In this document: positions 1 through 64,000 of the stretch, one piece after another
Layout of the letters: each line of letters opens with the position of its first letter
Numbering within the stretch: position 1 is the stretch's first letter
Assembly (NCBI GenBank): GCA_026390575.1
Contig: JAPLFR010000009.1
Coordinates: 124,001 to 188,000 of the forward strand
DNA length: 64,000 nt
Source: Ignavibacteriales bacterium
Lineage (GTDB): Bacteria; Bacteroidota; Ignavibacteria; UBA10030
Direction: 5' to 3'
Position numbers and translations under genes: made by a program
Notes under the pieces: generated by a model
The model's database searches: none
What the model saw: only the letters and a program-made list of their open reading frames with translations
What the model was told of the DNA's origin: nothing

Positions 1-933
1 GGATGACGCGAGGCGATTTGCAGCAGCTGTATCCAAAGGCGTTTTCAGAAGTGCAATCATATCGGCTTTAACTTGGCCAGTCTCTTTGATCGCAGCTCGC
101 TCAAAGAACGATCGAGTTGTCTCGTTAAGACGGATTGGAAAGTCGTATTGTGCCAAACGGTTTAGTCCGGCTGAGAGGCGGTAGATGGCGTTGTCCTTTA
201 CCGGTATGGAACTATGGCCGCCCCGATTTTTCACCTCAAGTTGGAAACTGATATAAATCTTCTCACTCGTTTGGACTTCCATCTGCATCGATTTGCCGGC
301 TTTGATCTCACCGCCGCCGCCTTCGAGGTTGATAGCGAACTCTGCATTGATGAGGTCACGGCGATTTGCAAGGAGCCAAGCAATACCGTTTGCGTTGCCG
401 CCTTCCTCTTGTTCGGTCAATGCAACAATAATATCGCGATTCGGTATGAATCCCTCACTCTTCAGTCGAATAAGATTTGCAACGATGTCCGCATCTTCAC
501 ATTTCATGTCGGATGTTCCCCGGCCATAAAAGTATCCGTCCTTTTCAAGAAAGGTAAACGGATCGAACGACCAATCCTGGCGGAGCGCTTCAACAACATC
601 AAGGTGACCGATCAAGAGGATGGGGCGACGCGTGCTCTTGCCATGGTATCGTACAACGAGATTCATGTTTTCTGGTCGTGGACCTACAAGCTGGATATCA
701 CTCTCTGAAAAACCTGCCGTTCTCAGCCGTGCAGCCATCGCCTCAGCTGCTTTAGTGCTGCCGACATTTAATGTTGTATTAATCTCGATCAGTTCTCGGA
801 ATATATCGCGCGCTAATTTCTGATGATTCGCGAATGCATTGGAGTCTCCGGAGTTCTGTGAAAAAACATTAACTGATTCCGCAATTATTGCAATGAATAT
901 TATACATGCGATGGACACGAATATTTTGTTCAT
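1..933 (-). CDS. Secreted M20-family metallopeptidase (3' end cut by window edge)
   Basis: Read directly from the minus strand: an open frame of 311 codons starts at the ATG at 931-933 and runs off the left edge, so the C-terminus is missing. The N-terminus is a hydrophobic signal peptide ending near VFSQNS, so the enzyme is exported. M20 (carboxypeptidase/ArgE-type) metal-site motifs are visible in order: GHLDVVEA near residue 100 (metal His plus catalytic Asp), YGRGTSDMK near 128 (bridging Asp), and LTEQEEGGN near 160 (catalytic Glu plus metal Glu). The motif RGGHSS near 222 lies in the lid/dimerisation domain. The family uses two zinc ions to hydrolyse peptide or N-acyl bonds; the substrate cannot be told from sequence. 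It is transcribed away from the heat-shock block. No clear Shine-Dalgarno is seen. Confidence 0.85.
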   Translation of the reverse strand, partial: MNKIFVSIACIIFIAIIAESVNVFSQNSGDSNAFANHQKLARDIFRELIEINTTLNVGSTKAAEAMAARLRTAGFSESDIQLVGPRPENMNLVVRYHGKSTRRPILLIGHLDVVEALRQDWSFDPFTFLEKDGYFYGRGTSDMKCEDADIVANLIRLKSEGFIPNRDIIVALTEQEEGGNANGIAWLLANRRDLINAEFAINLEGGGGEIKAGKSMQMEVQTSEKIYISFQLEVKNRGGHSSIPVKDNAIYRLSAGLNRLAQYDFPIRLNETTRSFFERAAIKETGQVKADMIALLKTPLDTAAANRLASS

Positions 934-1261
934 AGATATTTTCTGTTTCACGTTTATCTTTTTGTTCTGAATCTTTATTAGAGGAAGGTTTTAAAACATA
1001 ATATAAAATTTTCTTCCATCGAAATCCTTCGTAATGTTTTGTTGGTGAGTTCATTTATCCGCCGTGTGTTTTGTGGAAATCACTCATGGTCGAGAGCTTT
1101 TTAGACATTACGGATTAATCGGATATTTTCTTCCTGACATATCTTCTTAAAATTCTGCCAACTTGCGTTTCTTCTATCGGAAACATTGGCAGGCGAACTG
1201 CCATAATGCCGTACTGCGGTTTTAAATCCTCTAAAATCAACCATAATCCGCATTTTTTCTG

Positions 1262-1289
1262 TTGGCACACCGTTAGTATATAGTATAGC
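1262..1289 (+). promoter_or_regulatory. Candidate sigma70-like promoter of the hsp20 genes
   Basis: TTGGCA at 1262-1267 and TATAGC at 1284-1289 are separated by 16 bp, about 33 bp upstream of the first hsp20 start codon. It sits at the end of a 390-bp AT-rich gene-free stretch (934-1322) in which I see no other gene. The TGGCAC inside it resembles a sigma54 -24 box, but the matching TTGC -12 box is absent. Predicted by eye only. Confidence 0.35.
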
Positions 1290-1322
1290 ACAACAATAAA
1301 TTAATCATAAGGAGATACACCA

Positions 1323-1727
1323 ATGTTAGTACGATTTGATTATCCAAGAACTTGCGACAGTTTGATGAATGATTTCCTTGCAACAGATAGAGTCCCGGTT
1401 AGTACAGAATTTCCGGCGCTCGATATTATCGAACAAGAAAATGAAATCGTTGTCAGTGCAGAATTGCCCGGCATGAAGAAGGAAGATGTGAAGATTACAT
1501 TCGAGAAGAATGTATTAACGATCAGCGGGGAACGAAAACCCGTTGAGTTGTCGGAAAAAGCGAAAATTCTTTTGAAAGAAACTCAATCTGACAATTTCGA
1601 ACGTTCAGTGAAGTTAGGATTTGAAGTAGATGCATCCAAGATATTCGCAGAAATGAGCAATGGTATTTTAACAATCACGCTGCCGAAAACCGAAGCGGTC
1701 AAGGCGCGAGAAATATCAATTAACTAA
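1323..1727 (+). CDS. Small heat-shock protein, Hsp20/alpha-crystallin family (copy 1)
   Basis: ATP-independent holdase that binds unfolding proteins and passes them to DnaK/ClpB. The 134-residue product has a short N-terminal arm, then an alpha-crystallin domain from about residue 33 to the end. The hallmark ELPGMKKEDVKI (about 51-62) and the beta9-like GILTITLPK near the C-terminus are both visible. The tail after LPK is short and lacks an obvious I-x-I anchor apart from the final EISIN. Start ATG has a strong upstream AAGGAG. It is followed 28 bp later by a second Hsp20 gene; the two are probably co-transcribed, and they differ enough in sequence to be old paralogues rather than a recent duplication. 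Confidence 0.93.
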   Translation: MLVRFDYPRTCDSLMNDFLATDRVPVSTEFPALDIIEQENEIVVSAELPGMKKEDVKITFEKNVLTISGERKPVELSEKAKILLKETQSDNFERSVKLGFEVDASKIFAEMSNGILTITLPKTEAVKAREISIN

Positions 1728-1755
1728 ATAAACAATCTTAAAGGAGGGTATACGT

Positions 1756-2220
1756 ATGTCACTCGTACGATGGAATCCAGCTCGCGAATTAGCGACCTGG
1801 CCCTCTGATCTGTTTGGGATTCAGAGGGAAATGAATAGAATGTTCGATGGTTTCTTCCGCGGCACAACCGATGAAGATTATGCAATCTCATCGTGGACGC
1901 CAGCAGTTGATATTGCCGAACATGATGATGAATATTTGGTGAAGGTGGAATTACCCGGAGTGAATAAGGATGAAGTGAAACTCACGCTTGAGAACAACAT
2001 CCTGACGATCCGTGGTGAGAAGAAACACGAGAAGGAAACGAAGAAGGAGAATTATCACCGCGTGGAGCGGGGTTATGGTTCTTTCCAAAGATCCTTCACA
2101 CTTCCGGCTGCGGTAAAATCTGACAAGATCGATGCATCGTACAAAGACGGCATCTTGACGGTCTCATTGCCGAAAGCCGATGAAGCGAAACCAAAGCAAA
2201 TAGAAGTCAAAGTGAAATAA
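1756..2220 (+). CDS. Small heat-shock protein, Hsp20/alpha-crystallin family (copy 2)
   Basis: Second holdase chaperone, 154 residues, closer to the classical bacterial class-A type: N-terminal RWNPARELATWPSDLF, then an alpha-crystallin domain (about 47-150). ELPGVNKDEVKLTLENN and the late GILTVSLPKADE block are clear. An I-x-V-like element (IEVKVK) ends the protein and could dock into a neighbouring subunit. It is preceded by a perfect AAGGAGGG ribosome-binding site and follows copy 1 by 28 bp. The next gene is dnaK, so holdases and refolding machine are clustered. Confidence 0.95.
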   Translation: MSLVRWNPARELATWPSDLFGIQREMNRMFDGFFRGTTDEDYAISSWTPAVDIAEHDDEYLVKVELPGVNKDEVKLTLENNILTIRGEKKHEKETKKENYHRVERGYGSFQRSFTLPAAVKSDKIDASYKDGILTVSLPKADEAKPKQIEVKVK

Positions 2221-2230
2221 TAAACAACGT

Positions 2231-2262
2231 GGATGAATAAAATTCATCCATTGATCGATCAA
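2231..2262. other. Two perfect palindromes between hsp20 and dnaK
   Basis: GGATGAAT (2231-2238) and ATTCATCC (2242-2249) form a perfect 8-bp inverted repeat with a 3-nt spacer. TTGATCGATCAA (2251-2262) follows immediately as a perfect 12-bp palindrome. No T-run follows, so this is not a classic terminator. It may be an operator for dnaK or an mRNA hairpin separating hsp20 from dnaK. It does not match CIRCE. Confidence 0.4.
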
Positions 2263-2366
2263 CGCGTCAATCAGGGTCGGGTTTGAAGTGGAACAAATCC
2301 GGCCCGTTGGCGCATAAATCCACAGAGCAGCGGTATACAAGCCGCGAGAGTAAAAGGAGTTACACA

Positions 2367-4343
2367 ATGTCAAAAAACGCAGGAAAAATAATCGGTATTG
2401 ATCTTGGAACAACCAACTCGGTTGTTGCGGTGATGGAAGGCAATGATCCCGTTGTCATTGCAAACGCCGAAGGTGCGCGTACCACACCATCGGTAGTTGG
2501 ATTTGCAAAGTCAGGTGAACGGCTTGTTGGAGCGGCTGCTAAGCGTCAAGCAGTGACGAATTCACAAAATACCGTCTTTTCTATTAAACGCTTTATGGGA
2601 AGGTTCTTCAATGAAGTGAACGAAGAAATGAAGTTGGTTCCTTACAATGTGGTTCATGGCGATAACAACACTGCACGTGTGCAGATAGGTGATCGCGTCT
2701 ATTCGCCTTCTGAAATATCTTCGATGATTCTTCAGAAAATGAAACAGACAGCAGAAGATTACCTTGGTACAAAAATCACTGAAGCGGTTATTACAGTGCC
2801 CGCATACTTCAATGATGCACAGCGGCAGGCAACAAAAGAAGCAGGTGAAATAGCCGGCCTGAATGTCCGGCGTATTATCAACGAACCGACTGCGGCGGCA
2901 TTGGCATACGGTTTGGATAAAAAGCACAAAGATTCTAAAGTAGCAGTATTCGATCTTGGCGGCGGAACATTTGATATCTCCGTGCTAGAATTAGGTGAAG
3001 GTGTGTTCGAAGTAAAATCGACGAACGGTGACACACACCTTGGCGGCGATAACTTCGATATGCGTGTGCTTGAATACATTGCAGATGAATTCAAGAAAAC
3101 AGAAAGTATAGATCTTCGCAAAGATCCTATGGCACTTCAGCGTTTGCGTGAAGCAGCTGAAAAAGCAAAGATGGAACTATCTCAGTTGCTGCAGACGGAA
3201 ATTAATCTGCCGTTTATCACGGCAACAGCGGAAGGCCCAAAGCACTTAAACATGACGCTCACACGGGCGAAGTTAGAACAACTTGTGGAAGATTTAGTAC
3301 AGCGTTGTCTCCCGCCAGTGGAAAAAGCACTAAAGGATTCCGGACTTAATCCGAATCAGATTGATGAGATTATTCTCGTCGGCGGAATGACGCGTATGCC
3401 GCGTGTTCAGCAGTTGGTAAAGGATATTTTTGGTAAAGAAGGGCACAAAGGCGTAAATCCGGATGAGGTTGTTGCAATAGGCGCAGCAATTCAAGGCGGT
3501 GTGCTTTCCGGCGATGTTACAGATGTACTATTGCTTGACGTCACGCCATTATCGCTCGGTATCGAAACGCTTGGCGGTGTGATGACGCCGATGATTCAAG
3601 CAAACACAACTATTCCGACAAAGAAAAGTGAAATATTCTCAACGGCATCGGACAGCCAGCCCTCTGTAGAGATTCACGTTTTACAGGGTGAGCGTCCAAT
3701 GGCTGTAGATAACCGCACGCTTGGCCAATTTCATTTAGACGGTATTCCGCCTGCACCGCGCGGTGTCCCTCAGATCGAAGTTACTTTCGATATCGATGCG
3801 AACGGCATGCTGCATGTCTCTGCAAAAGATAAAGCAACGAACAAAGAACAATCCATTCGTATTACTTCTTCCAGCGGATTGAGCAAAGAAGAAGTAGAGA
3901 AAATGAAGGCAGATGCGACAGCACATGCCACTGAAGATAAGAAGCGGAAAGATGAAATCGAGACGAAGAATCAAGCGGACAATCTCGTCTTCCAAACACG
4001 CAAGCAACTGAAAGACCTTGCCGATAAGATGGACGCCGACACAAAGTCGAAAGTGGAAGCAGCAGCAAATGCTCTTGAAGAAGCAATCAAGGGCAACAAC
4101 CCCACGGATATTAAGGCTAAGACAGAAGCGCTCAACAATGCCTGGAATGAAGCATCGACAAAGATGTATGAGTCGGCGAAAAGTCAACAAGCACCGCCCA
4201 CAGGGCAACCAGGAGCAGGTGGACAGCAACAAGGTCCATTCGCAGGCGGCCAACCGGGTGCAGGTCCGCAGCAACAGCAAAGCGGCGATCAAGGCGGCAA
4301 GAAAGTAGAGAATGCCGACTTCGAGGTGGTGGACGATAAGTAA
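2367..4343 (+). CDS. dnaK: Chaperone protein DnaK (Hsp70)
   Basis: Central ATP-driven chaperone. I start it at the ATG at 2367 ([18 protein letters not shown]), which has AAAGGAG just upstream; the frame is open 84 bp further but that extension is not Hsp70-like. The product is 658 residues, normal for DnaK is about 610-640. The nucleotide-binding domain carries the phosphate-1 motif [10 protein letters not shown], the signature [14 protein letters not shown] and [13 protein letters not shown]. The linker [19 protein letters not shown] leads into the substrate-binding domain with the [12 protein letters not shown] strand. The C-terminal tail is long and rich in Gln, Gly and Pro and ends EVVDDK, close to the canonical EEVKDKK terminus. 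A minor oddity is an inserted [11 protein letters not shown] loop in the nucleotide-binding domain. dnaJ and grpE are not in this window. No CIRCE is visible upstream. Confidence 0.98.
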
Positions 4344-4422
4344 GTCGATGAGTATAAAGTATGTGAGTAAATGAGCAAAAGATAACAGAGAGCTTGGTGA
4401 ATACTCACCGATCTGAGATACG

Positions 4423-4458
4423 AACGAAAGGCGAGGAGATCCCTCGCCTTTCGTTTTT
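4423..4458 (+). terminator. Rho-independent terminator after dnaK
   Basis: Perfect 14-bp stem: AACGAAAGGCGAGG (4423-4436) pairs with CCTCGCCTTTCGTT (4442-4455) around a 5-nt loop, followed by a run of T. It ends the hsp20-dnaK transcript. Confidence 0.9.
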
Positions 4459-4532
4459 GTTGCGGTGGTGTCGGGAATTACTTCCCACACAAACAGAAAA
4501 TCATAGTTGCGATTACTAGAGAGGAAAGTAAA

Positions 4533-4796
4533 ATGTCCAACTCAACAATTGCACTTTTATTATTCATCGGAATTATCATTTCTCTGCTGACTGTCATTAT
4601 CTATACAATTGCACATAAAGACAAAAAAGATTTACAGCGGTCCGGCAGTTTTGCTTCAATGGCAGCATTGCATGATATGGGAGGAAAAGATGAACAGAAT
4701 GCAATTGAAACGGTGATAGAGCAGCAGGCAGAAAAGAAGTGGAAAGAACAAGAGAGTGGAGAAGAAAACAATCAAAATCGAGAAGACACAAAGTGA
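4533..4796 (+). CDS. Small single-pass membrane protein, unknown function
   Basis: 87 residues: a hydrophobic helix (about 5-27, LLLFIGIIISLLTVIIY) followed by a charged cytosolic or periplasmic tail rich in Glu, Lys, Gln and Asn. A short conserved-looking patch FASMAALHDMGGK follows the helix. Upstream GAGAGGAAAG is a good ribosome-binding site. It lies between the dnaK terminator and the disrupted region in front of clpB. I do not recognise the family. The regular composition, RBS and membrane helix argue that it is a real gene. Confidence 0.65.
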   Translation: MSNSTIALLLFIGIIISLLTVIIYTIAHKDKKDLQRSGSFASMAALHDMGGKDEQNAIETVIEQQAEKKWKEQESGEENNQNREDTK

Positions 4797-4837
4797 TGCA
4801 AAAACTAATCACTGATCACTATTAACTGATAACCGTT

Positions 4838-4891
4838 ATGAACTTTAATAAATTTACCATTAAATCTCAGGAAGCGGTGCAGAATATATAG
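4838..4891 (+). pseudogene. Orphan copy A of the clpB 5' end
   Basis: From ATG at 4838 the DNA matches the first ~54 bp of the intact clpB at 5798 and encodes [16 protein letters not shown] before an in-frame TAG. Differences from clpB are mainly third-position (AAC/AAT, TTT/TTC, ACC/ACA, GCG/GCT), so the copy is old enough to have drifted yet has stayed almost synonymous. It is directly followed by the palindromic element at 4899. Immediately upstream lies a period-7 tract (4803-4837: AATCACT, GATCACT, ATTAACT, GATAACC). Confidence 0.85.
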
Positions 4892-4898
4892 GGAAAAG

Positions 4899-5029
4899 AC
4901 TCCCTCTCCTTCAGGAGAGGGTCGGGGTGAGGTCAAAAAAAGAAAAAAATGACCCCATCCTATTGGAAATAGTCATGTGCATTCGCACATATTATTCTAG
5001 GCCTCCGGCTCCCTAAAGTGGAAGGAATT
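4899..5029. repeat. Palindromic element, copy 1 (left end L1 plus right end R1)
   Basis: The left part (4899-4935) has a perfect hairpin CCCTCTCCT/AGGAGAGGG then GTCGGGGTGAGGTCA. An A-rich spacer follows, then the right part (4950-5029): TGACCCCATCCT, a small TGTGC-attc-GCACA hairpin, and GGCTCCCTAAAGTGGAAGGA. Read on the opposite strand the right part (TCCTTCCACTTTAGGGAG...GGATGGGGTCA) resembles the left part, so the whole is an imperfect inverted repeat with ACTCC-type outer ends. The same left and right parts recur at 5600-5754, and the right part again at 5428-5508. Confidence 0.85.
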
Positions 5030-5061
5030 GTAAAAGAATAAAAACGTCAGAGTTAAGATCG

Positions 5062-5430
5062 TTGGGCAAGTATATTTTAAAATATCCACATCGCAATATT
5101 CAGACTGCAAGAATGTTGCGAAAGACAATGACCGATGTTGAACGAAAACTTTGGTCAAAGCTGCGATCTCACCAACTTGGTGTAAAATTTAGGCGTCAAG
5201 TTCCGTTCGGTAATTATATTGCTGATTTTATATCTCTTGAAGCACATCTTGTTATCGAGCTTGATGGTTACCAACATTATCAAGAGGATGCAATTAAACA
5301 GGATAAACTAAGAGATCAATATTTTACAAATGAAGGATTTACTGTGTTAAGATTTAACAATACGGAAGTGACTGAGAATATGGATGGTGTATTAGAAACA
5401 ATTTGGGAAAAATTACCGGATAAAAAATGA
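5062..5430 (+). CDS. DUF559-family endonuclease-like protein
   Basis: 122 residues from a TTG start at 5062 (a shorter ATG start at 5113 would drop 17 residues). It matches the DUF559 family, which has a Vsr/PD-(D/E)xK-like nuclease fold. Family landmarks are visible: MTDVERKLWSKLR near 23-35, the core KFRRQVPFGNYIADF near 43-57, LVIELDGYQH near 63-72 (putative catalytic Glu and Asp), and FTVLRFNN near 93-100. Biochemical function of DUF559 is not established. The gene is bracketed by palindromic element parts, and its stop codon TGA at 5428-5430 is itself the first bases of element part R2. That context suggests it is the cargo, or the mobility/cleavage protein, of the repeat family. Confidence 0.85.
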   Translation: MGKYILKYPHRNIQTARMLRKTMTDVERKLWSKLRSHQLGVKFRRQVPFGNYIADFISLEAHLVIELDGYQHYQEDAIKQDKLRDQYFTNEGFTVLRFNNTEVTENMDGVLETIWEKLPDKK

Positions 5431-5508
5431 CCCCATCCTGTCGAAAATAGTTATGTGCATTCGCACATGTTATTCTATGCCTCTGGCTCCCTACAGGGGA
5501 AGGAGTTG
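5428..5508. repeat. Palindromic element right part (R2) after the DUF559 gene
   Basis: Closely matches 4950-5029: TGACCCCATCCT, a TGTGCATTCGCACA hairpin, then CTCTGGCTCCCTACAGGGGAAGGAG. It begins at the DUF559 stop codon. No matching left part is seen between R1 and the DUF559 start, so this unit looks either composite or left-truncated. Confidence 0.8.
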
Positions 5509-5540
5509 ATTGTTGTTCTTTTTAAATATTAGAGGTAATC

Positions 5541-5594
5541 ATGAACTTCAATAAATTTATAATTAGATCTCAAGAAGCGGTTCAAAAAAATAGG
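5541..5594 (+). pseudogene. Orphan copy B of the clpB 5' end
   Basis: A second repeat of the clpB start (MNFNKFIIRSQEAVQK), preceded by AGAGGTAATC, the same 10 bp that precede the true clpB ATG. The frame stays open to 5741 but leaves clpB homology after ~17 codons and reads through the palindromic element, so it is not a functional ClpB. If translated it would give a 66-residue chimeric peptide. Differences from the intact gene include Thr7 to Ile and Lys9 to Arg, making this copy more diverged at protein level than copy A. Confidence 0.85.
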
Positions 5595-5599
5595 CAAAA

Positions 5600-5754
5600 A
5601 CTCCCTCTCCTTCAGGAGAGGGCCGGGGTGAGGTCATTATGTTATTGTATTTTGAAATATTTATCTGACAAAATGAATGACACAATCCTAGAAGTTGAAG
5701 TGGATTTCATCCGCCATATTATCAGGTCTCCGGCTCCCTAAAGAGGAAGAAGTT
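5600..5754. repeat. Palindromic element, copy 2 (L2 plus degenerate R3)
   Basis: L2 (5600-5636) is nearly identical to L1: CTCCCTCTCCTTCAGGAGAG then GGCCGGGGTGAGGTCA. The right part (about 5675-5754) is a decayed version of R1/R2: ATGACACAATCCT at the left and GTCTCCGGCTCCCTAAAGAGGAAGA at the right. The ~40 bp between them resemble no gene. It ends about 43 bp before the intact clpB start. Confidence 0.8.
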
Positions 5755-5797
5755 TTTTATTATGATTGTATAAAAGACCGAGTAAACAGAGGTAATC

Positions 5798-8431
5798 ATG
5801 AATTTCAATAAATTTACAATTAAATCTCAGGAAGCTGTGCAGAATGCACAGGAGATTGCATCAAGTTACAGCAATCAAGTTGTCGAACCAGAGCACTTGT
5901 TGGCGGCACTGGTGCAAGATAGCGAAGGCATCGTCGTGCCGATCCTGCAAAAACTTGGTACTAACGTTAACTATCTCAAAATAAAAATTAACGAGACGGT
6001 GGAACATTTGCCAAAAGTGCAAGGTTCCGGTCTCGGTAATCAACATATCTCACCTCAACTCGGGCAAGTTTTTGAATCTGCACAGCAGGAAGCGCAGCAG
6101 CTCAAAGATGAATATGTCAGCACCGAACATTTACTCCTGGGATTACTTGCAGCAAAGTCATCTGTGACGAAACTGTTAACTGATCAAGGTGTATCCAAAG
6201 AAAGTATTTACAAAGCGCTGAAAGATGTGCGCGGCACACAGCGTGTGACCGACCAGACTCCGGAGGATAAGTACCAATCTCTCGAGCGGTTTGGACGCGA
6301 CCTGAACGATCTCGCGCGTAAAGGCAAATTAGATCCGGTCATCGGACGCGAAGAAGAGATTCGTCGTGTACTTCAAGTGCTTTCACGCCGTACAAAGAAT
6401 AATCCAGTGCTTATTGGCGATCCGGGTGTCGGCAAAACAGCAATTGCAGAGGGTATTGCGCAGCGCATTGTGCAGGGCGATGTTCCAGAGAGTTTGAAAA
6501 CGAAGCGTATTATTGCACTCGATATGGGAACGCTGGTTGCAGGCACAAGCTTCCGTGGACAGTTTGAAGAACGCTTAAAGGCGGTCCTGAAAGAAGTAAC
6601 CGATTCGAACGGGGAAATTATTCTCTTCATCGATGAACTGCATACACTCGTTGGCGCTGGCGCAGCTCAGGGCTCCGTTGATGCGTCGAATATGCTGAAA
6701 CCGGCACTTGCACGCGGTGACTTGCGAGCCATTGGTGCCACGACTATTGATGAATATCGAAAATATATCGAGAAAGATCCTGCACTGGAACGGCGATTCC
6801 AACCGGTGCTTGTGGAAGAACCGACGGTGGAAGATACGATTTCTATTTTGCGCGGACTCAAAGAGCGGTATGAAGTGCATCACGGTGTACGTATCACGGA
6901 CGGCGCAATTGTTGCGGCAGCGCAGTTAAGCCACCGTTATATATCAGATCGCTTCCTGCCCGACAAGGCAATCGATTTAGTGGATGAAGCTGCCTCGAAA
7001 CTTCGCATGGAAATCGATTCGATGCCGGAAGAATTGGATGATGTTGAACGCCGAATCAAACAATTAGAAATTGAGCGTGAAGCGGTAAAGCGCGAGAAAG
7101 ATATTGACTCGAAATCTCGTTTGGGAGAAATCGAACACGAACTTGCCGACTTGAATCAAACTCGCTCCGAGTTGAAGGCGCACTGGCAGTTGGAAAAGGG
7201 ATTGATTCAATCCATCCGAAAAATGAAGGGAGATATTGACAACACAAAAAAGGATGCAGAACAACAAGAGCGGCAAGGCAATCTTGGCCGTGTGGCAGAA
7301 TTGCGTTACGGTGTTATTGCAGGATTAGAAAAGCAATTGAAGGAAGCATCGCTGAAATTGAACGAAGTACAAAAGACTCAAAAGATGCTGAAGGAAGAAG
7401 TCGATGCGGAAGATATTGCAGAAATTGTTGCAAAATGGACCGGCATTCCTGTCCAACGTATGTTAGAAAGCGATCGGACGAAGCTTCTCCATTTAGAAGA
7501 TCGGATTCATGAGAGGTTGATCGATCAGGAAGATGCTGTAAAAGCTGTGGCAGATGCAATTAGAAGAAGTCGTGCAGGATTGCAGGATGAACGGAAACCA
7601 ATAGGTTCGTTTATCTTCCTCGGCAGTACCGGCGTTGGGAAAACTGAATTGGCAAAAGCACTTGCTGAATTTCTTTTCAATGATGAAAATGCTGTTGTGC
7701 GGATTGATATGTCAGAATACATGGAAAAGTTTTCCGTATCGCGGCTAATCGGCGCACCGCCGGGGTATGTTGGTTACGAAGAAGGCGGTCAGTTAACAGA
7801 GGCAGTGCGGAGAAAACCGTACTCGGTTGTTCTTCTCGATGAGATTGAAAAAGCGCATCCGGAAGTGTTCAATGTCCTTTTACAATTGCTGGATGAAGGC
7901 AGGTTGACGGACAGCAAAGGGCGGACAGTGAATTTCAAAAACACCATCGTCATTATGACATCGAATCTTGGTTCTCAACTGATTCAAGAGAAGATGGATA
8001 CGTTGACAGAAGAGAATCGCGACGACCTGATGGGTGAACTGCGCGTACAGCTTCTTGAAATGCTCAGACAATCTGTGCGTCCGGAGTTTCTCAATCGCAT
8101 TGACGAGATCATTCTTTTCAAACCGCTCACAATGACTGAACTGGAAAAAATTGTCGAGCTGCAATTGCGACAAGTGCAGAAACTGGTGGCAGATAAGAAT
8201 ATTATATTAAATTTTACTGCTGAGGCGAAAGAGCGTCTTGCGACAATCGGATACGATCCAAGTTATGGTGCGCGGCCATTGAAACGAGTGATTCAAAAAT
8301 ATGTTATCAACATATTATCAGAAAAACTTCTTTCCGGTGACGTTGTGGATGGAGATACGGTTGAGATTGGCACAGATAACCGCGGGATGATTGCGTTCGT
8401 GAAAAAAGTGAAACCGGAATCATTGAAATAA
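5798..8431 (+). CDS. clpB: ATP-dependent disaggregase ClpB
   Basis: Hexameric AAA+ machine that pulls polypeptides out of aggregates together with DnaK. At 877 residues it is full length. Order of parts: Clp-N repeats (1-145); first AAA+ with Walker [14 protein letters not shown] (about 203-215) and Walker [12 protein letters not shown] (about 275-285); the coiled-coil M domain (about 405-525), which separates ClpB from ClpA/ClpC; second AAA+ with [15 protein letters not shown] (about 606-620) and [12 protein letters not shown] (about 675-686); and a C-terminal D2-small domain. No ClpP-binding IGF loop is evident, as expected for ClpB. The start ATG has AGAGGT upstream. The 5' side is disrupted by two extra clpB-start copies and palindromic elements, so its promoter must lie in or beyond that region. 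Confidence 0.98.
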
Positions 8432-8497
8432 TTTGTAACTATTCAATATAACAATTGAACATTACAGATAATTCGGATTTACTAATCAGTATGTGTG

Positions 8498-8803
8498 GAA
8501 CTCCTATGGAGTTCTGCATTATATTTGTTTTGGAGAATTATAAACGTACAATCCCTGCCTGCGGCAGGCAGGCCTATGGGATTGGTGGATTTCAGATTTG
8601 AATGAAAGACTCCATAAGAAACACATGTTTGTAACGAATGGATGTCTGCACTATATTTTTATCGGGAAATTAGAAACGTACAATCCATGCCAGCGGCAGG
8701 CAGGAGTACGAGATTGGTAGAATTCAGATTGTGGGGAACGACTCCGTAGGAGTCGTATGTTTGTAACAAAAGCAGATAAAAGAGAGAACTCCGTTAGGAG
8801 TTC
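8498..8803. repeat. Two tandem ~130-bp repeat units bounded by GAACTCC/GGAGTTC palindromes
   Basis: In the gene-free 8432-8924 stretch, 8514-8641 and 8642-8774 are diverged direct repeats. They share CTGCA-TATATTT, AAACGTACAATCC, a GC-rich GGCAGGCAGG palindrome, GATTGGT, TTCAGATT, and TATGTTTGTAAC. Hairpins GAACTCC-TAT-GGAGTTC (8498-8514), GACTCCGTAGGAGTC (about 8730-8746) and GAACTCC-GTTA-GGAGTTC (8786-8803) punctuate the units. This architecture is like paired REP/BIME elements. No ORF is associated. Confidence 0.8.
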
Positions 8804-8924
8804 AACACACGAACCCATTATTCCTTTATACCTATTTCATTAGAAAAACCACTATATTATTGAAGAAAAAATTAGACAGCTTGAAAACGAAATTTTAATT
8901 CATTTTTTGGATTCTCTCTATTCT

Positions 8925-8972
8925 AAAGAATCCTTCTACGTCAGGTATTATGACAGGAAGGATTCTTTTTTT
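8925..8972 (+). terminator. Perfect terminator hairpin immediately before the rsmB-like gene
   Basis: AAAGAATCCTTC (8925-8936) pairs perfectly with GAAGGATTCTTT (8957-8968). An inner GTCA/TGAC helix sits in the 20-nt loop and a T-run extends to 8972. It lies only 6 nt before the likely ATG at 8979, too close to be simply the clpB terminator ~500 bp upstream. It could end a short leader RNA and act as an attenuator. Confidence 0.75.
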
Positions 8973-8978
8973 GAACCT

Positions 8979-10313
8979 ATGCAAATTTCATCACTCATTG
9001 GACATACTCAGGAACTGCTCGGCATTATTCTGAACTCAAAGAAACCCGCGGACGCTCTCATCGATACATTCTTTCGGTCGCATAAGTATCTCGGTTCTCA
9101 TGACAGGAAATTCATCGCGGAAACAACGTACGGCACTTTGCGTCATTTGAGGAAATGCGAACTCATAGTCACATCGGCAATGGCTGAATTAGACGAGACA
9201 TTATTTGAAGAAGATAAAATTCTTTTTCTCGTTGTTGCTTATTTATCTTTACAAGGCAAGATGCAGGGCGTGATACCAGAGGCGGTTTCATCAAAACTCA
9301 AGAGTGTACGGCTGGCAGAAAAGACGGCACATATTCTTCAGGTATTCTTAAAGCCGGTGATGGTTTTAAAAGAGCCTGCTCACATGCGAATTGGTCTTGA
9401 GTACTCGTTCCCCGATTGGATGGTGCAGAAATTCAATGACCAGTACGGTGAGAGTGAAGTCGAAAAAATATGTGCAAGCCTCAACGAGCAAGCCCCAATC
9501 ACATTGCGTGTTAATACGTTGAAGGCGACTGTTGAACAGTGCCAGGCGGAATTGAGCAAACAGGGAATTGAGACGACGAAGACGTCACTATCACCATTTG
9601 GTCTCAATCTTGCAAAACGGATAAATGTATTTTCGCTTTCTGTGTTTCAAGACGGATGGTTTGAGGTGCAGGATGAAGGCAGTCAGTTGCTGCCGTTTCT
9701 CATTGATCCGAAACCGAATGCAAAATTACTTGATGTATGCGCAGGTGCCGGAGGAAAGACACTGGAGTTTGCTGCACTGATGAAGAATCGTGGAGAAATC
9801 TTTGCGACGGATATCAACAGTTATCGTCTTGAGGAATTACGCAAGCGCACAAAGCGTGCCGGAGCGCAGAATGTTCGTGTTCAGGAAATTCAGGCAATTG
9901 AAGATCTCCATGAACAATATTCTCATTTCTTTGATATAGTTTTTGTAGATGCGCCATGCAGTGGACTTGGTACTATTCGCCGAAATCCTGGAATGAAATG
10001 GATGGTTACGGAACAGACAGTGAATGAAGTGTCGGATAAACAAAGTTCCATTCTCCATTCTTCTGCGCAGCTCGTGAAACCGGGAGGAAGAATAGTGTAC
10101 GCGACATGCACGCTGCTGAGACAAGAGAATGAGGGAGTAGTGGAAGAATTTATGGTGCGTCATCCTGAGTTTAAATTGATCGATGCAAATGAAGTATTAG
10201 AAAAATGGAATAATGGATTGATGACAACAGATCCATTCTTCAAACTTCTTCCTCACGTTCATGGAACTGACGGCTTCTTTTGCGCTGTTCTTGAAAGGCA
10301 AGCGGTTCGTTGA
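8979..10313 (+). CDS. rsmB: 16S rRNA (cytosine-C5)-methyltransferase, RsmB/Sun family
   Basis: Methylates a cytosine in small-subunit rRNA using SAM. The product from ATG 8979 (MQISSLIGHTQELL) is 444 residues, near E. coli RsmB (429). The N-terminal NusB-like RNA-binding domain covers about 1-145. The Rossmann methyltransferase follows, with SAM motif LLDVCAGAGGKTLEF (about 250-264), motif IV VDAPCSGLGTIRRNP (about 322-336) and motif VI YATCTLLRQENE (about 373-384). These give the two cysteines of the RsmB mechanism: release Cys in PCS and nucleophile in TC. A TTG 72 bp upstream keeps the frame open but would place the start inside a terminator stem, so I prefer ATG 8979 although it has no Shine-Dalgarno. 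Confidence 0.88.
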   Translation: MQISSLIGHTQELLGIILNSKKPADALIDTFFRSHKYLGSHDRKFIAETTYGTLRHLRKCELIVTSAMAELDETLFEEDKILFLVVAYLSLQGKMQGVIPEAVSSKLKSVRLAEKTAHILQVFLKPVMVLKEPAHMRIGLEYSFPDWMVQKFNDQYGESEVEKICASLNEQAPITLRVNTLKATVEQCQAELSKQGIETTKTSLSPFGLNLAKRINVFSLSVFQDGWFEVQDEGSQLLPFLIDPKPNAKLLDVCAGAGGKTLEFAALMKNRGEIFATDINSYRLEELRKRTKRAGAQNVRVQEIQAIEDLHEQYSHFFDIVFVDAPCSGLGTIRRNPGMKWMVTEQTVNEVSDKQSSILHSSAQLVKPGGRIVYATCTLLRQENEGVVEEFMVRHPEFKLIDANEVLEKWNNGLMTTDPFFKLLPHVHGTDGFFCAVLERQAVR

Positions 10314-10338
10314 TTCTCCAGAGATGTTTTGATACTTT

Positions 10339-10425
10339 AAAATTAGCGGTCAGTTATCAGGCATCAGTTGTCAGTATTCTGCGCCAGAGGCGCATGCGCC
10401 TTCGGCGCAAGTTATCAGTTAACAC
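10339..10425. repeat. Period-7 tract with embedded GCGCC palindrome
   Basis: CAGTTAT, CAGGCAT, CAGTTGT, CAGTATT run in register (10346 onward). GCGCCAGAGGCGCATGCGCC then TTCGGCGCAAG (10381-10411) forms stacked palindromes, after which AGTTATCAGTTAAC resumes the heptad motif. The same palindrome recurs at 12003-12061. Confidence 0.75.
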
Positions 10426-10487
10426 TCAAGAGCGAAAATTGATTGCCAGAAGATTGTAATTCGTATAATAGAAGAAAGGATGCTGCA

Positions 10488-11003
10488 ATGAGATTATTTT
10501 TTATTTCTCTAATTATCGTGATTACCCTTGTAGGGTGTTCCAAGCCAAGTGCAGAAGAGATGTTCAATCAGGGTGTAGATGCACAGAAGACGGAACAATA
10601 TGACGATGCAATCGCTGCGTATCAAGAATTGATCAAAACTTATCCCGACAGCGCACGCACTCCGGAAGCGGTCTATGCAATCGGAACAATTTATCAGAAT
10701 CGCAAACATTCATATCATCAAGCAATTCAAGCATATCGCCTTCTTGTAGAAAAATATCCGAATCATGCCACTGCGGCTAATGCGTCGTTTCTTATCGGTT
10801 TCATTTACAATAATGAGCTAAAAAATATTGACTCAGCACGGATTGCCTACGAAGAATTCATCAAGCGGTATCCTGCAAATCAGCTTGTCGTATCTGCTCA
10901 GTTTGAGATGAGCAACTTTGGAAAGGATCCGACAGAAATTCTGAAGGCGCAAGCACAGATGGCACAAGAAGAAACGAAACATGGGAAGAAAGTGAAGAAG
11001 TAG
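10488..11003 (+). CDS. TPR-repeat lipoprotein, BamD/YbgF-like
   Basis: 171 residues from ATG 10488, which has AGAAAGGA upstream; the frame is open earlier but the lipoprotein signal fixes the start. The signal peptide MRLFFISLIIVITLVGC ends in a lipobox with Cys17, so the protein is anchored to a membrane from the periplasm. Three to four tetratricopeptide-like repeats follow (about 24-150), each with the A..AY..LI..YP pattern (for example DAIAAYQELIKTYPDSART and QAIQAYRLLVEKYPNHATA). Such proteins resemble the BamD and CpoB/YbgF scaffolds of outer-membrane assembly. The exact partner is unknown. It is followed by a period-7 tract and the DUF58 gene. Confidence 0.8.
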   Translation: MRLFFISLIIVITLVGCSKPSAEEMFNQGVDAQKTEQYDDAIAAYQELIKTYPDSARTPEAVYAIGTIYQNRKHSYHQAIQAYRLLVEKYPNHATAANASFLIGFIYNNELKNIDSARIAYEEFIKRYPANQLVVSAQFEMSNFGKDPTEILKAQAQMAQEETKHGKKVKK

Positions 11004-11036
11004 AAAGAGGACAGAGTACTGATAGCAGATCACAGA

Positions 11037-11087
11037 TTACGGAAGTCAATAGCTGACCACTGATTACTAATAACTGAAAACTGTTTT
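11037..11087. repeat. Period-7 tract ending at the DUF58 start codon
   Basis: After a less regular lead-in, GACCACT, GATTACT, AATAACT, GAAAACT follow in strict 7-nt register and run directly into the TTG start at 11086. No promoter or SD is recognisable within it. Confidence 0.75.
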
Positions 11088-11982
11088 GAACGAATCTCTC
11101 AAATATCTCCAGCCAGCCGTTGTTGCTCAACTTGCGAATATGGAATTGCGTGCGCGTTTAGTGGTGGAAGGATTCATCACGGGGTTGCATAGAAGTCCGT
11201 ATCACGGCTTCAGTGTTGAATTCACCGAGCATCGACAGTACATGCCGGGTGATGAAATAAAACACATCGATTGGAAGGCGTACGGGAAAACCGACCGTTT
11301 CTATATAAAACAATTTGAAGAAGAGACAAATCTTAAATCGTATTTGATAGTTGATGCAAGTCGGTCGATGGATTATGCATCAAAGGGAAATCTTAAAAAG
11401 TTTGAATATGCCTCGTATGTCGCTGCCGCCTTATCATTTCTGATGATCGAACAGCGCGATGCAGTCGGGTTGACATTATTCGATGAAGGAATTCGTGTTT
11501 CCTTGCCGCCGCGTGCCACGCGCTCGTATCTGAAAGAAATTTTGAAAGAGTTGGAATCTGCGAAGCCGGCAAAAAAAACCGGGACGTCGGCATCATTAAA
11601 TCTTATTGCTGAACAAATTAAACGGCGCGGACTCGTGATCGTGTTAAGCGATTTATTTGATACACCGGAATCGGTAATGACGGCGCTAAAACATTTTCGC
11701 CATAAGGGACATGAAGTTGTTGTGATGCAGATATTAGACCCGCTGGAGAGATCGTTTGCGTTTGACGGTGATGCAATCTTCAAAGATTTGGAAACACAGG
11801 AAGAACTCATGACACAGCCGTGGCATATTCAGACGGCTTATCGGCAATCGATGCAAGAGTTCCTCGATTTCTACAAGCGGCAATGCCGCGACAATAACAT
11901 CGATTATGTCCTATTGGATACGAGCACTCCGTTCGACAAGGCGCTTTTTGAATATCTCAATAAACGAAAAAGAATGAATTGA
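11086..11982 (+). CDS. DUF58-domain protein with von Willebrand A-like fold
   Basis: 298 residues from a TTG start. The N-terminal stretch VVEGFITGLHRSPYHGFSVEF and RQYMPGDEIKHIDWKAYG (about 27-65) is the DUF58 hallmark. A vWA-like domain follows with a MIDAS-type IVDASRSMDYA at about 86-96, where DxSxS would bind a divalent cation. DUF58 proteins are usually encoded next to a MoxR AAA+ ATPase and act with it in metal insertion or complex maturation, but no moxR is visible here. I keep the TTG start because DUF58 homologues carry ~20 residues before this conserved block; the next in-frame ATG would remove part of it. Confidence 0.85.
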   Translation: MNESLKYLQPAVVAQLANMELRARLVVEGFITGLHRSPYHGFSVEFTEHRQYMPGDEIKHIDWKAYGKTDRFYIKQFEEETNLKSYLIVDASRSMDYASKGNLKKFEYASYVAAALSFLMIEQRDAVGLTLFDEGIRVSLPPRATRSYLKEILKELESAKPAKKTGTSASLNLIAEQIKRRGLVIVLSDLFDTPESVMTALKHFRHKGHEVVVMQILDPLERSFAFDGDAIFKDLETQEELMTQPWHIQTAYRQSMQEFLDFYKRQCRDNNIDYVLLDTSTPFDKALFEYLNKRKRMN

Positions 11983-12002
11983 GAAAAAGCATTCAGTAAT
12001 CT

Positions 12003-12155
12003 GCGCCAGAGGCCTGCACGCCGTTACACTTTGGCAGGCGGGTGCATGCGCCTTCGGCGCAAGTTGTCAGTTGTCAGTCGTCAGTGGGCAGGATGAAGTG
12101 CCGTGTAGAAAGCATCTATTCATTTCGCAATCCACAATTCGGAATTTGCAATTGC
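12003..12155. repeat. GCGCC palindrome with 30-bp insertion, then period-7 tracts up to uvrA
   Basis: The palindrome seen at 10381 recurs, but between AGAGGC and GCATGCGCC it contains a ~30-bp GC-rich insert (about 12014-12043). Next come TTGTCAG, TTGTCAG, TCGTCAG heptads. After a short gap ATTCGCA, ATCCACA, ATTCGGA, ATTTGCA (about 12122-12150) run into the likely uvrA start TTG at 12152. Confidence 0.75.
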
Positions 12156-15046
12156 CAGAAGATAAAATCATAGTTCGTGGCGCACGCGTACACAATCTGA
12201 AAAATATCGACGTTGACATTCCGCGCGATTCATTGACTGTTATCACCGGCCTTTCCGGATCTGGAAAATCGAGCCTGGCGTTCGATACAATCTATGCCGA
12301 AGGACAGCGCCGATATGTTGAAAGTCTTTCTGCCTACGCACGCCAGTTTCTCGATGTGATGGAACGTCCCGATGTTGATCTCATCGAGGGACTGAGTCCG
12401 TCTATTTCCATTGAACAAAAAACTATCAGCACAAATCCGCGCTCGACTGTCGGCACCGTCACAGAAATCTACGATTACCTTCGCCTGCTCTTCGCACGCG
12501 TCGGAACGCAATTCTGCTACAATTGCGGCCGCAAAGTCCAGCGGCAATCAGTCGACCAAATCATTGAAGCCATTCTGAATTATCCGAATGGTTCGAAGCT
12601 TCAGATTCTTGCACCGGTTGTCAAGGGACGTAAGGGGCATTATAGGGAATTGTTCGAGCGCATCATGAAAGATGGATTTCTTCGTGTTCGGATGGATGGC
12701 GAAGTGCGACAAATCGAAAAGGGGATGAGGGCTGACCGCTATAAAATTCACACGATTGAAATTGTCATTGACAGAATTGTCTTGAAGAAGGAAATGCGTT
12801 CGCGCATTGCCGATTCAGTCGAGATGGCGCTGCGTTATGGCGAAGGAGTTCTCATTGTTCATGATGGCGAAAAGGATCAGCTCTTCAGTCAAAAATCGTC
12901 ATGCCATGAATGCGGAATCAGCTATGAAGAACCGGCGCCGAATTCATTTTCATTCAACACGCCGGCTGGCTATTGTCCAACGTGTGAAGGACTTGGCGAG
13001 CTGCGTTCGTTCGATATGAAACTCATTATTCCCAATGAAGATCTGTCGATCAATCAAGAAGGACTTGCTCCGTTGGGCAAGCCGCGCCAGACATGGATGT
13101 TCAGCCAGATTAGCGCAGTGGCAAAGAAATATGACTTCGATTTCGATACACCGATAAGAAATATTTCCACGGAAGCGCGTGATGTGTTGTTCTACGGATC
13201 GCACGGAGAGAAGTTGGAGATAGAATACACGCACGATAAAACGGGGCGCGTGCAAATCTACAAACACCGCTTCGAAGGTCTTCTTAAAATGTTAGACCGT
13301 TGGTACGAAGATACATCGTCTCATCAAGTGCGGGATTGGGTGGAATCGTTTATGGCGACAAGTCCATGCGAAGTGTGTAAAGGCGGCCGGCTGCGAAAAG
13401 AAAGCCTGTCTATCCGTTTAGAAAATACGAAGACAGGCAAACGAACGAATATTCACGATGTAGTGACTCTCTCCATTACACAAGCCAGGCAATTCTTTGA
13501 AAACCTCACACTCAGTCCACGTGAGGAAGAAATTGCTCGTCAGGTATTGAAAGAAATACGACAACGCTTGGACTTTCTGTTGAATGTAGGATTGAGTTAT
13601 CTCACGCTCGATCGTGGTGCGCGGACGCTCTCTGGCGGTGAAGGACAACGGATTCGTCTGGCTACACAGATAGGCACACAACTCGTTGGTGTCCTTTACA
13701 TTTTAGATGAGCCGAGCATTGGCTTACATCAGCGTGACAACATTAAGCTGATTGGTTCTCTTAAATCACTCCGCGATCTGGGCAATACTGTTATTGTCGT
13801 TGAACATGACAAAGAGATGATTGAAAGCGCTGATTTTGTTGTCGACCTTGGTCCGCGTGCAGGCGAACATGGCGGGCATGTTGTAGTGACAGGAACGCCA
13901 AGCCAATTAAAAATGAAAAATGTTTTAATGAAAAATGGTAAAAGGAAAAAGGGAAAAGTTGATTCTGAAAACTCAAATCACCAATCTCTCACATCGGCAT
14001 ATCTTCGTGGAGAGCACAGAATCGATATTCCTAAAAAACGACGGCAGGGAAGTGGAAAGTCACTCATCATAAAAGGAGCAGAAGGCAACAATCTCAAGAA
14101 TGTTACTCTGAAAATTCCGCTTGCAAAATTTGTATGTATTACCGGTGTAAGTGGTTCTGGTAAATCTACTCTTATCAATGAAACGCTTTTTCCGATTCTT
14201 TCGCGAAAGTTTTATAAAACGAAACTCGTTCCGCTTCCCTTCAAGTCTATCGATGGATTGCAACACATTGACAAAGTCATAGACATCGACCAGTCGCCAA
14301 TCGGCAGAACGCCGCGATCAAATCCTGCGACGTACACAGGACTCTTCACGCTGATCCGGGATTTATTTACACAATTGCCCGAGGCGCAGATTCGCGGTTA
14401 CAAGGCAGGGCGCTTCAGCTTCAATGTGAAAGGCGGGCGGTGTGAGAATTGTGAAGGCGATGGAGTAAGAAAAATTGAAATGAATTTTTTGCCGGATGTG
14501 TATGTCCATTGCGATGTTTGCAACGGCAAGAGATACAACCGCGAAACACTTGAAGTGCATTATAAAGGAAAGTCGATTGCCGATGTACTGAATATGACAG
14601 TCGATGAAGCGATGGAACAATTCAGCGAGCTACCGCGCATTCATCGGCATTTGCAAACGCTGCATGATGTTGGAATGGGTTACATCCGTTTGGGCCAGCA
14701 AGCGACGACACTTTCCGGCGGCGAAGCGCAGCGTGTAAAACTCTCGACAGAACTTTCGAAAATCGGTACCGGTAAAACACTTTACATTCTCGACGAACCG
14801 ACAACAGGTTTGCATTTTGAAGATATCCGGATGCTGCTTCTCGTGCTGAATAGATTGGTTGATAAAGGAAACACGGTTATCGTTATCGAACACAATCTTG
14901 ATGTAATCAAAACTGCGGACTGGGTTATTGATTTAGGTCCCGACGGCGGCGATGAAGGAGGCGAGATTGTTGCAGAAGGAAAGCCGGAAGAAGTTGCGAT
15001 GAATCAACGATCATACACGGGAGAATATTTAAGGAAGGAGTTGTGA
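12152..15046 (+). CDS. uvrA: Excinuclease ABC subunit A
   Basis: Damage-recognition ATPase of nucleotide-excision repair. An in-frame TTG at 12071 would add 27 residues read from repeat DNA, so I prefer TTG at 12152 just before KIIVRGARVHNLKNIDV; length 964 residues (family about 940). First ABC module: Walker A GLSGSGKSSLAFDTI, signature LSGGEGQRIRLATQIG, Walker B LYILDEPSIGLHQRD. Second: GVSGSGKSTLINETL, LSGGEAQRVKLSTEL, LYILDEPTTGLHFED. Zinc-site cysteines are visible (CHECG...CPTCEGLG; CENCEGDG...CDVCNGKR). An unusual 18-20-residue Lys/Asn/Gly-rich insert (about 595-615) separates GTPSQL from SLTSAYLRGE and is encoded by a period-7 A-rich tract. uvrB and uvrC are not in the window. Confidence 0.95.
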   Translation: MPEDKIIVRGARVHNLKNIDVDIPRDSLTVITGLSGSGKSSLAFDTIYAEGQRRYVESLSAYARQFLDVMERPDVDLIEGLSPSISIEQKTISTNPRSTVGTVTEIYDYLRLLFARVGTQFCYNCGRKVQRQSVDQIIEAILNYPNGSKLQILAPVVKGRKGHYRELFERIMKDGFLRVRMDGEVRQIEKGMRADRYKIHTIEIVIDRIVLKKEMRSRIADSVEMALRYGEGVLIVHDGEKDQLFSQKSSCHECGISYEEPAPNSFSFNTPAGYCPTCEGLGELRSFDMKLIIPNEDLSINQEGLAPLGKPRQTWMFSQISAVAKKYDFDFDTPIRNISTEARDVLFYGSHGEKLEIEYTHDKTGRVQIYKHRFEGLLKMLDRWYEDTSSHQVRDWVESFMATSPCEVCKGGRLRKESLSIRLENTKTGKRTNIHDVVTLSITQARQFFENLTLSPREEEIARQVLKEIRQRLDFLLNVGLSYLTLDRGARTLSGGEGQRIRLATQIGTQLVGVLYILDEPSIGLHQRDNIKLIGSLKSLRDLGNTVIVVEHDKEMIESADFVVDLGPRAGEHGGHVVVTGTPSQLKMKNVLMKNGKRKKGKVDSENSNHQSLTSAYLRGEHRIDIPKKRRQGSGKSLIIKGAEGNNLKNVTLKIPLAKFVCITGVSGSGKSTLINETLFPILSRKFYKTKLVPLPFKSIDGLQHIDKVIDIDQSPIGRTPRSNPATYTGLFTLIRDLFTQLPEAQIRGYKAGRFSFNVKGGRCENCEGDGVRKIEMNFLPDVYVHCDVCNGKRYNRETLEVHYKGKSIADVLNMTVDEAMEQFSELPRIHRHLQTLHDVGMGYIRLGQQATTLSGGEAQRVKLSTELSKIGTGKTLYILDEPTTGLHFEDIRMLLLVLNRLVDKGNTVIVIEHNLDVIKTADWVIDLGPDGGDEGGEIVAEGKPEEVAMNQRSYTGEYLRKEL

Positions 15047-15047
15047 T

Positions 15048-15205
15048 CTCTCCGACCGCCCCGCCTGCCATCAGCACGCCTGCGTGTTGTAACGCTACGG
15101 TGTGTAAACACGTTGTATGTGCGGCGGGCAGGTTCAAGCGATCGGAGAGGTGGATATTGTTGTGACCGTCACCAACTATGCATAACAGAGCAGGTGACGG
15201 TCACA
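15048..15205. repeat. Nested inverted repeats between convergent uvrA and mpg
   Basis: CTCTCCGA (15048-15055) pairs with TCGGAGAG (15142-15149), enclosing GC-rich GCCTGCC...GGGCAGG arms. Beyond it TGTGACCGTCACC (15161-15173) and GGTGACGGTCACA (15193-15205) form a perfect 13-bp inverted repeat with 19-nt spacer; each arm is itself an 11-bp palindrome (GTGAC-C/G-GTCAC). Placement between convergent genes fits a bidirectional terminator, though there is no strong T-run. Confidence 0.7.
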
Positions 15206-15218
15206 GGAAGCGATTTCT

Positions 15219-15860
15219 TTATTTTGATACCCAAGGATTTCTCTTTACAAAGAATCTCCATTTCTTTTCCAAGCCCGAGCGAATACCGATTCTTGCAGTT
15301 CGGGCAATGGATGAAGAGGGTATCGTCTTGGCGTCAATAATAATAATTTCACTATCGAGCAAATCTAATCCGTTCTTTTTTCGCGCAATACTAAACGCCT
15401 GACAGAACTTTGCTGGACCGTTGGTAAGATTCCTGAGAGTGTCGGGAATAGAATCCCTTCTTAGCTTTTTCTTCTTTTCGCTCAACGGCTCAACTACTCC
15501 ACTGCTCAAATGCTTTTTCCGGTTCTCTGTCATCACTTCAATTCCGGCTATAGGTTCGACGGCGCGAATAAGTACCGCTTCTCCTATTCCTTCGTTTCCT
15601 GTTACTACATTAGAACAGAAATGCATACCATAAGTGAAATAGACATATAAATGCCCGCCTTCCCAAAACATTACATCATTACGTTTAGTCCTTCCGCGAA
15701 ATGCATGAGATGCCGGATCTCCTTTGCAGTAAGCTTCAACTTCAACAATCTTTCCAATAAGTAATTTGCTACCGATCTTCCTGACTATGTACTTGCCAAG
15801 AAGGTCACGAGCAACTTGAAGTGTCGGGCGAAGATAGAAAGAGCGGGGGAGTGGTTTCAA
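15219..15860 (-). CDS. mpg: 3-methyladenine DNA glycosylase, AAG/MPG family
   Basis: Removes alkylated purines to start base-excision repair. At 213 residues it is typical of bacterial AAG-like enzymes. The opening PLPRSFYLRPTLQVARDLLGK, the block GKIVEVEAYCKGDPASHAFRG (catalytic Glu within EVEAY, about residue 42), and YVYFTYGMHFCSNVV (active-site Tyr/His region) are clear. IGEAVLIRAVEPI and the C-terminal LTNGPAKFCQAFSI are further family landmarks. The start is TTG, positioned inside a period-7 tract, with no visible Shine-Dalgarno. It is convergent with uvrA. Confidence 0.92.
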   Translation of the reverse strand: MKPLPRSFYLRPTLQVARDLLGKYIVRKIGSKLLIGKIVEVEAYCKGDPASHAFRGRTKRNDVMFWEGGHLYVYFTYGMHFCSNVVTGNEGIGEAVLIRAVEPIAGIEVMTENRKKHLSSGVVEPLSEKKKKLRRDSIPDTLRNLTNGPAKFCQAFSIARKKNGLDLLDSEIIIIDAKTIPSSSIARTARIGIRSGLEKKWRFFVKRNPWVSK

Positions 15861-15861
15861 T

Positions 15862-15960
15862 GAGCAATGTGCAATGATAAGTGATCAATTAGTAATAAGC
15901 AGTCAGTTATCAGCAGTCAGTTATCAGTTCTCAGTTCTCAGTTCTCAGTTCTCAGTTGAA
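15862..15960. repeat. Long CAGTTNT heptad tract
   Basis: CAGTCAGTTATCAG is repeated, followed by four perfect CAGTTCT heptads (about 15924-15955). Near the mpg start the same phase continues on the minus strand as CTCATTG, CACATTG, ATCATTG. This is the least degenerate tract of the type in the window. Confidence 0.85.
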
Positions 15961-15995
15961 GAGACTCAATTCACACATTAAGGATTTTCTCTTAG

Positions 15996-17666
15996 TTACC
16001 GTTTTTGGAATTCTTTCATTATGCGGTCAATATCAGACTCAGAAATTCCTATTCCATACTTTGGTTTTGAGTCGACCGGTTTCGCCGATTCGACATGAGC
16101 AATGGGAGACTTAATAATTTCTTCTGTCTTCTCTATTCTTGTTTCTGTAATCTGTTTTTCAATAACGTTTCCTGCCTTCAATCTAATCCGTTCATCAATT
16201 TCATCCATCCACGATTTAACCTGATGCTGAGGAGAAGAAGCATAGTGAGATGCTTTTGCAGGTGTAGGTGCTTTGTGGGTAACTTCTGCGGATTGTCCGC
16301 CAAATTTCTCCGGTGGGTTGACAGGACGAGTTTCAAATGTCAGACGCTTGATGTTTATCAAATGTTTTGCAGATACATTTTCAGAAACGATGGATCCGCC
16401 CCACGTGCCAGGACCGAGCGTGAGAGATGGCATCAATTCATTTGTATAACCGATCGCACCGAGCGAAGACGTGGTGTTCACAAGAATTCTAAACGCCGGC
16501 TTTTCTAATCCGAATTTTAAAATAACTTCTGAATCACTTGAGTGAATCACCATTGAGTGACCTATGCCGCCGAATTCCAACATTTCGATACAGCGATGAC
16601 ATCCTTCTAACCAGCCATCTACGGTAAACATAGAAAGCACAGGTGAAAGCTTCTCGCGCGACAGCGGATATTCTTTCCCAACCGCCGGTATTTCTGCGAT
16701 TATACAAGTTGTATCATGTGGAATATCGAAGCCGGCTTTTTCCGCAATATACTTGGGGGACTTACCGACGACCTCCGGATTCAACCCACCGCGCGGATCG
16801 AACATCAAGCGCGATAATCGTTCTTTTTCTTCCGGAGAAGCAAAATAAGCGCCTCGCCGTTTGAATTCTTCAACCGCTAATTTCTTAATTGGCGCATCGA
16901 GAATGACCCCGGATTCGGTAGAACAAAGTACACCCCAATCGAATGATTTTCCAAAGACGATATCGGCAACGGCTTTCTTCACATTTGCTGTGCGCTCTAT
17001 GAACGATGGTACATTCCCGGGTCCTACACCGTATGCCGGTTTGCCGGCACTGTACGCTGCCTTTACCATTGCACTGGAACCTGTCGCGAGAATAATTGCA
17101 GTTAGTTTATTCTTCATTAATTCGCTCGTGCCTTCGCTCGTCGGCATTGACATACATTGTATCAATCCCTTTGGGGCACCTGCTGATTCTGCCGCTTGAG
17201 TGAGGATGCGTGCTGCTTCGAGTGTGCAGGTAACTGATTTTGGGTGCGGACTTGCAACAATGGCATTGCGCCCTTTGAGTGCAATGATCGACTTGAACAT
17301 CATCGTGGAGGTCGGATTGGTGGAGGGAATAAGCGCCGCAACCACGCCCATCGGTTCTCCGATTTCGATTATGCGTTTCTCTTTATCATCATTAATAACG
17401 CCGACGGTCTTGAGGTCTTTAATCGATTCCCACACTCGTCTCGTAGCGAATTCATTTTTAAGTTTTTTGTCTGCTACTTTACCGAAGCCCGTTTCTTCTA
17501 CCGCCATCTTTGCAAGTTTCTCCGCTGCATTGAAACCTGCATCAGCCATCGCTTTGACAATCTTATCAACTTTTTCCTGTGTGTAACTCTTAAACGCAAG
17601 CTGTGCTTCTTTGGCGCGTGTGAGGAGATCACGTGCTTCCTGAATTGATTGGAGGTCTTTATCCAT
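15996..17666 (-). CDS. CoA-acylating aldehyde dehydrogenase with microcompartment-type C-terminal tail
   Basis: Converts an aldehyde plus CoA and NAD+ to acyl-CoA (EutE/PduP/AdhE-N type). Start ATG 17666 has GGAA upstream; the longer frame adds 21 residues without support. Length 556, longer than the ~460-residue core. The core shows IPSTNPTSTMMFKSI (cofactor-binding), GPGNVPSFIERTANV and the catalytic Cys in WGVLCSTESGVI (about 256). After about residue 455 comes a ~100-residue Lys/Glu/Pro/Ala-rich linker ending ISESDIDRIMKEFQKR, an amphipathic helix like the encapsulation peptides that target enzymes into bacterial microcompartments. No shell-protein gene is in the window. Divergent from the pseudouridine synthase gene. 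Confidence 0.87.
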   Translation of the reverse strand: MDKDLQSIQEARDLLTRAKEAQLAFKSYTQEKVDKIVKAMADAGFNAAEKLAKMAVEETGFGKVADKKLKNEFATRRVWESIKDLKTVGVINDDKEKRIIEIGEPMGVVAALIPSTNPTSTMMFKSIIALKGRNAIVASPHPKSVTCTLEAARILTQAAESAGAPKGLIQCMSMPTSEGTSELMKNKLTAIILATGSSAMVKAAYSAGKPAYGVGPGNVPSFIERTANVKKAVADIVFGKSFDWGVLCSTESGVILDAPIKKLAVEEFKRRGAYFASPEEKERLSRLMFDPRGGLNPEVVGKSPKYIAEKAGFDIPHDTTCIIAEIPAVGKEYPLSREKLSPVLSMFTVDGWLEGCHRCIEMLEFGGIGHSMVIHSSDSEVILKFGLEKPAFRILVNTTSSLGAIGYTNELMPSLTLGPGTWGGSIVSENVSAKHLINIKRLTFETRPVNPPEKFGGQSAEVTHKAPTPAKASHYASSPQHQVKSWMDEIDERIRLKAGNVIEKQITETRIEKTEEIIKSPIAHVESAKPVDSKPKYGIGISESDIDRIMKEFQKR

Positions 17667-17788
17667 ATTTCTATTCCTGCTCTTTCCCAACAAGTATTGG
17701 AACGAATGTAAATCTATTTCTATTGACAATCAATTTATACAACCGCTTGTTTTTCAACAAATGCGGTTCTACATTAAATTAAATCTCT

Positions 17789-18532
17789 ATGCGATGGAAA
17801 CTTGAAAATATTCTTAAGAAGAACGGCGGCGGGATCCTGCTGGAAGATGAGACCATCATTGTTCTCAATAAACCTGCCGGATTGTTAGTGCTTCCGGACC
17901 GGTTCGACAGGAAATTGATGAATCTTTATGATCTTCTGAAAGAAACGTTCGGAACTATTTTTGTTGTGCATAGAATTGATAGAGAGACCAGCGGTGTTGT
18001 GCTCTTTGCCAAGACTGCCGAAGCGCATGCGTTTCTCAATGCTGCATTTGAAAAGCGGCAAGTGGAAAAGTCATATCGGGCAATTGTTGTCGGATCGCCA
18101 AATGCTGATAGCGGCTGCATAGATTTTCCGATATCAGAGAATGAACATGGCGTGAGAAAAATGAAGATCGACAAGAAAAATGGAAAGGAAGCGATTACAG
18201 ATTATAAAGTACTAGAAAAAATAAATGGTTACGCGCTTATAGAGGCAACGCCGCATACAGGGCGCACACACCAAATCCGCATTCACTTGAGCGCCATCGG
18301 ATTACCGATTCTTGCTGATCCTTTGTATAGTAACAGCGGCCGGTTTTTTCTTTCGAGCATCAAGCGGAATTATAAATCGAATGGGGAAGAGAAGCCGCTG
18401 TTAGCGCGGACGGCTCTTCATGCTTTTTCTCTTTCCTTTATCCATCCTGCAACAGGCGAGAAGACGTTCATAGAAGTTCCCATGCCTAAAGATATGGAAA
18501 CAGTATTAAAAGTCTTGAAAAAATATCAGTAA
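17789..18532 (+). CDS. RluA/RluD-family RNA pseudouridine synthase
   Basis: Isomerises uridine to pseudouridine in rRNA or tRNA. The 247-residue product holds the catalytic motif HRIDRETSGVVLFAKT (about 59-74, Asp nucleophile in RID) and the later GRTHQIRIHLSAIGLPILADPLY (about 167-189), both diagnostic of the RluA family. There is no N-terminal S4 domain, so it resembles RluA/RluC-short types. The RNA target cannot be assigned. Divergently placed to the aldehyde dehydrogenase, with ~120 bp between for both promoters. Confidence 0.9.
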   Translation: MRWKLENILKKNGGGILLEDETIIVLNKPAGLLVLPDRFDRKLMNLYDLLKETFGTIFVVHRIDRETSGVVLFAKTAEAHAFLNAAFEKRQVEKSYRAIVVGSPNADSGCIDFPISENEHGVRKMKIDKKNGKEAITDYKVLEKINGYALIEATPHTGRTHQIRIHLSAIGLPILADPLYSNSGRFFLSSIKRNYKSNGEEKPLLARTALHAFSLSFIHPATGEKTFIEVPMPKDMETVLKVLKKYQ

Positions 18533-18559
18533 AAATGAGGTGTGAGCGACGTTTCGATT

Positions 18560-20449
18560 TCAATTGATTGTCAAACCAAAGAGCGATAACGGAAAATCTG
18601 TTTCTACCTTTGTCCAAGTGGTCCCGCCGTTTGTCGTTCTCAGAATTGTTCCTCCAGCTCCGACGATGATGCCAAGGTTTTCATCGAAGAATTGGACTGA
18701 ACGCAAATCACTGGCAGATTGACCCTCAATCGCAGTCCACTTTGTTCCGCCATCCTGTGTACGTAAAATCGTTCCCTCAGTTCCAACGACGAATACATTT
18801 GCTGAGTCGATAGAGTAAGCATTAAACAATTCCTTTGTCGTTCCGCTCGCTTGTGATATCCACGTTTTGCCGTTGTTTGTAGAGCGAAGAATTATTCCGT
18901 CTCCACCGACTACAATGGATGTAGATTGAGAAAGAAGCACGACAGCATTTAACCAATTTGCCGTTCCGCTTTCCTGCAATGTCCATGTCGTTCCGCCATC
19001 GCTCGTCCCGATAATTGTTCCCATTGCCCCGATGGAAATACCGGTTTTGCTGTCAACAAATGCAATATCGCGCAGATGGTTAATTGTACCTGACGGCTGT
19101 TTGTTCCATGTGGTACCGCCGTTCGTTGTTCTCAGCATAAGGCCATAATCACCAACGACTATTCCGGAATCTTTGCTTGTGAAGCATGATCGGAATAATG
19201 GTCTGGTGGTTGTACTCAGTTGAGTCGTCCAAGTCGCTCCAGCGTCGTTCGTACGGAGAATAATGCCGCTGTTTCCCACAGCAGTAGCACTCGTTTGGTC
19301 AATCGCTGTGATTGCCATAAGTGTATTCTCGCTTGTGCCGACGATCTTCGACCAGGTCGTACCGAAATCTTTAGATTGGAGAATCATGCCATTCGCTCCA
19401 ACGCCGGTTGCAATATTACTTTTTGGAAATCCACCAGGTGGTTTTGTTGTCGCTTCCTGCACGATTGGTTTTTGCAACACCGGTGTCATAGCATTCCATG
19501 TAACTGCACCATCCGTTGTTCGAATAATAGTTTGTTGACCCCCAACTGCAACGCCAACTTTCGTATTAGCAAATGCCACTGCAATAAATGTGCTGCGGGT
19601 GGAATTCGTTTGCTTCAGCCAATTTGGTTCTCTTAAATAGGAGGTAAGAATTGTTGCAGAACTCCCTACGGCGATAGAAAAGTTTGAGGAGGGAAGAACC
19701 GTACAAAAAAGTGTTTGTGCAATGCCGCTCGGTTCTAATGTCCAGCTTATGCCGGCATTCGATGTATGAAGAATTGTTCCGTTTTGACCGACGATGATTC
19801 CATTATTCGATCCGTTAAAAGCAACGGAGTAAAAATTATAAGTGATGAAAGAAGAAGATAGATTTGTCCATGTAGTTCCATCATCTGTTGTGCGGAGAAT
19901 TATTCCGTGGTCACCGACGGCGATTCCTGTTTTGTTGTCCAGCAAGACAACACTGTTGAGATTGACACGAACGCCGCTTGTCTGCATGAACCAATTGTTC
20001 CCGCCATCGAGAGAATGATAGATGACACCATTCTCACCAACAGCAGTACCGGTCGTCCCATTACTGAAGAAGATTGAGCGCAGGGTTTCTTTTGCATTGA
20101 TGAGTTGGTTGGTCCAGGATGTTCCGCCATTTGTTGTCATAAGAAGAACACCGTTTGCCCCGACAGCAAATCCACGCGCTGAAGTTGTAAAAGCTACTCC
20201 GTTCAACGGAGTCGTTATGTTGTTGATAGTGCGCCACATTGACCACGTGCTGCCCATGTCGGTAGAACGTGCAACAGTTCCGCTATCGCCAACGGCAATA
20301 ACGGTGTTTGCATCTGCAAATGTTATTGCTCGCAGTGATACTCCCTCCGACGGCGTGTTCTGAGAATAGACGATCTTCCATCCAGCTAAATTCATGATCC
20401 AGCACATGCAGATCAGCAGCCATGGAATTTTTCGTTTATGCCTTTGCAT
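18560..20449 (-). CDS. Secreted Ycf48/Hcf136-like beta-propeller repeat protein
   Basis: 629 residues: a signal peptide (about 1-29, cleavage near VYSQN), then about fourteen repeats of 42-45 residues. Each repeat has the pattern AVG..G.I.RT.DGG.TW (for example AVGDSGTVARSTDMGSTW and IVGAGGTILRTTNGGTTW). These are BNR/Ycf48-type blades, so the chain probably folds into two seven-bladed propellers. One repeat (around 265-280) is degenerate. There is no T9SS sorting domain at the C-terminus (ends SLFGLTIN). In photosynthetic organisms Ycf48 assists photosystem II, but in this kind of bacterium the function is unknown. It sits just downstream of ruvB on the same strand, 24 bp apart. Confidence 0.8.
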   Translation of the reverse strand: MQRHKRKIPWLLICMCWIMNLAGWKIVYSQNTPSEGVSLRAITFADANTVIAVGDSGTVARSTDMGSTWSMWRTINNITTPLNGVAFTTSARGFAVGANGVLLMTTNGGTSWTNQLINAKETLRSIFFSNGTTGTAVGENGVIYHSLDGGNNWFMQTSGVRVNLNSVVLLDNKTGIAVGDHGIILRTTDDGTTWTNLSSSFITYNFYSVAFNGSNNGIIVGQNGTILHTSNAGISWTLEPSGIAQTLFCTVLPSSNFSIAVGSSATILTSYLREPNWLKQTNSTRSTFIAVAFANTKVGVAVGGQQTIIRTTDGAVTWNAMTPVLQKPIVQEATTKPPGGFPKSNIATGVGANGMILQSKDFGTTWSKIVGTSENTLMAITAIDQTSATAVGNSGIILRTNDAGATWTTQLSTTTRPLFRSCFTSKDSGIVVGDYGLMLRTTNGGTTWNKQPSGTINHLRDIAFVDSKTGISIGAMGTIIGTSDGGTTWTLQESGTANWLNAVVLLSQSTSIVVGGDGIILRSTNNGKTWISQASGTTKELFNAYSIDSANVFVVGTEGTILRTQDGGTKWTAIEGQSASDLRSVQFFDENLGIIVGAGGTILRTTNGGTTWTKVETDFPLSLFGLTIN

Positions 20450-20473
20450 TGTATCTTTCCTCAGGTTCCGACG

Positions 20474-21526
20474 TTAGCTGCCAAACTCAATATCCGATTG
20501 CTGTATCGATTTTTTGTTTGCCGGGATGCCAAAATGTTTATAGGCAAGTGCGGTTGCCTCGCGGCCACGGGAAGTGCGTTTCAAAAAACCCTCTTGAATA
20601 AGATACGGTTCATATACTTCTTCCAGCGTTCCAGGTTCTTCACCAACCGCAACGGCAAGTGTGCCGACACCGACCGGTCCGCCATTATAATTATTAATAA
20701 TGGCATGCAAAATGCGTTTGTCCATCTCGTCAAACCCGTGCTCGTCCACTTCCAGCGCCTTGAGTGAAAATTCAGCAACTTCTTGTGTGATGAAGCCATC
20801 GAAATGCGCTAACCGTGTATCCGCTTGTGCAAAATCGCGGCACCGTTTTAATAGACGATTGGCGATACGCGGCGTTCCGCGTGAACGTTTAGCAATTTCT
20901 ATGGTTGCTTCTGACTCTGTCGCTATCGATAGAATACCAGCCGAGCGCCGGATAATGCTGTCTAATTGGTCGTACGAATAATAATCTAAACGATTTGTAA
21001 TGCCGAACCGCGATCGTAAGGGTGAACTCAGCAATCCGGCGCGTGTTGTAGCTCCAACCAGAGTAAATGGTTGAAGACCAAGCTGAATGGTTTTTGCCCC
21101 AGGTCCGCTGTCTATCACAATGTCGACTCGAAAATCTTCCATCGCGGAATACAAATATTCTTCTATTCTTGCAGGCACACGATGGATTTCGTCAATGAAG
21201 AGCACTTCCGATTCCTCGAGCGAAGTAAGAATACCGGCGAGATCGCCTGGCTTTTCCAACGCCGGGCCAGATGTCATTTTAATACCGGTGCCCATTTCGT
21301 GTGCAATGATGTGGGCAAGCGTTGTCTTGCCAAGTCCAGGGGGACCAGTCAATAAAACATGATCGAGCGGTTCGCCACGCTGCCGTGCTGCCGCAATGAA
21401 CACTTTCAGATTCTCAACAATTTTATTTTGTCCGACAAAATCTGTGAGCGCAGACGGGCGTAACGTTTGATCGAGATCAATTTCTTGATCCAGTCGTTCA
21501 GGTTTTGTCAAATTAGACTGTCTCAT
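20474..21526 (-). CDS. ruvB: Holliday junction branch-migration ATPase RuvB
   Basis: Hexameric AAA+ motor that drives branch migration with RuvA. The 350-residue chain has the N-terminal [19 protein letters not shown], Walker [16 protein letters not shown] (about 60-74), Walker [12 protein letters not shown] (about 108-118), sensor-1 [19 protein letters not shown] (about 157-175), and the winged-helix C-terminus with [12 protein letters not shown]. All are textbook RuvB. It is the last gene of the yebC-ruvC-ruvA-ruvB order, separated from ruvA by ~95 bp. Confidence 0.98.
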
Positions 21527-21620
21527 TTATACAGAATTACTAAGTATGCAAAATTACCAAGAACCGCAGAGAATTGCAACACAACACTTGAAAAACATTT
21601 AGTATTGCATTGCGGTTGAT

Positions 21621-22229
21621 TTATCGGGCGTTCGTGTGGCGGAGCGCACGTTTAACGAGTTCTTCAAGAGAAATGATCGAGCCCTCGGTTTCTTTTAAAA
21701 CGAGTCGGATAGACCTCTCAGCGATTTGCAGATTGTAACCCAGTGATGTAAGCGCTTGAAGCGCTTCCGTGCGCATCGCGGCAGAGGCCATATCGGGAGC
21801 TGACATATGGTCAGTATCTGCAATCACCCTGCCGACCTTATCGCGTAACTCTAAGATCAAACGTTCGGCTGTTTTTTTACCAACGCCGGGAATTGCCGTC
21901 AGAGCAGTGACGTTTCCACTGAGAAGATGGGATTTGAGTTCTTCTACGTTCATTCCAGAAAGAATGCTCTGTGCAATCTTTGGTCCGATGCCCGATACCG
22001 AAATGAGAAGTCTAAAGAGCCGTCGTTCTTCGTCTGAAAAAAAACCAAACAATTGCATGGCATCTTCGCGTACATGAAAATGCGTCAGCAGGGAAATGGA
22101 AGAACCAACATCCCCAAGTTTTTCATATGTCGAGAGCGGAATACTCACGGTGTAGCCAACGCCGTGCACATCAATAAGGATTTCGGTAGGACTTTTATAT
22201 TTGAGGATACCCGTAAGAGATGCAATCAT
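21621..22229 (-). CDS. ruvA: Holliday junction DNA helicase subunit RuvA
   Basis: Tetrameric junction-binding partner of RuvB. Start ATG at 22229 (MIASLTGILKYKSP); a longer frame lies in ruvC and is rejected. The 202-residue product has the N-terminal OB fold with DVHGVGYTVSIPLSTYEKL, the helix-hairpin-helix pair SGIGPKIAQSILS and PGVGKKTAERLILELRDK (about 109-140), and a C-terminal domain III (ALTSLGYNLQIAERSI) that contacts RuvB. Its start overlaps the ruvC stop by ATGA, indicating translational coupling. Confidence 0.97.
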   Translation of the reverse strand: MIASLTGILKYKSPTEILIDVHGVGYTVSIPLSTYEKLGDVGSSISLLTHFHVREDAMQLFGFFSDEERRLFRLLISVSGIGPKIAQSILSGMNVEELKSHLLSGNVTALTAIPGVGKKTAERLILELRDKVGRVIADTDHMSAPDMASAAMRTEALQALTSLGYNLQIAERSIRLVLKETEGSIISLEELVKRALRHTNAR

Positions 22230-22801
22230 TTTTTCCTCACGACTCGTTCTGGATGTGAGTGAATGAAATCCGACCAGCTTCGATGTGTATTCGACGCCGT
22301 CCTCCGCGTGCGTCGGGACGTTGCTTTGCCGCCCGTGATTCGGAATGAATGACATAAGGCGACTGCGAGCGCGTCCGAGACATCGAAATATTTCGGCGTC
22401 TCGCGGAGTTTCAAATGTGTTTTCACCATGAACTGCACTTGCTGTTTAGAAGCTGCACCGTTGCCGGTAACGGCTTTCTTGACTTCGCGTGGAGAATATT
22501 CGGCAGTTGGAATTTCATGATTCACTGCCGCCAAAATTGATACGCCGCGTGCGTGGCCAATTTTCAAAGCTGATTGTGCATTCTTTCCATAGAAGGCGGT
22601 TTCGATGGCAAACTCATCCGGATGATATTGGTTGATGATTTCACACAGCCGGTCATAAATTCGCTTCAAACGGATTGGCATAGAATCATTGCCGGAATTT
22701 TTTACAACATTATACGTAAGAATAGAATACTTTCCCCGCACCACATCTATAATGCCAAAACCAGTAACGAGAGTGCCAGGATCAACACCGAGAATTATCA
22801 T
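22226..22801 (-). CDS. ruvC: Crossover junction endodeoxyribonuclease RuvC
   Basis: Resolves Holliday junctions by symmetric nicking. 191 residues; family usually 160-190. Catalytic acidic residues are recognisable: Asp7 in ILGVDPGTLVTGFG, Glu in FAIETAFYGKNAQSALK (about 66), and the C-terminal DVSDALAVALCH pair (about 140-143). The C-terminal ~35 residues are Arg/Ser/His-rich (TSRRTRRTASNTH) and extend beyond the usual fold, possibly as a basic DNA-binding tail. Ends in ATGA overlap with ruvA and starts 12 bp after yebC. Confidence 0.97.
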   Translation of the reverse strand: MIILGVDPGTLVTGFGIIDVVRGKYSILTYNVVKNSGNDSMPIRLKRIYDRLCEIINQYHPDEFAIETAFYGKNAQSALKIGHARGVSILAAVNHEIPTAEYSPREVKKAVTGNGAASKQQVQFMVKTHLKLRETPKYFDVSDALAVALCHSFRITGGKATSRRTRRTASNTHRSWSDFIHSHPERVVRKK

Positions 22802-22812
22802 ACTAGTACCAA

Positions 22813-23571
22813 TCAGCTAATGCCGGTTCCTATGCGCGCCAGTTCCTTGTCGTCAATATCGAAATTGGCGTGTACTTTTTGCACATCGTCATAGTCCTCA
22901 AGCACTTCCATGAGTTTCAATAAGTTCTCCGCATCTTTTCCTTCTACTTTTACAGTATTATCGGCGATGAGAAGAATCTCTGCAGATTCGATCTTAATGC
23001 TTTTTGAAAAGATGGCTTGTCTCACCTTTTCAAAATTTTCAGGATTGCAAATAATACTGTACTCGTCTCCCTCGATTTTCATGTCCTCGGCTCCTGCATC
23101 AAGAATGATGGAGAGTAAATCATCTTCCGGCACAACAGACTTTGGAACAAGGATGATGCCTTTCTTGTGAAATTGAAACGCGACAGATCCGGACATCGCA
23201 ATCTTACCATGGTTTCGTTCAAGTATATGACGGATGTCCGAAATTGTGCGGTTTTTATTATCCGTCACGGTCTCGATAATAATAGCGACACCGCCAGGTC
23301 CGTAGACTTCATACACCGCGTCTTCATAATTAACGCCGGGTAATTCACCCGTCCCTTTTTGAATAGCGCGCTTAATATTGTCGGCAGGCATGTTGCTTGC
23401 TTTCGCCTTATCAATCGCGAACCGCAGTCGTGCGTTGCTGCCTGGATCGCCGCCGCCAAGTTTTGCGGCGACAGTTATTTCCTTGATGACCTGCGTGAAG
23501 ACTTTGCCGCGTCGTGCATCGGTAACGGCTTTCTTCCGCTTAATTGTTGACCATTTGCTATGACCGGACAT
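22813..23571 (-). CDS. yebC: YebC/PmpR-family protein (TACO1-like)
   Basis: 252 residues beginning MSGHSKWSTIKRKKAVTDARRGKVF, the invariant family start, with strong AAGGAGAGGAACA before the ATG. The family includes proteins annotated as transcriptional regulators; the mitochondrial homologue TACO1 acts in translation, and recent work links bacterial YebC to ribosome stalling at proline stretches. The blocks NARLRFAIDKAKASNMPADNIKRAI and YEVYGPGGVAIIIE are typical. The yebC-ruvC-ruvA order is widely conserved, which supports both the call and co-transcription. Confidence 0.96.
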   Translation of the reverse strand: MSGHSKWSTIKRKKAVTDARRGKVFTQVIKEITVAAKLGGGDPGSNARLRFAIDKAKASNMPADNIKRAIQKGTGELPGVNYEDAVYEVYGPGGVAIIIETVTDNKNRTISDIRHILERNHGKIAMSGSVAFQFHKKGIILVPKSVVPEDDLLSIILDAGAEDMKIEGDEYSIICNPENFEKVRQAIFSKSIKIESAEILLIADNTVKVEGKDAENLLKLMEVLEDYDDVQKVHANFDIDDKELARIGTGIS

Positions 23572-23589
23572 TGTTCCTCTCCTTACATG

Positions 23590-23655
23590 GTGAGAGTTAT
23601 GAAGCCATTGAGCCTTTGAGCTGATGAGAAGATGAACGTTAACGTATGATGAATA
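23590..23655. repeat. Period-7 tract upstream of yebC
   Basis: ATTGAGC, CTTTGAG, CTGATGA, GAAGATG, AACGTTA, ACGTATG follow each other in 7-nt steps in the 136-bp gap between yebC and recJ. It is more degenerate than the CAGTTNT tract at 15862. Confidence 0.55.
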
Positions 23656-23707
23656 AAATATTTTTGTCCAAGTCTATTATGACTCATATGCTTATCTGCT
23701 CATCGGT

Positions 23708-25450
23708 TCACTTAACATCTCGAATTTTTAATTGCGGAACGGTTTCACCGGCGAATTCTCCTTCATCCAACGAGAAGACAACATCAACTTTACTGCCGTT
23801 GCGCACTCGGCTTAATAAATGGCCGAGATTAAATCCAATAGCATCCACAATATGGGTGTTGCTGCGTACCTTAAAGCGGAGATGATTCTTTCCGACAATG
23901 CGCGGTTGTCCAAGCACTTCCACGTTACGTGCTGCAAATACGGGACGCATGTTCTCTGGCCCGAACGGCGCGAATTGATTTAACACTCGAATAAATTTTG
24001 GCGTTAAATCGGAAAGCTGTAATTCTGCGTCAATCTTTATTTCCGGCGTAAGCAATTCTTCCGTCAGAAGTTCAGCGGCAACTTGCTTGAACGCATCGCG
24101 GAATTCATCGAGCCTGTCTAATTCTACTGTCAAGCCGGCGGCATATTTGTGTCCGCCAAATTGTATGAGTTTGTCTTCACACCGCTTCAGTGCCTCATGA
24201 ATATTGAAGCCGGAGATACTGCGCGCAGAACCTTTCGCAACGCCGTCAACCGTCGTCATCATAATGGTGGGACGATAATATCGCTCTACTAATCGAGACG
24301 CGACAATGCCGATCACACCCGGATGCCACGCTTCCTGATGCAAAACGATTGCGCTGTCGTTGTCCGCCTCAAGAACTTTCTCTACAATTTCCTGCGCTTG
24401 AAGAAACGTTTCCTCATCTATCTTCCGCCGTTGAAAGTTTTCATCTTCCATAACACGAGCGATTTGAACAGCACGATCGTACGAATCGCTCGCAAGCATT
24501 TCAACTGCTCGGTTGGCGTCTCCCAATCTTCCCACCGCGTTAATACGCGGCGCAAGTACGAAGACAATCTGTCCGGAAGAAATTCTGCCAAGTGATAATC
24601 CAGAGGTTTCGATGAGTGCTCGAATTCCAGGTACAGGGATAGAGTTCATCAGCTCTAATCCTAATTTGACCATAACACGGTTTTCATTGACAAGCGGAAC
24701 GATATCCGCTGTGGTTGCGAGCGTTACGTATTGTAAATAGTCGAGCAGGCGTTTTGGCGCATCTTCGCCAAACTTGCTCCGAATTGGTTCGGATGTTGCA
24801 AGCGCTTGAATGAGTTTGAATGCCACTCCGCATCCGCAAAGATATTTAAACGGGTACGAACAAGATGGTTTCAGAGCGTCAAGTACGGCAGTGGCGTTTG
24901 GGATTTCATTCCCAGGTTCATGGTGATCACAGATGATGATATCGATGCCGTAGGAGCGAGCATATTCCACTTGCTGGACTGCCGTAATACCACAATCAAC
25001 AGCAATCAGAAGTGTAGCGCCGGCATCACGCACATGATCAATGCCTGCAGTCGAAATACCATAGCCATCTTTGATTCTGTCTGGAATAAAATAGCTGACG
25101 TTTGCGCCCGCATCTTTCAGAAATTTCCACAGCATCGCAGTGCTATCAGTTCCATCAACGTCGTAGTCACCAAACACAATCATGTGTTCATTGTTGAAGA
25201 CTGCCAGTGAGATGCGCTTTACAGCTGCATCCATATGATCCATGATAAATGGATCGTGGAGATCTTCCATGCTGGGCCGGAAGAATGTCCGTGCCTTCTC
25301 GAATGTATCAATGCCTCGGCTTACAAGTATCTCGGTTAGTACAGGAGATATGGAAAGTTCCTGTGACAACGATTGCACTCTCTCCGTTATTTCCGGCGTT
25401 ACAGTCGTATCACTCCGTAATGTCCAGCGGTATTCCTTAATAGGTGACAA
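23708..25450 (-). CDS. recJ: Single-stranded-DNA-specific exonuclease RecJ
   Basis: 5'-3' ssDNA exonuclease of recombination and mismatch repair. 580 residues from a TTG start preceded by AAAGGATACC. DHH-superfamily motifs: FGDYDVDGTDSTAML (about 94-108, metal Asp residues), VDCGITAVQQ (about 151), ICDHHEPGNEIPNATAVLD (about 175-193, the DHH), and the DHHA1 motif FGGHKYAAGLTVE (about 443-455). The OB-fold C-terminus is present. A small substitution to note is DGTDSTA where most RecJ have DGTTSTA. It is transcribed toward yebC with a 136-bp gap. Confidence 0.96.
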   Translation of the reverse strand: MSPIKEYRWTLRSDTTVTPEITERVQSLSQELSISPVLTEILVSRGIDTFEKARTFFRPSMEDLHDPFIMDHMDAAVKRISLAVFNNEHMIVFGDYDVDGTDSTAMLWKFLKDAGANVSYFIPDRIKDGYGISTAGIDHVRDAGATLLIAVDCGITAVQQVEYARSYGIDIIICDHHEPGNEIPNATAVLDALKPSCSYPFKYLCGCGVAFKLIQALATSEPIRSKFGEDAPKRLLDYLQYVTLATTADIVPLVNENRVMVKLGLELMNSIPVPGIRALIETSGLSLGRISSGQIVFVLAPRINAVGRLGDANRAVEMLASDSYDRAVQIARVMEDENFQRRKIDEETFLQAQEIVEKVLEADNDSAIVLHQEAWHPGVIGIVASRLVERYYRPTIMMTTVDGVAKGSARSISGFNIHEALKRCEDKLIQFGGHKYAAGLTVELDRLDEFRDAFKQVAAELLTEELLTPEIKIDAELQLSDLTPKFIRVLNQFAPFGPENMRPVFAARNVEVLGQPRIVGKNHLRFKVRSNTHIVDAIGFNLGHLLSRVRNGSKVDVVFSLDEGEFAGETVPQLKIRDVK

Positions 25451-25527
25451 AGGTATCCTTTAGTTCGATGATTGATGTATGCGGCGAGAAACCTGAGCGC
25501 TTGTTTAGATTCAAGCGTACCAAAAAT

Positions 25528-26055
25528 CCAGAAGCAAGAAGTGGTTGGTCGATAAGCCGAATTCTGTCTAATCCCGATGAATGCCAAGGCAATCAGCGAA
25601 ACGAGGCAGCCATTTCTCTGGGCGACCTACCCATCCCGTCTTCACTTTCGTGGACTTGTGCGGGCAACTCTATCCCGATGAGCGTTAGCTCATCGGGAAA
25701 CGGGATCTACATGGTCTTGCACCAAGCGGGGTTTCTCTTGTCCCGATATAACCTGAGGTTACATCGGGATCGCTTACGCGACCATCGCCATTACTGACGA
25801 TGCGGTGGTCTCTTACACCACCTTTTCACCTTTCTCTCGATTCCTTCTTGCGAAGAAACCGGGATGTGTGTTTTCTGTGATACTATCCGTTTCTGCAGGA
25901 TGTTGCCTGCAGAACCCCCGCTTTTTCAACCAGATGCGGATTGAACCGCCTCTGGCAGACACGCGAGGCACCTTGCCCTGTGGTGTTCGGACTTTCCTCC
26001 CCGATCATCTTCGATGATCGGGGCGGCTGCCTGACGCACCAGCTTCTGCTTCTGG
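25528..26055 (-). ncRNA. rnpB: RNase P RNA, bacterial class A-like
   Basis: On the minus strand the universally conserved elements appear in order: GGGGAGGAAAGTCCGAACA (CR-I, about 25983-26004), AGGGCAAGGTGCC, and near the 3' end ACAGAATTCGGCTTATC (about 25550-25567). Helix P1 can be drawn: 5' CCAGAAGCAGAAG (26043-26055) with 3' CTTCTTGCTTCTGG (25528-25541), and a T-run follows the 3' strand as terminator. P3 is CCCCGATCATC-ttc-GATGATCGGGG. At ~528 nt the RNA is longer than the usual 350-400, mainly because of two extra TCCCGAT...ATCGGGA hairpins (about 25673-25699 and 25739-25769). It fills the recJ-rnhA gap. Confidence 0.93.
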
Positions 26056-26120
26056 ACTCAACGTCCAGTTTTCTCACCAAAATTTTCACAACTTCTTGAA
26101 ACGCAACTATACTGCAATGT

Positions 26121-26537
26121 TCACATGAGTAAAAGTTTTTTTGTATCTATTCCGCGGTTTGCTAATGCATCTGCTTCCCGATTTTTTTCGCGCGGCACAT
26201 GTCTAATTTTAAACTGAAATGGAGACGCCACAAGAATATTTTGGATGTGGTGAAAGTGTTTCTTCAATTGTGCATCCTTCACCTTGTATTGACCATTTAA
26301 TTGACGTACCATCAATTCGCTGTCGGAATGAACAACAAGCTGACTGCATTCAGTTGATTGCACGAGTTTCAGACAAGCTGCAAGTGCAGTATATTCGGCG
26401 ATATTGTTTGTTGCTTTTCCAATATAACCATACTGCGATGCGATCACGTTGCCAAGCTCGTCCTTCAGAATTATACCAACGCCGCTTTCACCTGGATTGC
26501 CGCGCGACGCGCCATCTGTATACGCGAAGATGGTCAT
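26121..26537 (-). CDS. Ribonuclease HI-family protein
   Basis: 138-residue RNase H fold with the catalytic acids in place: Asp in YTDGASRGNPGESG (about 7), Glu in NNIAEYTAL (about 48), Asp in VHSDSELMVRQLNGQYKV (about 71), and Asp in READALANRGID (about 122). It lacks the basic handle region of E. coli RNase HI, and so belongs to the short RnhA/YpdQ-like group. It would degrade RNA in RNA-DNA hybrids, though some members have weak activity. Its start overlaps the stop of the zinc-ribbon gene by 4 nt, so the two are probably co-transcribed, with rnpB downstream. Confidence 0.88.
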   Translation of the reverse strand: MTIFAYTDGASRGNPGESGVGIILKDELGNVIASQYGYIGKATNNIAEYTALAACLKLVQSTECSQLVVHSDSELMVRQLNGQYKVKDAQLKKHFHHIQNILVASPFQFKIRHVPREKNREADALANRGIDTKKLLLM

Positions 26538-27265
26538 AGAGACTTTTTTGCGTTCTCGACGATTTCATCCGATACAAGAATGCGGCCGCACCTTTCGCAA
26601 GCAATAAGGGCAGCATTCTTCCGCAATTCCAACACTCGCTGCGGTGTTACGCGGTTAAAGCACCCCCCGCAGGAATTTCGCTGCACCGCCACAATTGCAC
26701 GTCCATCTTCCGCTTTGCGGATTCTACTATACATCTGGTAATCTGCTTTCGAAATTTTGCTCACTATCTTTTCGCGTTGGTGTCTTAATTTTAGTTCTTC
26801 ATCTTCGTGCTCTTTATTGACTGCAGCGAGTTCTTTCTTTCGGTTCGCAAGTTCCGCTTGAAGTGTTTCAAGTTCCGGTAATAGTTTTTCCGCATCTTCT
26901 TTGGCAAGCATCGCCTTGCCTTCGAATAGTTCCATATCTCTTTGAAGCTTTGTGATCTTTTCTTGTGAGAGATCGATCTCTCTTGCCAGCATGTCGTATT
27001 GCTTGTTGGTCTTTACCTGAAACTGTTGAGTCTTATACTTCTCAATTTTTGTTTTGAGAGAAAGGATGTCTGTATCGGTTTGATCTCGAATGACAATCGA
27101 TTTTTTTAATATGTCTTCGAGTTCTTTCTTGTTTGCAAGCTTGTTTTTTACGTTCTCTGATAATTCAGCTACGATTTGCGGTAGATCACCTTTCATTTCC
27201 TGCAATTCGTCGAGGTTTGAATCAACTAACTGCAATATGTATAACGATCGTAATCTGTTTTCCAA
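26534..27265 (-). CDS. Coiled-coil zinc-ribbon protein (DUF164/CdsZ type)
   Basis: 243 residues. The first ~180 are a continuous coiled coil (heptads rich in Lys, Glu, Leu, for example IEKYKTQQFQVKTNKQYDML), followed by a C4 zinc ribbon with CGGCFNRVTP and IACERCGRILVSDE near the C-terminus. This architecture is the DUF164 family of putative nucleic-acid-associated proteins found next to RNase H-like or Nif3 genes in many bacteria. Exact role unknown. Good context: nif3-zinc ribbon-rnhA-rnpB on one strand. Confidence 0.87.
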   Translation of the reverse strand: MENRLRSLYILQLVDSNLDELQEMKGDLPQIVAELSENVKNKLANKKELEDILKKSIVIRDQTDTDILSLKTKIEKYKTQQFQVKTNKQYDMLAREIDLSQEKITKLQRDMELFEGKAMLAKEDAEKLLPELETLQAELANRKKELAAVNKEHEDEELKLRHQREKIVSKISKADYQMYSRIRKAEDGRAIVAVQRNSCGGCFNRVTPQRVLELRKNAALIACERCGRILVSDEIVENAKKSL

Positions 27266-27293
27266 CGGTTGCTCCTCTCTGTAATCAAACAGC

Positions 27294-28406
27294 TTATAGT
27301 ATCTTAATCGGGTTCGTTTTATGTTTTGTCATGAATACAGTCAACGGCTCGTGCGCCGCGCGGGCCGCAGAACGAAGTCGAGCTGCAATGGGTTTTAAAA
27401 TAGTTTGTTCAGTTTCCCAATGACCGGCATCGATCAGAGCGATACCGTCGGTTGCTTTCTGAAATGTATGATACCGCACATCTGCAGTAACAAAAACATC
27501 TGCTTTCGCTGCGAGAGCGTCCGGCAGGAGATCGGCACCGGCTCCGCCGCAGACTGCAACATTCTGAATTTTATGCGCCAAGCTGCCAGTATAACGCAAC
27601 GCTCCAACGCCAAGCGTTCGTTTTATGGATTTTAAAAAAAGTTCAAGTGACTGAGGTTTCGGCAACATACCGAGAGCGCCCATTCCAAAATTTGGATTAA
27701 GATTTTCGACAAAATCAATATCGTATGCCGGTTCTTCATATGGATGAACAGCTTTTACTGCCGCAACCACATCGGATACAATTGCCCGCGATGCAATCAT
27801 CTCAAGCCGTGTTTCCTCAACAGACTCAAGATTTCCACGCTTTCCTAAAAACGGAATGGATGCTGCTGAACCGTTAAAAGTTCCTGTTCCTTTCGTACCG
27901 AAAGAACAAGACGAGTAATTACCTATTACTCCAGCGCCGGCTTGCGTCATTGCATTTCTCACTCGCTCCACATGCCCTTCCGGAACGAACACAACAATCT
28001 TTGCCAGAGAATTTTTCAACAGTGTAAGGAATCGAATGTTCTTTAATCCGAGTACTTTTGCTAATGAAAAGCTGACACCGCCTTGTGCATAATCTAAATT
28101 CGTGTGTGCTGAAAAAAGAGCTATCTTATGTTCTGCAAGCAGCAAGACCAATTCACCAATTGGGTCGTTTGCGATAATTGCTGACGGCGGCCGGAAAAGC
28201 AGCGGATGATGCGAAACGATGAGTTCCACTTTTTGTGAGATTGCATCATGAACGATTTGCCTGGTGACATCGAGTGTTACTAAAATTTTTGTAACCTTGT
28301 TTCGCTTGTCGCCAACTTGTAACCCGACATTATCTTTTTCCCATGCAACCCACTTCGGTGCCCAATCTTCAAACAACTGAACGATATTTGATACATGCAG
28401 GCTCAT
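27294..28406 (-). CDS. Nif3-like dinuclear-metal hexameric protein with YqfO insertion
   Basis: 370 residues, the long form with a PII-like insert (about 128-232, beginning AKIVVFVPEGHVERVRNAM) between the two Nif3 halves. Metal-ligand motifs: VSHHPLLFRPPSA (about 65-77), SAHTNLDYAQGGVS (about 100-113), and near the C-terminus FVTADVRYHTFQ and IALIDAGHWETE. Proposed to be a GTP cyclohydrolase-like or metal-dependent hydrolase; real function unsettled. The ATG lies only ~5 nt after the T-run of a terminator and has no Shine-Dalgarno. Confidence 0.9.
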   Translation of the reverse strand: MSLHVSNIVQLFEDWAPKWVAWEKDNVGLQVGDKRNKVTKILVTLDVTRQIVHDAISQKVELIVSHHPLLFRPPSAIIANDPIGELVLLLAEHKIALFSAHTNLDYAQGGVSFSLAKVLGLKNIRFLTLLKNSLAKIVVFVPEGHVERVRNAMTQAGAGVIGNYSSCSFGTKGTGTFNGSAASIPFLGKRGNLESVEETRLEMIASRAIVSDVVAAVKAVHPYEEPAYDIDFVENLNPNFGMGALGMLPKPQSLELFLKSIKRTLGVGALRYTGSLAHKIQNVAVCGGAGADLLPDALAAKADVFVTADVRYHTFQKATDGIALIDAGHWETEQTILKPIAARLRSAARAAHEPLTVFMTKHKTNPIKIL

Positions 28407-28411
28407 ATAAA

Positions 28412-28444
28412 AAAAGTGTCCCGCTGGTTGGGCGGGACACTTTT
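28412..28444 (-). terminator. Bidirectional terminator hairpin abutting the Nif3 start
   Basis: AAAAGTGTCCCGC (28412-28424) pairs perfectly with GCGGGACACTTTT (28432-28444) around a 7-nt loop. On the minus strand the stem is followed by seven T and then, within a few bases, the Nif3 ATG. It terminates the REC-HisKA transcript and could attenuate read-through into nif3. Confidence 0.85.
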
Positions 28445-28531
28445 AAAAATCTTTAAGTTTTTTGAATTGCAGTTTTATCGATTATTAATTTCTTTTTTAC
28501 AGGCATCTTTATTCGCATTACAGCCATTGAT

Positions 28532-28624
28532 ATGGATTCACATTGCGCCATCTGCTTCTACAAGAATAATAAAAAAATGATAGAAATGCAAGGCGCACAT
28601 TCTTGTCAGACGTGTCAAGAATAA
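28532..28624 (+). CDS. Putative 30-residue zinc-finger microprotein
   Basis: Below usual ORF cut-offs. ATG 28532 opens a frame with four cysteines spaced Cys5-x2-Cys8-x16-Cys25-x2-Cys28, plus His4 and His23; the segments are SHCAICFYKN and AHSCQTCQE. This is exactly a small zinc-ribbon arrangement. It lies in the otherwise empty 28445-28614 gap and overlaps the end of the convergent REC-HisKA gene by 10 bp. No Shine-Dalgarno is seen and the upstream is very AT-rich (could hold a promoter). Chance CxxC pairs are possible; conservation would decide. Confidence 0.35.
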   Translation: MDSHCAICFYKNNKKMIEMQGAHSCQTCQE

Positions 28625-29301
28625 TCGCCATGGAAATCTATTTTTTCAAAATTGAGATCGCGTAACCGCTTAATTTCTGAATCGATGGTATTGAATCGGT
28701 TCTCAAACGATTTCATCACTTCGGGCTGTACAGTTTCTAACGTTTGACGCTGCAGGAGATCAAAACTAATTTTGACTGCTGCAAGCGGATTGTTGAATTC
28801 ATGACACACCGTGACGACTAACTCACGGATGGCCTGGGCTCGACTTTCAGCCATGGCCAATCTTTTTTCAACCGCCTGTTTGTGCTTCCGTAAGTGAACA
28901 CGGTCAAGAATACTGAGAATTGTTCGCGGCAGGTATGCCTCGTTTAAATCATCTTTCAGAAGAAAATCTTCAACTCCAAGTTTCATTGCCTCAACCGCAA
29001 GTTTGAAATCGCGAAAACCAGTTAAAAAGATGATTGGGATGTATCGTCCCATCTGATCCAATTGTAAACAGAACTCCAGACCGCTCGAAGTCGGGAAGTA
29101 GTAGTCCATGATAATCACATCTATCTCTTGGTTCTGAGCGATTTCGGCAAGTGCACTTTCAACAGAATCCTTCCAAAGAACAACAAAAGTGCGTTGTTGA
29201 AAACGTTTGAGAATAAGTTGAACCAACTTGGCAAAGGTGACATCATCATCCACCAGAAGTACCCGAATGGATGTCTGCTGATCACGGGTGAGAGTTTCCA
29301 T
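28615..29301 (-). CDS. Response-regulator receiver fused to HisKA domain, no ATPase domain
   Basis: 228 residues. REC domain (about 12-135) with the acidic pocket VLLVDDDVTF, phospho-Asp in VIIMDYYFPTSSG (about 66) and KDD at the Lys switch position (FLLKDDL). A linker helix leads to a HisKA dimerisation domain with the H-box VVTVCHEFNNPLAAVK (about 165-180, phospho-accepting His). The chain ends after the second HisKA helix with no HATPase_c motifs (N, G1, F or G2 boxes), so it cannot autophosphorylate. It may be a phosphotransfer or decoy partner for the regulators encoded divergently at 29520 and 29916. Confidence 0.85.
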   Translation of the reverse strand: METLTRDQQTSIRVLLVDDDVTFAKLVQLILKRFQQRTFVVLWKDSVESALAEIAQNQEIDVIIMDYYFPTSSGLEFCLQLDQMGRYIPIIFLTGFRDFKLAVEAMKLGVEDFLLKDDLNEAYLPRTILSILDRVHLRKHKQAVEKRLAMAESRAQAIRELVVTVCHEFNNPLAAVKISFDLLQRQTLETVQPEVMKSFENRFNTIDSEIKRLRDLNFEKIDFHGDYS

Positions 29302-29519
29302 GTACTAAAGTACCACAAGTTCGTATAACATTCAATGAAAGATTTATTCTATTGTACGTGCGGATGCAATATTTTTAGATTTGAAATGATATGCTTTCTT
29401 GTAGAATTGGTTGCTTTTCATCACTATTCTTCATATAATCACAATCATAAATACCCGTTCAGAATTTTTAAATGTCCGGTTTCCAAGACGAAAACAGACA
29501 TTCTGTGAGGAGATACTCT

Positions 29520-29891
29520 ATGCCAGTAAAAAACAAGATTTTAGTTGTCGATGACGAAGAAGCACTTCGCGATGTCCTCAGTACTGAATTAGAAGGCGAG
29601 GGGTATCAAGTGTCCAGTGCTGTTGACGGACAAGCAGCGATCAACGTTTTAACGACGAATGAATATGATCTTATTCTCTTAGATATTAAAATGCCCAATG
29701 TCGATGGATTCGAAGTACTCAAGTTTGTAAAGGAACGCTGGCCTAAAACAAAAGTGGTGATGTTGACAGGTTTTGCCGATCTCAAGAATGCTATTGAATC
29801 GAAGAAGCTCGGTGCGGAAGATTTTGTTAGTAAACCTTATGACCTCGTCGATCTGCTGACCACAGTCGAAAGAGTTCTTACGAGCGCATAA
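29520..29891 (+). CDS. CheY-like single-domain response regulator
   Basis: 123 residues from ATG 29520 (MPVKNKILVVDDEEAL), which has GAGGAG upstream; the longer frame has no support. Complete receiver: acidic pair VVDDEEA, phospho-Asp in LILLDIKMPNVDGFE (about 54), Thr in VVMLTGFAD (about 82) and Lys in DFVSKPYD (about 104). No output domain. It is 24 bp upstream of the NtrC-type gene and so likely co-transcribed; it may shuttle phosphate between the REC-HisKA protein and the transcription factor. Confidence 0.93.
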   Translation: MPVKNKILVVDDEEALRDVLSTELEGEGYQVSSAVDGQAAINVLTTNEYDLILLDIKMPNVDGFEVLKFVKERWPKTKVVMLTGFADLKNAIESKKLGAEDFVSKPYDLVDLLTTVERVLTSA

Positions 29892-29915
29892 AGCCGGCAT
29901 GGGAGACCTGCCGAT

Positions 29916-31286
29916 ATGCCAAAAAAACATCGGGTTCTTGTCGTAGACGATGAAGAATCTATAACCTATCTCGTTAAAACCGAACTTGAAGATCTACCGG
30001 AGTTTGAAGTTGACGCTGCATTAAGCGGTTCGGATGCAATCAATCTTATCCAATCAAAAGTCTATGACGTTGTGTTACTTGACGTCAAGATGCCACGTAT
30101 TGGTGGCGTTGAAGTTCTCAGATATATAAAAGATCACGCCCCAACCACCCAGGTAATTATATTGACGAATGTTGTCGATGTTAAAACGGCAATCGAGACA
30201 ACAAAGTTAGGCGCATATGATTTCATTAGCAAACCGTATGAAACAGCCGAACTTTTAGCGACAGTCCGCCGTGCACTTGAACACAAGCAGTTAGTTATCG
30301 ACAAGGAAGTGAACCAGCTTGGACGACCGGTGGAACTGATTGGTGAATGTCAGATATTCAAAGACATTATCAACAAAGCAATTAAATTGGCGTCGAGCGA
30401 AGCGTTTGTATTGATTCAAGGTGCGAGCGGTACCGGTAAAGAACTCTTCGCGCGGCTTGTTCACCAACATAGTACGCGCAAGGATCAGCCATTCATTGCC
30501 GTCAACTGCGCTGCAATGCCGGATCAATTATTAGAGAGTGAATTATTCGGACACGAAAAAGGATCATTTACGAGCGCCATCAAAACAAAACAAGGTCTTG
30601 TCGAGGTTGCCGACGGCGGCACGTTGTTCTTGGATGAAGTTGGTGATATCAGCATCACAACGCAGCCAAAGCTTCTTCGTTTTTTGGAAACAGGTGAGTT
30701 TCGGAGAGTTGGCGGCACAAATACTCGAATGGTTGATGTTCGCGTCGTGTCTGCAACGAATAAAAATTTGCAGGAAGAAGTGAAAGCCGCCCGCTTTCGT
30801 GAAGACTTGCTGTATAGATTAAATGTTGTCAGTCTTCGCCTTCCAAATTTGAATGAACGAAAAGAAGATATTCCCCTTCTGGTAGAAAGTTTTCTTTCAC
30901 GAAAAACAAGAACGAAGTATCTCAACCCGGAGGCATTTCAAGTGCTCATGAGTTATGATTGGCCGGGAAATGTGCGCGAACTTGAACATGTGATTGAGGG
31001 CGCTGTCGCTCTCAGTCACAGCGATATTATAGAACCGAAGGATTTGTGGATGAATGTTGCGCTGAGTGTCACACTGCCTGCAGCATCAGTTCCGTCTCAA
31101 TTACCCGCCGCCGATAAACTCATCAAGATGGATGAACTTGAAAAACTCTACATCGAACGTGCTTTGAAACACTACCGATGGAACCGTGTGAAGACTGCGG
31201 CAACATTGGGGATTACTCCGAAGACGCTCTACTTAAAAATCAAGCGATATAAAATCCAAATACCAAGTTTAGATACTCCAGAATAG
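29916..31286 (+). CDS. NtrC-family response regulator with variant GAFTGA loop (GSFTSA)
   Basis: 456 residues: REC (about 1-125, phospho-Asp in VVLLDVKMPRIGG), AAA+ (about 142-375) and C-terminal Fis-type helix-turn-helix (about 410-450, NRVKTAATLGITPKTLYLKI). The ATPase shows Walker A GASGTGKELFARLVH, Walker B GGTLFLDEVGDI and the arginine-finger region RFREDLLYRLNVV. The sigma54-contact loop reads GSFTSA rather than GAFTGA, so the second Gly is Ser. The essential Thr remains, so sigma54 activation is possible but may be altered. The start has no strong SD. Target genes unknown. Confidence 0.93.
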   Translation: MPKKHRVLVVDDEESITYLVKTELEDLPEFEVDAALSGSDAINLIQSKVYDVVLLDVKMPRIGGVEVLRYIKDHAPTTQVIILTNVVDVKTAIETTKLGAYDFISKPYETAELLATVRRALEHKQLVIDKEVNQLGRPVELIGECQIFKDIINKAIKLASSEAFVLIQGASGTGKELFARLVHQHSTRKDQPFIAVNCAAMPDQLLESELFGHEKGSFTSAIKTKQGLVEVADGGTLFLDEVGDISITTQPKLLRFLETGEFRRVGGTNTRMVDVRVVSATNKNLQEEVKAARFREDLLYRLNVVSLRLPNLNERKEDIPLLVESFLSRKTRTKYLNPEAFQVLMSYDWPGNVRELEHVIEGAVALSHSDIIEPKDLWMNVALSVTLPAASVPSQLPAADKLIKMDELEKLYIERALKHYRWNRVKTAATLGITPKTLYLKIKRYKIQIPSLDTPE

Positions 31287-31387
31287 TAATCACGTTCTCA
31301 TTTGTTTTTATGTGACTGCAACCTTTTTATCATTACTCCCGTAACATTCATTGGGAACGAAACCAACTTTCCCAAATCTCCTTCTTA

Positions 31388-31441
31388 ATAGAGCCAGTTA
31401 TCGGTTGCACGTGGTGGTGTCGATCGAGACACTGGCTCTAT
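31388..31441 (+). terminator. Long-loop inverted repeat after the NtrC-type gene
   Basis: ATAGAGCCAGT (31388-31398) pairs perfectly with ACTGGCTCTAT (31431-31441) across a 32-nt loop. The following sequence is only mildly T-rich (CATTATTCC). It may be a weak terminator or a structured leader of guaB, which starts 99 bp downstream. Confidence 0.5.
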
Positions 31442-31518
31442 CATTATTCCTCCGCACATCCCATTCTTGCTTTTGCATCGATTATTGACTAATTTTTTAA
31501 AAATTTAATCTTTCATAA

Positions 31519-33000
<1,482 letters not shown>

Positions 33001-33007
33001 TTCTTTG

Positions 33008-34078
33008 ATGATTCACCAACGGCTAAAAGCAGTACGCGTATTGATGACGAAGCTTCGGCTCCAATCAATGCTTGTAACCGAACGGGCGCATGTCCGTTAT
33101 CTTACAGGATTCTCTGGATCCTGTGGACTTTGTCTCATTACGCTGACAAAACAATTTTTTATAACCGACAGACGATATCAAAGTCAGGCGCCGCAGGAGG
33201 TTCGTGGGTTCAAGATTATTATCGCGAAACAAAATCTTTTTCCTGTACTTATTGAAAGAAAATTAATACCAATACAATCACGCATCGGATTCGAGAGTCA
33301 GTATATTTCGGTTGCGGATATGAAGTGTTTGAAAAAACTGCTGCCCCTCAGGCAGTTCATTTCCGTAAAAAGCATTCTCGAAAATATCACTGCGATCAAA
33401 GATGACAAAGAAATTGAGTTGATTCGTTTTGCCGCTCGCTTGAGCGATAAAGTGTTTAAAAATCTCTTAACGCTCGTGCGTCCGGGTGTGCGTGAATGCG
33501 ACATCGCGGCGGAAATCAGCTACTTGCATCGGAAATACGGCGCTGAGTGCGATGCATTCGATCCGATTGTTGCAAGCGGTGAACGAGGAGCTTTACCGCA
33601 TGCCCGGGCATCTGAAAAAAAAATTCGGCGCGGCGAAATGGTCGTACTGGACTTTGGCTGTTGTTATCATGGATACAACAGCGATATGACACGCACACTT
33701 GCAGTTGGAAATCCTTCGGCAGAGATGAAGAACGTGTACCAAATTGTGCTTGATGCGCAAAAGAAAGCTATCGAGGCAGTGCGTAACGGAGTGACGGCTC
33801 GTTCAATTGATGCAATCGCGCGGAAATACATTAGACAGAATGGCTATGGACGATATTTCATCCACTCGCTGGGTCACGGGTTAGGCATTCATGTTCACGA
33901 CCCATTGCGTATCTCTGCACTCAGTGCGGCAGTGCTTCACACTGGCAATGTCATGACGATTGAACCGGGAATTTATCTTCCGGGTCGCGGTGGCGTGCGT
34001 ATCGAAGACGATATTGTTGTTCGTGAAAACGGCTGCGACATACTGACAACATCTTCAAAAGAATTAATTATTGTGTGA
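33008..34078 (+). CDS. Xaa-Pro aminopeptidase P/M24-family peptidase
   Basis: 356 residues from ATG 33008 (MIHQRLKAVRVLMTK). N-terminal creatinase-like domain (about 1-125) with ARVRYLTGFSGS-like VRYLTGFSGSCG; C-terminal pita-bread domain (about 130-350). Metal ligands are recognisable: Asp in VVLDFGCCYHGYNSDMTRT (two Asp), His in HSLGHGLGIHVHDP, Glu in MTIEPGIYLPG and Glu in VRIEDDIVV. It removes N-terminal residues preceding proline, probably in the cytosol since no signal peptide is seen. Lies 7 bp after guaB and 3 bp before the glycosyltransferase. Confidence 0.92.
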   Translation: MIHQRLKAVRVLMTKLRLQSMLVTERAHVRYLTGFSGSCGLCLITLTKQFFITDRRYQSQAPQEVRGFKIIIAKQNLFPVLIERKLIPIQSRIGFESQYISVADMKCLKKLLPLRQFISVKSILENITAIKDDKEIELIRFAARLSDKVFKNLLTLVRPGVRECDIAAEISYLHRKYGAECDAFDPIVASGERGALPHARASEKKIRRGEMVVLDFGCCYHGYNSDMTRTLAVGNPSAEMKNVYQIVLDAQKKAIEAVRNGVTARSIDAIARKYIRQNGYGRYFIHSLGHGLGIHVHDPLRISALSAAVLHTGNVMTIEPGIYLPGRGGVRIEDDIVVRENGCDILTTSSKELIIV

Positions 34079-34081
34079 TTT

Positions 34082-35404
34082 ATGACGAATGACGGATTTA
34101 GAAAAGTTTTAATCATTGCATATTATTTTCCTCCAATGGGATTAAGCGGTGTGCAGCGAACGGTGAAGTTTGCGAAGTTTCTTCCAAAATACGGCTGGAA
34201 ACCGACAGTGCTCACCGTGGAACCGACTGGGTACTATGCATTTGATGACACCTTGTTGAAGGAAGCAGAAGAGGCCGGTGTGAGGATTATTCGCACAAAT
34301 TCTTACGATGTGAATCGCTTACTCAAGAAGCAAGGCGTTATAAAGATGCCTTCGGAACGGATGCGGAAGATACTGCAATTCTTTGGTGATTTATTTTTCA
34401 TCCCTGATACAAAGATCGGATGGAAATCCATTGCTGTGAAGGCAGCATCGGAACTCATCGAACAGGAGCGCTTTGATCTGTTGTTTGCTACTGCTCCGCC
34501 GCAAACCGATTTTCTTATAGGCGCAGCACTGAAACGCAAGTATGAGATCCCTCTGGTGGTGGATTATAGAGATGCATGGCTTGATTATCCATTCAAATAT
34601 TTTCCAACCCCTCTGCATCGCTGGTGGCATACACATTTAGAGAGGCGAGTTCTCAAAGCTGCAGATAGGGTCATCGTAACGCACCGGCGAGTGAAGGAAA
34701 GTATTCTGCGGCGTCATAAAACTGTAGATTACAATGAAGTAATGATTATCTCGCAAGGATTTGATGCGGAGGATTTTCCACCGACGAACACTGAGAAACG
34801 AGCGAAGCCGGTAAAAATGAAAATTGCTCACGCGGGGACATTTTATGCCGAAAGGAATCCGGTAAAAATGCTTCAAGCACTCGCAAATGTTTTACAAGCG
34901 AATCCAAAGATTCGCGGACGAGTCGAATTACACTTTATTGGCAACGTGCGTGAAGAAGACCGGCAGCTTGTGAAAAAATTGGATTTACAGAATGCTGTTC
35001 ACTTTCTGGGGTATTTGCCGCATAGGGAATGTATAAAACACTTAGTTGAATCTGATGTGTTATGGTTCGTTATTGATAACGACTACCAAACACCCGGCAA
35101 GTTGTATGAATATTTCGGTTCGCGAAAGCCTTTAATCGCCTCGGTCACCGATGGATATACGAAGCAGGTCATCAAAGAGAGCGGTGCGGCGATTTGTGTT
35201 CCGCTGAAAGATGTCACAGCGCACGAGAGTGCCATCCTCGAACAGTTCAAGCGGTTCGAACAGAAAAAATTAGAACGCGTGCAGGAATCGTTTGCGGCAA
35301 AATTCAATCGGTTAACACTCACAGCTGAATTGGCGAAACAATTCGAGTTGCTCATGGATTATGATCGTGCCGGATTTGTGAAGGTGAAGGAGCAATCAGC
35401 GTGA
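34082..35404 (+). CDS. Glycosyltransferase family 4-like protein
   Basis: 440 residues with the GT-B fold. N-terminal domain starts VLIIAYYFPPMGLSGVQRTVKFAKFL, which is the GT4 acceptor-side pattern, and PLVVDYRDAWLDYP follows (about 158-171). The nucleotide-sugar domain starts near KMKIAHAGTFYAERNP (about 243) and includes VHFLGYLPHRECIKHLVESDVLWFVI and the E-x7-E-like YEYFGSRKPLIA. Acceptor and sugar cannot be named. No membrane segments. Its stop overlaps the purD start (GTGA), so it is translationally coupled within the guaB-purD run. Confidence 0.9.
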   Translation: MTNDGFRKVLIIAYYFPPMGLSGVQRTVKFAKFLPKYGWKPTVLTVEPTGYYAFDDTLLKEAEEAGVRIIRTNSYDVNRLLKKQGVIKMPSERMRKILQFFGDLFFIPDTKIGWKSIAVKAASELIEQERFDLLFATAPPQTDFLIGAALKRKYEIPLVVDYRDAWLDYPFKYFPTPLHRWWHTHLERRVLKAADRVIVTHRRVKESILRRHKTVDYNEVMIISQGFDAEDFPPTNTEKRAKPVKMKIAHAGTFYAERNPVKMLQALANVLQANPKIRGRVELHFIGNVREEDRQLVKKLDLQNAVHFLGYLPHRECIKHLVESDVLWFVIDNDYQTPGKLYEYFGSRKPLIASVTDGYTKQVIKESGAAICVPLKDVTAHESAILEQFKRFEQKKLERVQESFAAKFNRLTLTAELAKQFELLMDYDRAGFVKVKEQSA

Positions 35405-36696
35405 ATATTCTTGTCATTGGTTCCGGTGGAAGAGAACATGCACTTGTGTGGAAACTTCGTCAGAGCCCGAACGTAAAAACAGTCTTTTGCGCACCCGGAA
35501 ATGCCGGTATCGAACAATGTGCCGTCTGCGTACCATTGAAGCCGTCTGACATCAAAGGGTTGCTGAAGTTTGCAAAGGAAAAAAAGATCGATCTGACAGT
35601 TGTTGGTTCCGAACAGCCTCTTGTTGAAGGAATAGTGGATGCCTTCGAAGAACGCGGCTTCAAAATCTTTGGTCCAAGTAAGGCTGCTGCCCAATTGGAA
35701 GGCAGTAAAGTTTTTTCGAAAAATTTTATGTTGCGGCATCACATTCCGACAGCTCACTATCGGAGCTTTGCAGCGACTGCAATTGACGAAGCGAAAAAAT
35801 ATATCAACACCATTGAGCCGCCGATGGTTGTGAAAGCGGACGGTCTTGCGGCAGGCAAAGGAGTGCTTATTTGTAAGAGCCGGCAGGAAGCCGCTCTTGC
35901 ACTGGATGAAATTGTCTTACAGAAAGCGTTCGGTTCTGCCGGTAATCACATTGTCGTTGAAGAATTTTTAAATGGTGAAGAGGCGTCACTGTTTGTCTTG
36001 ACGGATGGCGAGCGATTTGCCACACTCGCTTCGGCGCAGGATCACAAGCGTATTCTTGATGGTGATCTTGGAAAAAATACCGGTGGTATGGGGGCGTACG
36101 CACCAGCACCTATTGTGACGTATGAACTTCTTCAGCGCGTGCTGCATGAAGTGGTCCAACCGACGCTCGACGGCATGAAACAAGAAGGTATGCCGTATCG
36201 CGGATGTTTATATATCGGATTGATGATAACACGAGATGGACCTCAAGTGCTGGAGTATAATTGCCGTTTCGGCGATCCGGAAACGCAGGTTGTTGTTCCT
36301 CTTATCGACGGAGATTTGGCGGAAATATTTCTCTCCATCTCAGAACGCCGGCTTGATTCATCGAAAGTAAAACTGCATTCGGCTTCAGCCGTGTGCGTCG
36401 TGATGGCATCGCATGGCTATCCGGACAAATACCAGACCGGTAAACAGATTTTCGGATTGGAAAACATCAAAGCAGAAGATGGCGTCGTGGTGTTTCATGC
36501 TGGCACAAAAAAAGAAGGAAGTGCAATTGTTACATCCGGCGGGCGTGTGCTCGGAGTGACAGCGATTGGTTTTAATAATGAACTGGAGCAGACGATCCAA
36601 AACGCGTACCGTACAGTTGAGAAAATTACATTTGATGGCGCTTATTACCGCAGTGACATCGGCAAAAAAGCATTAACGCATGTACATGCAAAATAA
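35401..36696 (+). CDS. purD: Phosphoribosylamine-glycine ligase (GARS)
   Basis: Second step of de novo purine synthesis: joins glycine to phosphoribosylamine with ATP. 431 residues from GTG 35401. N-domain MNILVIGSGGREHALVWKL with CAPGNAGIEQ; ATP-grasp region with PPMVVKADGLAAGKGVLIC (about 140-158), EEFLNGEEASLFVLTDGE (about 183-200), AQDHKRILDGDLGKNTGGMGAYAPAP (in part about 208-233) and LEYNCRFGDPETQVV (about 278-292). All are diagnostic. Same operon as guaB, giving two purine genes in one unit. Confidence 0.98.
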   Translation: MNILVIGSGGREHALVWKLRQSPNVKTVFCAPGNAGIEQCAVCVPLKPSDIKGLLKFAKEKKIDLTVVGSEQPLVEGIVDAFEERGFKIFGPSKAAAQLEGSKVFSKNFMLRHHIPTAHYRSFAATAIDEAKKYINTIEPPMVVKADGLAAGKGVLICKSRQEAALALDEIVLQKAFGSAGNHIVVEEFLNGEEASLFVLTDGERFATLASAQDHKRILDGDLGKNTGGMGAYAPAPIVTYELLQRVLHEVVQPTLDGMKQEGMPYRGCLYIGLMITRDGPQVLEYNCRFGDPETQVVVPLIDGDLAEIFLSISERRLDSSKVKLHSASAVCVVMASHGYPDKYQTGKQIFGLENIKAEDGVVVFHAGTKKEGSAIVTSGGRVLGVTAIGFNNELEQTIQNAYRTVEKITFDGAYYRSDIGKKALTHVHAK

Positions 36697-36717
36697 AATA
36701 ATCAGCAGGGAGAACCA

Positions 36718-37650
36718 TTGAATATTCTTGTAACAGGCGGCGCCGGATTTATCGGATCGCATATAGCAGATGCGTACATCGCCGAAGGGCATCATGTTGT
36801 TATTGTAGATAATTTGTCCGGTGGTGTTTTGGAGAATATAAATCCGAAAGCAAAATTCTATCAACTCGACATCCGAAACGAAAAATTGGAAGATGTATTT
36901 CAGAAAGAAAAAATCGATGTGGTAAATCATTTGGCGGCGCAAATGGATGTGCGACGGTCAGTGAGCGATCCGAAGTTCGATGCTTCTGTCAATGTCCTTG
37001 GTGGATTAAATATCTTCGAGTCTGCAAAGAAGCACCGAGTGAAGAAAATTATCTTCTCTTCCACCGGCGGCGCAATTTATGGTGAACAAGATTATTTTCC
37101 TGCTGATGAACAACATCCTACGCGCCCGCTTTCTCCGTACGGCATCACGAAACTTTGCACAGAGAAATATCTCTTTTTCTACAAAGAAGTTTATGGAATC
37201 AATCATGTTATTCTTCGTTACGCAAATGTCTATGGCCCGCGCCAGAATCCGCATGGCGAAGCCGGTGTTGTTGCCATTTTCTGTAATAAAATGTTGAAAG
37301 GTGAACAGCCGGTCATTAATGGTGATGGCAAACAGACGCGGGACTATACGTTCGTTGGCGATGTTGTGAAAGCAAATGTGTTGGCTCTCACGTACAATGG
37401 ATCGAATGTCTTCAACATAGGTACAAGCATCGAAACCGATGTAAATAAACTCTTCCTCGAATTGCGCGGTCATCTCAATCCGCCCTGTCCGGAAAAACAC
37501 GCTCCGGTAAAAGCCGGTGAGCAGCAGCGCAGTGTCATCAGTTATAAAAAAATTGAGAGCGAGCTTGGCTGGAAACCTACCGTGCAATTAGAACAAGGAT
37601 TGCGTTTGACGGCGGAATATTTTAAAAAGAAATATTCAGAGATAAAATAA
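36718..37650 (+). CDS. NAD-dependent sugar epimerase/dehydratase (GalE-like)
   Basis: 310 residues from a TTG start with GGGAG upstream. Extended SDR: dinucleotide motif VTGGAGFIGSHIAD (about 5-18), DNLSGG, active-site SSTGGAIYG (about 117-125) and catalytic YGITK (about 141-145, Tyr and Lys). RYANVYGPRQNPHGEAGVV (about 167-185) and RDYTFVGDVVKANVLAL (about 206-222) match UDP-glucose 4-epimerases. Probably interconverts a UDP-sugar, which fits the neighbouring GT4 gene and cell-envelope glycan synthesis. Substrate not proven. Confidence 0.9.
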   Translation: MNILVTGGAGFIGSHIADAYIAEGHHVVIVDNLSGGVLENINPKAKFYQLDIRNEKLEDVFQKEKIDVVNHLAAQMDVRRSVSDPKFDASVNVLGGLNIFESAKKHRVKKIIFSSTGGAIYGEQDYFPADEQHPTRPLSPYGITKLCTEKYLFFYKEVYGINHVILRYANVYGPRQNPHGEAGVVAIFCNKMLKGEQPVINGDGKQTRDYTFVGDVVKANVLALTYNGSNVFNIGTSIETDVNKLFLELRGHLNPPCPEKHAPVKAGEQQRSVISYKKIESELGWKPTVQLEQGLRLTAEYFKKKYSEIK

Positions 37651-37683
37651 ATAATTACAAATAAACGCGGAAAGTCACATTCG

Positions 37684-40600
37684 ATGAAAACTTTATCCCG
37701 TCAAACGATTCATTCAATCATAGGAATACTCTTCGTTGTATCTGGTGCACTCGGACTCATCTACCAAATTGTCTGGTTTAAATATCTTTCGCTTTTTCTT
37801 GGCAATACGACGTATGCACAGACCATCGTGCTTGCCACTTTTATGGGTGGACTTGCCATCGGTTCGGCATGGTGGGGAAGGAAAGTGGACCACGCAGAAC
37901 ATCCGCTTCGGCTCTATGCTTTTCTAGAATTAGGCATAGGTGTTTATTGTTTGCTGTATCCGAAGTTCCTCGAAGTCCTGAAAAGTATTTTCATCTCGAT
38001 TGTTGTTTCATTACAACTTCCTAGTGACGGAACAGCTGTTCTTCTTCTCAAGTTTTTGACAAGCCTTTGTTCGTTGTTGGTTCCAACAATATTAATGGGC
38101 GGTACACTACCTATACTTGTTCGCTTTATCTCTCGCAAGTTGGAAGAATCGGGCAGAAATATTGCAGTACTCTATTTTCTCAATAGTTTAGGTGCGGTTT
38201 TTGGTTCGCTGCTTGCCGGTTTCTTCTTCATCCGAATTCTTGGATTGAGCACAACTGTATATTTTGCAGCGGTCGTTAATTTTTTGATTGGTGGTATTGC
38301 CATTGTATTGTCTGTGGTAAAGACGGAACAGGAGAAAAACAATTCAAAAGAATCGGAAGAGCCTGAAATTATTTTCCCCCGTAGAGATGTAATTTTCGCC
38401 ATTGTCGTTGCTGGAATTTCCGGTTTAGCAGCCATGATCTATGAAGTGACATGGGTGCGATTATTAATTCCTGTATTGGGTTCTTCAACATATTCTTTCT
38501 CGCTTATGCTTGTGACTTTTATTTCCGGGATAACTATTGGCAGTTTCATTGTGTCGTTACTCATTCAGAGAGTAAAGAATCTATCCGCTATGCTCATGTG
38601 GTGTCAGGTTGGTATTGTGTTATCGATGCTTGCAACAATTCCAATGTACGTGCGCATTCCTTATGAGTTTTGGAAAGTTGCGTCTTTTCTCACCCGCAGT
38701 GACGCTACGTATCCAATATTTCTTGCCATTCAGTTTTTCTTCTGCTTCGTTTTGATGATTATGCCCACTATTTTTCTTGGTATGTCGCTTCCTGTCGCAA
38801 CGCGCATAGCTTCCCGCGGTATTCATGTTCTTGGCAAATCAGTTGGAAACATCTTTGCGGTGAACACTCTTGGTACTGTGATTGGTTCGCTCTTAGCGGG
38901 ACTTGTGTTGATTCCGCTGATTGGAGTTAGGCATGCAATTGAAGTCGGAATTGCTTGTAACCTACTTGCTGCCTTGCTTGTACTTCTCTTTACAGGTTCG
39001 GTTCCACGTCGCCAGACGTTCATTGCGTTATCAATTGTAGTATGTGCAGTCATATCGTATTCGATATTTGTTCCAACGTGGAACAGCGGAGCGATGCTGT
39101 CTGGTGTTTTTCGCCGGATTCATTCAAATGCTCAATTGCCAATGAGGTATGCAGATTTTATAGACAAAGAAAATATGACAAAAGTGCTCTTCTATAAAGA
39201 AGGGACAACGGCAACGATCGGTGTTGTCGAAGGTGGAGTTGGCAGTGAAAAACAAAAAATCCTAATTGTAAATGGCAAAGCAGATGCATCATCAAAAGGA
39301 GATTTGCCAACACAAGTGCTCCTCGGTCAACTTCCATGTTTTATTCATCAAGATCCACTGAATGCTTTAGTGATAGGTCTTGGCAGTGGCATCACACTTG
39401 GTAGTGTTTTAACGCATCCCGTAAAGCGTGTGGATTGCGTTGAGATATCACCAGAAGTTGTAGAAGCATCGTCGCACTTTAAAGAAGTGAATCATAATCC
39501 ATTGAGTGATCCACGCACGACATTATTTATCGAAGATGCGCTTGCGTACCTCAAGCTTACTCCGCGTAAGTACGATATCATTATAAGCGAACCATCGAAT
39601 CCTTGGATTGCCGGTATCGGCAATTTGTACACAACAGATTTTTTTGAAGAATGTAAACGTCGGATGAATACCGGTGGCTTGATGGTCCAATGGTTTCATC
39701 TTTATGAAATGAACGACGATCTCTTTAAATTGGTTGTGCGCACATTTCAATCAAGCTTCAAATATGTATCAATCTGGCAACCGCTGGACGTTGATGTGAT
39801 TATGATTGGTTCAAATCAGCCAATAACGATGACCTTTGAAAGGATACAAACCGCCATATCCCTAAAAGGTGTGAAAGAAGATTTACAGCAGATTCAACTT
39901 CAAGATGCCGCAACACTGCTTTCACTTGAAATGCTTCCGCCGGAATCGGTGGTGCGATATATTGGCATTGGTGATTTAAATACAGAAGATCATCCTAGAT
40001 TAGAATACGGCGCGCCAGGCACATTCTTTTTAGGTACTACCGTAGTACAACTTGCACAATATGATGAACGCACAAGATGCGATGGCATGGAAATACAACT
40101 CAAAAAACGTATGGAAAACAAGTTGTTAACAGATGAAGAGTTGCGCAATATTGGATTTTTCCATACTGAACGACAAAACAGTTTTTCTCGTTTTGGATAT
40201 GCAGTTCTCAGTGATCTTCAGAAGAAATATCAAAACGATGTTCCGCTCTTGAAACGGCTTGCGAAGACGGCCGAACTATTGAACTTATCGCGAGAAGCTC
40301 TCTCATATTACAAGAAACTTGCAGAGCTTGAATCAACCAATCCTGATGTGTTGGAAAAATATGCGTGGTTAAAATACATGATCGAACGCGATCGCACAAC
40401 TATATTAACCCCCATCGATACTAAAGAAAGCGAGGATCTGCTCTACAAAAGTATCAATCTCGCAACTGACACAGTGGACAGCTACCGTCTTAGCTTAGCT
40501 GATCTCTATTATGGAACACAACGATATGTCAAAGCCGCTGATCAATACGCACGTACCATACAGATACGTGACAAATACGAACGTAATCTCAATATTCGCG

Positions 40601-40770
40601 ATGATGCTGTATTTCTGCGGCTTGCCCGTTGTCTTAACTGGATGGGGAAAAATGACCGCGCAATCGATTATGCTTTGCAAGCAGTTATGATCAATCCAAA
40701 AAACGAAGAGGCGAAAGATTTGGTGTATGAACTTTGGACAAAAAAGATCAACGAAGTAAAACCCAATTAA
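37684..40770 (+). CDS. Polytopic membrane protein fused to spermidine-synthase-like domain and TPR tail
   Basis: 1028 residues. About residues 1-460 contain a dozen or so hydrophobic segments in two homologous halves (FGSLLAGFFFIRILGLS and IGSLLAGLVLIPLIGV), MFS-like. About 500-770 is a spermidine-synthase fold: VIGLGSGITLGSVL, RVDCVEISPEVVEAS, IEDALAYL, and IIISEPSNPWIAGIGNLYT. The usual GGGDG SAM-loop Asp and the catalytic D-x-SDP Asp are replaced (GLGSG; SEPSNP), so classical aminopropyl transfer is doubtful. The last ~200 residues carry TPR-like helices (SREALSYYKKLAELES). Such fusions are common in Bacteroidota relatives and unassigned. Follows the epimerase by 33 bp. Confidence 0.83.
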   Translation: MKTLSRQTIHSIIGILFVVSGALGLIYQIVWFKYLSLFLGNTTYAQTIVLATFMGGLAIGSAWWGRKVDHAEHPLRLYAFLELGIGVYCLLYPKFLEVLKSIFISIVVSLQLPSDGTAVLLLKFLTSLCSLLVPTILMGGTLPILVRFISRKLEESGRNIAVLYFLNSLGAVFGSLLAGFFFIRILGLSTTVYFAAVVNFLIGGIAIVLSVVKTEQEKNNSKESEEPEIIFPRRDVIFAIVVAGISGLAAMIYEVTWVRLLIPVLGSSTYSFSLMLVTFISGITIGSFIVSLLIQRVKNLSAMLMWCQVGIVLSMLATIPMYVRIPYEFWKVASFLTRSDATYPIFLAIQFFFCFVLMIMPTIFLGMSLPVATRIASRGIHVLGKSVGNIFAVNTLGTVIGSLLAGLVLIPLIGVRHAIEVGIACNLLAALLVLLFTGSVPRRQTFIALSIVVCAVISYSIFVPTWNSGAMLSGVFRRIHSNAQLPMRYADFIDKENMTKVLFYKEGTTATIGVVEGGVGSEKQKILIVNGKADASSKGDLPTQVLLGQLPCFIHQDPLNALVIGLGSGITLGSVLTHPVKRVDCVEISPEVVEASSHFKEVNHNPLSDPRTTLFIEDALAYLKLTPRKYDIIISEPSNPWIAGIGNLYTTDFFEECKRRMNTGGLMVQWFHLYEMNDDLFKLVVRTFQSSFKYVSIWQPLDVDVIMIGSNQPITMTFERIQTAISLKGVKEDLQQIQLQDAATLLSLEMLPPESVVRYIGIGDLNTEDHPRLEYGAPGTFFLGTTVVQLAQYDERTRCDGMEIQLKKRMENKLLTDEELRNIGFFHTERQNSFSRFGYAVLSDLQKKYQNDVPLLKRLAKTAELLNLSREALSYYKKLAELESTNPDVLEKYAWLKYMIERDRTTILTPIDTKESEDLLYKSINLATDTVDSYRLSLADLYYGTQRYVKAADQYARTIQIRDKYERNLNIRDDAVFLRLARCLNWMGKNDRAIDYALQAVMINPKNEEAKDLVYELWTKKINEVKPN

Positions 40771-40830
40771 TGTCCATGATGTTGTCGATGGAAACCTGTG
40801 TGAAGTTTATACGTAGTACAAAAGTACCAA

Positions 40831-41595
40831 ATGGTGATACCGAGGCACAATATATCTGTTTTCAAATTGCTGTGTGTCATTCTATGTGTATGTCCGCTCT
40901 CTTTATGCACAACGGCACACGCGCAATGCAATGATGAAAAAAGTCCGAATGACCTTTCCTGGGATTTCGATGAAGGGAAGAATAAAGGCTTTTCGATTGG
41001 CGCATTTGTCTCAGATATATTCACGCCGTCGATTATCCTCGACACGAAACGTATCAGAGAATATATTTGTGATGCTCGATTTCAGATCTTACGCGGTCAG
41101 TGCGGCGATATACGTGCTATCGATGCCATCTATTTGAAATCGTTAAAGATTGCAGAATACAATATTGCGCGTGCACTTTTTCTTTCGTTTATGGCTGTAC
41201 TTGAACATCGAAATGTTGATATTAAAATGCCGATCTTCAAGTCACTCGCATTGCCGCTGACATTCGAAGCAGATAGTATCTTCTATGCCCGTGTAAAAAA
41301 TCTTCCTACGCAAGTGTATGCAGATACACCGCCAGGCTCTCATGGCGATAATGACAAACTACAACATTTTTTTGGATCAGCATATCTTGCCTTTGCATCT
41401 GAGTCACCTGGATTCACGCGAACCACTGGCAATCTTATCGAGTGGGGAGAAGAGAAATTAGTTGTTGGCGGCACAGATGACCCGCGCGATAAACGTGCAA
41501 ACGAACAAGGCAAAAGTTTCGGCCGCGATTTGTTGGTCGTAAAGACATTACTTCCATCTGATTACTTGATTTTGCCACATGAAGGTCGTAAATAG
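40831..41595 (+). CDS. Exported protein of unknown function
   Basis: 254 residues with an N-terminal signal peptide (hydrophobic about 10-30, cleavage near AHAQC). Two conserved-looking blocks stand out: GDNDKLQHFFGSAYLAF (about 174-190) and DDPRDKRANEQGKSFGRDLL (about 215-234). The DK..HF.GS and D.R...AN..G..FG patterns suggest a small metal- or ligand-binding exported family, remotely like DUF2279/YfiM-type proteins, but I cannot assign it. It lies between the fused membrane protein and an NtrC-type gene on the same strand. Confidence 0.7.
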   Translation: MVIPRHNISVFKLLCVILCVCPLSLCTTAHAQCNDEKSPNDLSWDFDEGKNKGFSIGAFVSDIFTPSIILDTKRIREYICDARFQILRGQCGDIRAIDAIYLKSLKIAEYNIARALFLSFMAVLEHRNVDIKMPIFKSLALPLTFEADSIFYARVKNLPTQVYADTPPGSHGDNDKLQHFFGSAYLAFASESPGFTRTTGNLIEWGEEKLVVGGTDDPRDKRANEQGKSFGRDLLVVKTLLPSDYLILPHEGRK

Positions 41596-41611
41596 GAACC
41601 AGTCTTTCTTC

Positions 41612-41640
41612 GCTGACCACTGATGACTGAAAACTCATAT
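41612..41640. repeat. Period-7 tract ending at a start codon
   Basis: GACCACT, GATGACT, GAAAACT, CATATG: the last heptad leads directly into the ATG of the NtrC-type gene at 41639. It resembles the tract before the DUF58 gene (11037-11087) almost word for word. Confidence 0.7.
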
Positions 41641-43009
41641 GAAAACTATTCTTATTGTTGATGATGACAAATCCGTCCGTGAATCGCTCAAGATGATTCT
41701 TGAATACGATCGCTACGAAGTAGAGTTTGCAGAGAACGGCGAACAAGGGTTACAGAAACTCGATCGCTTGCCGGTCGATGTAGTGTTGTTAGACGTGAAA
41801 ATGTCCGGCATGGATGGCATCGAAGTACTGACAAAGATTCGAGAGAAGAATGAGAAGCTGCCGGTGGTAATGATTTCCGGCCACGGGACTATTGAGACGG
41901 CGGTGGAAGCGACGAAGCTGGGCGCTTTCGATTTTCTTTCCAAACCCCTTGATCGTGATAAACTTCTTGTCACCATTCGTAATGCGATCCAGCATGCAAA
42001 ACTTTCAGAAGATTTCGAGAAGCTGCAAGAAAGTGTGGAAGGGAAGCGGCGCATCCTTGGCGAGAGCAAGAAGATGAAAGAGATACTTGCCGTCATCAAT
42101 CAAGTAGCACCGACGGATGCGCGCGTATTGATCACAGGTGAGAATGGAACTGGGAAGGAACTGATCGCGCACGCTCTACACCGTTTCAGCAAACGCAATG
42201 CAAAACAGTTTGTGGAAGTCAACTGCGCTGCGATTCCTTCTGAAATGATTGAATCGGAATTATTCGGTCATGAAAAAGGTTCCTTTACAGGAGCGACAGC
42301 GCAGCGCATTGGCAAGTTCGAACAGGCTGACGGAGGAACTCTTTTCCTCGATGAAATTGGCGATATGAGTCTGCAAGCGCAGGCGAAAGTACTTCGTGCA
42401 TTGGAAGAAGGAAAAATCGAACGTGTTGGGGGCAGCAAACTTATTGCTGTTGATGTCCGCGTTCTTTCGGCGACCAACAAGAACTTGGAAGAGGAGATTA
42501 GTAAAGGGAATTTTCGCAATGATCTCTTTCACCGGCTTAACGTCATTCCGATTCACGCGCCGGCTCTGCGCGAACATCGAGACGATATTCCTGTCCTCGT
42601 TCAATCGTTTATTGAGGATGTTTGTTCGCGGAATGGAATTGCGCGGAAGGAAATCTCCAATGATGCGATCCATGTCCTCGTTCAACGCGAGTGGCCCGGC
42701 AATGTGCGCGAATTAAAAAACGCAGTGGAACGCCTGGTCATTTTATCACACGGCACTTCGATTGATATTACTGTGCTCGATGCGTTTGGAAGTACCAGCG
42801 GGATGGATCTAGGTTCGCTCGATGTGAGTGGAACATTTCAGGAATTCAAAGAGCGTGCTGAAGCGGCGTTCATTAAGAAGCAATTGGAAATTCACAAGTG
42901 GAACGTCACCAAGACCGCTGAAGCTATGGAAATCCAGCGTAGCCATCTCTATACCAAAATGAAACGTTACGGCTTGGCTAAAGAGGGAGAAGATGAAGGG
43001 AAAGAATAA
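41639..43009 (+). CDS. NtrC-family sigma54-dependent response regulator
   Basis: 456 residues: REC (about 1-122; DDDKS, phospho-Asp in VVLLDVKMSGMDG near 52, Lys in DFLSKPLD near 103), AAA+ (about 143-370) with ITGENGTGKELIAHALH (Walker A), GGTLFLDEIGDM (Walker B) and loop GSFTGA, which can contact sigma54, and a Fis-type C-terminal HTH (NVTKTAEAMEIQRSHLYTKM). Same length and layout as the paralogue at 29916 but with a functional-looking GAFTGA equivalent. Its histidine kinase is not adjacent. The start lies at the end of a period-7 tract without an SD. Confidence 0.95.
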   Translation: MKTILIVDDDKSVRESLKMILEYDRYEVEFAENGEQGLQKLDRLPVDVVLLDVKMSGMDGIEVLTKIREKNEKLPVVMISGHGTIETAVEATKLGAFDFLSKPLDRDKLLVTIRNAIQHAKLSEDFEKLQESVEGKRRILGESKKMKEILAVINQVAPTDARVLITGENGTGKELIAHALHRFSKRNAKQFVEVNCAAIPSEMIESELFGHEKGSFTGATAQRIGKFEQADGGTLFLDEIGDMSLQAQAKVLRALEEGKIERVGGSKLIAVDVRVLSATNKNLEEEISKGNFRNDLFHRLNVIPIHAPALREHRDDIPVLVQSFIEDVCSRNGIARKEISNDAIHVLVQREWPGNVRELKNAVERLVILSHGTSIDITVLDAFGSTSGMDLGSLDVSGTFQEFKERAEAAFIKKQLEIHKWNVTKTAEAMEIQRSHLYTKMKRYGLAKEGEDEGKE

Positions 43010-43109
43010 ACACCCTGTGGCAAACGATATACACGTGATGGGTCCCGACAAGCCGGGATGGCTTCACATAGGGATGCAATGTTAGTAACATTTATCTGAG
43101 GATGACACC

Positions 43110-44171
43110 GTGAACCGTAGAAATTTTATAGCGAAAACATCGTTTCTTGGTAGCGCAATCACTGCTTTGCCATATTATATCGCTAAAACAACAAATGAAG
43201 AGAAGTCTGAAAAAAGTGAACAGTCTGCCGCCATGGAAAAGGTAACACGTGCAATGCTTTCTATGCAGCGCGCTTCTTGGGAGCAGGGAGTCGCTCTGCA
43301 GGCAATGCTTGAACTTGGGAATCAAGAGATGCTCTATCTGATGGCAAAAGAAGCGGTATTGCGGCAAAGAGACGATGGCAGATTATCGGTCGTGTATTCT
43401 GATAATGGAGTGATTGATCCTGCGGCGGCTGGGGAAGGAGTCTTACATGCATATCAAATGTCAGGCGAAAAAGAATTTAAAGTTGCCGCAGATAAAATGC
43501 TTGAATGGCTTTTAGTAAAAGCACCTCGAAGTAAGGAAGGTGTTATTTATCATACGATGGATTCTCCCCAAATCATGAGTGATGGGTTTTATATGTCGCC
43601 GCCATTCCTTGCAGCGGCAGGAAAATATAATGAAGCTCTTGCGCAAGTTGATGGGTTAAGAAAGGTTTTATGGAATCCAGAGCATCAGTTATTTTCTCAC
43701 AGATGGCATGACGGTGAACAGAAGTTTCTAAATAAAAGATTCTGGGGGGGAGGAAATGGATGGGCCGCCGCATCGTTCAGCCGCATCATACGAATGATGC
43801 CAGAAAATATGAAATCAGAAAAAGAGAAAATCATTGAGTATCACAAACAACTCCTTAAAGGATGTTTGGCCCATATGTGTAAAGACGGTTTGTTCTATGA
43901 TTTTGTAAATGAACCTGATACATTTATCGAATTAAATCTCGCTCAAATGCTGGCATATTCAATTTTCAGAGGACTAAAAGGCGGATGGTTAGAAAGTTCC
44001 TATCGAGAACCAGCAGAAAAGATGCGCAAAGCCGCCTATGCGAAAATTGATGATCATGGATACTTGACAGGAGTATGCGGTGCGCCTGCATTTCAAAGTT
44101 CTGGCCGCTCAACCGAAGGACAAGCGTTCTTTCTATTAATGGAAGCGGCGTATAACGACTTGAATAAGTGA
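43110..44171 (+). CDS. Glycoside hydrolase family 88/105-like protein, Tat-type signal
   Basis: 353 residues from GTG 43110. The N-terminus MNRRNFIAKTSFLGSAITALP carries a twin-arginine-like RRNF followed by a hydrophobic stretch, indicating export of a folded protein. The rest fits the (alpha/alpha)6 barrel of unsaturated rhamnogalacturonyl hydrolases: RASWEQGVALQAM (about 50-62), IMSDGFYMSPPFLAAAG (about 153-169, containing the candidate catalytic Asp), FWGGGNGWAAASFSRI (about 211-226) and GRSTEGQAFFLLMEAAY at the end. Likely cleaves unsaturated uronic acids from pectin-derived oligosaccharides; substrate is inferred only from the family. Confidence 0.82.
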   Translation: MNRRNFIAKTSFLGSAITALPYYIAKTTNEEKSEKSEQSAAMEKVTRAMLSMQRASWEQGVALQAMLELGNQEMLYLMAKEAVLRQRDDGRLSVVYSDNGVIDPAAAGEGVLHAYQMSGEKEFKVAADKMLEWLLVKAPRSKEGVIYHTMDSPQIMSDGFYMSPPFLAAAGKYNEALAQVDGLRKVLWNPEHQLFSHRWHDGEQKFLNKRFWGGGNGWAAASFSRIIRMMPENMKSEKEKIIEYHKQLLKGCLAHMCKDGLFYDFVNEPDTFIELNLAQMLAYSIFRGLKGGWLESSYREPAEKMRKAAYAKIDDHGYLTGVCGAPAFQSSGRSTEGQAFFLLMEAAYNDLNK

Positions 44172-44183
44172 TTTGTAAAAACC

Positions 44184-44366
44184 TTATATGAGGATAACAT
44201 TTGGATACTGAAACAATTCTTTATTAAAATGAGTTGCACGATATGTCATTGTTTGCCTGCTTTTAAGAGTGACAGCGGAATTTAATTCATCTTCAAACCA
44301 CTCAAGTTCAAGTCCACTCAGATTGTGTTCCCGTACATTTCTTGCGATATCAGACGATAGAGTATC
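44184..44366 (-). pseudogene. Possible gene remnant (open frame without start)
   Basis: In the 317-bp gap before gap, the minus strand holds a 60-codon open frame with a protein-like pattern (LSSDIARNVREHNLSGLE, then YRATHFNKELFQYPNVILI and stop) but no ATG, GTG or TTG at its 5' end. It may be the decayed C-terminus of a lost gene. The rest of the gap (44367-44488) holds only the leader of gap with GGAGG at about 44474. Confidence 0.25.
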
Positions 44367-44464
44367 TCATTAATTTATGGCTTTCCCGCATCTTCTTGCA
44401 TTTTTTGTGATTTCTACCTAATTTAAATCGGTAGTATTGGATAGATAGTGCGTATCTTACATAA

Positions 44465-45556
<1,092 letters not shown>

Positions 45557-45580
45557 AATTCAGATGTGTTCAATTTTTAT

Positions 45581-45659
45581 CTGCCCGGTGCACAATAGCA
45601 TCGGGCAGAATGTTTTTCTGCATCGGGCTGACGACTTATCGGGTCGAAGCCCGTTTTTT
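45581..45659 (+). terminator. Tandem rho-independent terminators between gap and pgk
   Basis: First: CTGCCCGGTGC (45581-45591) with GCATCGGGCAG (45598-45608), one wobble, then GTTTTT. Second: CGGGCT (45624-45629) with AGCCCG (45648-45653), with an inner GAC/GTC helix, then TTTTTT. They imply that gap and pgk can be transcribed separately. Confidence 0.85.
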
Positions 45660-45724
45660 ATATATGAAAGGGACTCCGGCGTTGCCGGAATAATCAAACA
45701 TCCATCTCTTCACGGAGAAAAACA

Positions 45725-46990
45725 ATGAATAAGAAAACTGTGAGCGATATAAGTTTTACCGGCAAGCGCGTTATTATGCGCGTGGATTTTAACGTACCAC
45801 TGAAGAGCGGCGTCATTCAAGACGACATCCGTATGCGGGCAGCACTTCCAACAATTAAATATGTCCTTGATCAAAAACCAAAATATCTCGTGCTCATGTC
45901 ACACCTTGGAGATCCGAAAAAAGATACTCAGAAAGCAAAAGAGAAAGCCGAGAAAGATGGCAAGCCATTCGATGAAGCAAAGTTCATCGAAGGCAAACAT
46001 AAGATGAAACCGATCGTTGCCCATCTTGCGGAACTTCTGAACAAACCGGTAAAACTTGCTCCGGCAGCCATTGGCGCAGAAACGAAAGCAATGGTTGACG
46101 GATTGAAGGATGGCGAAATTCTGATGCTCGAGAATACCCGCTTCCATAAACAAGAGACTTCAAAAGATCCAGCGGAACGTGAACAGATGGCGAAGGAACT
46201 TGCTTCCTATGGCGATATCTTTGTCAATGATGCATTTGGCACTGCACACCGTGCGCATGCATCTACAGAGACTATTGCACATTATTTGCCGGCTGTTGCA
46301 GGATTCTTGATGGAGAAAGAATTGGCGTATCTCGGCAAAGCAGTTGAGAATCCCGCGAAGCCGTACGTTGCAATCATCGGCGGTGCAAAAATATCCGGCA
46401 AAATTGATGTCATCCAGAACCTTATGAACAAAGTGGATGCGCTGCTCATTGGCGGTGGAATGATCTTCACGTTCTACAAAGCACAAGGATTGGAGATCGG
46501 AAAATCGTTGTTAGAAGAAGATAAAGTCGAATTGGCAAAGAAAATTCTTGATGAGGCAAAAGCGAAAAATGTAAGGTTGATGCTGCCGGTCGATTGTGTC
46601 ATTTCCGATAAGTTTGATAACGCAGCAGCGATAAAGACAGTGAAAATCAACGCAATCCCATCTGATTGGATTGGAATGGATATCGGTCCTGAGACTATCA
46701 AAATATACAGCGATGAAATCGTGAAAGCGAAAACGGTTGTTTGGAACGGACCGATGGGTGTATTTGAAATGCCGAACTTTTCAAAAGGAACTACTGCCGT
46801 TGCTCAAGCGTTAGTTACTGCAACAAAGGCGGGCGCGATTACAGTAGTTGGCGGCGGAGATTCTGCGTCGGCCATTGCACAAGCCGGACTCGATAAAGCC
46901 GTATCGCATGTCTCAACAGGCGGCGGTGCTTCATTGGAATTCTTGGAAGGAAAAGTTCTGCCGGGTGTTGCGGCGCTGAATGATAAGTGA
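45725..46990 (+). CDS. pgk: Phosphoglycerate kinase
   Basis: Transfers the acyl-phosphate of 1,3-bisphosphoglycerate to ADP. 421 residues (family about 390-415); the extra length is a Lys-rich insert near 63-85 ([19 protein letters not shown]). N-domain: [17 protein letters not shown] (about 13-29), [20 protein letters not shown] and [14 protein letters not shown] (about 158-171). C-domain: [15 protein letters not shown] (about 217-231), [22 protein letters not shown] (about 339-349) and [11 protein letters not shown]. Directly follows gap. Confidence 0.98.
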
Positions 46991-46995
46991 GAAAA

Positions 46996-47040
46996 GGTAG
47001 AAGGTAGAAAGTAAAAGGTAAAAAGAAGAAAGTAATTAGC
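46996..47040. repeat. Purine-rich period-7 tract after pgk
   Basis: AAAAGGT, AGAAGGT, AGAAAGT, AAAAGGT, AAAAAGA, AGAAAGT in register. No terminator is visible directly after pgk. A further GCGCCACTGGCGC palindrome lies at 47113-47126 just before the rhomboid start. Confidence 0.75.
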
Positions 47041-47139
47041 TGTCAGATAAACAATGGCTGCATTTTTTCGATCACACAATCACCGAATTATTAAATCTCC
47101 GCCGAAAGCGGTTGCGCCACTGGCGCAGAAAATCTGAAA

Positions 47140-48051
47140 ATGGCTTACGACAATCAAGGCAATTACTACCGTCCCTCAATGTTTGGAGGATTCCAATTTT
47201 TCCCGCCTGTCATAAAGGGATTATTGATCACCAATAGTGCCATATTTATTTTAATGTGGTTCTTCAGTGCGTTCCATTTTAACGGCATAAGTTTGCATAT
47301 GGTGTTAACAACGGTTTTTGGTTTGATGCCACTCGGTGAGGGTTTCTATCCGTGGCAGCTTATTACCTATCAATTTATGCATGCAGATTTCTGGCATCTA
47401 TTCTTTAATATGGTATTTGGGCTATGGATGTTCGGGATGGAAGTTGAACATATTTGGGGAGCAAAGAAATTTCTTATTTATTATTTATCGTGCGGCGTGG
47501 CGGCTGGGTTATCCCAGCTAATACTTTCGCCGATCTTTGAGCCAGCGCTTGGCCCAACGATCGGGGCATCTGGAGCAATTTACGGCGTTATGATTGCCTT
47601 TGCAGCGATGTTCCCTGATCGATACATATTTCTTTATTTCTTGATTCCAGTGAAAGTAAAATACTTTGTCATTATCCTCATTGTTTTTGGTGTCATGTCG
47701 GTGGGCGGACAGGGAAATGTTGCTAATCTTGCACATCTTGGCGGAGCGGTCGCTGGATATCTTTATATTTTATATGATCGCCGGCAATTGACTCGTGGAA
47801 AAAGTCGCGGAACTTTTCAATCGTGGATGTCATCTGCGCCTTGGAGCCATCCAACAACTTCTTCGGGCGATGTAGTGGATGCAAAGGTATTTGATATAAA
47901 CAAATCGAAATCTTTCGAACCGAAAGAGCCCCCAGTGGACGCACAAAAGCGCATTGATGAGATTCTTGACAAAATCAGCCGAAGCGGATATCAAAGTTTA
48001 TCGGAGGAAGAGAAGAAGATACTCTTCGAAGCAAGTAAACGTATGAATTAA
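47140..48051 (+). CDS. Rhomboid-family intramembrane serine protease
   Basis: 303 residues. Six hydrophobic segments between about 20 and 215. The catalytic Ser lies in GPTIGASGAIYGVM (GxSG, about 143-156) and the partner His in NLAHLGGAVAGYLY (about 195-208), forming the Ser-His dyad inside the membrane. HADFWHLFFNMVFGLWMFG (about 80-98) supplies the conserved His and Asn of the oxyanion site and L1 region. The last ~90 residues are a soluble charged tail (DEILDKISRSGYQSLSEEEKKIL), a form common in Bacteroidota. Substrates unknown. No good SD before the ATG. Confidence 0.93.
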   Translation: MAYDNQGNYYRPSMFGGFQFFPPVIKGLLITNSAIFILMWFFSAFHFNGISLHMVLTTVFGLMPLGEGFYPWQLITYQFMHADFWHLFFNMVFGLWMFGMEVEHIWGAKKFLIYYLSCGVAAGLSQLILSPIFEPALGPTIGASGAIYGVMIAFAAMFPDRYIFLYFLIPVKVKYFVIILIVFGVMSVGGQGNVANLAHLGGAVAGYLYILYDRRQLTRGKSRGTFQSWMSSAPWSHPTTSSGDVVDAKVFDINKSKSFEPKEPPVDAQKRIDEILDKISRSGYQSLSEEEKKILFEASKRMN

Positions 48052-48058
48052 ATTGTAG

Positions 48059-48088
48059 GGGCACGATTCATCGTGCCCTTTGTTTTTA
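48059..48088 (+). terminator. Terminator between rhomboid and ispG
   Basis: GGGCACGAT (48059-48067) and ATCGTGCCC (48070-48078) form a perfect 9-bp stem, followed by TTTGTTTTT. The ispG ATG follows only ~20 nt later, so ispG transcription must begin within or beyond the hairpin or depend on read-through. Confidence 0.85.
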
Positions 48089-48108
48089 TATGGAAAGATA
48101 GATGATCG

Positions 48109-49200
48109 ATGAGCCAACAACACGAGACATACAAGGTAACTACACGAAGGAAGACTCGGCAAGTTAATATCGGCGGCATAAAAGTCGGTGGTGATGCGCC
48201 AATCTCTGTACAAACAATGACAAAAACAAAAACGGATGATGTTGCTGGTACTATCGCACAAATCAAAGCAGCGACAGAAGCCGGTGTCGATATTGTTCGA
48301 GTGACGGTTAATGACAAAGAAGCTGCAGCTGCAATGACTGAAATTGTAAAACAGTCACCGGTACCAATTGTCGCAGATATTCATTTCAATCACATTTTCG
48401 CTCTTAAGGCAATTGAAGCCGGTGTGGCAAAAGTTCGTCTCAATCCCGGCAATATTGGATCGAAGGATCGCATCAAACAAGTACTGACGGCAGCAAAAGA
48501 GCGCAGTATTCCTATTCGTATTGGAGTGAATTCCGGTTCGTTGGAAGAAGATATCCTCCAAAAACATGGCTACCCAACAGCGGAAGCATTGTACGAAAGT
48601 GCAATGCGCCACGTGGAAATTTGTAATGAATATGACTTCAAAGATCTTGTCATCTCGGTAAAATCCACGGACGTGAAATTGATGATTGAAGCGTATCGGC
48701 TTGTTGCGGAACGAACAGACATTCCATTGCATCTGGGTGTCACAGAAGCTGGACCGACACGCAGCGGCACTATTAAATCGGCGGTTGGTATTGGTGCTTT
48801 ACTTGCTGAAGGAATTGGCGACACGATTCGCGTTTCGCTTACCGACGATCCTGTGAAGGAAGTTGAAGTAGGAAAAGAAATTTTGCGTTCGCTTAACCTT
48901 GCTTCACGCACTGTCGAATTAATTGCATGCCCAACATGCGGCCGGATCGAAGTTGACCTTTTTAAAATCATGGGCGAGCTTGAAGAAAAACTTGCAAAGG
49001 TAAAGAAACCTGTCACGATTGCAGTGCTCGGTTGCGTGGTGAACGGTCCCGGAGAAGCAAGTTCTGCAGATATTGGTATAGCAGCAGGCAAAGGGGTCGG
49101 CATTCTCTATCGCAAAGGTGAGATGATCAAGCGCGTCAAAGAGAACGAAATTGTTGCTACCATATTGGAAGAAGTAGAAAAGTTCCAGCCAAAAAGTTAA
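48109..49200 (+). CDS. ispG: 4-hydroxy-3-methylbut-2-enyl diphosphate synthase (IspG/GcpE)
   Basis: Iron-sulfur enzyme of the MEP isoprenoid pathway, acting before IspH. 363 residues, the short bacterial form. TIM-barrel start RQVNIGGIKVGGDAPISVQTM (in part, about 17-36), PIVADIHFNH, VRLNPGNIGSKDRI and VTEAGPTRSGTIKSA are clear. [4Fe-4S] ligands are CPTCGR (about 265-270) and LGCVVNGPGEA (about 307-317). No other MEP gene lies in the window. Confidence 0.97.
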   Translation: MSQQHETYKVTTRRKTRQVNIGGIKVGGDAPISVQTMTKTKTDDVAGTIAQIKAATEAGVDIVRVTVNDKEAAAAMTEIVKQSPVPIVADIHFNHIFALKAIEAGVAKVRLNPGNIGSKDRIKQVLTAAKERSIPIRIGVNSGSLEEDILQKHGYPTAEALYESAMRHVEICNEYDFKDLVISVKSTDVKLMIEAYRLVAERTDIPLHLGVTEAGPTRSGTIKSAVGIGALLAEGIGDTIRVSLTDDPVKEVEVGKEILRSLNLASRTVELIACPTCGRIEVDLFKIMGELEEKLAKVKKPVTIAVLGCVVNGPGEASSADIGIAAGKGVGILYRKGEMIKRVKENEIVATILEEVEKFQPKS

Positions 49201-49550
49201 TAAAGAGAAACGGAAATGTAAGAACCTGGAATGATTAAAGTTGTTGCATCGGTAGGAAAAGGAATGACTATCATAGCTAAAGGTCATTCGGCTCGGATCA
49301 TCGCAGCAGCCGCCTCGGTGGTATTGTCAGGATCTCAATTTCGATTGCAGCAGGAATGGTTCTTGTGTTGCGAACATTTAGACCTGGAGTACGAAGAACC
49401 TCTTCGATTCAATCAAAGAGCCTTCCCCGACTTTCTGGATAATTCAAGCAACAATCAATTTATAAATTTTAAGCTTAAAATTAGTCCAATTGCGGTGAGG
49501 TCAGTATGTAATACCGCAAGAGTTCATTGATTCTCTCATAGGAGAATGTC
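49201..49550. other. Gene-poor spacer between ispG and a lipoprotein gene
   Basis: 350 bp. A 99-codon plus-strand frame (49231-49530) exists but has no good RBS, no recognisable motif and an uneven composition. I see no terminator, palindrome or RNA signature. The last bases (CATAGGAGAATGTC) carry the RBS of the next gene. Confidence 0.5.
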
Positions 49551-50363
49551 ATGAAAAGGCTGTTTTTAACGACAATATTGATTGGAGCAGTTGTTCTCGC
49601 AGGGTGCAATAAACAAAATGCATTGCCAAACACACCAACACTCACTACACCGTCCAATCCGGCTGTAACAAATGCCAGCGGACAGCCTGTCCCTAATTTA
49701 AGCAGTGTTCCAAACTACGGTGGATTGTTGTCCACCGTTCAATATGATTACTCAACTCCTGCGTATCAGGGAATTCCTTCATATACCGTTACTTTTAAAT
49801 TGGGATTTGCTCAATTTGGAAACGGAGTGGATGTCGGTACTGTAACGGTAGTTTCCGATACGCTGCCAAAACATACTGACGGGTCAAAGATTTACTATAT
49901 GAATAATTTTACATTGGGTGGAACGGGACTCTCTTCTGTTGAATTCTCTAATGGCACCGTACATAACTGGACTGTTTCCGGTGGAGGAGGTATTCCTGCA
50001 ATTACAAGTGGTCTTTATACACTAACACCTGTTACATTTGAAATCAGTTCACCTGCCAGTGGTGAAAATATAGTGAAGGCAAATGGACTGAATATAAATT
50101 GGACCAATGCAAATCCCAATGGACTTGATTCCATTCTCATTGTTATTGTTGGGAATGGAGGTTCATTTATGAAGAGCTCGATTTCATCGGGATCGTCTTC
50201 ATCCCAAGGCAGCTATTCAATCGCGGGCAGCGACCTTGGCGCGATGACTGGAACGTGTGTACTGCAGGTTGTCAAATATCGCTACAATGTGGTTATTATC
50301 AGTAGCAAAGTTTTTATCGTGATGGCTGAGATAGTAAAACAAGAGACGATCAATCTTCAATAG
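49551..50363 (+). CDS. Putative lipoprotein, unknown function
   Basis: 270 residues with a lipoprotein signal MKRLFLTTILIGAVVLAGC (lipobox LAGC, Cys19). The mature part starts with a Thr/Pro/Ser/Asn-rich linker (about 22-60) and continues as a beta-rich region (VTFKLGFAQFGNGVDVGTVTV; TPVTFEISSPASGENI; NGLNINWTNANPNGLDSI), resembling Ig-like or carbohydrate-binding surface lipoproteins. No catalytic motif. AGGAG precedes the ATG. Confidence 0.75.
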   Translation: MKRLFLTTILIGAVVLAGCNKQNALPNTPTLTTPSNPAVTNASGQPVPNLSSVPNYGGLLSTVQYDYSTPAYQGIPSYTVTFKLGFAQFGNGVDVGTVTVVSDTLPKHTDGSKIYYMNNFTLGGTGLSSVEFSNGTVHNWTVSGGGGIPAITSGLYTLTPVTFEISSPASGENIVKANGLNINWTNANPNGLDSILIVIVGNGGSFMKSSISSGSSSSQGSYSIAGSDLGAMTGTCVLQVVKYRYNVVIISSKVFIVMAEIVKQETINLQ

Positions 50364-50547
50364 ATTTGATCTTAATTTCACGTTATTCCACATGCCGTCT
50401 TACCAGGGGGTATTCGATTCTAATTTCTTCTGAATCTATATTTGAACTATCCTTTTTCTGTTTTCCCACAGACTTCAAGACTGCCTTTAAACCTTTTTCG
50501 CCGTAACTCATCAAACAATGGAAGTCATTAATAAAAGGAGAAACATA

Positions 50548-51021
50548 ATGAAACGACTTACAGTAATGATAGCGGCTGTTTTGATGCTCTTCAGTGCTCA
50601 ATTGTACAGCCAGCTGGACGATACGAAGCAGATTCATAAGTTCATGGGGAAGCTTAATCTTACCGATGAACAAAAGAAGGATGTTGAAAAAATCCATTTC
50701 GATGCGGAGAAGCAGACAATTGCTCAAAAGGCGAAAGTGGAAACTGCGCGAATTGAACTCCAACAGCTCCTGAAGGCAGATGCCCCGGACAAAGCATCCA
50801 TCGAGAAAAAGATCAACGATCTAGCAGATCTGAAAGTGCAGATGCATATGATCAAGATCAACTCGTGGTTTGCAATTAATAAATTGCTGACGCCCGATCA
50901 GCAAAAAACATGGAAGAAAGTGTTAGAGTATGGTCCAGAGCTTCAACGACACAAGATGATGAGGCAGATGAGAAACAGGCATATGCCGTCACCGCATCCA
51001 GATGCACCTATGCCAAAGTAA
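50548..51021 (+). CDS. Spy/CpxP-like periplasmic protein
   Basis: 157 residues from ATG 50548 with AAAGGAG upstream. Signal peptide MKRLTVMIAAVLMLFSAQLYSQ, then an all-helical domain with two LTxxQ-type motifs: LNLTDEQKKDVEKI (about 36-49) and LLTPDQQKTWKKV (about 115-127), which define the Spy/CpxP/LTXXQ family of periplasmic stress chaperones and metal sensors. The C-terminus is Met/His/Pro-rich (HKMMRQMRNRHMPSPHPDAP), a likely metal-binding tail. Probably part of an envelope-stress response. Confidence 0.82.
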   Translation: MKRLTVMIAAVLMLFSAQLYSQLDDTKQIHKFMGKLNLTDEQKKDVEKIHFDAEKQTIAQKAKVETARIELQQLLKADAPDKASIEKKINDLADLKVQMHMIKINSWFAINKLLTPDQQKTWKKVLEYGPELQRHKMMRQMRNRHMPSPHPDAPMPK

Positions 51022-51058
51022 GATTCATATAAAAGAAGATTGTAAATAAACAAAGAAC

Positions 51059-51089
51059 GGGTCGATTCGAGCAGTCGACCCTTTTGTTT
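51059..51089 (+). terminator. Terminator after the Spy-like gene
   Basis: GGGTCGA (51059-51065) pairs with TCGACCC (51075-51081), then TTTTGTTTG. Confidence 0.8.
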
Positions 51090-51183
51090 GTACATTCCGT
51101 GTGAGACATTCATAAAAAAATTGGAATCCTTTTCAGGAACTTGGCATCCCACCTATATGTTAAATGAGCAAAGGAGAAAGAAT

Positions 51184-51420
51184 ATGCCCGTGTACGATTA
51201 CCGATGTACAGATTGTAATTCAACATATGATGTTTTCCATAAAGGACATGAAGTATTGCAGGATGTTGTATGTCCGTCTTGTGGATCTTTTCACCACAAG
51301 AAATTGATGTCGATTCCGTTAGTATCTATGGGAGCTAATTCTTCAAGTTCAAAAAATTCATCTGCTCCCTCCTGTGAATCAGGCGGTTGTTGCGGTAGCG
51401 GCAGCTGTGGATTAAATTGA
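51184..51420 (+). CDS. FmdB-type zinc-ribbon protein
   Basis: 78 residues from ATG 51184 (MPVYDYRCTDCNSTYDVFHKG) with AAGGAGAAAG upstream; the longer frame is not supported. The zinc ribbon is CTDC (8-11) and CPSCG (about 35-39). The C-terminal third is Ser/Asn/Gly/Cys-rich (SCESGGCCGSGSCGLN), typical of this family. Function unproven; named from a formamidase-operon regulator. Confidence 0.9.
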   Translation: MPVYDYRCTDCNSTYDVFHKGHEVLQDVVCPSCGSFHHKKLMSIPLVSMGANSSSSKNSSAPSCESGGCCGSGSCGLN

Positions 51421-51533
51421 AATATCCCGCAGAAAAACTCGACGTTCATCTTTGTGATGTTAATCCTTTTCACTTTTCTTGCATCTCATACTTACACAAG
51501 AAAATTATAGATCTATTTGGAAATAAATAAATA

Positions 51534-51920
51534 ATGACGGAATCACAAATAATTTTATATGCAATCTCAGCACTCATCCTTTTGTTCTATGTACGACGAT
51601 TCATTCAGCGAGCGCGTATGAAAGAGTATTCACCAAAACAAGTCGCAGGAATATTAAGTGATGATTCTGTTGTTCTTCTCGACGTACGATCACGAGAGGA
51701 GAGAAATCATCAATACATCAAAGGGTCAATGCATATTCCTGTTAGTGAAATTGCGCAAAAATTGCATTTATTGGAAAAATATAAAGAAAAAGAAATCATT
51801 TGCTACTGCCATTCAGGAAGTAGAAGTATGGCGGCAGTGTCGATCTTACATAAGCATGGATTTAATGCCGCCAATATGAAAGGCGGAATGATAGAATGGA
51901 ATTCACAAAAATTAACATAA
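51534..51920 (+). CDS. Membrane-anchored rhodanese-like protein
   Basis: 128 residues. N-terminal hydrophobic helix (about 5-22, ILYAISALILLFYV), then a single rhodanese domain: VVLLDVRSREERNHQYIKGSMHIPV (in part, about 42-65) and active loop CYCHSGSRSMAAV (about 90-102), with the catalytic Cys in CHSGSRS. Likely handles sulfane sulfur. Lies upstream of DUF302 and thioredoxin genes, a redox/sulfur context. Confidence 0.9.
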   Translation: MTESQIILYAISALILLFYVRRFIQRARMKEYSPKQVAGILSDDSVVLLDVRSREERNHQYIKGSMHIPVSEIAQKLHLLEKYKEKEIICYCHSGSRSMAAVSILHKHGFNAANMKGGMIEWNSQKLT

Positions 51921-51994
51921 TAAAATGTTGTTTTCATTGTTGCATTGTTGATTCCATAGAGAGCGATGAACAATAAATTGAAGGAAGAAAAGCA

Positions 51995-52378
51995 ATGAAG
52001 TACGGATTCTCAAAATCGACAGATCTCTTGTTCGATGATGCGGTAATCAGAGTAACAGAGGAATTGAAGAAAGAAGGATTCGGTGTCCTGACTACTATCG
52101 ATATAAAAGACACGTTGAAGAAAAAACTTAATGTTGATTTATCAAGATATGTCATTCTTGGAGCCTGCAATCCGCCCTTTGCATATCAAGCAATACAGGC
52201 GGAAGAAGAAATCGGATTGTTGCTTCCCTGTAATGTTATTGTGTTTGAGAAAGAAGGGAAAACCGCTGTTGCAGCATTCGATCCAATGGCGATGACGAAG
52301 ATCGTAGAGAATTCTGCTATCCAGCCGATAGCGCAAGAAATGAAAGCGCGGCTTGAGCGGGTGATAGCAGCAGTATAA
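51995..52378 (+). CDS. DUF302-domain protein
   Basis: 127 residues. The blocks FDDAVIRVTEELKKEGFGVLTTIDI and YVILGACNPPFAYQAIQAEEEIGLLLPCNVIVFE are the DUF302 signature (both quoted in part; about 14-38 and 51-84). Conserved Cys in GACNPP and LLPCNV may bind metal or heme. Function unknown; often found near thioredoxin or sulfur genes, as here. GAAGGAAGAAAAGC gives an RBS. Confidence 0.88.
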   Translation: MKYGFSKSTDLLFDDAVIRVTEELKKEGFGVLTTIDIKDTLKKKLNVDLSRYVILGACNPPFAYQAIQAEEEIGLLLPCNVIVFEKEGKTAVAAFDPMAMTKIVENSAIQPIAQEMKARLERVIAAV

Positions 52379-52420
52379 GGAATTTTTAAAGAACAATTAT
52401 TTATCATGAAGGAACCGATC

Positions 52421-52783
52421 ATGGCAGAGCAATTAACAAAAGGTGCTTTCTTACAGAAAGTATTTAATTATGAAACAAATAAAGAGTGGAAATTTGAAGG
52501 CGATATACCAGCAGTGATTGATTTTTGGGCTCCATGGTGCGGACCGTGCCGGATGGTGGGTCCTATTATCGATGAGCTATCAACAGAATACGCTGGTAAG
52601 GTAAATTTCTATAAAGTGAATGTAGATGACGAACAGGAACTTGCAGGAGTATTTGGCGTTCGAAGCATCCCCTCAATGCTGTTTGTTCCGAAAGAAGGAA
52701 GGCCAAAGATGTCCATTGGTGCATTACCGAAAGAGGCACTCATTGATGCCATTAAAAATGAATTAAGTGTTTCAGCGAATTAA
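52421..52783 (+). CDS. Thioredoxin
   Basis: 120 residues from ATG 52421 (MAEQLTKGAF), which has AAGGAA just upstream; an ATG 15 bp earlier is the alternative. Active site FWAPWCGPCRMVGPI (about 30-44), DELSTEYAGKVNFYKVNVDD, cis-Pro loop VRSIPSMLFV (about 72-81). A cytosolic dithiol oxidoreductase. It is the third gene of a small rhodanese-DUF302-thioredoxin run. Confidence 0.95.
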   Translation: MAEQLTKGAFLQKVFNYETNKEWKFEGDIPAVIDFWAPWCGPCRMVGPIIDELSTEYAGKVNFYKVNVDDEQELAGVFGVRSIPSMLFVPKEGRPKMSIGALPKEALIDAIKNELSVSAN

Positions 52784-52788
52784 CAATC

Positions 52789-53024
52789 TCCGATGCACCT
52801 CGAAGATGCGTCGGAGTTGGCTTCCCCTTCAGGTAAAAATCGTTGACTCGCTTCTATCAGCTACGATAAGACATCTACATCAAATAATCTCGGTTGCTCA
52901 ACCTGCAGAATTGCATGATTATTGCATTCCATATGACTTGTCATATATGCAATTATTCAGGAACTATTCTTTGAATAAATTGTTCTGTAATGAAATGATT
53001 TGCATATATTGGACACCGATGCAA
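52789..53024. promoter_or_regulatory. Hairpin then cluster of TTGCAT/ATGCAA boxes in a 330-bp gap
   Basis: CTCCGA...TCGGAG hairpin (52789-52817) follows thioredoxin but lacks a T-run. The hexamer TTGCAT or its complement then occurs at 52911, 52922, 52947, 53000 and 53019. The last two are part of a perfect ATTTGCAT/ATGCAAAT inverted repeat (52998-53005 and 53019-53026). This looks like an operator array for the gene at 53114. A 99-codon frame here (52767-53066) has no protein-like features. Confidence 0.45.
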
Positions 53025-53113
53025 ATGCTTAACGTAGGATGGCTCAAAAAGCATGTTCTTCAATGATAATATTCTAATCCACAATAATTCAAATAATTTC
53101 AAGGAGACGTAAT

Positions 53114-53401
53114 ATGATGAAAAGAATGAGTGTAGTTTTGTTCACAATTGTCCTCGCACTTTTTATAGTGCTTCCAGTGGCGGCACAAGATATGCCGAAG
53201 AAAGAAAAGAAGACAACGGAAATGAAACAAGCTGGGCCTGTTAAGCAGATTGCATGTGACGATGCATGCGGTTTCGTTGTGCGGAGTCGTAATGAAAAAG
53301 AACTCGTTGCGATCACAAAACAACATGTGAAGACCTATCATAAGATGAATGCGACGGATGCACAGCTCAAAGCGAAGATTACCGACGTACCTTCAAAATA
53401 A
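53114..53401 (+). CDS. Small secreted DUF1059-like protein
   Basis: 95 residues: signal peptide MMKRMSVVLFTIVLALFIVLP-type (quoted in part, cleavage near VAAQD), a Lys/Glu linker, then a ~45-residue domain VKQIACDDACGFVVRSRNEK...QHVKTYHKM. That resembles DUF1059, whose pattern is C..C.F...S.....L.....H. Here an exported version. Function unknown. CAAGGAGACG is a strong RBS. Confidence 0.72.
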   Translation: MMKRMSVVLFTIVLALFIVLPVAAQDMPKKEKKTTEMKQAGPVKQIACDDACGFVVRSRNEKELVAITKQHVKTYHKMNATDAQLKAKITDVPSK

Positions 53402-53426
53402 CCTGCTCGCCTTCATTGTTGTTCAT

Positions 53427-53463
53427 AAGAACCCCGTTATATTAAACGGGGTTTCTTGTTTTT
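53427..53463 (+). terminator. Terminator after the DUF1059-like gene
   Basis: ACCCCGTT (53431-53438) and AACGGGGT (53445-53452), extended by A-T pairs, then TTCTTGTTTTT. Confidence 0.85.
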
Positions 53464-53542
53464 GACATATCAGAATGAGCTTGACGGTGTTGCTTCTAAA
53501 CGTTAAGTTTATAACCGCGAATGAAATAAAGTATATAATGAC

Positions 53543-53974
53543 ATGAGATTATGGACGCTTCATCCTTGCTATCTTGATGCAAAAGGCCTTGTTGCGGTAT
53601 GGCGCGAAGCGTTACTTGCACAAAAAGTCCTCCAAGGTAAAACAAAAGCGTATCGTCATCATCCACAATTGATTCGGTTCCAGAAACATTCTCGTCCGGC
53701 AGCTGTCCTCGCTGCATATCTTACAGCCATTCTAAAAGAGGCAAAAGTTCGAGGCTATCATTTCGATGGAAGGAAAATTTCAAGATCTCGCTTTTATGGA
53801 ACATTAGTCGAGACCGATGGGCAGTTGCTTTATGAATGGGACCATCTGAAGCAGAAACTTCGGAAGCGGGATCATCAGAAATATCTATTACTCAAATCTA
53901 CCGAAATACCGAAACCGCATCCTCTTTTTCGAATTATTTCCGGACCCTGTCAGGATTGGGAACGAGTGAAATAA
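53543..53974 (+). CDS. Pyrimidine-dimer DNA glycosylase (Pyr_excise family)
   Basis: 143 residues. MRLWTLHPCYLDAKGLVAVW at the start, LLAQKVLQGKTKAYRHHPQL (about 28-47) and FRIISGPCQDWERV at the end match the cellular relatives of T4 endonuclease V (PF03013). These enzymes excise UV dimers by attack of the N-terminal amine; here residue 2 is Arg rather than Thr, as in many bacterial members, so catalytic equivalence is uncertain. Adds to the DNA-repair content of the window. Confidence 0.85.
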   Translation: MRLWTLHPCYLDAKGLVAVWREALLAQKVLQGKTKAYRHHPQLIRFQKHSRPAAVLAAYLTAILKEAKVRGYHFDGRKISRSRFYGTLVETDGQLLYEWDHLKQKLRKRDHQKYLLLKSTEIPKPHPLFRIISGPCQDWERVK

Positions 53975-54105
53975 AGAAATATCTTTAAAAAGGCCAGATA
54001 CCTTATTGCTATAACAATATTCTCCCTTTGCTCTTTCCATCCATTTTCTTTACCTTTTCTCGTTATCAAACCGTAACTCATTCGATAGGCAAAAAGGGGG
54101 TTTGT

Positions 54106-54654
54106 ATGAATCCAATTCAATTACCGTCGATCGTTTTGGGCTCCCCGCTTATTTTTATACTCTTGAACGGATGTTTCGTTTCGAAAGAAATGAACACGGC
54201 ATCCATTCCAGCAGTGAAATCCTTCGACCTTCAACGATTCCTCGGAACATGGTATGAGGTTGCACGCCTTCCTCATTCGTTTGAAAATGGATTGGATAAA
54301 GTAACTGCTACGTATACGTTACGTGATGACGGTAAGATAGATGTACTCAATAGGGGATTCAATACAGTAAAAGGAGAATGGAAGGAAGCCAAAGGCAAGG
54401 CACGGTTCAAAGATCCTAGTACTGGAACTTTACTTGAAGTCAGCTTTTTCTGGATTTTCTACTCAGATTATAAAGTAATCATACTCGATACGATGAATTA
54501 CTCTTATGCAATGGTGACAAGCAGTTCAAAGAAATATTTATGGATATTGAGTCGAACACCGCATTTAAGCGATGCAATCTCTGATACATTAATTCGTAAA
54601 GCTGGTGACTGGGGATTTAATATCTCTGCGATATATAAAGTACCTCAAGAATAA
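54106..54654 (+). CDS. Outer-membrane lipocalin (Blc-like)
   Basis: 182 residues from ATG 54106. Lipoprotein signal with lipobox ILLNGC (Cys near 23). Lipocalin motif 1 FLGTWYEVARLPHSFENGL (about 45-63) is unmistakable; VTATYTLRDDGKIDVLNRG (about 66-84), ARFKDP and YSYAMVTSSSKKYLWILSRTP (in part, about 131-150) follow the Blc pattern. Binds lysophospholipids or similar in other bacteria. The gap to the SDR gene is 37 bp, so probably one transcript. Confidence 0.93.
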   Translation: MNPIQLPSIVLGSPLIFILLNGCFVSKEMNTASIPAVKSFDLQRFLGTWYEVARLPHSFENGLDKVTATYTLRDDGKIDVLNRGFNTVKGEWKEAKGKARFKDPSTGTLLEVSFFWIFYSDYKVIILDTMNYSYAMVTSSSKKYLWILSRTPHLSDAISDTLIRKAGDWGFNISAIYKVPQE

Positions 54655-54691
54655 TTATTACTTTTCTTCATCGATTGAATGGAGCAACATT

Positions 54692-55516
54692 ATGAAACTT
54701 AATGATAAGTGCGCAATTGTCACCGGTGGAGCAATGGGTATCGGACTGGCCACAAGCAAACGACTTCTGAGAGAAGGCGTTGTCGTTACTATCTGGGATT
54801 TAAACCAGGACGCTCTCGGCCAAGTAAAAAAAGAACTTTCAACATTAGGAAAAGTGTTCCTTCACCAAGGTGATGTGACGAAGAAGGGTCAGGTGTATAA
54901 ACTTGCCAAGACGGCAAAAAAAGAAATGGGGAAAGTTGATATCCTTATCAACAACGCAGGATATGTTTCCGGAGGAGAATTTCTCGAAAGGCCAGATGCA
55001 GATTGGGAAAGGACTATCGATGTGAATTTGACGGCATTACTTTATACAACAAGAGCGTTTCTCCCGGAAATGTACGATCGCAATAGCGGACATATCGTCA
55101 ACATCTCTTCTGCTGCGGGAACTATTGGTGTTGCAGGGCTTGCAGTGTACGCTGCGACAAAATGGGCAGTGTGGGGATTAACAGAATCACTTCGCATGGA
55201 AGCTCTAAAGAATGGAAAATCTGGAGTAAAATTTTCGACTATTCATCCGGGATATATTGCAACGGGAATGTTCGAAGGGGCGAAATTAGGCATTCCGGGT
55301 CGATGGATCGTACCATTGGTCAAGAATCATGATGTCATTGCAAAAGCTATTGTAACGGATGCACTCAAGAAGGGAAAATATTCTCCCAAACGTCCAAGCA
55401 CAGTCAATCTCAATCTTCGATTCCGAGCGTTGATGCCGGATCGGTGGTTCCAGCGTTTCCTTATCATCATGGGAGTCGCGGGGAGTATGAAAACATGGCA
55501 CGGTCGAAAACAATGA
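54692..55516 (+). CDS. Short-chain dehydrogenase/reductase
   Basis: 274 residues from ATG 54692 (MKLNDKCAIVTGGAMGIGLA) with GGAG upstream. Classical SDR: TGGAMGIG cofactor loop (about 11-18), NNAGYVSGG (about 86-94), Ser in NISSAAGTIG (about 138-147) and YAATK (about 155-159). NAD(P)-dependent oxidoreductase; the Asp in IWDLNQD near the end of beta2 favours NAD. The C-terminal extension (about 235-274, basic, RPSTVNLNLRFRALMPDRW) could associate with membrane. Substrate unknown; its partner may be the aldehyde dehydrogenase at 55677. Confidence 0.93.
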   Translation: MKLNDKCAIVTGGAMGIGLATSKRLLREGVVVTIWDLNQDALGQVKKELSTLGKVFLHQGDVTKKGQVYKLAKTAKKEMGKVDILINNAGYVSGGEFLERPDADWERTIDVNLTALLYTTRAFLPEMYDRNSGHIVNISSAAGTIGVAGLAVYAATKWAVWGLTESLRMEALKNGKSGVKFSTIHPGYIATGMFEGAKLGIPGRWIVPLVKNHDVIAKAIVTDALKKGKYSPKRPSTVNLNLRFRALMPDRWFQRFLIIMGVAGSMKTWHGRKQ

Positions 55517-55522
55517 AGAATG

Positions 55523-55668
55523 ACAAATGAAGAGTGATCAATGATTTTAAAACGACAATGCCTAATTATTAAAATGAATACGAATCACTCAATCACAAAG
55601 CACAAAATCGAATATCTCGTATCTCAAGTCTAATATTTTAATTCTAAATTCTTAAATCTCTAAACTGG
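55523..55668. repeat. Longest period-7 tract in the window
   Basis: GAAGAAT, GACAAAT, GAAGAGT, GATCAAT at the left. From 55584 twelve consecutive heptads keep register: AATCACT, CAATCAC, AAAGCAC, AAAATCG, AATATCT, CGTATCT, CAAGTCT, AATATTT, TAATTCT, AAATTCT, TAAATCT, CTAAACT. It fills nearly the whole gap between SDR and aldehyde dehydrogenase genes. Confidence 0.85.
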
Positions 55669-55676
55669 ACCTCGCC

Positions 55677-57245
55677 ATGCCACGAAAAAAGATAACAACC
55701 TCAATCAATCCCGCAACGGGAGAGATCATCGGTAAAACATCAGAGAATACCATAGAAGAATTGGAGCAGGCTGTTGCTCGTGCAAAAATTGCCCAGCTTC
55801 AATGGGCCAAGCTCAGTTTTCAAGAGCGTGCGCAATATCTCTTTGCGATTCGCGATTTTATTGTGGAGAATGCTGATAGAATTTCTAACGTCATTTCGAA
55901 GAACTCTGGCAAAACAAAAATGGATGCGCTCAGCTCGGAAGTGCTTTCTGCTTCGATGGCAATTACGTATTACGCAAAAAATGCAAAAAAAGTACTGAAG
56001 CGGAAGAGATTAAGCGGTGGAAGCATATTGACGATTAACAAACGATCCTATGTAGACCGGGTTCCAATGGGTGTCATTGGCATCATCAGTCCGTGGAATT
56101 ACCCATTTTCAATCCCATTTCATGAAATAGCTATGGCACTCATTGCAGGAAATGGCGTTGTGCTCAAAGTTGCATCGCATTCACTCGAAGTCGGCAAAAT
56201 CATTCATGAATGTATTCAAGCTGGAGGATTGCCAAAGGATATCTTTCATCTTATCAATCTACCGGGGAAAATTGCAGGCGATGCATTCCTGAATTCCGGA
56301 ATCAATAAGTTATTCTTTACCGGCTCTGTATCGGTCGGTAAGTATTTGATGGAAAAGGCAGCGAAGCATCTTGTTCCTCTTTCATTGGAATTGGGTGGGA
56401 ATGATGCTATGATCGTCTGTAATGATGCAAATGTTCATCGTGCAGCAGGTGGAGCAATATGGGCGGGGCTTTCAAATGCAGGTCAAATCTGTGCTGGTGT
56501 CGAACGAATCTACGTGGAATCGGAAGTGTATGACGGATTCCTATCGATTTTAAAAGCGAAGGTGAGCGAATTAAAACAAGGAGTCGATATTGATTCGGAT
56601 GTCGATATTGGCTCTATGTCCACAAAACAGCAGTGGAAAAAAGTACACGACCTTTATAAAGATGCAATCAAGAAAGGAGCAAAAGCGTATCCTGAAATTC
56701 AGAAGATCGAAAAGAAAGAAAAGGGATTATTTTTTCCGCCCGTGATTTTAGAAAATATTAGCGATGATATGATGGTAGTGAATGAAGAGATATTCGGTCC
56801 GATACTTACTGTACAAAAAGTTGAAAGCATAGAGGAAGCAATTACTCATGCCAATGCTTCAACGTTGGGGTTAACTGCATCAGTCTGGACGAAAAATAGA
56901 CGCAAAGGACATGAAATTGCATCGCAACTCGAAGTCGGATCAGTGATGATTAATGATCATTTGATGAGTCATGGACTAGCAGAGACTCCTTGGGGCGGCT
57001 GGAAAGAATCTGGTATTGGTCGTACTCATGGCTATATCGGCTTAGAAGAAATGACGCAGCCACGTTGTGTCGTGGATGATATTCTTCCCGGTGTGCAAAA
57101 GAATATGTGGTGGCACCCCCATAATAAAAAAGTTTATGAAGGAATGAGGGGTGCATTGGAGTTTTTGTATTCCAAAAACCTTGGAAAAAGAATTACTGGT
57201 GGCCTCAGATTGGTTAAAGTATTCATCCGAACATTCCAAAAATAA
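55677..57245 (+). CDS. NAD(P)-dependent aldehyde dehydrogenase
   Basis: 522 residues, non-acylating ALDH superfamily. IISPWNYPFSIPFHEIAMAL (about 138-157), FFTGSVSVGKYLMEKAA (about 217-233), catalytic Glu in LSLELGGNDAMIV (about 238-250) and catalytic Cys in SNAGQICAGVERIYV (about 268-282) are all present; EEIFGPILTV (about 367) and the C-terminal TPWGGWKESGIGRTHG (about 436-451) confirm. Oxidises an aldehyde to the acid; substrate unassigned. Same strand as the SDR upstream, giving a possible alcohol-aldehyde-acid pair. Confidence 0.94.
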   Translation: MPRKKITTSINPATGEIIGKTSENTIEELEQAVARAKIAQLQWAKLSFQERAQYLFAIRDFIVENADRISNVISKNSGKTKMDALSSEVLSASMAITYYAKNAKKVLKRKRLSGGSILTINKRSYVDRVPMGVIGIISPWNYPFSIPFHEIAMALIAGNGVVLKVASHSLEVGKIIHECIQAGGLPKDIFHLINLPGKIAGDAFLNSGINKLFFTGSVSVGKYLMEKAAKHLVPLSLELGGNDAMIVCNDANVHRAAGGAIWAGLSNAGQICAGVERIYVESEVYDGFLSILKAKVSELKQGVDIDSDVDIGSMSTKQQWKKVHDLYKDAIKKGAKAYPEIQKIEKKEKGLFFPPVILENISDDMMVVNEEIFGPILTVQKVESIEEAITHANASTLGLTASVWTKNRRKGHEIASQLEVGSVMINDHLMSHGLAETPWGGWKESGIGRTHGYIGLEEMTQPRCVVDDILPGVQKNMWWHPHNKKVYEGMRGALEFLYSKNLGKRITGGLRLVKVFIRTFQK

Positions 57246-57277
57246 AAAAAGCGGAGACAGCATGGCTGCCCCCGCTT
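57244..57277 (-). terminator. Terminator of the minus-strand beta-barrel gene
   Basis: On the minus strand AAGCGGGGGCAGC, a short loop, GCTGTCTCCGCTT and then seven T. The T-run faces the end of the aldehyde dehydrogenase gene, so this is convergent termination. Confidence 0.8.
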
Positions 57278-57299
57278 GTATAAACCTCGGAGAAATATT

Positions 57300-57971
57300 T
57301 TAGAATCTTATACCGGCGGTCAACAAGAATCCGCGATTATAAACCTTCAAATCCCCTTCGTTTATCAACGTTGTTGGGTCATCTTTCCCCAGTTTCGTTT
57401 GACCGATCACATATCGGGCATTCACATCTAACATGAGAAATTCGACACCGACACCGATAATAATAGAGAAATCGCTTTTTGTATATTGGTCTTTAATGTC
57501 AGTCTCAATAGTCCTCGATGTCTCTCCAGGAAAATTCGTAGTCATCTCTTCTTTTTCTTTTGCTGAAAGCAAGACACTATATGCTACACCCCCTTCGATA
57601 TATGGACTTAATAATGGTATAGGTAAATTATATTTTGCGAGAATGGGAATATCTATATAGTTAAAAGCAAATGTAACTTTTTGGTTCATATAGTAATTGC
57701 CCATGGTACCGCTTATTTCGTAGATAGCTCCTTTTTGAATGTACAATACTTCCGGCTGGATAGAAAGACCCATTATTAATCCAAGCTTATATGAAATTCC
57801 ACCCACGAGACCTAAACTTGTTTTGGGATCGATTTTACCGTCAGGAGTGCTAATCGATTTATCATCTCCGCCAACTGTTCCGAGATTAATACCTCCTTTA
57901 ATGCCAAATTGAGAAAATGCTACAGAGACAGCAAGAAGCATCACAAGAGAAACTAATAGAATATTTTTCAT
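57300..57971 (-). CDS. Outer-membrane beta-barrel protein (OMP_b-brl type)
   Basis: 223 residues from ATG 57971 with AAAGGAATG upstream; the longer frame is unsupported. Signal peptide MKNILLVSLVMLLAVSVAFS, then alternating amphipathic strands: FGIKGGINLGTVGG, SLGLVGGISYKL, SIQPEVLYIQKGA, IDIPILAKYNLP, SPYIEGGVAYSVLL, IGVGVEFLMLDVNARY. The chain ends in Phe (AGIRF), as expected for BAM-assembled barrels. This is the PF13568-like family common in Bacteroidota; no pore or ligand function known. Confidence 0.88.
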   Translation of the reverse strand: MKNILLVSLVMLLAVSVAFSQFGIKGGINLGTVGGDDKSISTPDGKIDPKTSLGLVGGISYKLGLIMGLSIQPEVLYIQKGAIYEISGTMGNYYMNQKVTFAFNYIDIPILAKYNLPIPLLSPYIEGGVAYSVLLSAKEKEEMTTNFPGETSRTIETDIKDQYTKSDFSIIIGVGVEFLMLDVNARYVIGQTKLGKDDPTTLINEGDLKVYNRGFLLTAGIRF

Positions 57972-58256
57972 GAGAGCATTCCTTTCTATTGGTATTTGTA
58001 CTTTGGTGAATTTTACAACTTTATCAGAATAATGCAATAGTATAGGTAAAACGAGAGTGAAGATCAAGAGTGTGAAGGTCAAGAAATTTTCAGAAAGAAA
58101 TAGAATATCTGAAAAATCCTGGAATTGATGTAAAAAGAGATCAATACATTTCGATATTGATAGCGGTCACATTTTCAAAAACGTCGATCAAAAATGGTCA
58201 TTGATGTTTTCTAATGAGAGAAGTTCAGTGTTTTTTTGTGGAGGGATACAAAAATT

Positions 58257-58290
58257 AAAGTCGATCCCGACTGGCATCGGGACCGGCTTT
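58257..58290 (-). terminator. Terminator of the DUF6249 gene
   Basis: Minus strand: AAAGCCGGTCCCGA, loop, TCGGGATCGACTTT with two imperfect pairs, then AATTTTTG. The core TCCCGA...TCGGGA resembles the hairpins inserted in the RNase P RNA. Confidence 0.75.
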
Positions 58291-58304
58291 CATGTTTTTA
58301 TCTC

Positions 58305-58673
58305 TTACTCTCCATCCTCTTTCTTTTCTTTTAATTTCTTTGCTGCAATAAAATAAAAAATGATTAATGCAAGCCCTCCCGTAATGAGGATGCTTCCAAA
58401 AACAGCAGAGTCTTCATGAAATCCAAAGTAGTATTCAAGCTGCTGACCGACGAGTAATCCGATGCCGGCAAAAACAAAGAGGAGTCCCCATTTAAGGTTG
58501 TTGAGTACATTTCCTTGAAAAAGCCGGAAGGGAGTGGTTGATTTGAAATTAGCAGGACTTATTCCTTTTTCGATCATTGCCATTCGTTCTTTATGACGGC
58601 CTTCAAAAAAAGTCCATAGAACCGCCGCTGTTCCTCCGAAAAGGACTATAGGGACTATAATTTCACCTTCCAT
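58305..58673 (-). CDS. DUF6249-like membrane protein
   Basis: 122 residues with three hydrophobic segments (about 5-22, 61-78, 89-108) and a conserved cytosolic loop FEGRHKERMAMIEKGISP (about 23-40). The RHKERMAMIEKG stretch is typical of small Bacteroidota proteins annotated DUF6249, often encoded next to an ECF sigma factor, as here. It is divergent from the sigma gene with a ~140-bp shared upstream region. Function unknown; may modulate the sigma pathway. Confidence 0.8.
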   Translation of the reverse strand: MEGEIIVPIVLFGGTAAVLWTFFEGRHKERMAMIEKGISPANFKSTTPFRLFQGNVLNNLKWGLLFVFAGIGLLVGQQLEYYFGFHEDSAVFGSILITGGLALIIFYFIAAKKLKEKKEDGE

Positions 58674-58811
58674 TGTTTTATCCTTTTATTATGATTGATG
58701 TTGATTAGCTGCTTTAGTATCTTTGACTTGAAATTTGGAGAAAAGGTTGCAGGTATTTTTCTGAAACCTATAATGAATAATTCGTGTCTAAGAACGTATG
58801 ACTGCTGGTAG

Positions 58812-59402
58812 ATGTACATGAGCGATTTGGACAGAGAGATCATTCAGCAAGTGCTTAATGGCGATGTAAAAGCATTTGGAATTCTTGTGGACAGGCACAA
58901 AGCTAAAGCCATGACATTAGCAGTTCGAATAATGAAGAATCATGAAGACGCCGAAGAAGCATTGCAGGACTCTTTTGTACGCGTGTATCATGCATTACCT
59001 TCATTTGAATGGAAATCGAGTTTCTCTACATGGTTTTATCGGATTGTTTATAATACATGTGCGACTGCAGTTGGGAAAAAAAATAAAATACATCATCTTT
59101 CTATTGATATGGAAGATGAAGATGGATTGCGGATGGAGATTGAATCGGATGAGCTACAACCTGATATAAGGATAGAGTCAAACGAATTTTCTCAAATTGT
59201 AAATGAAGAAGTGGAAAAATTACCTGTTGTCTACGGAAGCACATTTACCTTATTTGCGATTCAAGATATGAGTTACGAAGAAATCGTTCAAGTCACCGGG
59301 TTACCGCTTGGTACGGTAAAAGCAAGGCTTTTTCGAGCGCGGGCAATGCTACGAGAAGCAGTTGTGAAGCGGATGGATCACGTTCATGTGATAAAGGAAT
59401 AA
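58812..59402 (+). CDS. ECF-type RNA polymerase sigma factor
   Basis: 196 residues (ATG at 58812; the ATG at 58818 is equally possible). Sigma region 2: FGILVDRHKAKAMTLAVRIM then DAEEALQDSFVRVYHALPSF and STWFYRIVYNTC (about 21-80). A linker follows, then region 4: PVVYGSTFTLFAIQDMSYEEIVQVTGLPLGTVKARLFRAR (quoted in parts, about 136-176) with its helix-turn-helix. No region 1.1 or 3. Directs transcription of an envelope or stress regulon. Fourteen bp upstream of its anti-sigma gene. Confidence 0.93.
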   Translation: MYMSDLDREIIQQVLNGDVKAFGILVDRHKAKAMTLAVRIMKNHEDAEEALQDSFVRVYHALPSFEWKSSFSTWFYRIVYNTCATAVGKKNKIHHLSIDMEDEDGLRMEIESDELQPDIRIESNEFSQIVNEEVEKLPVVYGSTFTLFAIQDMSYEEIVQVTGLPLGTVKARLFRARAMLREAVVKRMDHVHVIKE

Positions 59403-59417
59403 GAAGGATAGTAAGCA

Positions 59418-59972
59418 ATGGAACACCTCTCATTTGACATCATCTGTAGAATTGCAGATGGGGATATAGTACAAAATGAAATTGCGTTATACTTGAATCA
59501 TTTGAAATCGTGCCGATTATGCCAACAAGAAGTTGATTTGCAGCGGTCAATTTTAAAAGTATCGAGGCAATCACAACTGGTCAGGCCTTCAACAGATTTT
59601 TCAAAGAACGTTCTCGCAGCAATTCGCCCATCTCAGAAGAAGAAATGGTACGAATGGATTCTTCATAATATGGGTAATATTTTTGCTATGACAACTGTTC
59701 TTGCTTTTTTAGGATATGTATTTTCAGTGACAGGAACTAGTACTATTCAAAATGATAAACCAACAAAAATTGAACCAATTTTAGAATTTTTTAAGATTAT
59801 TCAGAATGGCAGTCATCAACTTGGCAGCTACCTCACACCAAAAATCACAAGTCATAGCATGGATGCTTCTCAAGGCCATACTATCTTCTTTGCTTTCCTT
59901 GCAATCATTTTGCTCATATTTTTAGATAAAATTGCAGGATTCTTCTTCCAACGGTCAAAGGTTCGATCTTAA
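59418..59972 (+). CDS. Anti-sigma factor with zinc-binding N-terminal domain
   Basis: 184 residues. N-terminal ZAS-type motif LNHLKSCRLCQQEVDL (about 27-42) has the HxxxCxxC pattern that clamps ECF sigma factors. A hydrophobic helix at about 86-106 and a second near 155-175 anchor it in the membrane, with a ~45-residue periplasmic loop between. Coupled to the sigma gene upstream; release of sigma would need regulated proteolysis or conformational change. Nothing here shows the signal. Confidence 0.85.
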   Translation: MEHLSFDIICRIADGDIVQNEIALYLNHLKSCRLCQQEVDLQRSILKVSRQSQLVRPSTDFSKNVLAAIRPSQKKKWYEWILHNMGNIFAMTTVLAFLGYVFSVTGTSTIQNDKPTKIEPILEFFKIIQNGSHQLGSYLTPKITSHSMDASQGHTIFFAFLAIILLIFLDKIAGFFFQRSKVRS

Positions 59973-59987
59973 AATTTTAAGATTTTC

Positions 59988-60016
59988 TTGACTTTAATGA
60001 CTCCTTATTGTATATT
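59988..60016 (+). promoter_or_regulatory. Sigma70-like promoter of groES-groEL
   Basis: TTGACT (59988-59993) and TATATT (60011-60016) with a 17-bp spacer. It overlaps the CIRCE operator, so repressor binding would block transcription initiation. Confidence 0.75.
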
Positions 60017-60041
60017 AGCACTCACAGTGTAGGAGTGCCAA
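60015..60041. promoter_or_regulatory. CIRCE operator (HrcA-binding site)
   Basis: TTAGCACTC (60015-60023), a 9-bp spacer, GAGTGCCAA (60033-60041): one mismatch from the consensus TTAGCACTC-N9-GAGTGCTAA. HrcA would repress groESL in the absence of heat stress. hrcA is not in the window. Confidence 0.95.
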
Positions 60042-60097
60042 ACGGTTTCCTACAAGAATCTGTCAAATTCATTCAAAATCAAAAGGAGGGAGTATCT

Positions 60098-60388
60098 ATG
60101 ATGCTCAAACCATTAGCGGATCGCGTTGTTGTGAAGCCGTCCAAAGCTGAAGAAATGACAAAGGGCGGTATTATCGTTCCAGATACGGCAAAAGAAAAAC
60201 CCGTTTGGGGCGAAGTGATTGCTGTTGGCCCCGGTAGAATTTCCGATGAAGGAAAACCTATCGCTATGGAAGTTAAGGTCGGCAATAAGGTTCTCTACGG
60301 AAAGTATTCCGGAACCGAAGTCACAATTGAAGGTGAAGAACTTTTGCTTATGCGCGAAAGTGATATCTTTGCCATTATGCCAAAGTAA
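60098..60388 (+). CDS. groES: Co-chaperonin GroES
   Basis: 96 residues from ATG 60098 (a second ATG follows at 60101) behind AAAGGAGGG. Heptameric lid of Gro[25 protein letters not shown]-type start (about 2-20), mobile loop [19 protein letters not shown] (about 21-39), [21 protein letters not shown] and [19 protein letters not shown] are canonical. First gene of the CIRCE-controlled operon, 19 bp before groEL. Confidence 0.98.
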
Positions 60389-60407
60389 GTAAAAGGAGAA
60401 AAAGAAT

Positions 60408-62057
60408 ATGGCATCGAAATTAATTAATTACGATACAGAAGCGCGCGCCGCGCTAAAGAAGGGTGTTGATCAACTCGCAAATGCAGTGAAGGTGACACTT
60501 GGACCTAAAGGGCGCAACGTTGTTATCGATAAAAAATTCGGCGCACCAACCATTACAAAAGATGGTGTCACAGTAGCAAAAGAAATTGAACTTTCTGATC
60601 CTATCGAAAACATGGGCGCACAGATGGTTCGTGAAGTTGCCTCGAAGACATCTGATGTTGCTGGTGACGGAACCACGACCGCAACGATTCTTGCACAGGC
60701 AATTGTGCGCGAAGGATTGAAGAATGTGACTGCCGGCGCAAATCCGATGGATTTGAAACGTGGAATCGATCTCGCAGTGAAGAAGGTTGTCGAAGGTCTC
60801 AAAGAAATCAGCAAAACTGTTGGTGATGATAAAGAGAAGATTGCACAAGTGGGTTCCATCTCTGCAAATAACGATCGTGCCATTGGTGATTTGATTGCCG
60901 ATGCCATGGAGAAAGTTGGCAAGGATGGCGTCATCACAGTGGAAGAAGCAAAAGGTACTGAGACAACATTGGAAGTTGTAGAAGGAATGCAGTTTGATCG
61001 CGGTTATCTGTCACCATATTTTGTGACTGATGCAGATAGAATGGAAACCGTTCTTGAAAATCCATACATCCTTATTCATGACAAAAAAATCAGTGCCATG
61101 AAGGATTTGCTGCCAATACTGGAAAAAATTGCTCAAGCCGGCAAGAGTTTGCTCATCATCTCGGAAGAGGTAGAGGGCGAAGCGCTTGCTACACTTGTCG
61201 TGAACAAACTGCGAGGCACACTTCGCATTTGCGCAGTGAAAGCTCCCGGTTTCGGTGATCGTCGCAAAGCGATGCTGGAAGATGTTGCAGTGCTCACAGG
61301 CGGTCAAGTCATCTCCGAAGAGAAGGGCTTTAAGCTTGAGAATGCAACGCTTGCATATCTCGGAACTGCCGATCGCGTCACTATCGATAAAGACAACACA
61401 ACGATTGTTCAAGGCGCCGGCAAGAAAGAAGATATCAAGAAACGCATCAACGAGATCAAACAGCAGATTGATAAGACCACATCCGATTACGACAAGGAAA
61501 AACTGCAAGAACGCCTTGCAAAACTTTCCGGCGGTGTTGCCTTACTGAAGATCGGTGCATCAACGGAAGTGGAAATGAAGGAAAAGAAGGCACGTGTCGA
61601 AGACGCGCTTCATGCCACACGTGCAGCGGTCGAGGAAGGTATCATCCCCGGCGGCGGCGTTGCATACCTTCGCTGTGTAAAGAAGCTTGATGAAGTGAAA
61701 ACGGACAATCTCGACCAAAAAACCGGTGTGAATATTATCCGCCGCGTGTTGGAAGAGCCGCTTCGTCAGATTGCCGCTAACGCCGGTTACGACGGTGCTG
61801 TCGTTGTGAACGAAGTAAAGAATGGCAAAGACGATTACGGTTTCAATGCACAAACAGAAAAATATGAGAACCTTGTAAAGTCAGGTGTTATCGACCCGAC
61901 GAAGGTTGCCCGTATTGCAATTGAAAACGCGTCCAGTGTTGCCGGCCTATTGTTGACAACAGAAGCAACCATCGTAGAGAAACCGGAGAAGAAGGATTCT
62001 ATGCCTTCGATGCCTCCTGGTGGAATGGGTGGTATGGGCGGCGGGGATATGTATTAA
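60408..62057 (+). CDS. groEL: Chaperonin GroEL (Hsp60)
   Basis: 549 residues, standard length. Equatorial-domain ATP site [17 protein letters not shown] (about 28-44) and [14 protein letters not shown] (about 84-97, catalytic Asp in GDGTT), apical domain [14 protein letters not shown] (about 200-213), and [25 protein letters not shown] (in part, about 400-420). The C-terminus carries the GGMGGMGGG tail ending DMY. Only one groEL is in the window. Followed by a period-7 stretch and a terminator. Confidence 0.99.
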
Positions 62058-62059
62058 GC

Positions 62060-62174
62060 AAGTAAAAAGTATGAAGTCAAAAGTATAAAGTATAATTGAT
62101 TTCGACTTTTAACACGCAACATATCAGGGTAAATGAAATGCCCCTCGGTTGAAAAACTTGAGGGGCGTTTTTAT
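62060..62174 (+). terminator. Period-7 stretch and terminator after groEL
   Basis: AAAAAGT, ATGAAGT, CAAAAGT, ATAAAGT run in register at about 62064-62092. The terminator is GCCCCTC (62140-62146) with GAGGGGC (62160-62166) and GTTTTTATT after it. The next 155 bp (62175-62329) are AT-rich and hold nothing I recognise. Confidence 0.8.
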
Positions 62175-62329
62175 TCTTGACATTCCTCTTTAAAAACCTT
62201 AGCTTTTTCCCAGGGATACTACTAAAACCATCCCTCAATACTTCGTTTTAATGGATACTCCAGGTTGTAGCAGTTTTTCATGATTTCAACATTGACATTT
62301 TTGTTCTGTTGATTGAGTTGAACGTGCTG

Positions 62330-62360
62330 TACTAATTCATTACCACGTTTTACTAATTCA
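62330..62360. promoter_or_regulatory. Direct repeats upstream of the PUR-domain gene
   Basis: TACTAATTCA at 62330-62339 and again at 62351-62360, exactly 21 bp apart (two helical turns), ending ~32 bp before the start codon. This spacing suits a dimeric regulator on one DNA face. The GGGAGTAATATC RBS follows. Confidence 0.4.
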
Positions 62361-62392
62361 CAAATCAATACTATCAATAAGGGAGTAATATC

Positions 62393-62827
62393 ATGGACGC
62401 ACTATTCAGCAAAATGCTCAAAGCGGGCTCTACCACCTATTTCATGGATGTGAAAGAGGCGAAGAACAACAAGAAATATCTCAGCGTTACAGCAAGTCAG
62501 CCGGCGAAGGAAGGCGAGAAGAAATTTACCAGTCGCAGCGTCATCGTCTTCAGCAGCGTTGTAGATGAATTCATCGGCGCACTGAAGGAAGCGAATACTG
62601 TTGTCAACGGTGAAGGTGAGTTTACAAAGAGGATGAAGACGGGGAAGATTACATATTTCGTGGATGTGAAAGAAGCGAAAAACGCCTCTCGATATTTGTC
62701 CATCACTGAAAGCCAGCCCTCGAAAGAAGATCCAACGAAATTTTCAAGACGAAGTATTACTGTGTTCAATAATGCCGCGAATGATTTTGTGGGAGCAGTC
62801 GAAGAGGCAGTTGAACATCTCAAGTGA
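62393..62827 (+). CDS. PUR-domain (DUF3276-like) nucleic-acid-binding protein with two repeats
   Basis: 144 residues made of two homologous PUR repeats. Repeat I (about 10-70) has TTYFMDVKEAKNNKKYLSVT and KKFTSRSVIVFSSVVDEFIGAL (in part); repeat II (about 80-142) has ITYFVDVKEAKNASRYLSIT and TKFSRRSITVFNNAANDFVGAV (in part). PUR-alpha-type proteins bind purine-rich single-stranded nucleic acids. The single-repeat bacterial forms dimerise to build one PUR domain; this chain could form it intramolecularly. Its own terminator follows. Confidence 0.87.
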   Translation: MDALFSKMLKAGSTTYFMDVKEAKNNKKYLSVTASQPAKEGEKKFTSRSVIVFSSVVDEFIGALKEANTVVNGEGEFTKRMKTGKITYFVDVKEAKNASRYLSITESQPSKEDPTKFSRRSITVFNNAANDFVGAVEEAVEHLK

Positions 62828-62865
62828 TTCATACAAGAAGGAATCATAGGAGAGCACAATAAATG

Positions 62866-62898
62866 AATGCGCTGAGAGGGAGGCCCTCAGCGCATTTT
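62866..62898 (+). terminator. Terminator after the PUR-domain gene
   Basis: AATGCGCTGAG (62866-62876) pairs perfectly with CTCAGCGCATT (62886-62896), followed by TTAT. It may serve both strands. Confidence 0.85.
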
Positions 62899-62996
62899 AT
62901 TGTAAGTCTATCAATGTATCTTGTTCAAGCTGATACAGTATGGGAAATGACGGACCTCAAAGAGTGATAGTCAACAAAATTGTGAATAAGAGGTAC

Positions 62997-64000
62997 CTAT
63001 TTCATTATGATCATCTTTTTCGTTGCTTGAAATTCTCCTGCTTGAATGCGATAAAAGTAGATACCGCTGGGAATCTCTGAAGTACTACTAAAGAGTTGAG
63101 AATAATTCCCTGCTTTTTTATAGCCATCGACTAATGTCATAAGTTCCTGCCCTATGATATTAAATATTTTTAGACTCACATAACAGGCACTAGGGAGTTG
63201 ATAACGAATGACTGTCGATGGATTAAACGGATTTGGATAATTTTGCTCAAGTGAGCCGGATCGCGGGATATTATCGTTGAAATCGCGAATGCCTGTCGGC
63301 TGCGCAAGCGTAACCCGCAGTTGTTTCGGGTATCCGAATATGTTTTCAAAATATTTTGAATTAAGAGAGAAATATTTATTATATGTTTTTGCCCTCAATC
63401 CTGAAGTCCGAATGTGTATATGCACCGTGCTGGAACTTTGCGGAGCCGCATAAAATTTCATTGGAGTGATGGTGATGCACGAATCAGGAATAATGCCGTT
63501 GCCCATAGCCACCGTGATCGAATCCGATCCGGTGCCGGTGTTGGCGACAATAAAGGATGTGTCAATAACTTCGTTCTTAAGCGAAACAGTATCCAGCTGG
63601 ATGATATCAGCACCCACATCGATCACCGGCGCACCGGATTCATAAAAAAGCTGACGGTCGAGGGCGTACACGTACCCCCTGTTGTCGCCGAAAAATATTT
63701 TACCGTCTGCACTGACGGGAATCGAATTGATGCCGTTGGCAATCCGTAATCTCGCCTTAACAATTCCCGAACACTTATCGATCGCGATCAATGAACCGTA
63801 TGCATTGCCATCGAACGTGTCTCCGGTTCCGAGAACGATGAAACTACTGTCGACTGTCGGTGAGTTGAAGATTCGAAAATCGACCTTGCATTCCCAAACA
63901 AACCGGCCTGTCAATGTGTTAAACGCTTTCGCATTATGCTGTGAAGATCCTCCAATATAGATCAGGCTATCCGACACGACCGGTCCGCCAACAAGAAAGA
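62997..64000 (-). CDS. PQQ-like beta-propeller protein with T9SS type-A sorting domain (5' end cut by window edge)
   Basis: The frame is open to the right edge, so the N-terminus lies outside; residues before the in-frame GTG at 63977 (GGPVVSDSL) already look like a propeller blade. Visible blades: LIYIGGSSQHNAKAFNTLTG, FIVLGTGDTFDGNAYGSLIAI and GKIFFGDNRGYVYALDR. A ~100-residue beta-rich CARDB/choice-of-anchor-like part follows. The last ~80 residues are a type-A sorting domain: LEQNYPNPFNPSTVIRYQLP, KIFNIIGQELMTLVDG, IPSGIYFYRIQAGEF and final KKMIIMK. This routes the protein through the type IX secretion system to the cell surface and is the best taxonomic marker in the window. Confidence 0.92.
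   Translation of the reverse strand, partial: FLVGGPVVSDSLIYIGGSSQHNAKAFNTLTGRFVWECKVDFRIFNSPTVDSSFIVLGTGDTFDGNAYGSLIAIDKCSGIVKARLRIANGINSIPVSADGKIFFGDNRGYVYALDRQLFYESGAPVIDVGADIIQLDTVSLKNEVIDTSFIVANTGTGSDSITVAMGNGIIPDSCITITPMKFYAAPQSSSTVHIHIRTSGLRAKTYNKYFSLNSKYFENIFGYPKQLRVTLAQPTGIRDFNDNIPRSGSLEQNYPNPFNPSTVIRYQLPSACYVSLKIFNIIGQELMTLVDGYKKAGNYSQLFSSTSEIPSGIYFYRIQAGEFQATKKMIIMK

Follow-up and report, generated by a model that had tools for sequence, protein, structure and literature searches.

Small cassettes between displaced and intact gene ends at clpB and other bacterial genes

Here we show that small cassettes lie between displaced and intact copies of the clpB start in a 64,000-nucleotide stretch of Ignavibacteriales DNA (referred to as the window), that this layout recurs at clpB in other genomes and extends to the 3' ends of genes and to other cargo, and that the gene-end copies differ chiefly by synonymous changes. 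By comparing these copies, we consider it slightly favoured that small selfish cassettes land at the clpB start, where incoming DNA with a homologous junction on just one of its sides would replace the gene end and displace the native one. If true, selfish genes could settle harmlessly beside essential genes without an integrase of their own, and the order of displaced gene end, cassette, and restored gene end would provide a sequence signature searchable in genomes at large. Some housekeeping genes would then begin or end with codons of foreign origin, with consequences for start-site annotation and gene trees, and a role for DUF559, a cargo gene of several of these cassettes, would become directly testable.

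The clpB locus in the window

The window carries three copies of the clpB start, all on the forward strand, as are the remaining features described here. Copy A (4838-4884), identified by repeat comparison, is displaced and runs into a stop codon shortly past codon 17. Upstream lies upA (4533-4796), an 87-aa ORF of the dnaK-clpB intergenic region without a Pfam family, which is the native upstream neighbour and in some outgroups reaches the clpB ATG (in genome G024 the end of upA coincides with it). Given its position beside native upstream DNA, copy A is presumably the native clpB start. Copy B (5531-5587, ATG at 5541) is likewise displaced, and copy C (5788-8431) is the intact gene (5798-8431), an 877-aa ORF with ClpB domains. 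The 10 bases ahead of the ATG are common to copies B and C and absent from copy A, as had been read from the sequence; copy B was presumably the working clpB start in the interval between two insertions. A repeat search of the window placed the copies in register as a 57-nt family (4828-4884, 5531-5587, and 5788-5844), the other two having 72% and 88% identity to the middle one, and agreed with the sequence-only reading of three clpB starts (4838, 5541, 5798) and two L hairpins. That reading had also described the differences between copies as mostly synonymous, which holds for copy A versus copy C (4 differences, all synonymous, across the 15 codons compared, with the ATG and the two codons nearest the break excluded) and is weaker for copy B versus copy C, where both kinds are present by reading. 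An assembly artefact is unlikely because independently assembled sister genomes carry other versions of the layout.

Between copies A and B sits a nuclease-like gene (5062-5430) that was absent from the first account, with a DUF559 domain (PF04480, 1.9e-36) and a match to MTES_1575 REase (8.3e-10). Pfam lists DUF559 as a family of unknown function; we take it to be grouped with Vsr-like nucleases. The protein has weak PHROG matches to endonuclease families, including a homing endonuclease (5.4e-4). Its gene is the sole one in 4838-5797, where the ORF list and Pfam gave no transposase frame. PADLOC returned one weak DpdF match only.

The repeat search delimited hairpins L1 (4892-4935; fold z -1.46, not strong) and L2 (5593-5636; fold z -1.76), which are 93% identical, repeats R1 (4944-5030) and R2 (5422-5508, overlapping the end of the DUF559 gene), which are 89% identical, and a shorter R-like stretch, R3 (5724-5754, family D3). 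Two matches to the L pattern occur in the window and none in 100 shuffles; single-strand folding of L and R is unremarkable (z -0.82 to -1.76), and Rfam matched L only to whalefall-1, below threshold (20.3 of 37 bits). The proposal that the L/R element itself leaves a duplication of about 60 bp is not supported, and the observation named beforehand as counting against it was made. Among 28 distinct L loci tested (of 30; L072 and L088, in which L is not at the expected position, were left out), repeats occur at the 5 in clpB arrays, and none of at least 28 nt flanks any of the 23 loci away from clpB. Genome G004 carries two clpB starts around a DUF433 gene fragment with no match to L, so that the duplication also arises without it, and L/R can be dismissed as its source.

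Recurrence at clpB and at other gene ends

Extra clpB starts were found at 7 of the 71 clpB loci examined, which were drawn from 78 genomes with a match. The 7 comprise five of the six genomes of the genus and members of two other genera. Upstream DNA of at least 1000 bases was available at 64 of the 71 loci, and some copies may be missed. At all 7 loci the best displaced copy begins at the ATG and is preceded by unlike sequence, and displaced ends break off in a limited stretch, at about codon 10-20. Cargo consists of hairpins only in G001 (whose clpB copies are 96% alike), G002, and G063, of hairpins with DUF559 in G000, G005, and G048, which span two families, and of the DUF433 fragment in G004. 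The earlier claim of repeated insertion at the clpB 5' end, with a complete downstream frame kept, is borne out. The comparison with elements that leave their target gene with a restored end is apt in effect, and the layout extends to the 5' and 3' ends of other genes.

An identical product would result from single crossover of a circle whose attachment sequence is the gene end itself, with homologous or site-specific recombination supplied in trans, and clpB-start sequence does lie beside L away from clpB in G002 (C71:242-285) and G005 (C91, C184). We nevertheless regard this route as very unlikely, given that the ORF list revealed no integrase or transposase frame inside the window's insertion, that cargo varies between insertions at one site, and that displaced copies end at varying points.

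By curation, 14 of 106 DUF559 loci place the gene between an intact and a displaced gene end, either 5' or 3', of clpB, uvrA, serS, sodC, or kinases (the kinase ends may derive from paralogues). The 106 loci derive from a starting set of 119 within the order, from which L169 (the same locus as L045), L118, and loci with less than 200 bases on one side were excluded. An automatic rule, which is biased toward conserved codons, passed 21 of the 106; 12 were kept, nine were dropped as hairpin repeats or doubtful frames (L003, L197, L206, L207, L238, L250, L253, L262, and L267), and L185 and L209 were added by hand. A repeated ORF6N-like gene (L236) and similar genes (L212) were not counted. The two uvrA copies of G011 have an identity of 0.82, and serS of G052 carries two cargoes in series, DUF559 and then an antitoxin/ParE pair, with a displaced serS end after each.

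Loci of the ParE toxin are not poorer in the layout by the automatic rule (3 of 27, after 3 of 30 were dropped for short flanks, versus 21 of 106 for DUF559); on inspection, L292 was judged genuine, and L275 and L300 are not gene ends. Because ParE loci share the layout, DUF559 is dispensable for it. The nuclease may still help by cutting the empty gene end. In its strongest form, which we consider unlikely, DUF559 proteins would be bacterial homing endonucleases that cut conserved, empty ends of essential genes; repair from a carrier molecule would copy in the cassette together with the adjoining gene end, the host gene would survive with its replacement end, the restored site would be cut again to yield arrays, and the route would also be open to other selfish cassettes, for example toxin-antitoxin pairs. 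On this view, selection on the host gene would keep gene ends available as landing sites in the chromosome. Consistent with homing are the presence of DUF559 in the clpB arrays of two families, its match to a restriction-endonuclease Pfam family alongside the weak one to a homing-endonuclease PHROG, the narrow range of codons in which displaced clpB ends stop, and a cassette shared by G001 and G003 that, with 11 differences in its reading frame, is more alike than the host gene body (7%). It is opposed by the ParE frequencies, by the same layout around a ParE pair and a DUF433 fragment, and by 8 distantly related named DUF559 loci in which no gene-end copy was recognised by eye (L326 and L327 do carry repeats).

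Divergence of the copies and the proposed route

A simple explanation is that some 50-130 bp of host DNA is doubled at insertion and the unused copy decays. A long direct repeat of host DNA does surround the insert, the layout matches that reported for restriction-modification genes (PMC1643837, PMC3031569), and the near-identical clpB copies of G001 would be expected. Copies that were identical at insertion, with one decaying, reached a synonymous share of at most 49% in 1000 simulated runs, whereas the observed pairs, pooled such that individual loci may deviate, have 107 synonymous versus 58 nonsynonymous codons (65%, 107 of 165). Restoring the dropped pairs L197, L253, and L267 gives a raw count of 109 to 67 (the simulation covers the original set). 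Because the copies diverged chiefly by synonymous changes, a decaying target-site duplication is disfavoured and rejected as a general explanation; the start of the copies at the ATG at all 7 clpB loci and the foreign-looking intact ends at two loci (see below) also argue against it, and we consider it quite unlikely. Conservation of a leader peptide is rejected as the sole cause of the bias, since the 3' copies of serS, sodC, and a 74-aa gene are biased too. Copies of PF20603 are without bias (two pairs with 1 synonymous and 4 nonsynonymous changes in total).

Two loci suggest a foreign origin of the intact end, and a third points otherwise. In a 133-aa gene, the intact first 39 codons of G001 have 9 differences in 117 nt to G004 and 17 to the intact copy of the sister genome G003, whereas in the remainder divergence is 18% to G004 and 7% to G003. 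Against this, the G001 intact end lies just 12 nt from the displaced copy of G003, and the G001 displaced copy is only slightly closer to the G003 copies (13-14 nt) than to G004 (16 nt). For upA of G005, G004 and G002 align better with the displaced end than with the intact one, as does G000 over its full length; over the core, G000 favours the intact end, as does G001, and G003 is about even. In sodC of G028, 6 of 6 comparisons put other genomes nearer to the intact end than to the extra copy, which carries a frameshift and could have diverged merely through decay. Distances of the very short clpB ends within the genus favour neither copy. Neither a donor allele nor a transfer event was seen among the genomes compared.

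In the one-sided replacement that we slightly favour, the cassette would arrive within DNA of a related lineage, where it was already a neighbour of this gene. Homologous recombination with the resident gene would join the incoming DNA at its gene-side end, and the far side would be joined without homology within the end of the resident gene. That resident end (approximately the first 10-20 codons of clpB) would persist as a scar, while the incoming end would bring its own sequence ahead of the ATG and serve as the working start. Repeated rounds would be possible because a complete gene end would always remain; in the window, we infer that copy A came first, followed by B and then C.

Comparison with known systems

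Several described systems share parts of this layout. Restriction-modification genes have been reported to insert with long target duplication (Nobusato et al. 2000, via PMC1643837 and PMC3031569), likewise leaving nuclease-related cargo between long direct host repeats; unlike these, the copies described here are diverged, coding-biased, and bound to gene ends, and non-nuclease cargo is possible. In Helicobacter pylori ELS37, one-sided recombination produced a 1577-bp duplication around an ICE, for which its authors inferred that the right junction formed by homology and the left one without it, with part of a gene duplicated around the insert; this is one large case that repaired an ICE-split gene, whereas the clpB type comprises small cassettes at the ends of genes at many loci (PMC4615327). 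T6SS immunity arrays grow by serial displacement akin to homology-facilitated illegitimate recombination, and also combine a one-sided homology anchor with displaced old parts left over in arrays; there toxin modules alter the product, whereas at clpB the housekeeping gene is restored (PMC5361080).

The closest precedent is provided by endonuclease elements of fungal mitochondria that carry gene ends. These mORFs make hybrid genes in Allomyces (atp6) and Glomus (atp6, atp9, cox2, and nad3), in which an endonuclease ORF lies beside a foreign gene end with the native end displaced, the native end groups with sister species, and differences are largely synonymous (PMC3630166). The clpB-type cassettes share the synonymous differences; on which end is foreign, the 133-aa gene and upA resemble the mORFs with exceptions, sodC does not, and clpB favours neither copy. 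Their hallmark, a nuclease gene between an intact and a displaced gene end, is found in the window and at the 14 curated DUF559 loci among 106. The mORFs differ in involving C-terminal ends, mitochondria, and LAGLIDADG or GIY-YIG enzymes with an established role, whereas clpB-type cassettes involve both 5' and 3' ends, bacterial chromosomes, and DUF559 or other cargo.

Repeated clpB starts and hairpin L

The window sits in a 404-kb contig of a 3.82-Mb genome of 16 contigs. Upstream of clpB the parts are ordered as follows: dnaK, upA (a small gene of 87 amino acids), a displaced clpB start (copy A, 4838), hairpin L1, repeat R1, a nuclease-like DUF559 gene (5062-5430), R2, a second displaced start (copy B, 5541), L2, an R-like stretch, and intact clpB (copy C, 5798). 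The L pattern had two matches in the window and none in 100 shuffles. Hairpin L (4900-4934 and 5601-5635) shows a sub-threshold resemblance to the Rfam whalefall-1 RNA (20.3 bits against a cut-off of 37), and the two may have a common repeat origin.

A DNA search for clpB across the order gave a match in 78 of 98 genomes, the weakest probably due to chance, and upstream DNA was inspected in 71 genomes (at least 1000 bases in 64 of these). An extra clpB start scoring above 200 shuffles was found in 7/71 genomes: five belong to the window's genus (G000, which is the window's own, G001, G002, G004, and G005) and two to another family (G048, G063). The best extra copy starts at the ATG in every one of them. 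The sequence between the copies comprises hairpins without DUF559 (G001, G002, G063), hairpins with DUF559 (G000, G005, G048), or a DUF433 fragment with no L match (G004). G003, the sixth member of the genus, has no clpB-start copy and carries an HNH gene and another frame upstream of clpB, while G084 carries a DUF559 gene there, yet no start copy. An HNH gene (G020) and a SIR2-like gene (G052) also occur upstream of clpB. In G024 upA extends to the clpB ATG, which is taken as the empty state. The dnaK-clpB interval of G003, G005, G009, G020, G052, and G084 is an insertion hot spot with varied cargo (HNH, DUF5677, a DUF433 or nuclease-like frame, SIR2-like, DUF559).

The sequence-only reading had proposed that an L/R element inserts at the clpB start and itself leaves a duplication of ~60 bp. 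Among 28 distinct L loci, flanking repeats of 28 nt or more were present at 5/5 loci inside clpB arrays and at 0/23 away from clpB, which rules out hairpin L as maker of the duplication and with it that part of the proposal. L-like units beside clpB-start sequence were also found away from clpB in G002 and G005. By eye, L and R hairpins are enclosed in elements of ~150-200 bp at L053-L056, L046, and L049 (G001, G003), with apparent MITE-like inverted ends (GTAACT..CTGAGTAGTTAC).

Displaced ends of other genes

DUF559 is present in 55/98 genomes of the order. On hand curation, DUF559 was flanked by an intact gene end and a displaced copy of it at 14 of 106 loci, ten involving 5' ends (clpB three times, uvrA, a Ser/Thr kinase three times, a 133-aa gene twice, and a membrane-protein-like gene) and four involving 3' ends (serS, sodC, a 74-aa gene, and a PF20603 gene of the window's own genome, which has two extra end copies); the labels uvrA, serS, and kinase reflect our own reading. 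An automatic rule passed 21/106 DUF559 loci, 3/27 ParE control loci, and 6/177 random window positions, all six of the latter tracing to one repeat near 19.1-19.4 kb. The layout is therefore commoner at DUF559 than at random positions, and no commoner than beside another selfish gene family (ParE). One ParE case was genuine on inspection, comprising 77 bases of a gene's 3' end. The repeat behind the random passes lies within a reading frame (19100-20100).

Cargoes may also stand in series, as at serS of G052 (serS, DUF559, serS end, antitoxin/ParE pair, serS end), and in G005 a DUF5677 gene is flanked by two copies of the upA end. Among eight distantly related named DUF559 loci, a gene-end copy was recognised by eye in none. 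Downstream of its intact 133-aa gene, the window's own genome carries an orphan copy of that gene's start, at about base 918 counted from the gene start (L306, G000 C8). At L275 (G007 C14) two 198-base repeats with 96% identity flank a toxin gene pair and give the impression of integron attC sites.

Divergence between intact and displaced ends

Codons were compared in 17 pairs from 14 loci, excluding the start codon and two codons where the copy breaks off. Differences were synonymous in 107 codons and nonsynonymous in 58, with 135 of 199 base changes at third positions and one stop in the displaced copies, although the pairs, originally found by DNA-level search, were picked for their gene-end look and the automatic rule demands 60% conserved codons, a possible bias. 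Where identical copies were left to diverge, one decaying freely and the other changing synonymously only, 1000 simulations gave a mean synonymous share of 33% (maximum 49%) versus 65% observed. Adding three dropped pairs (L197, L253, L267) gives a raw count of 109 to 67, the simulated null covering the 17 pairs; L006 alone runs in the opposite direction (1 synonymous to 4 nonsynonymous). Judged from these sequences, the gene-end copies differ in the manner of genes.

As to which end is foreign, the intact end of the 133-aa gene in G001, compared over 117 nt, has 9 differences from G004, 17 from the intact end of G003, and 12 from the displaced end of G003; the corresponding values for its displaced copy are 16, 14, and 13. 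The gene body differs by 7% from G003 and 18% from G004. Since the intact end is nearest G004 while the body is nearest G003, the working start looks borrowed. In G005, the displaced upA end is the better match to G004 and G002, and to G000 across the full length; the intact end is favoured by G001 and by the core of the G000 alignment, with G003 roughly balanced between the two. The intact end of sodC in G028 is nearer to 6/6 compared genomes. At clpB itself, the comparison of ends favoured neither copy. Given these mixed single-locus results, the import reading draws more of its support from the codon pattern pooled over loci than from individual trees.

Proposed mechanism and precedents

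We favour a mechanism in which incoming DNA would pair by homology on the gene side and be joined non-homologously on the other; a putative DUF559 cut may start some events. Judged by titles and the starts of abstracts, none of the open-licence DUF559 literature appears to concern the displaced-end layout, and open-licence literature listings yielded no description of its clpB version, including clpB paired with a homing endonuclease. One-sided homology with non-homologous joining is reported for three competent species and for conjugation in E. coli (PMC3240628); the same kind of event has been put forward to explain displaced immunity genes of the T6SS (PMC5361080) and inferred in H. pylori for duplication around an insert (PMC4615327). 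The nearest precedent overall is an endonuclease element of fungal mitochondria that brings a foreign gene end (PMC3630166).
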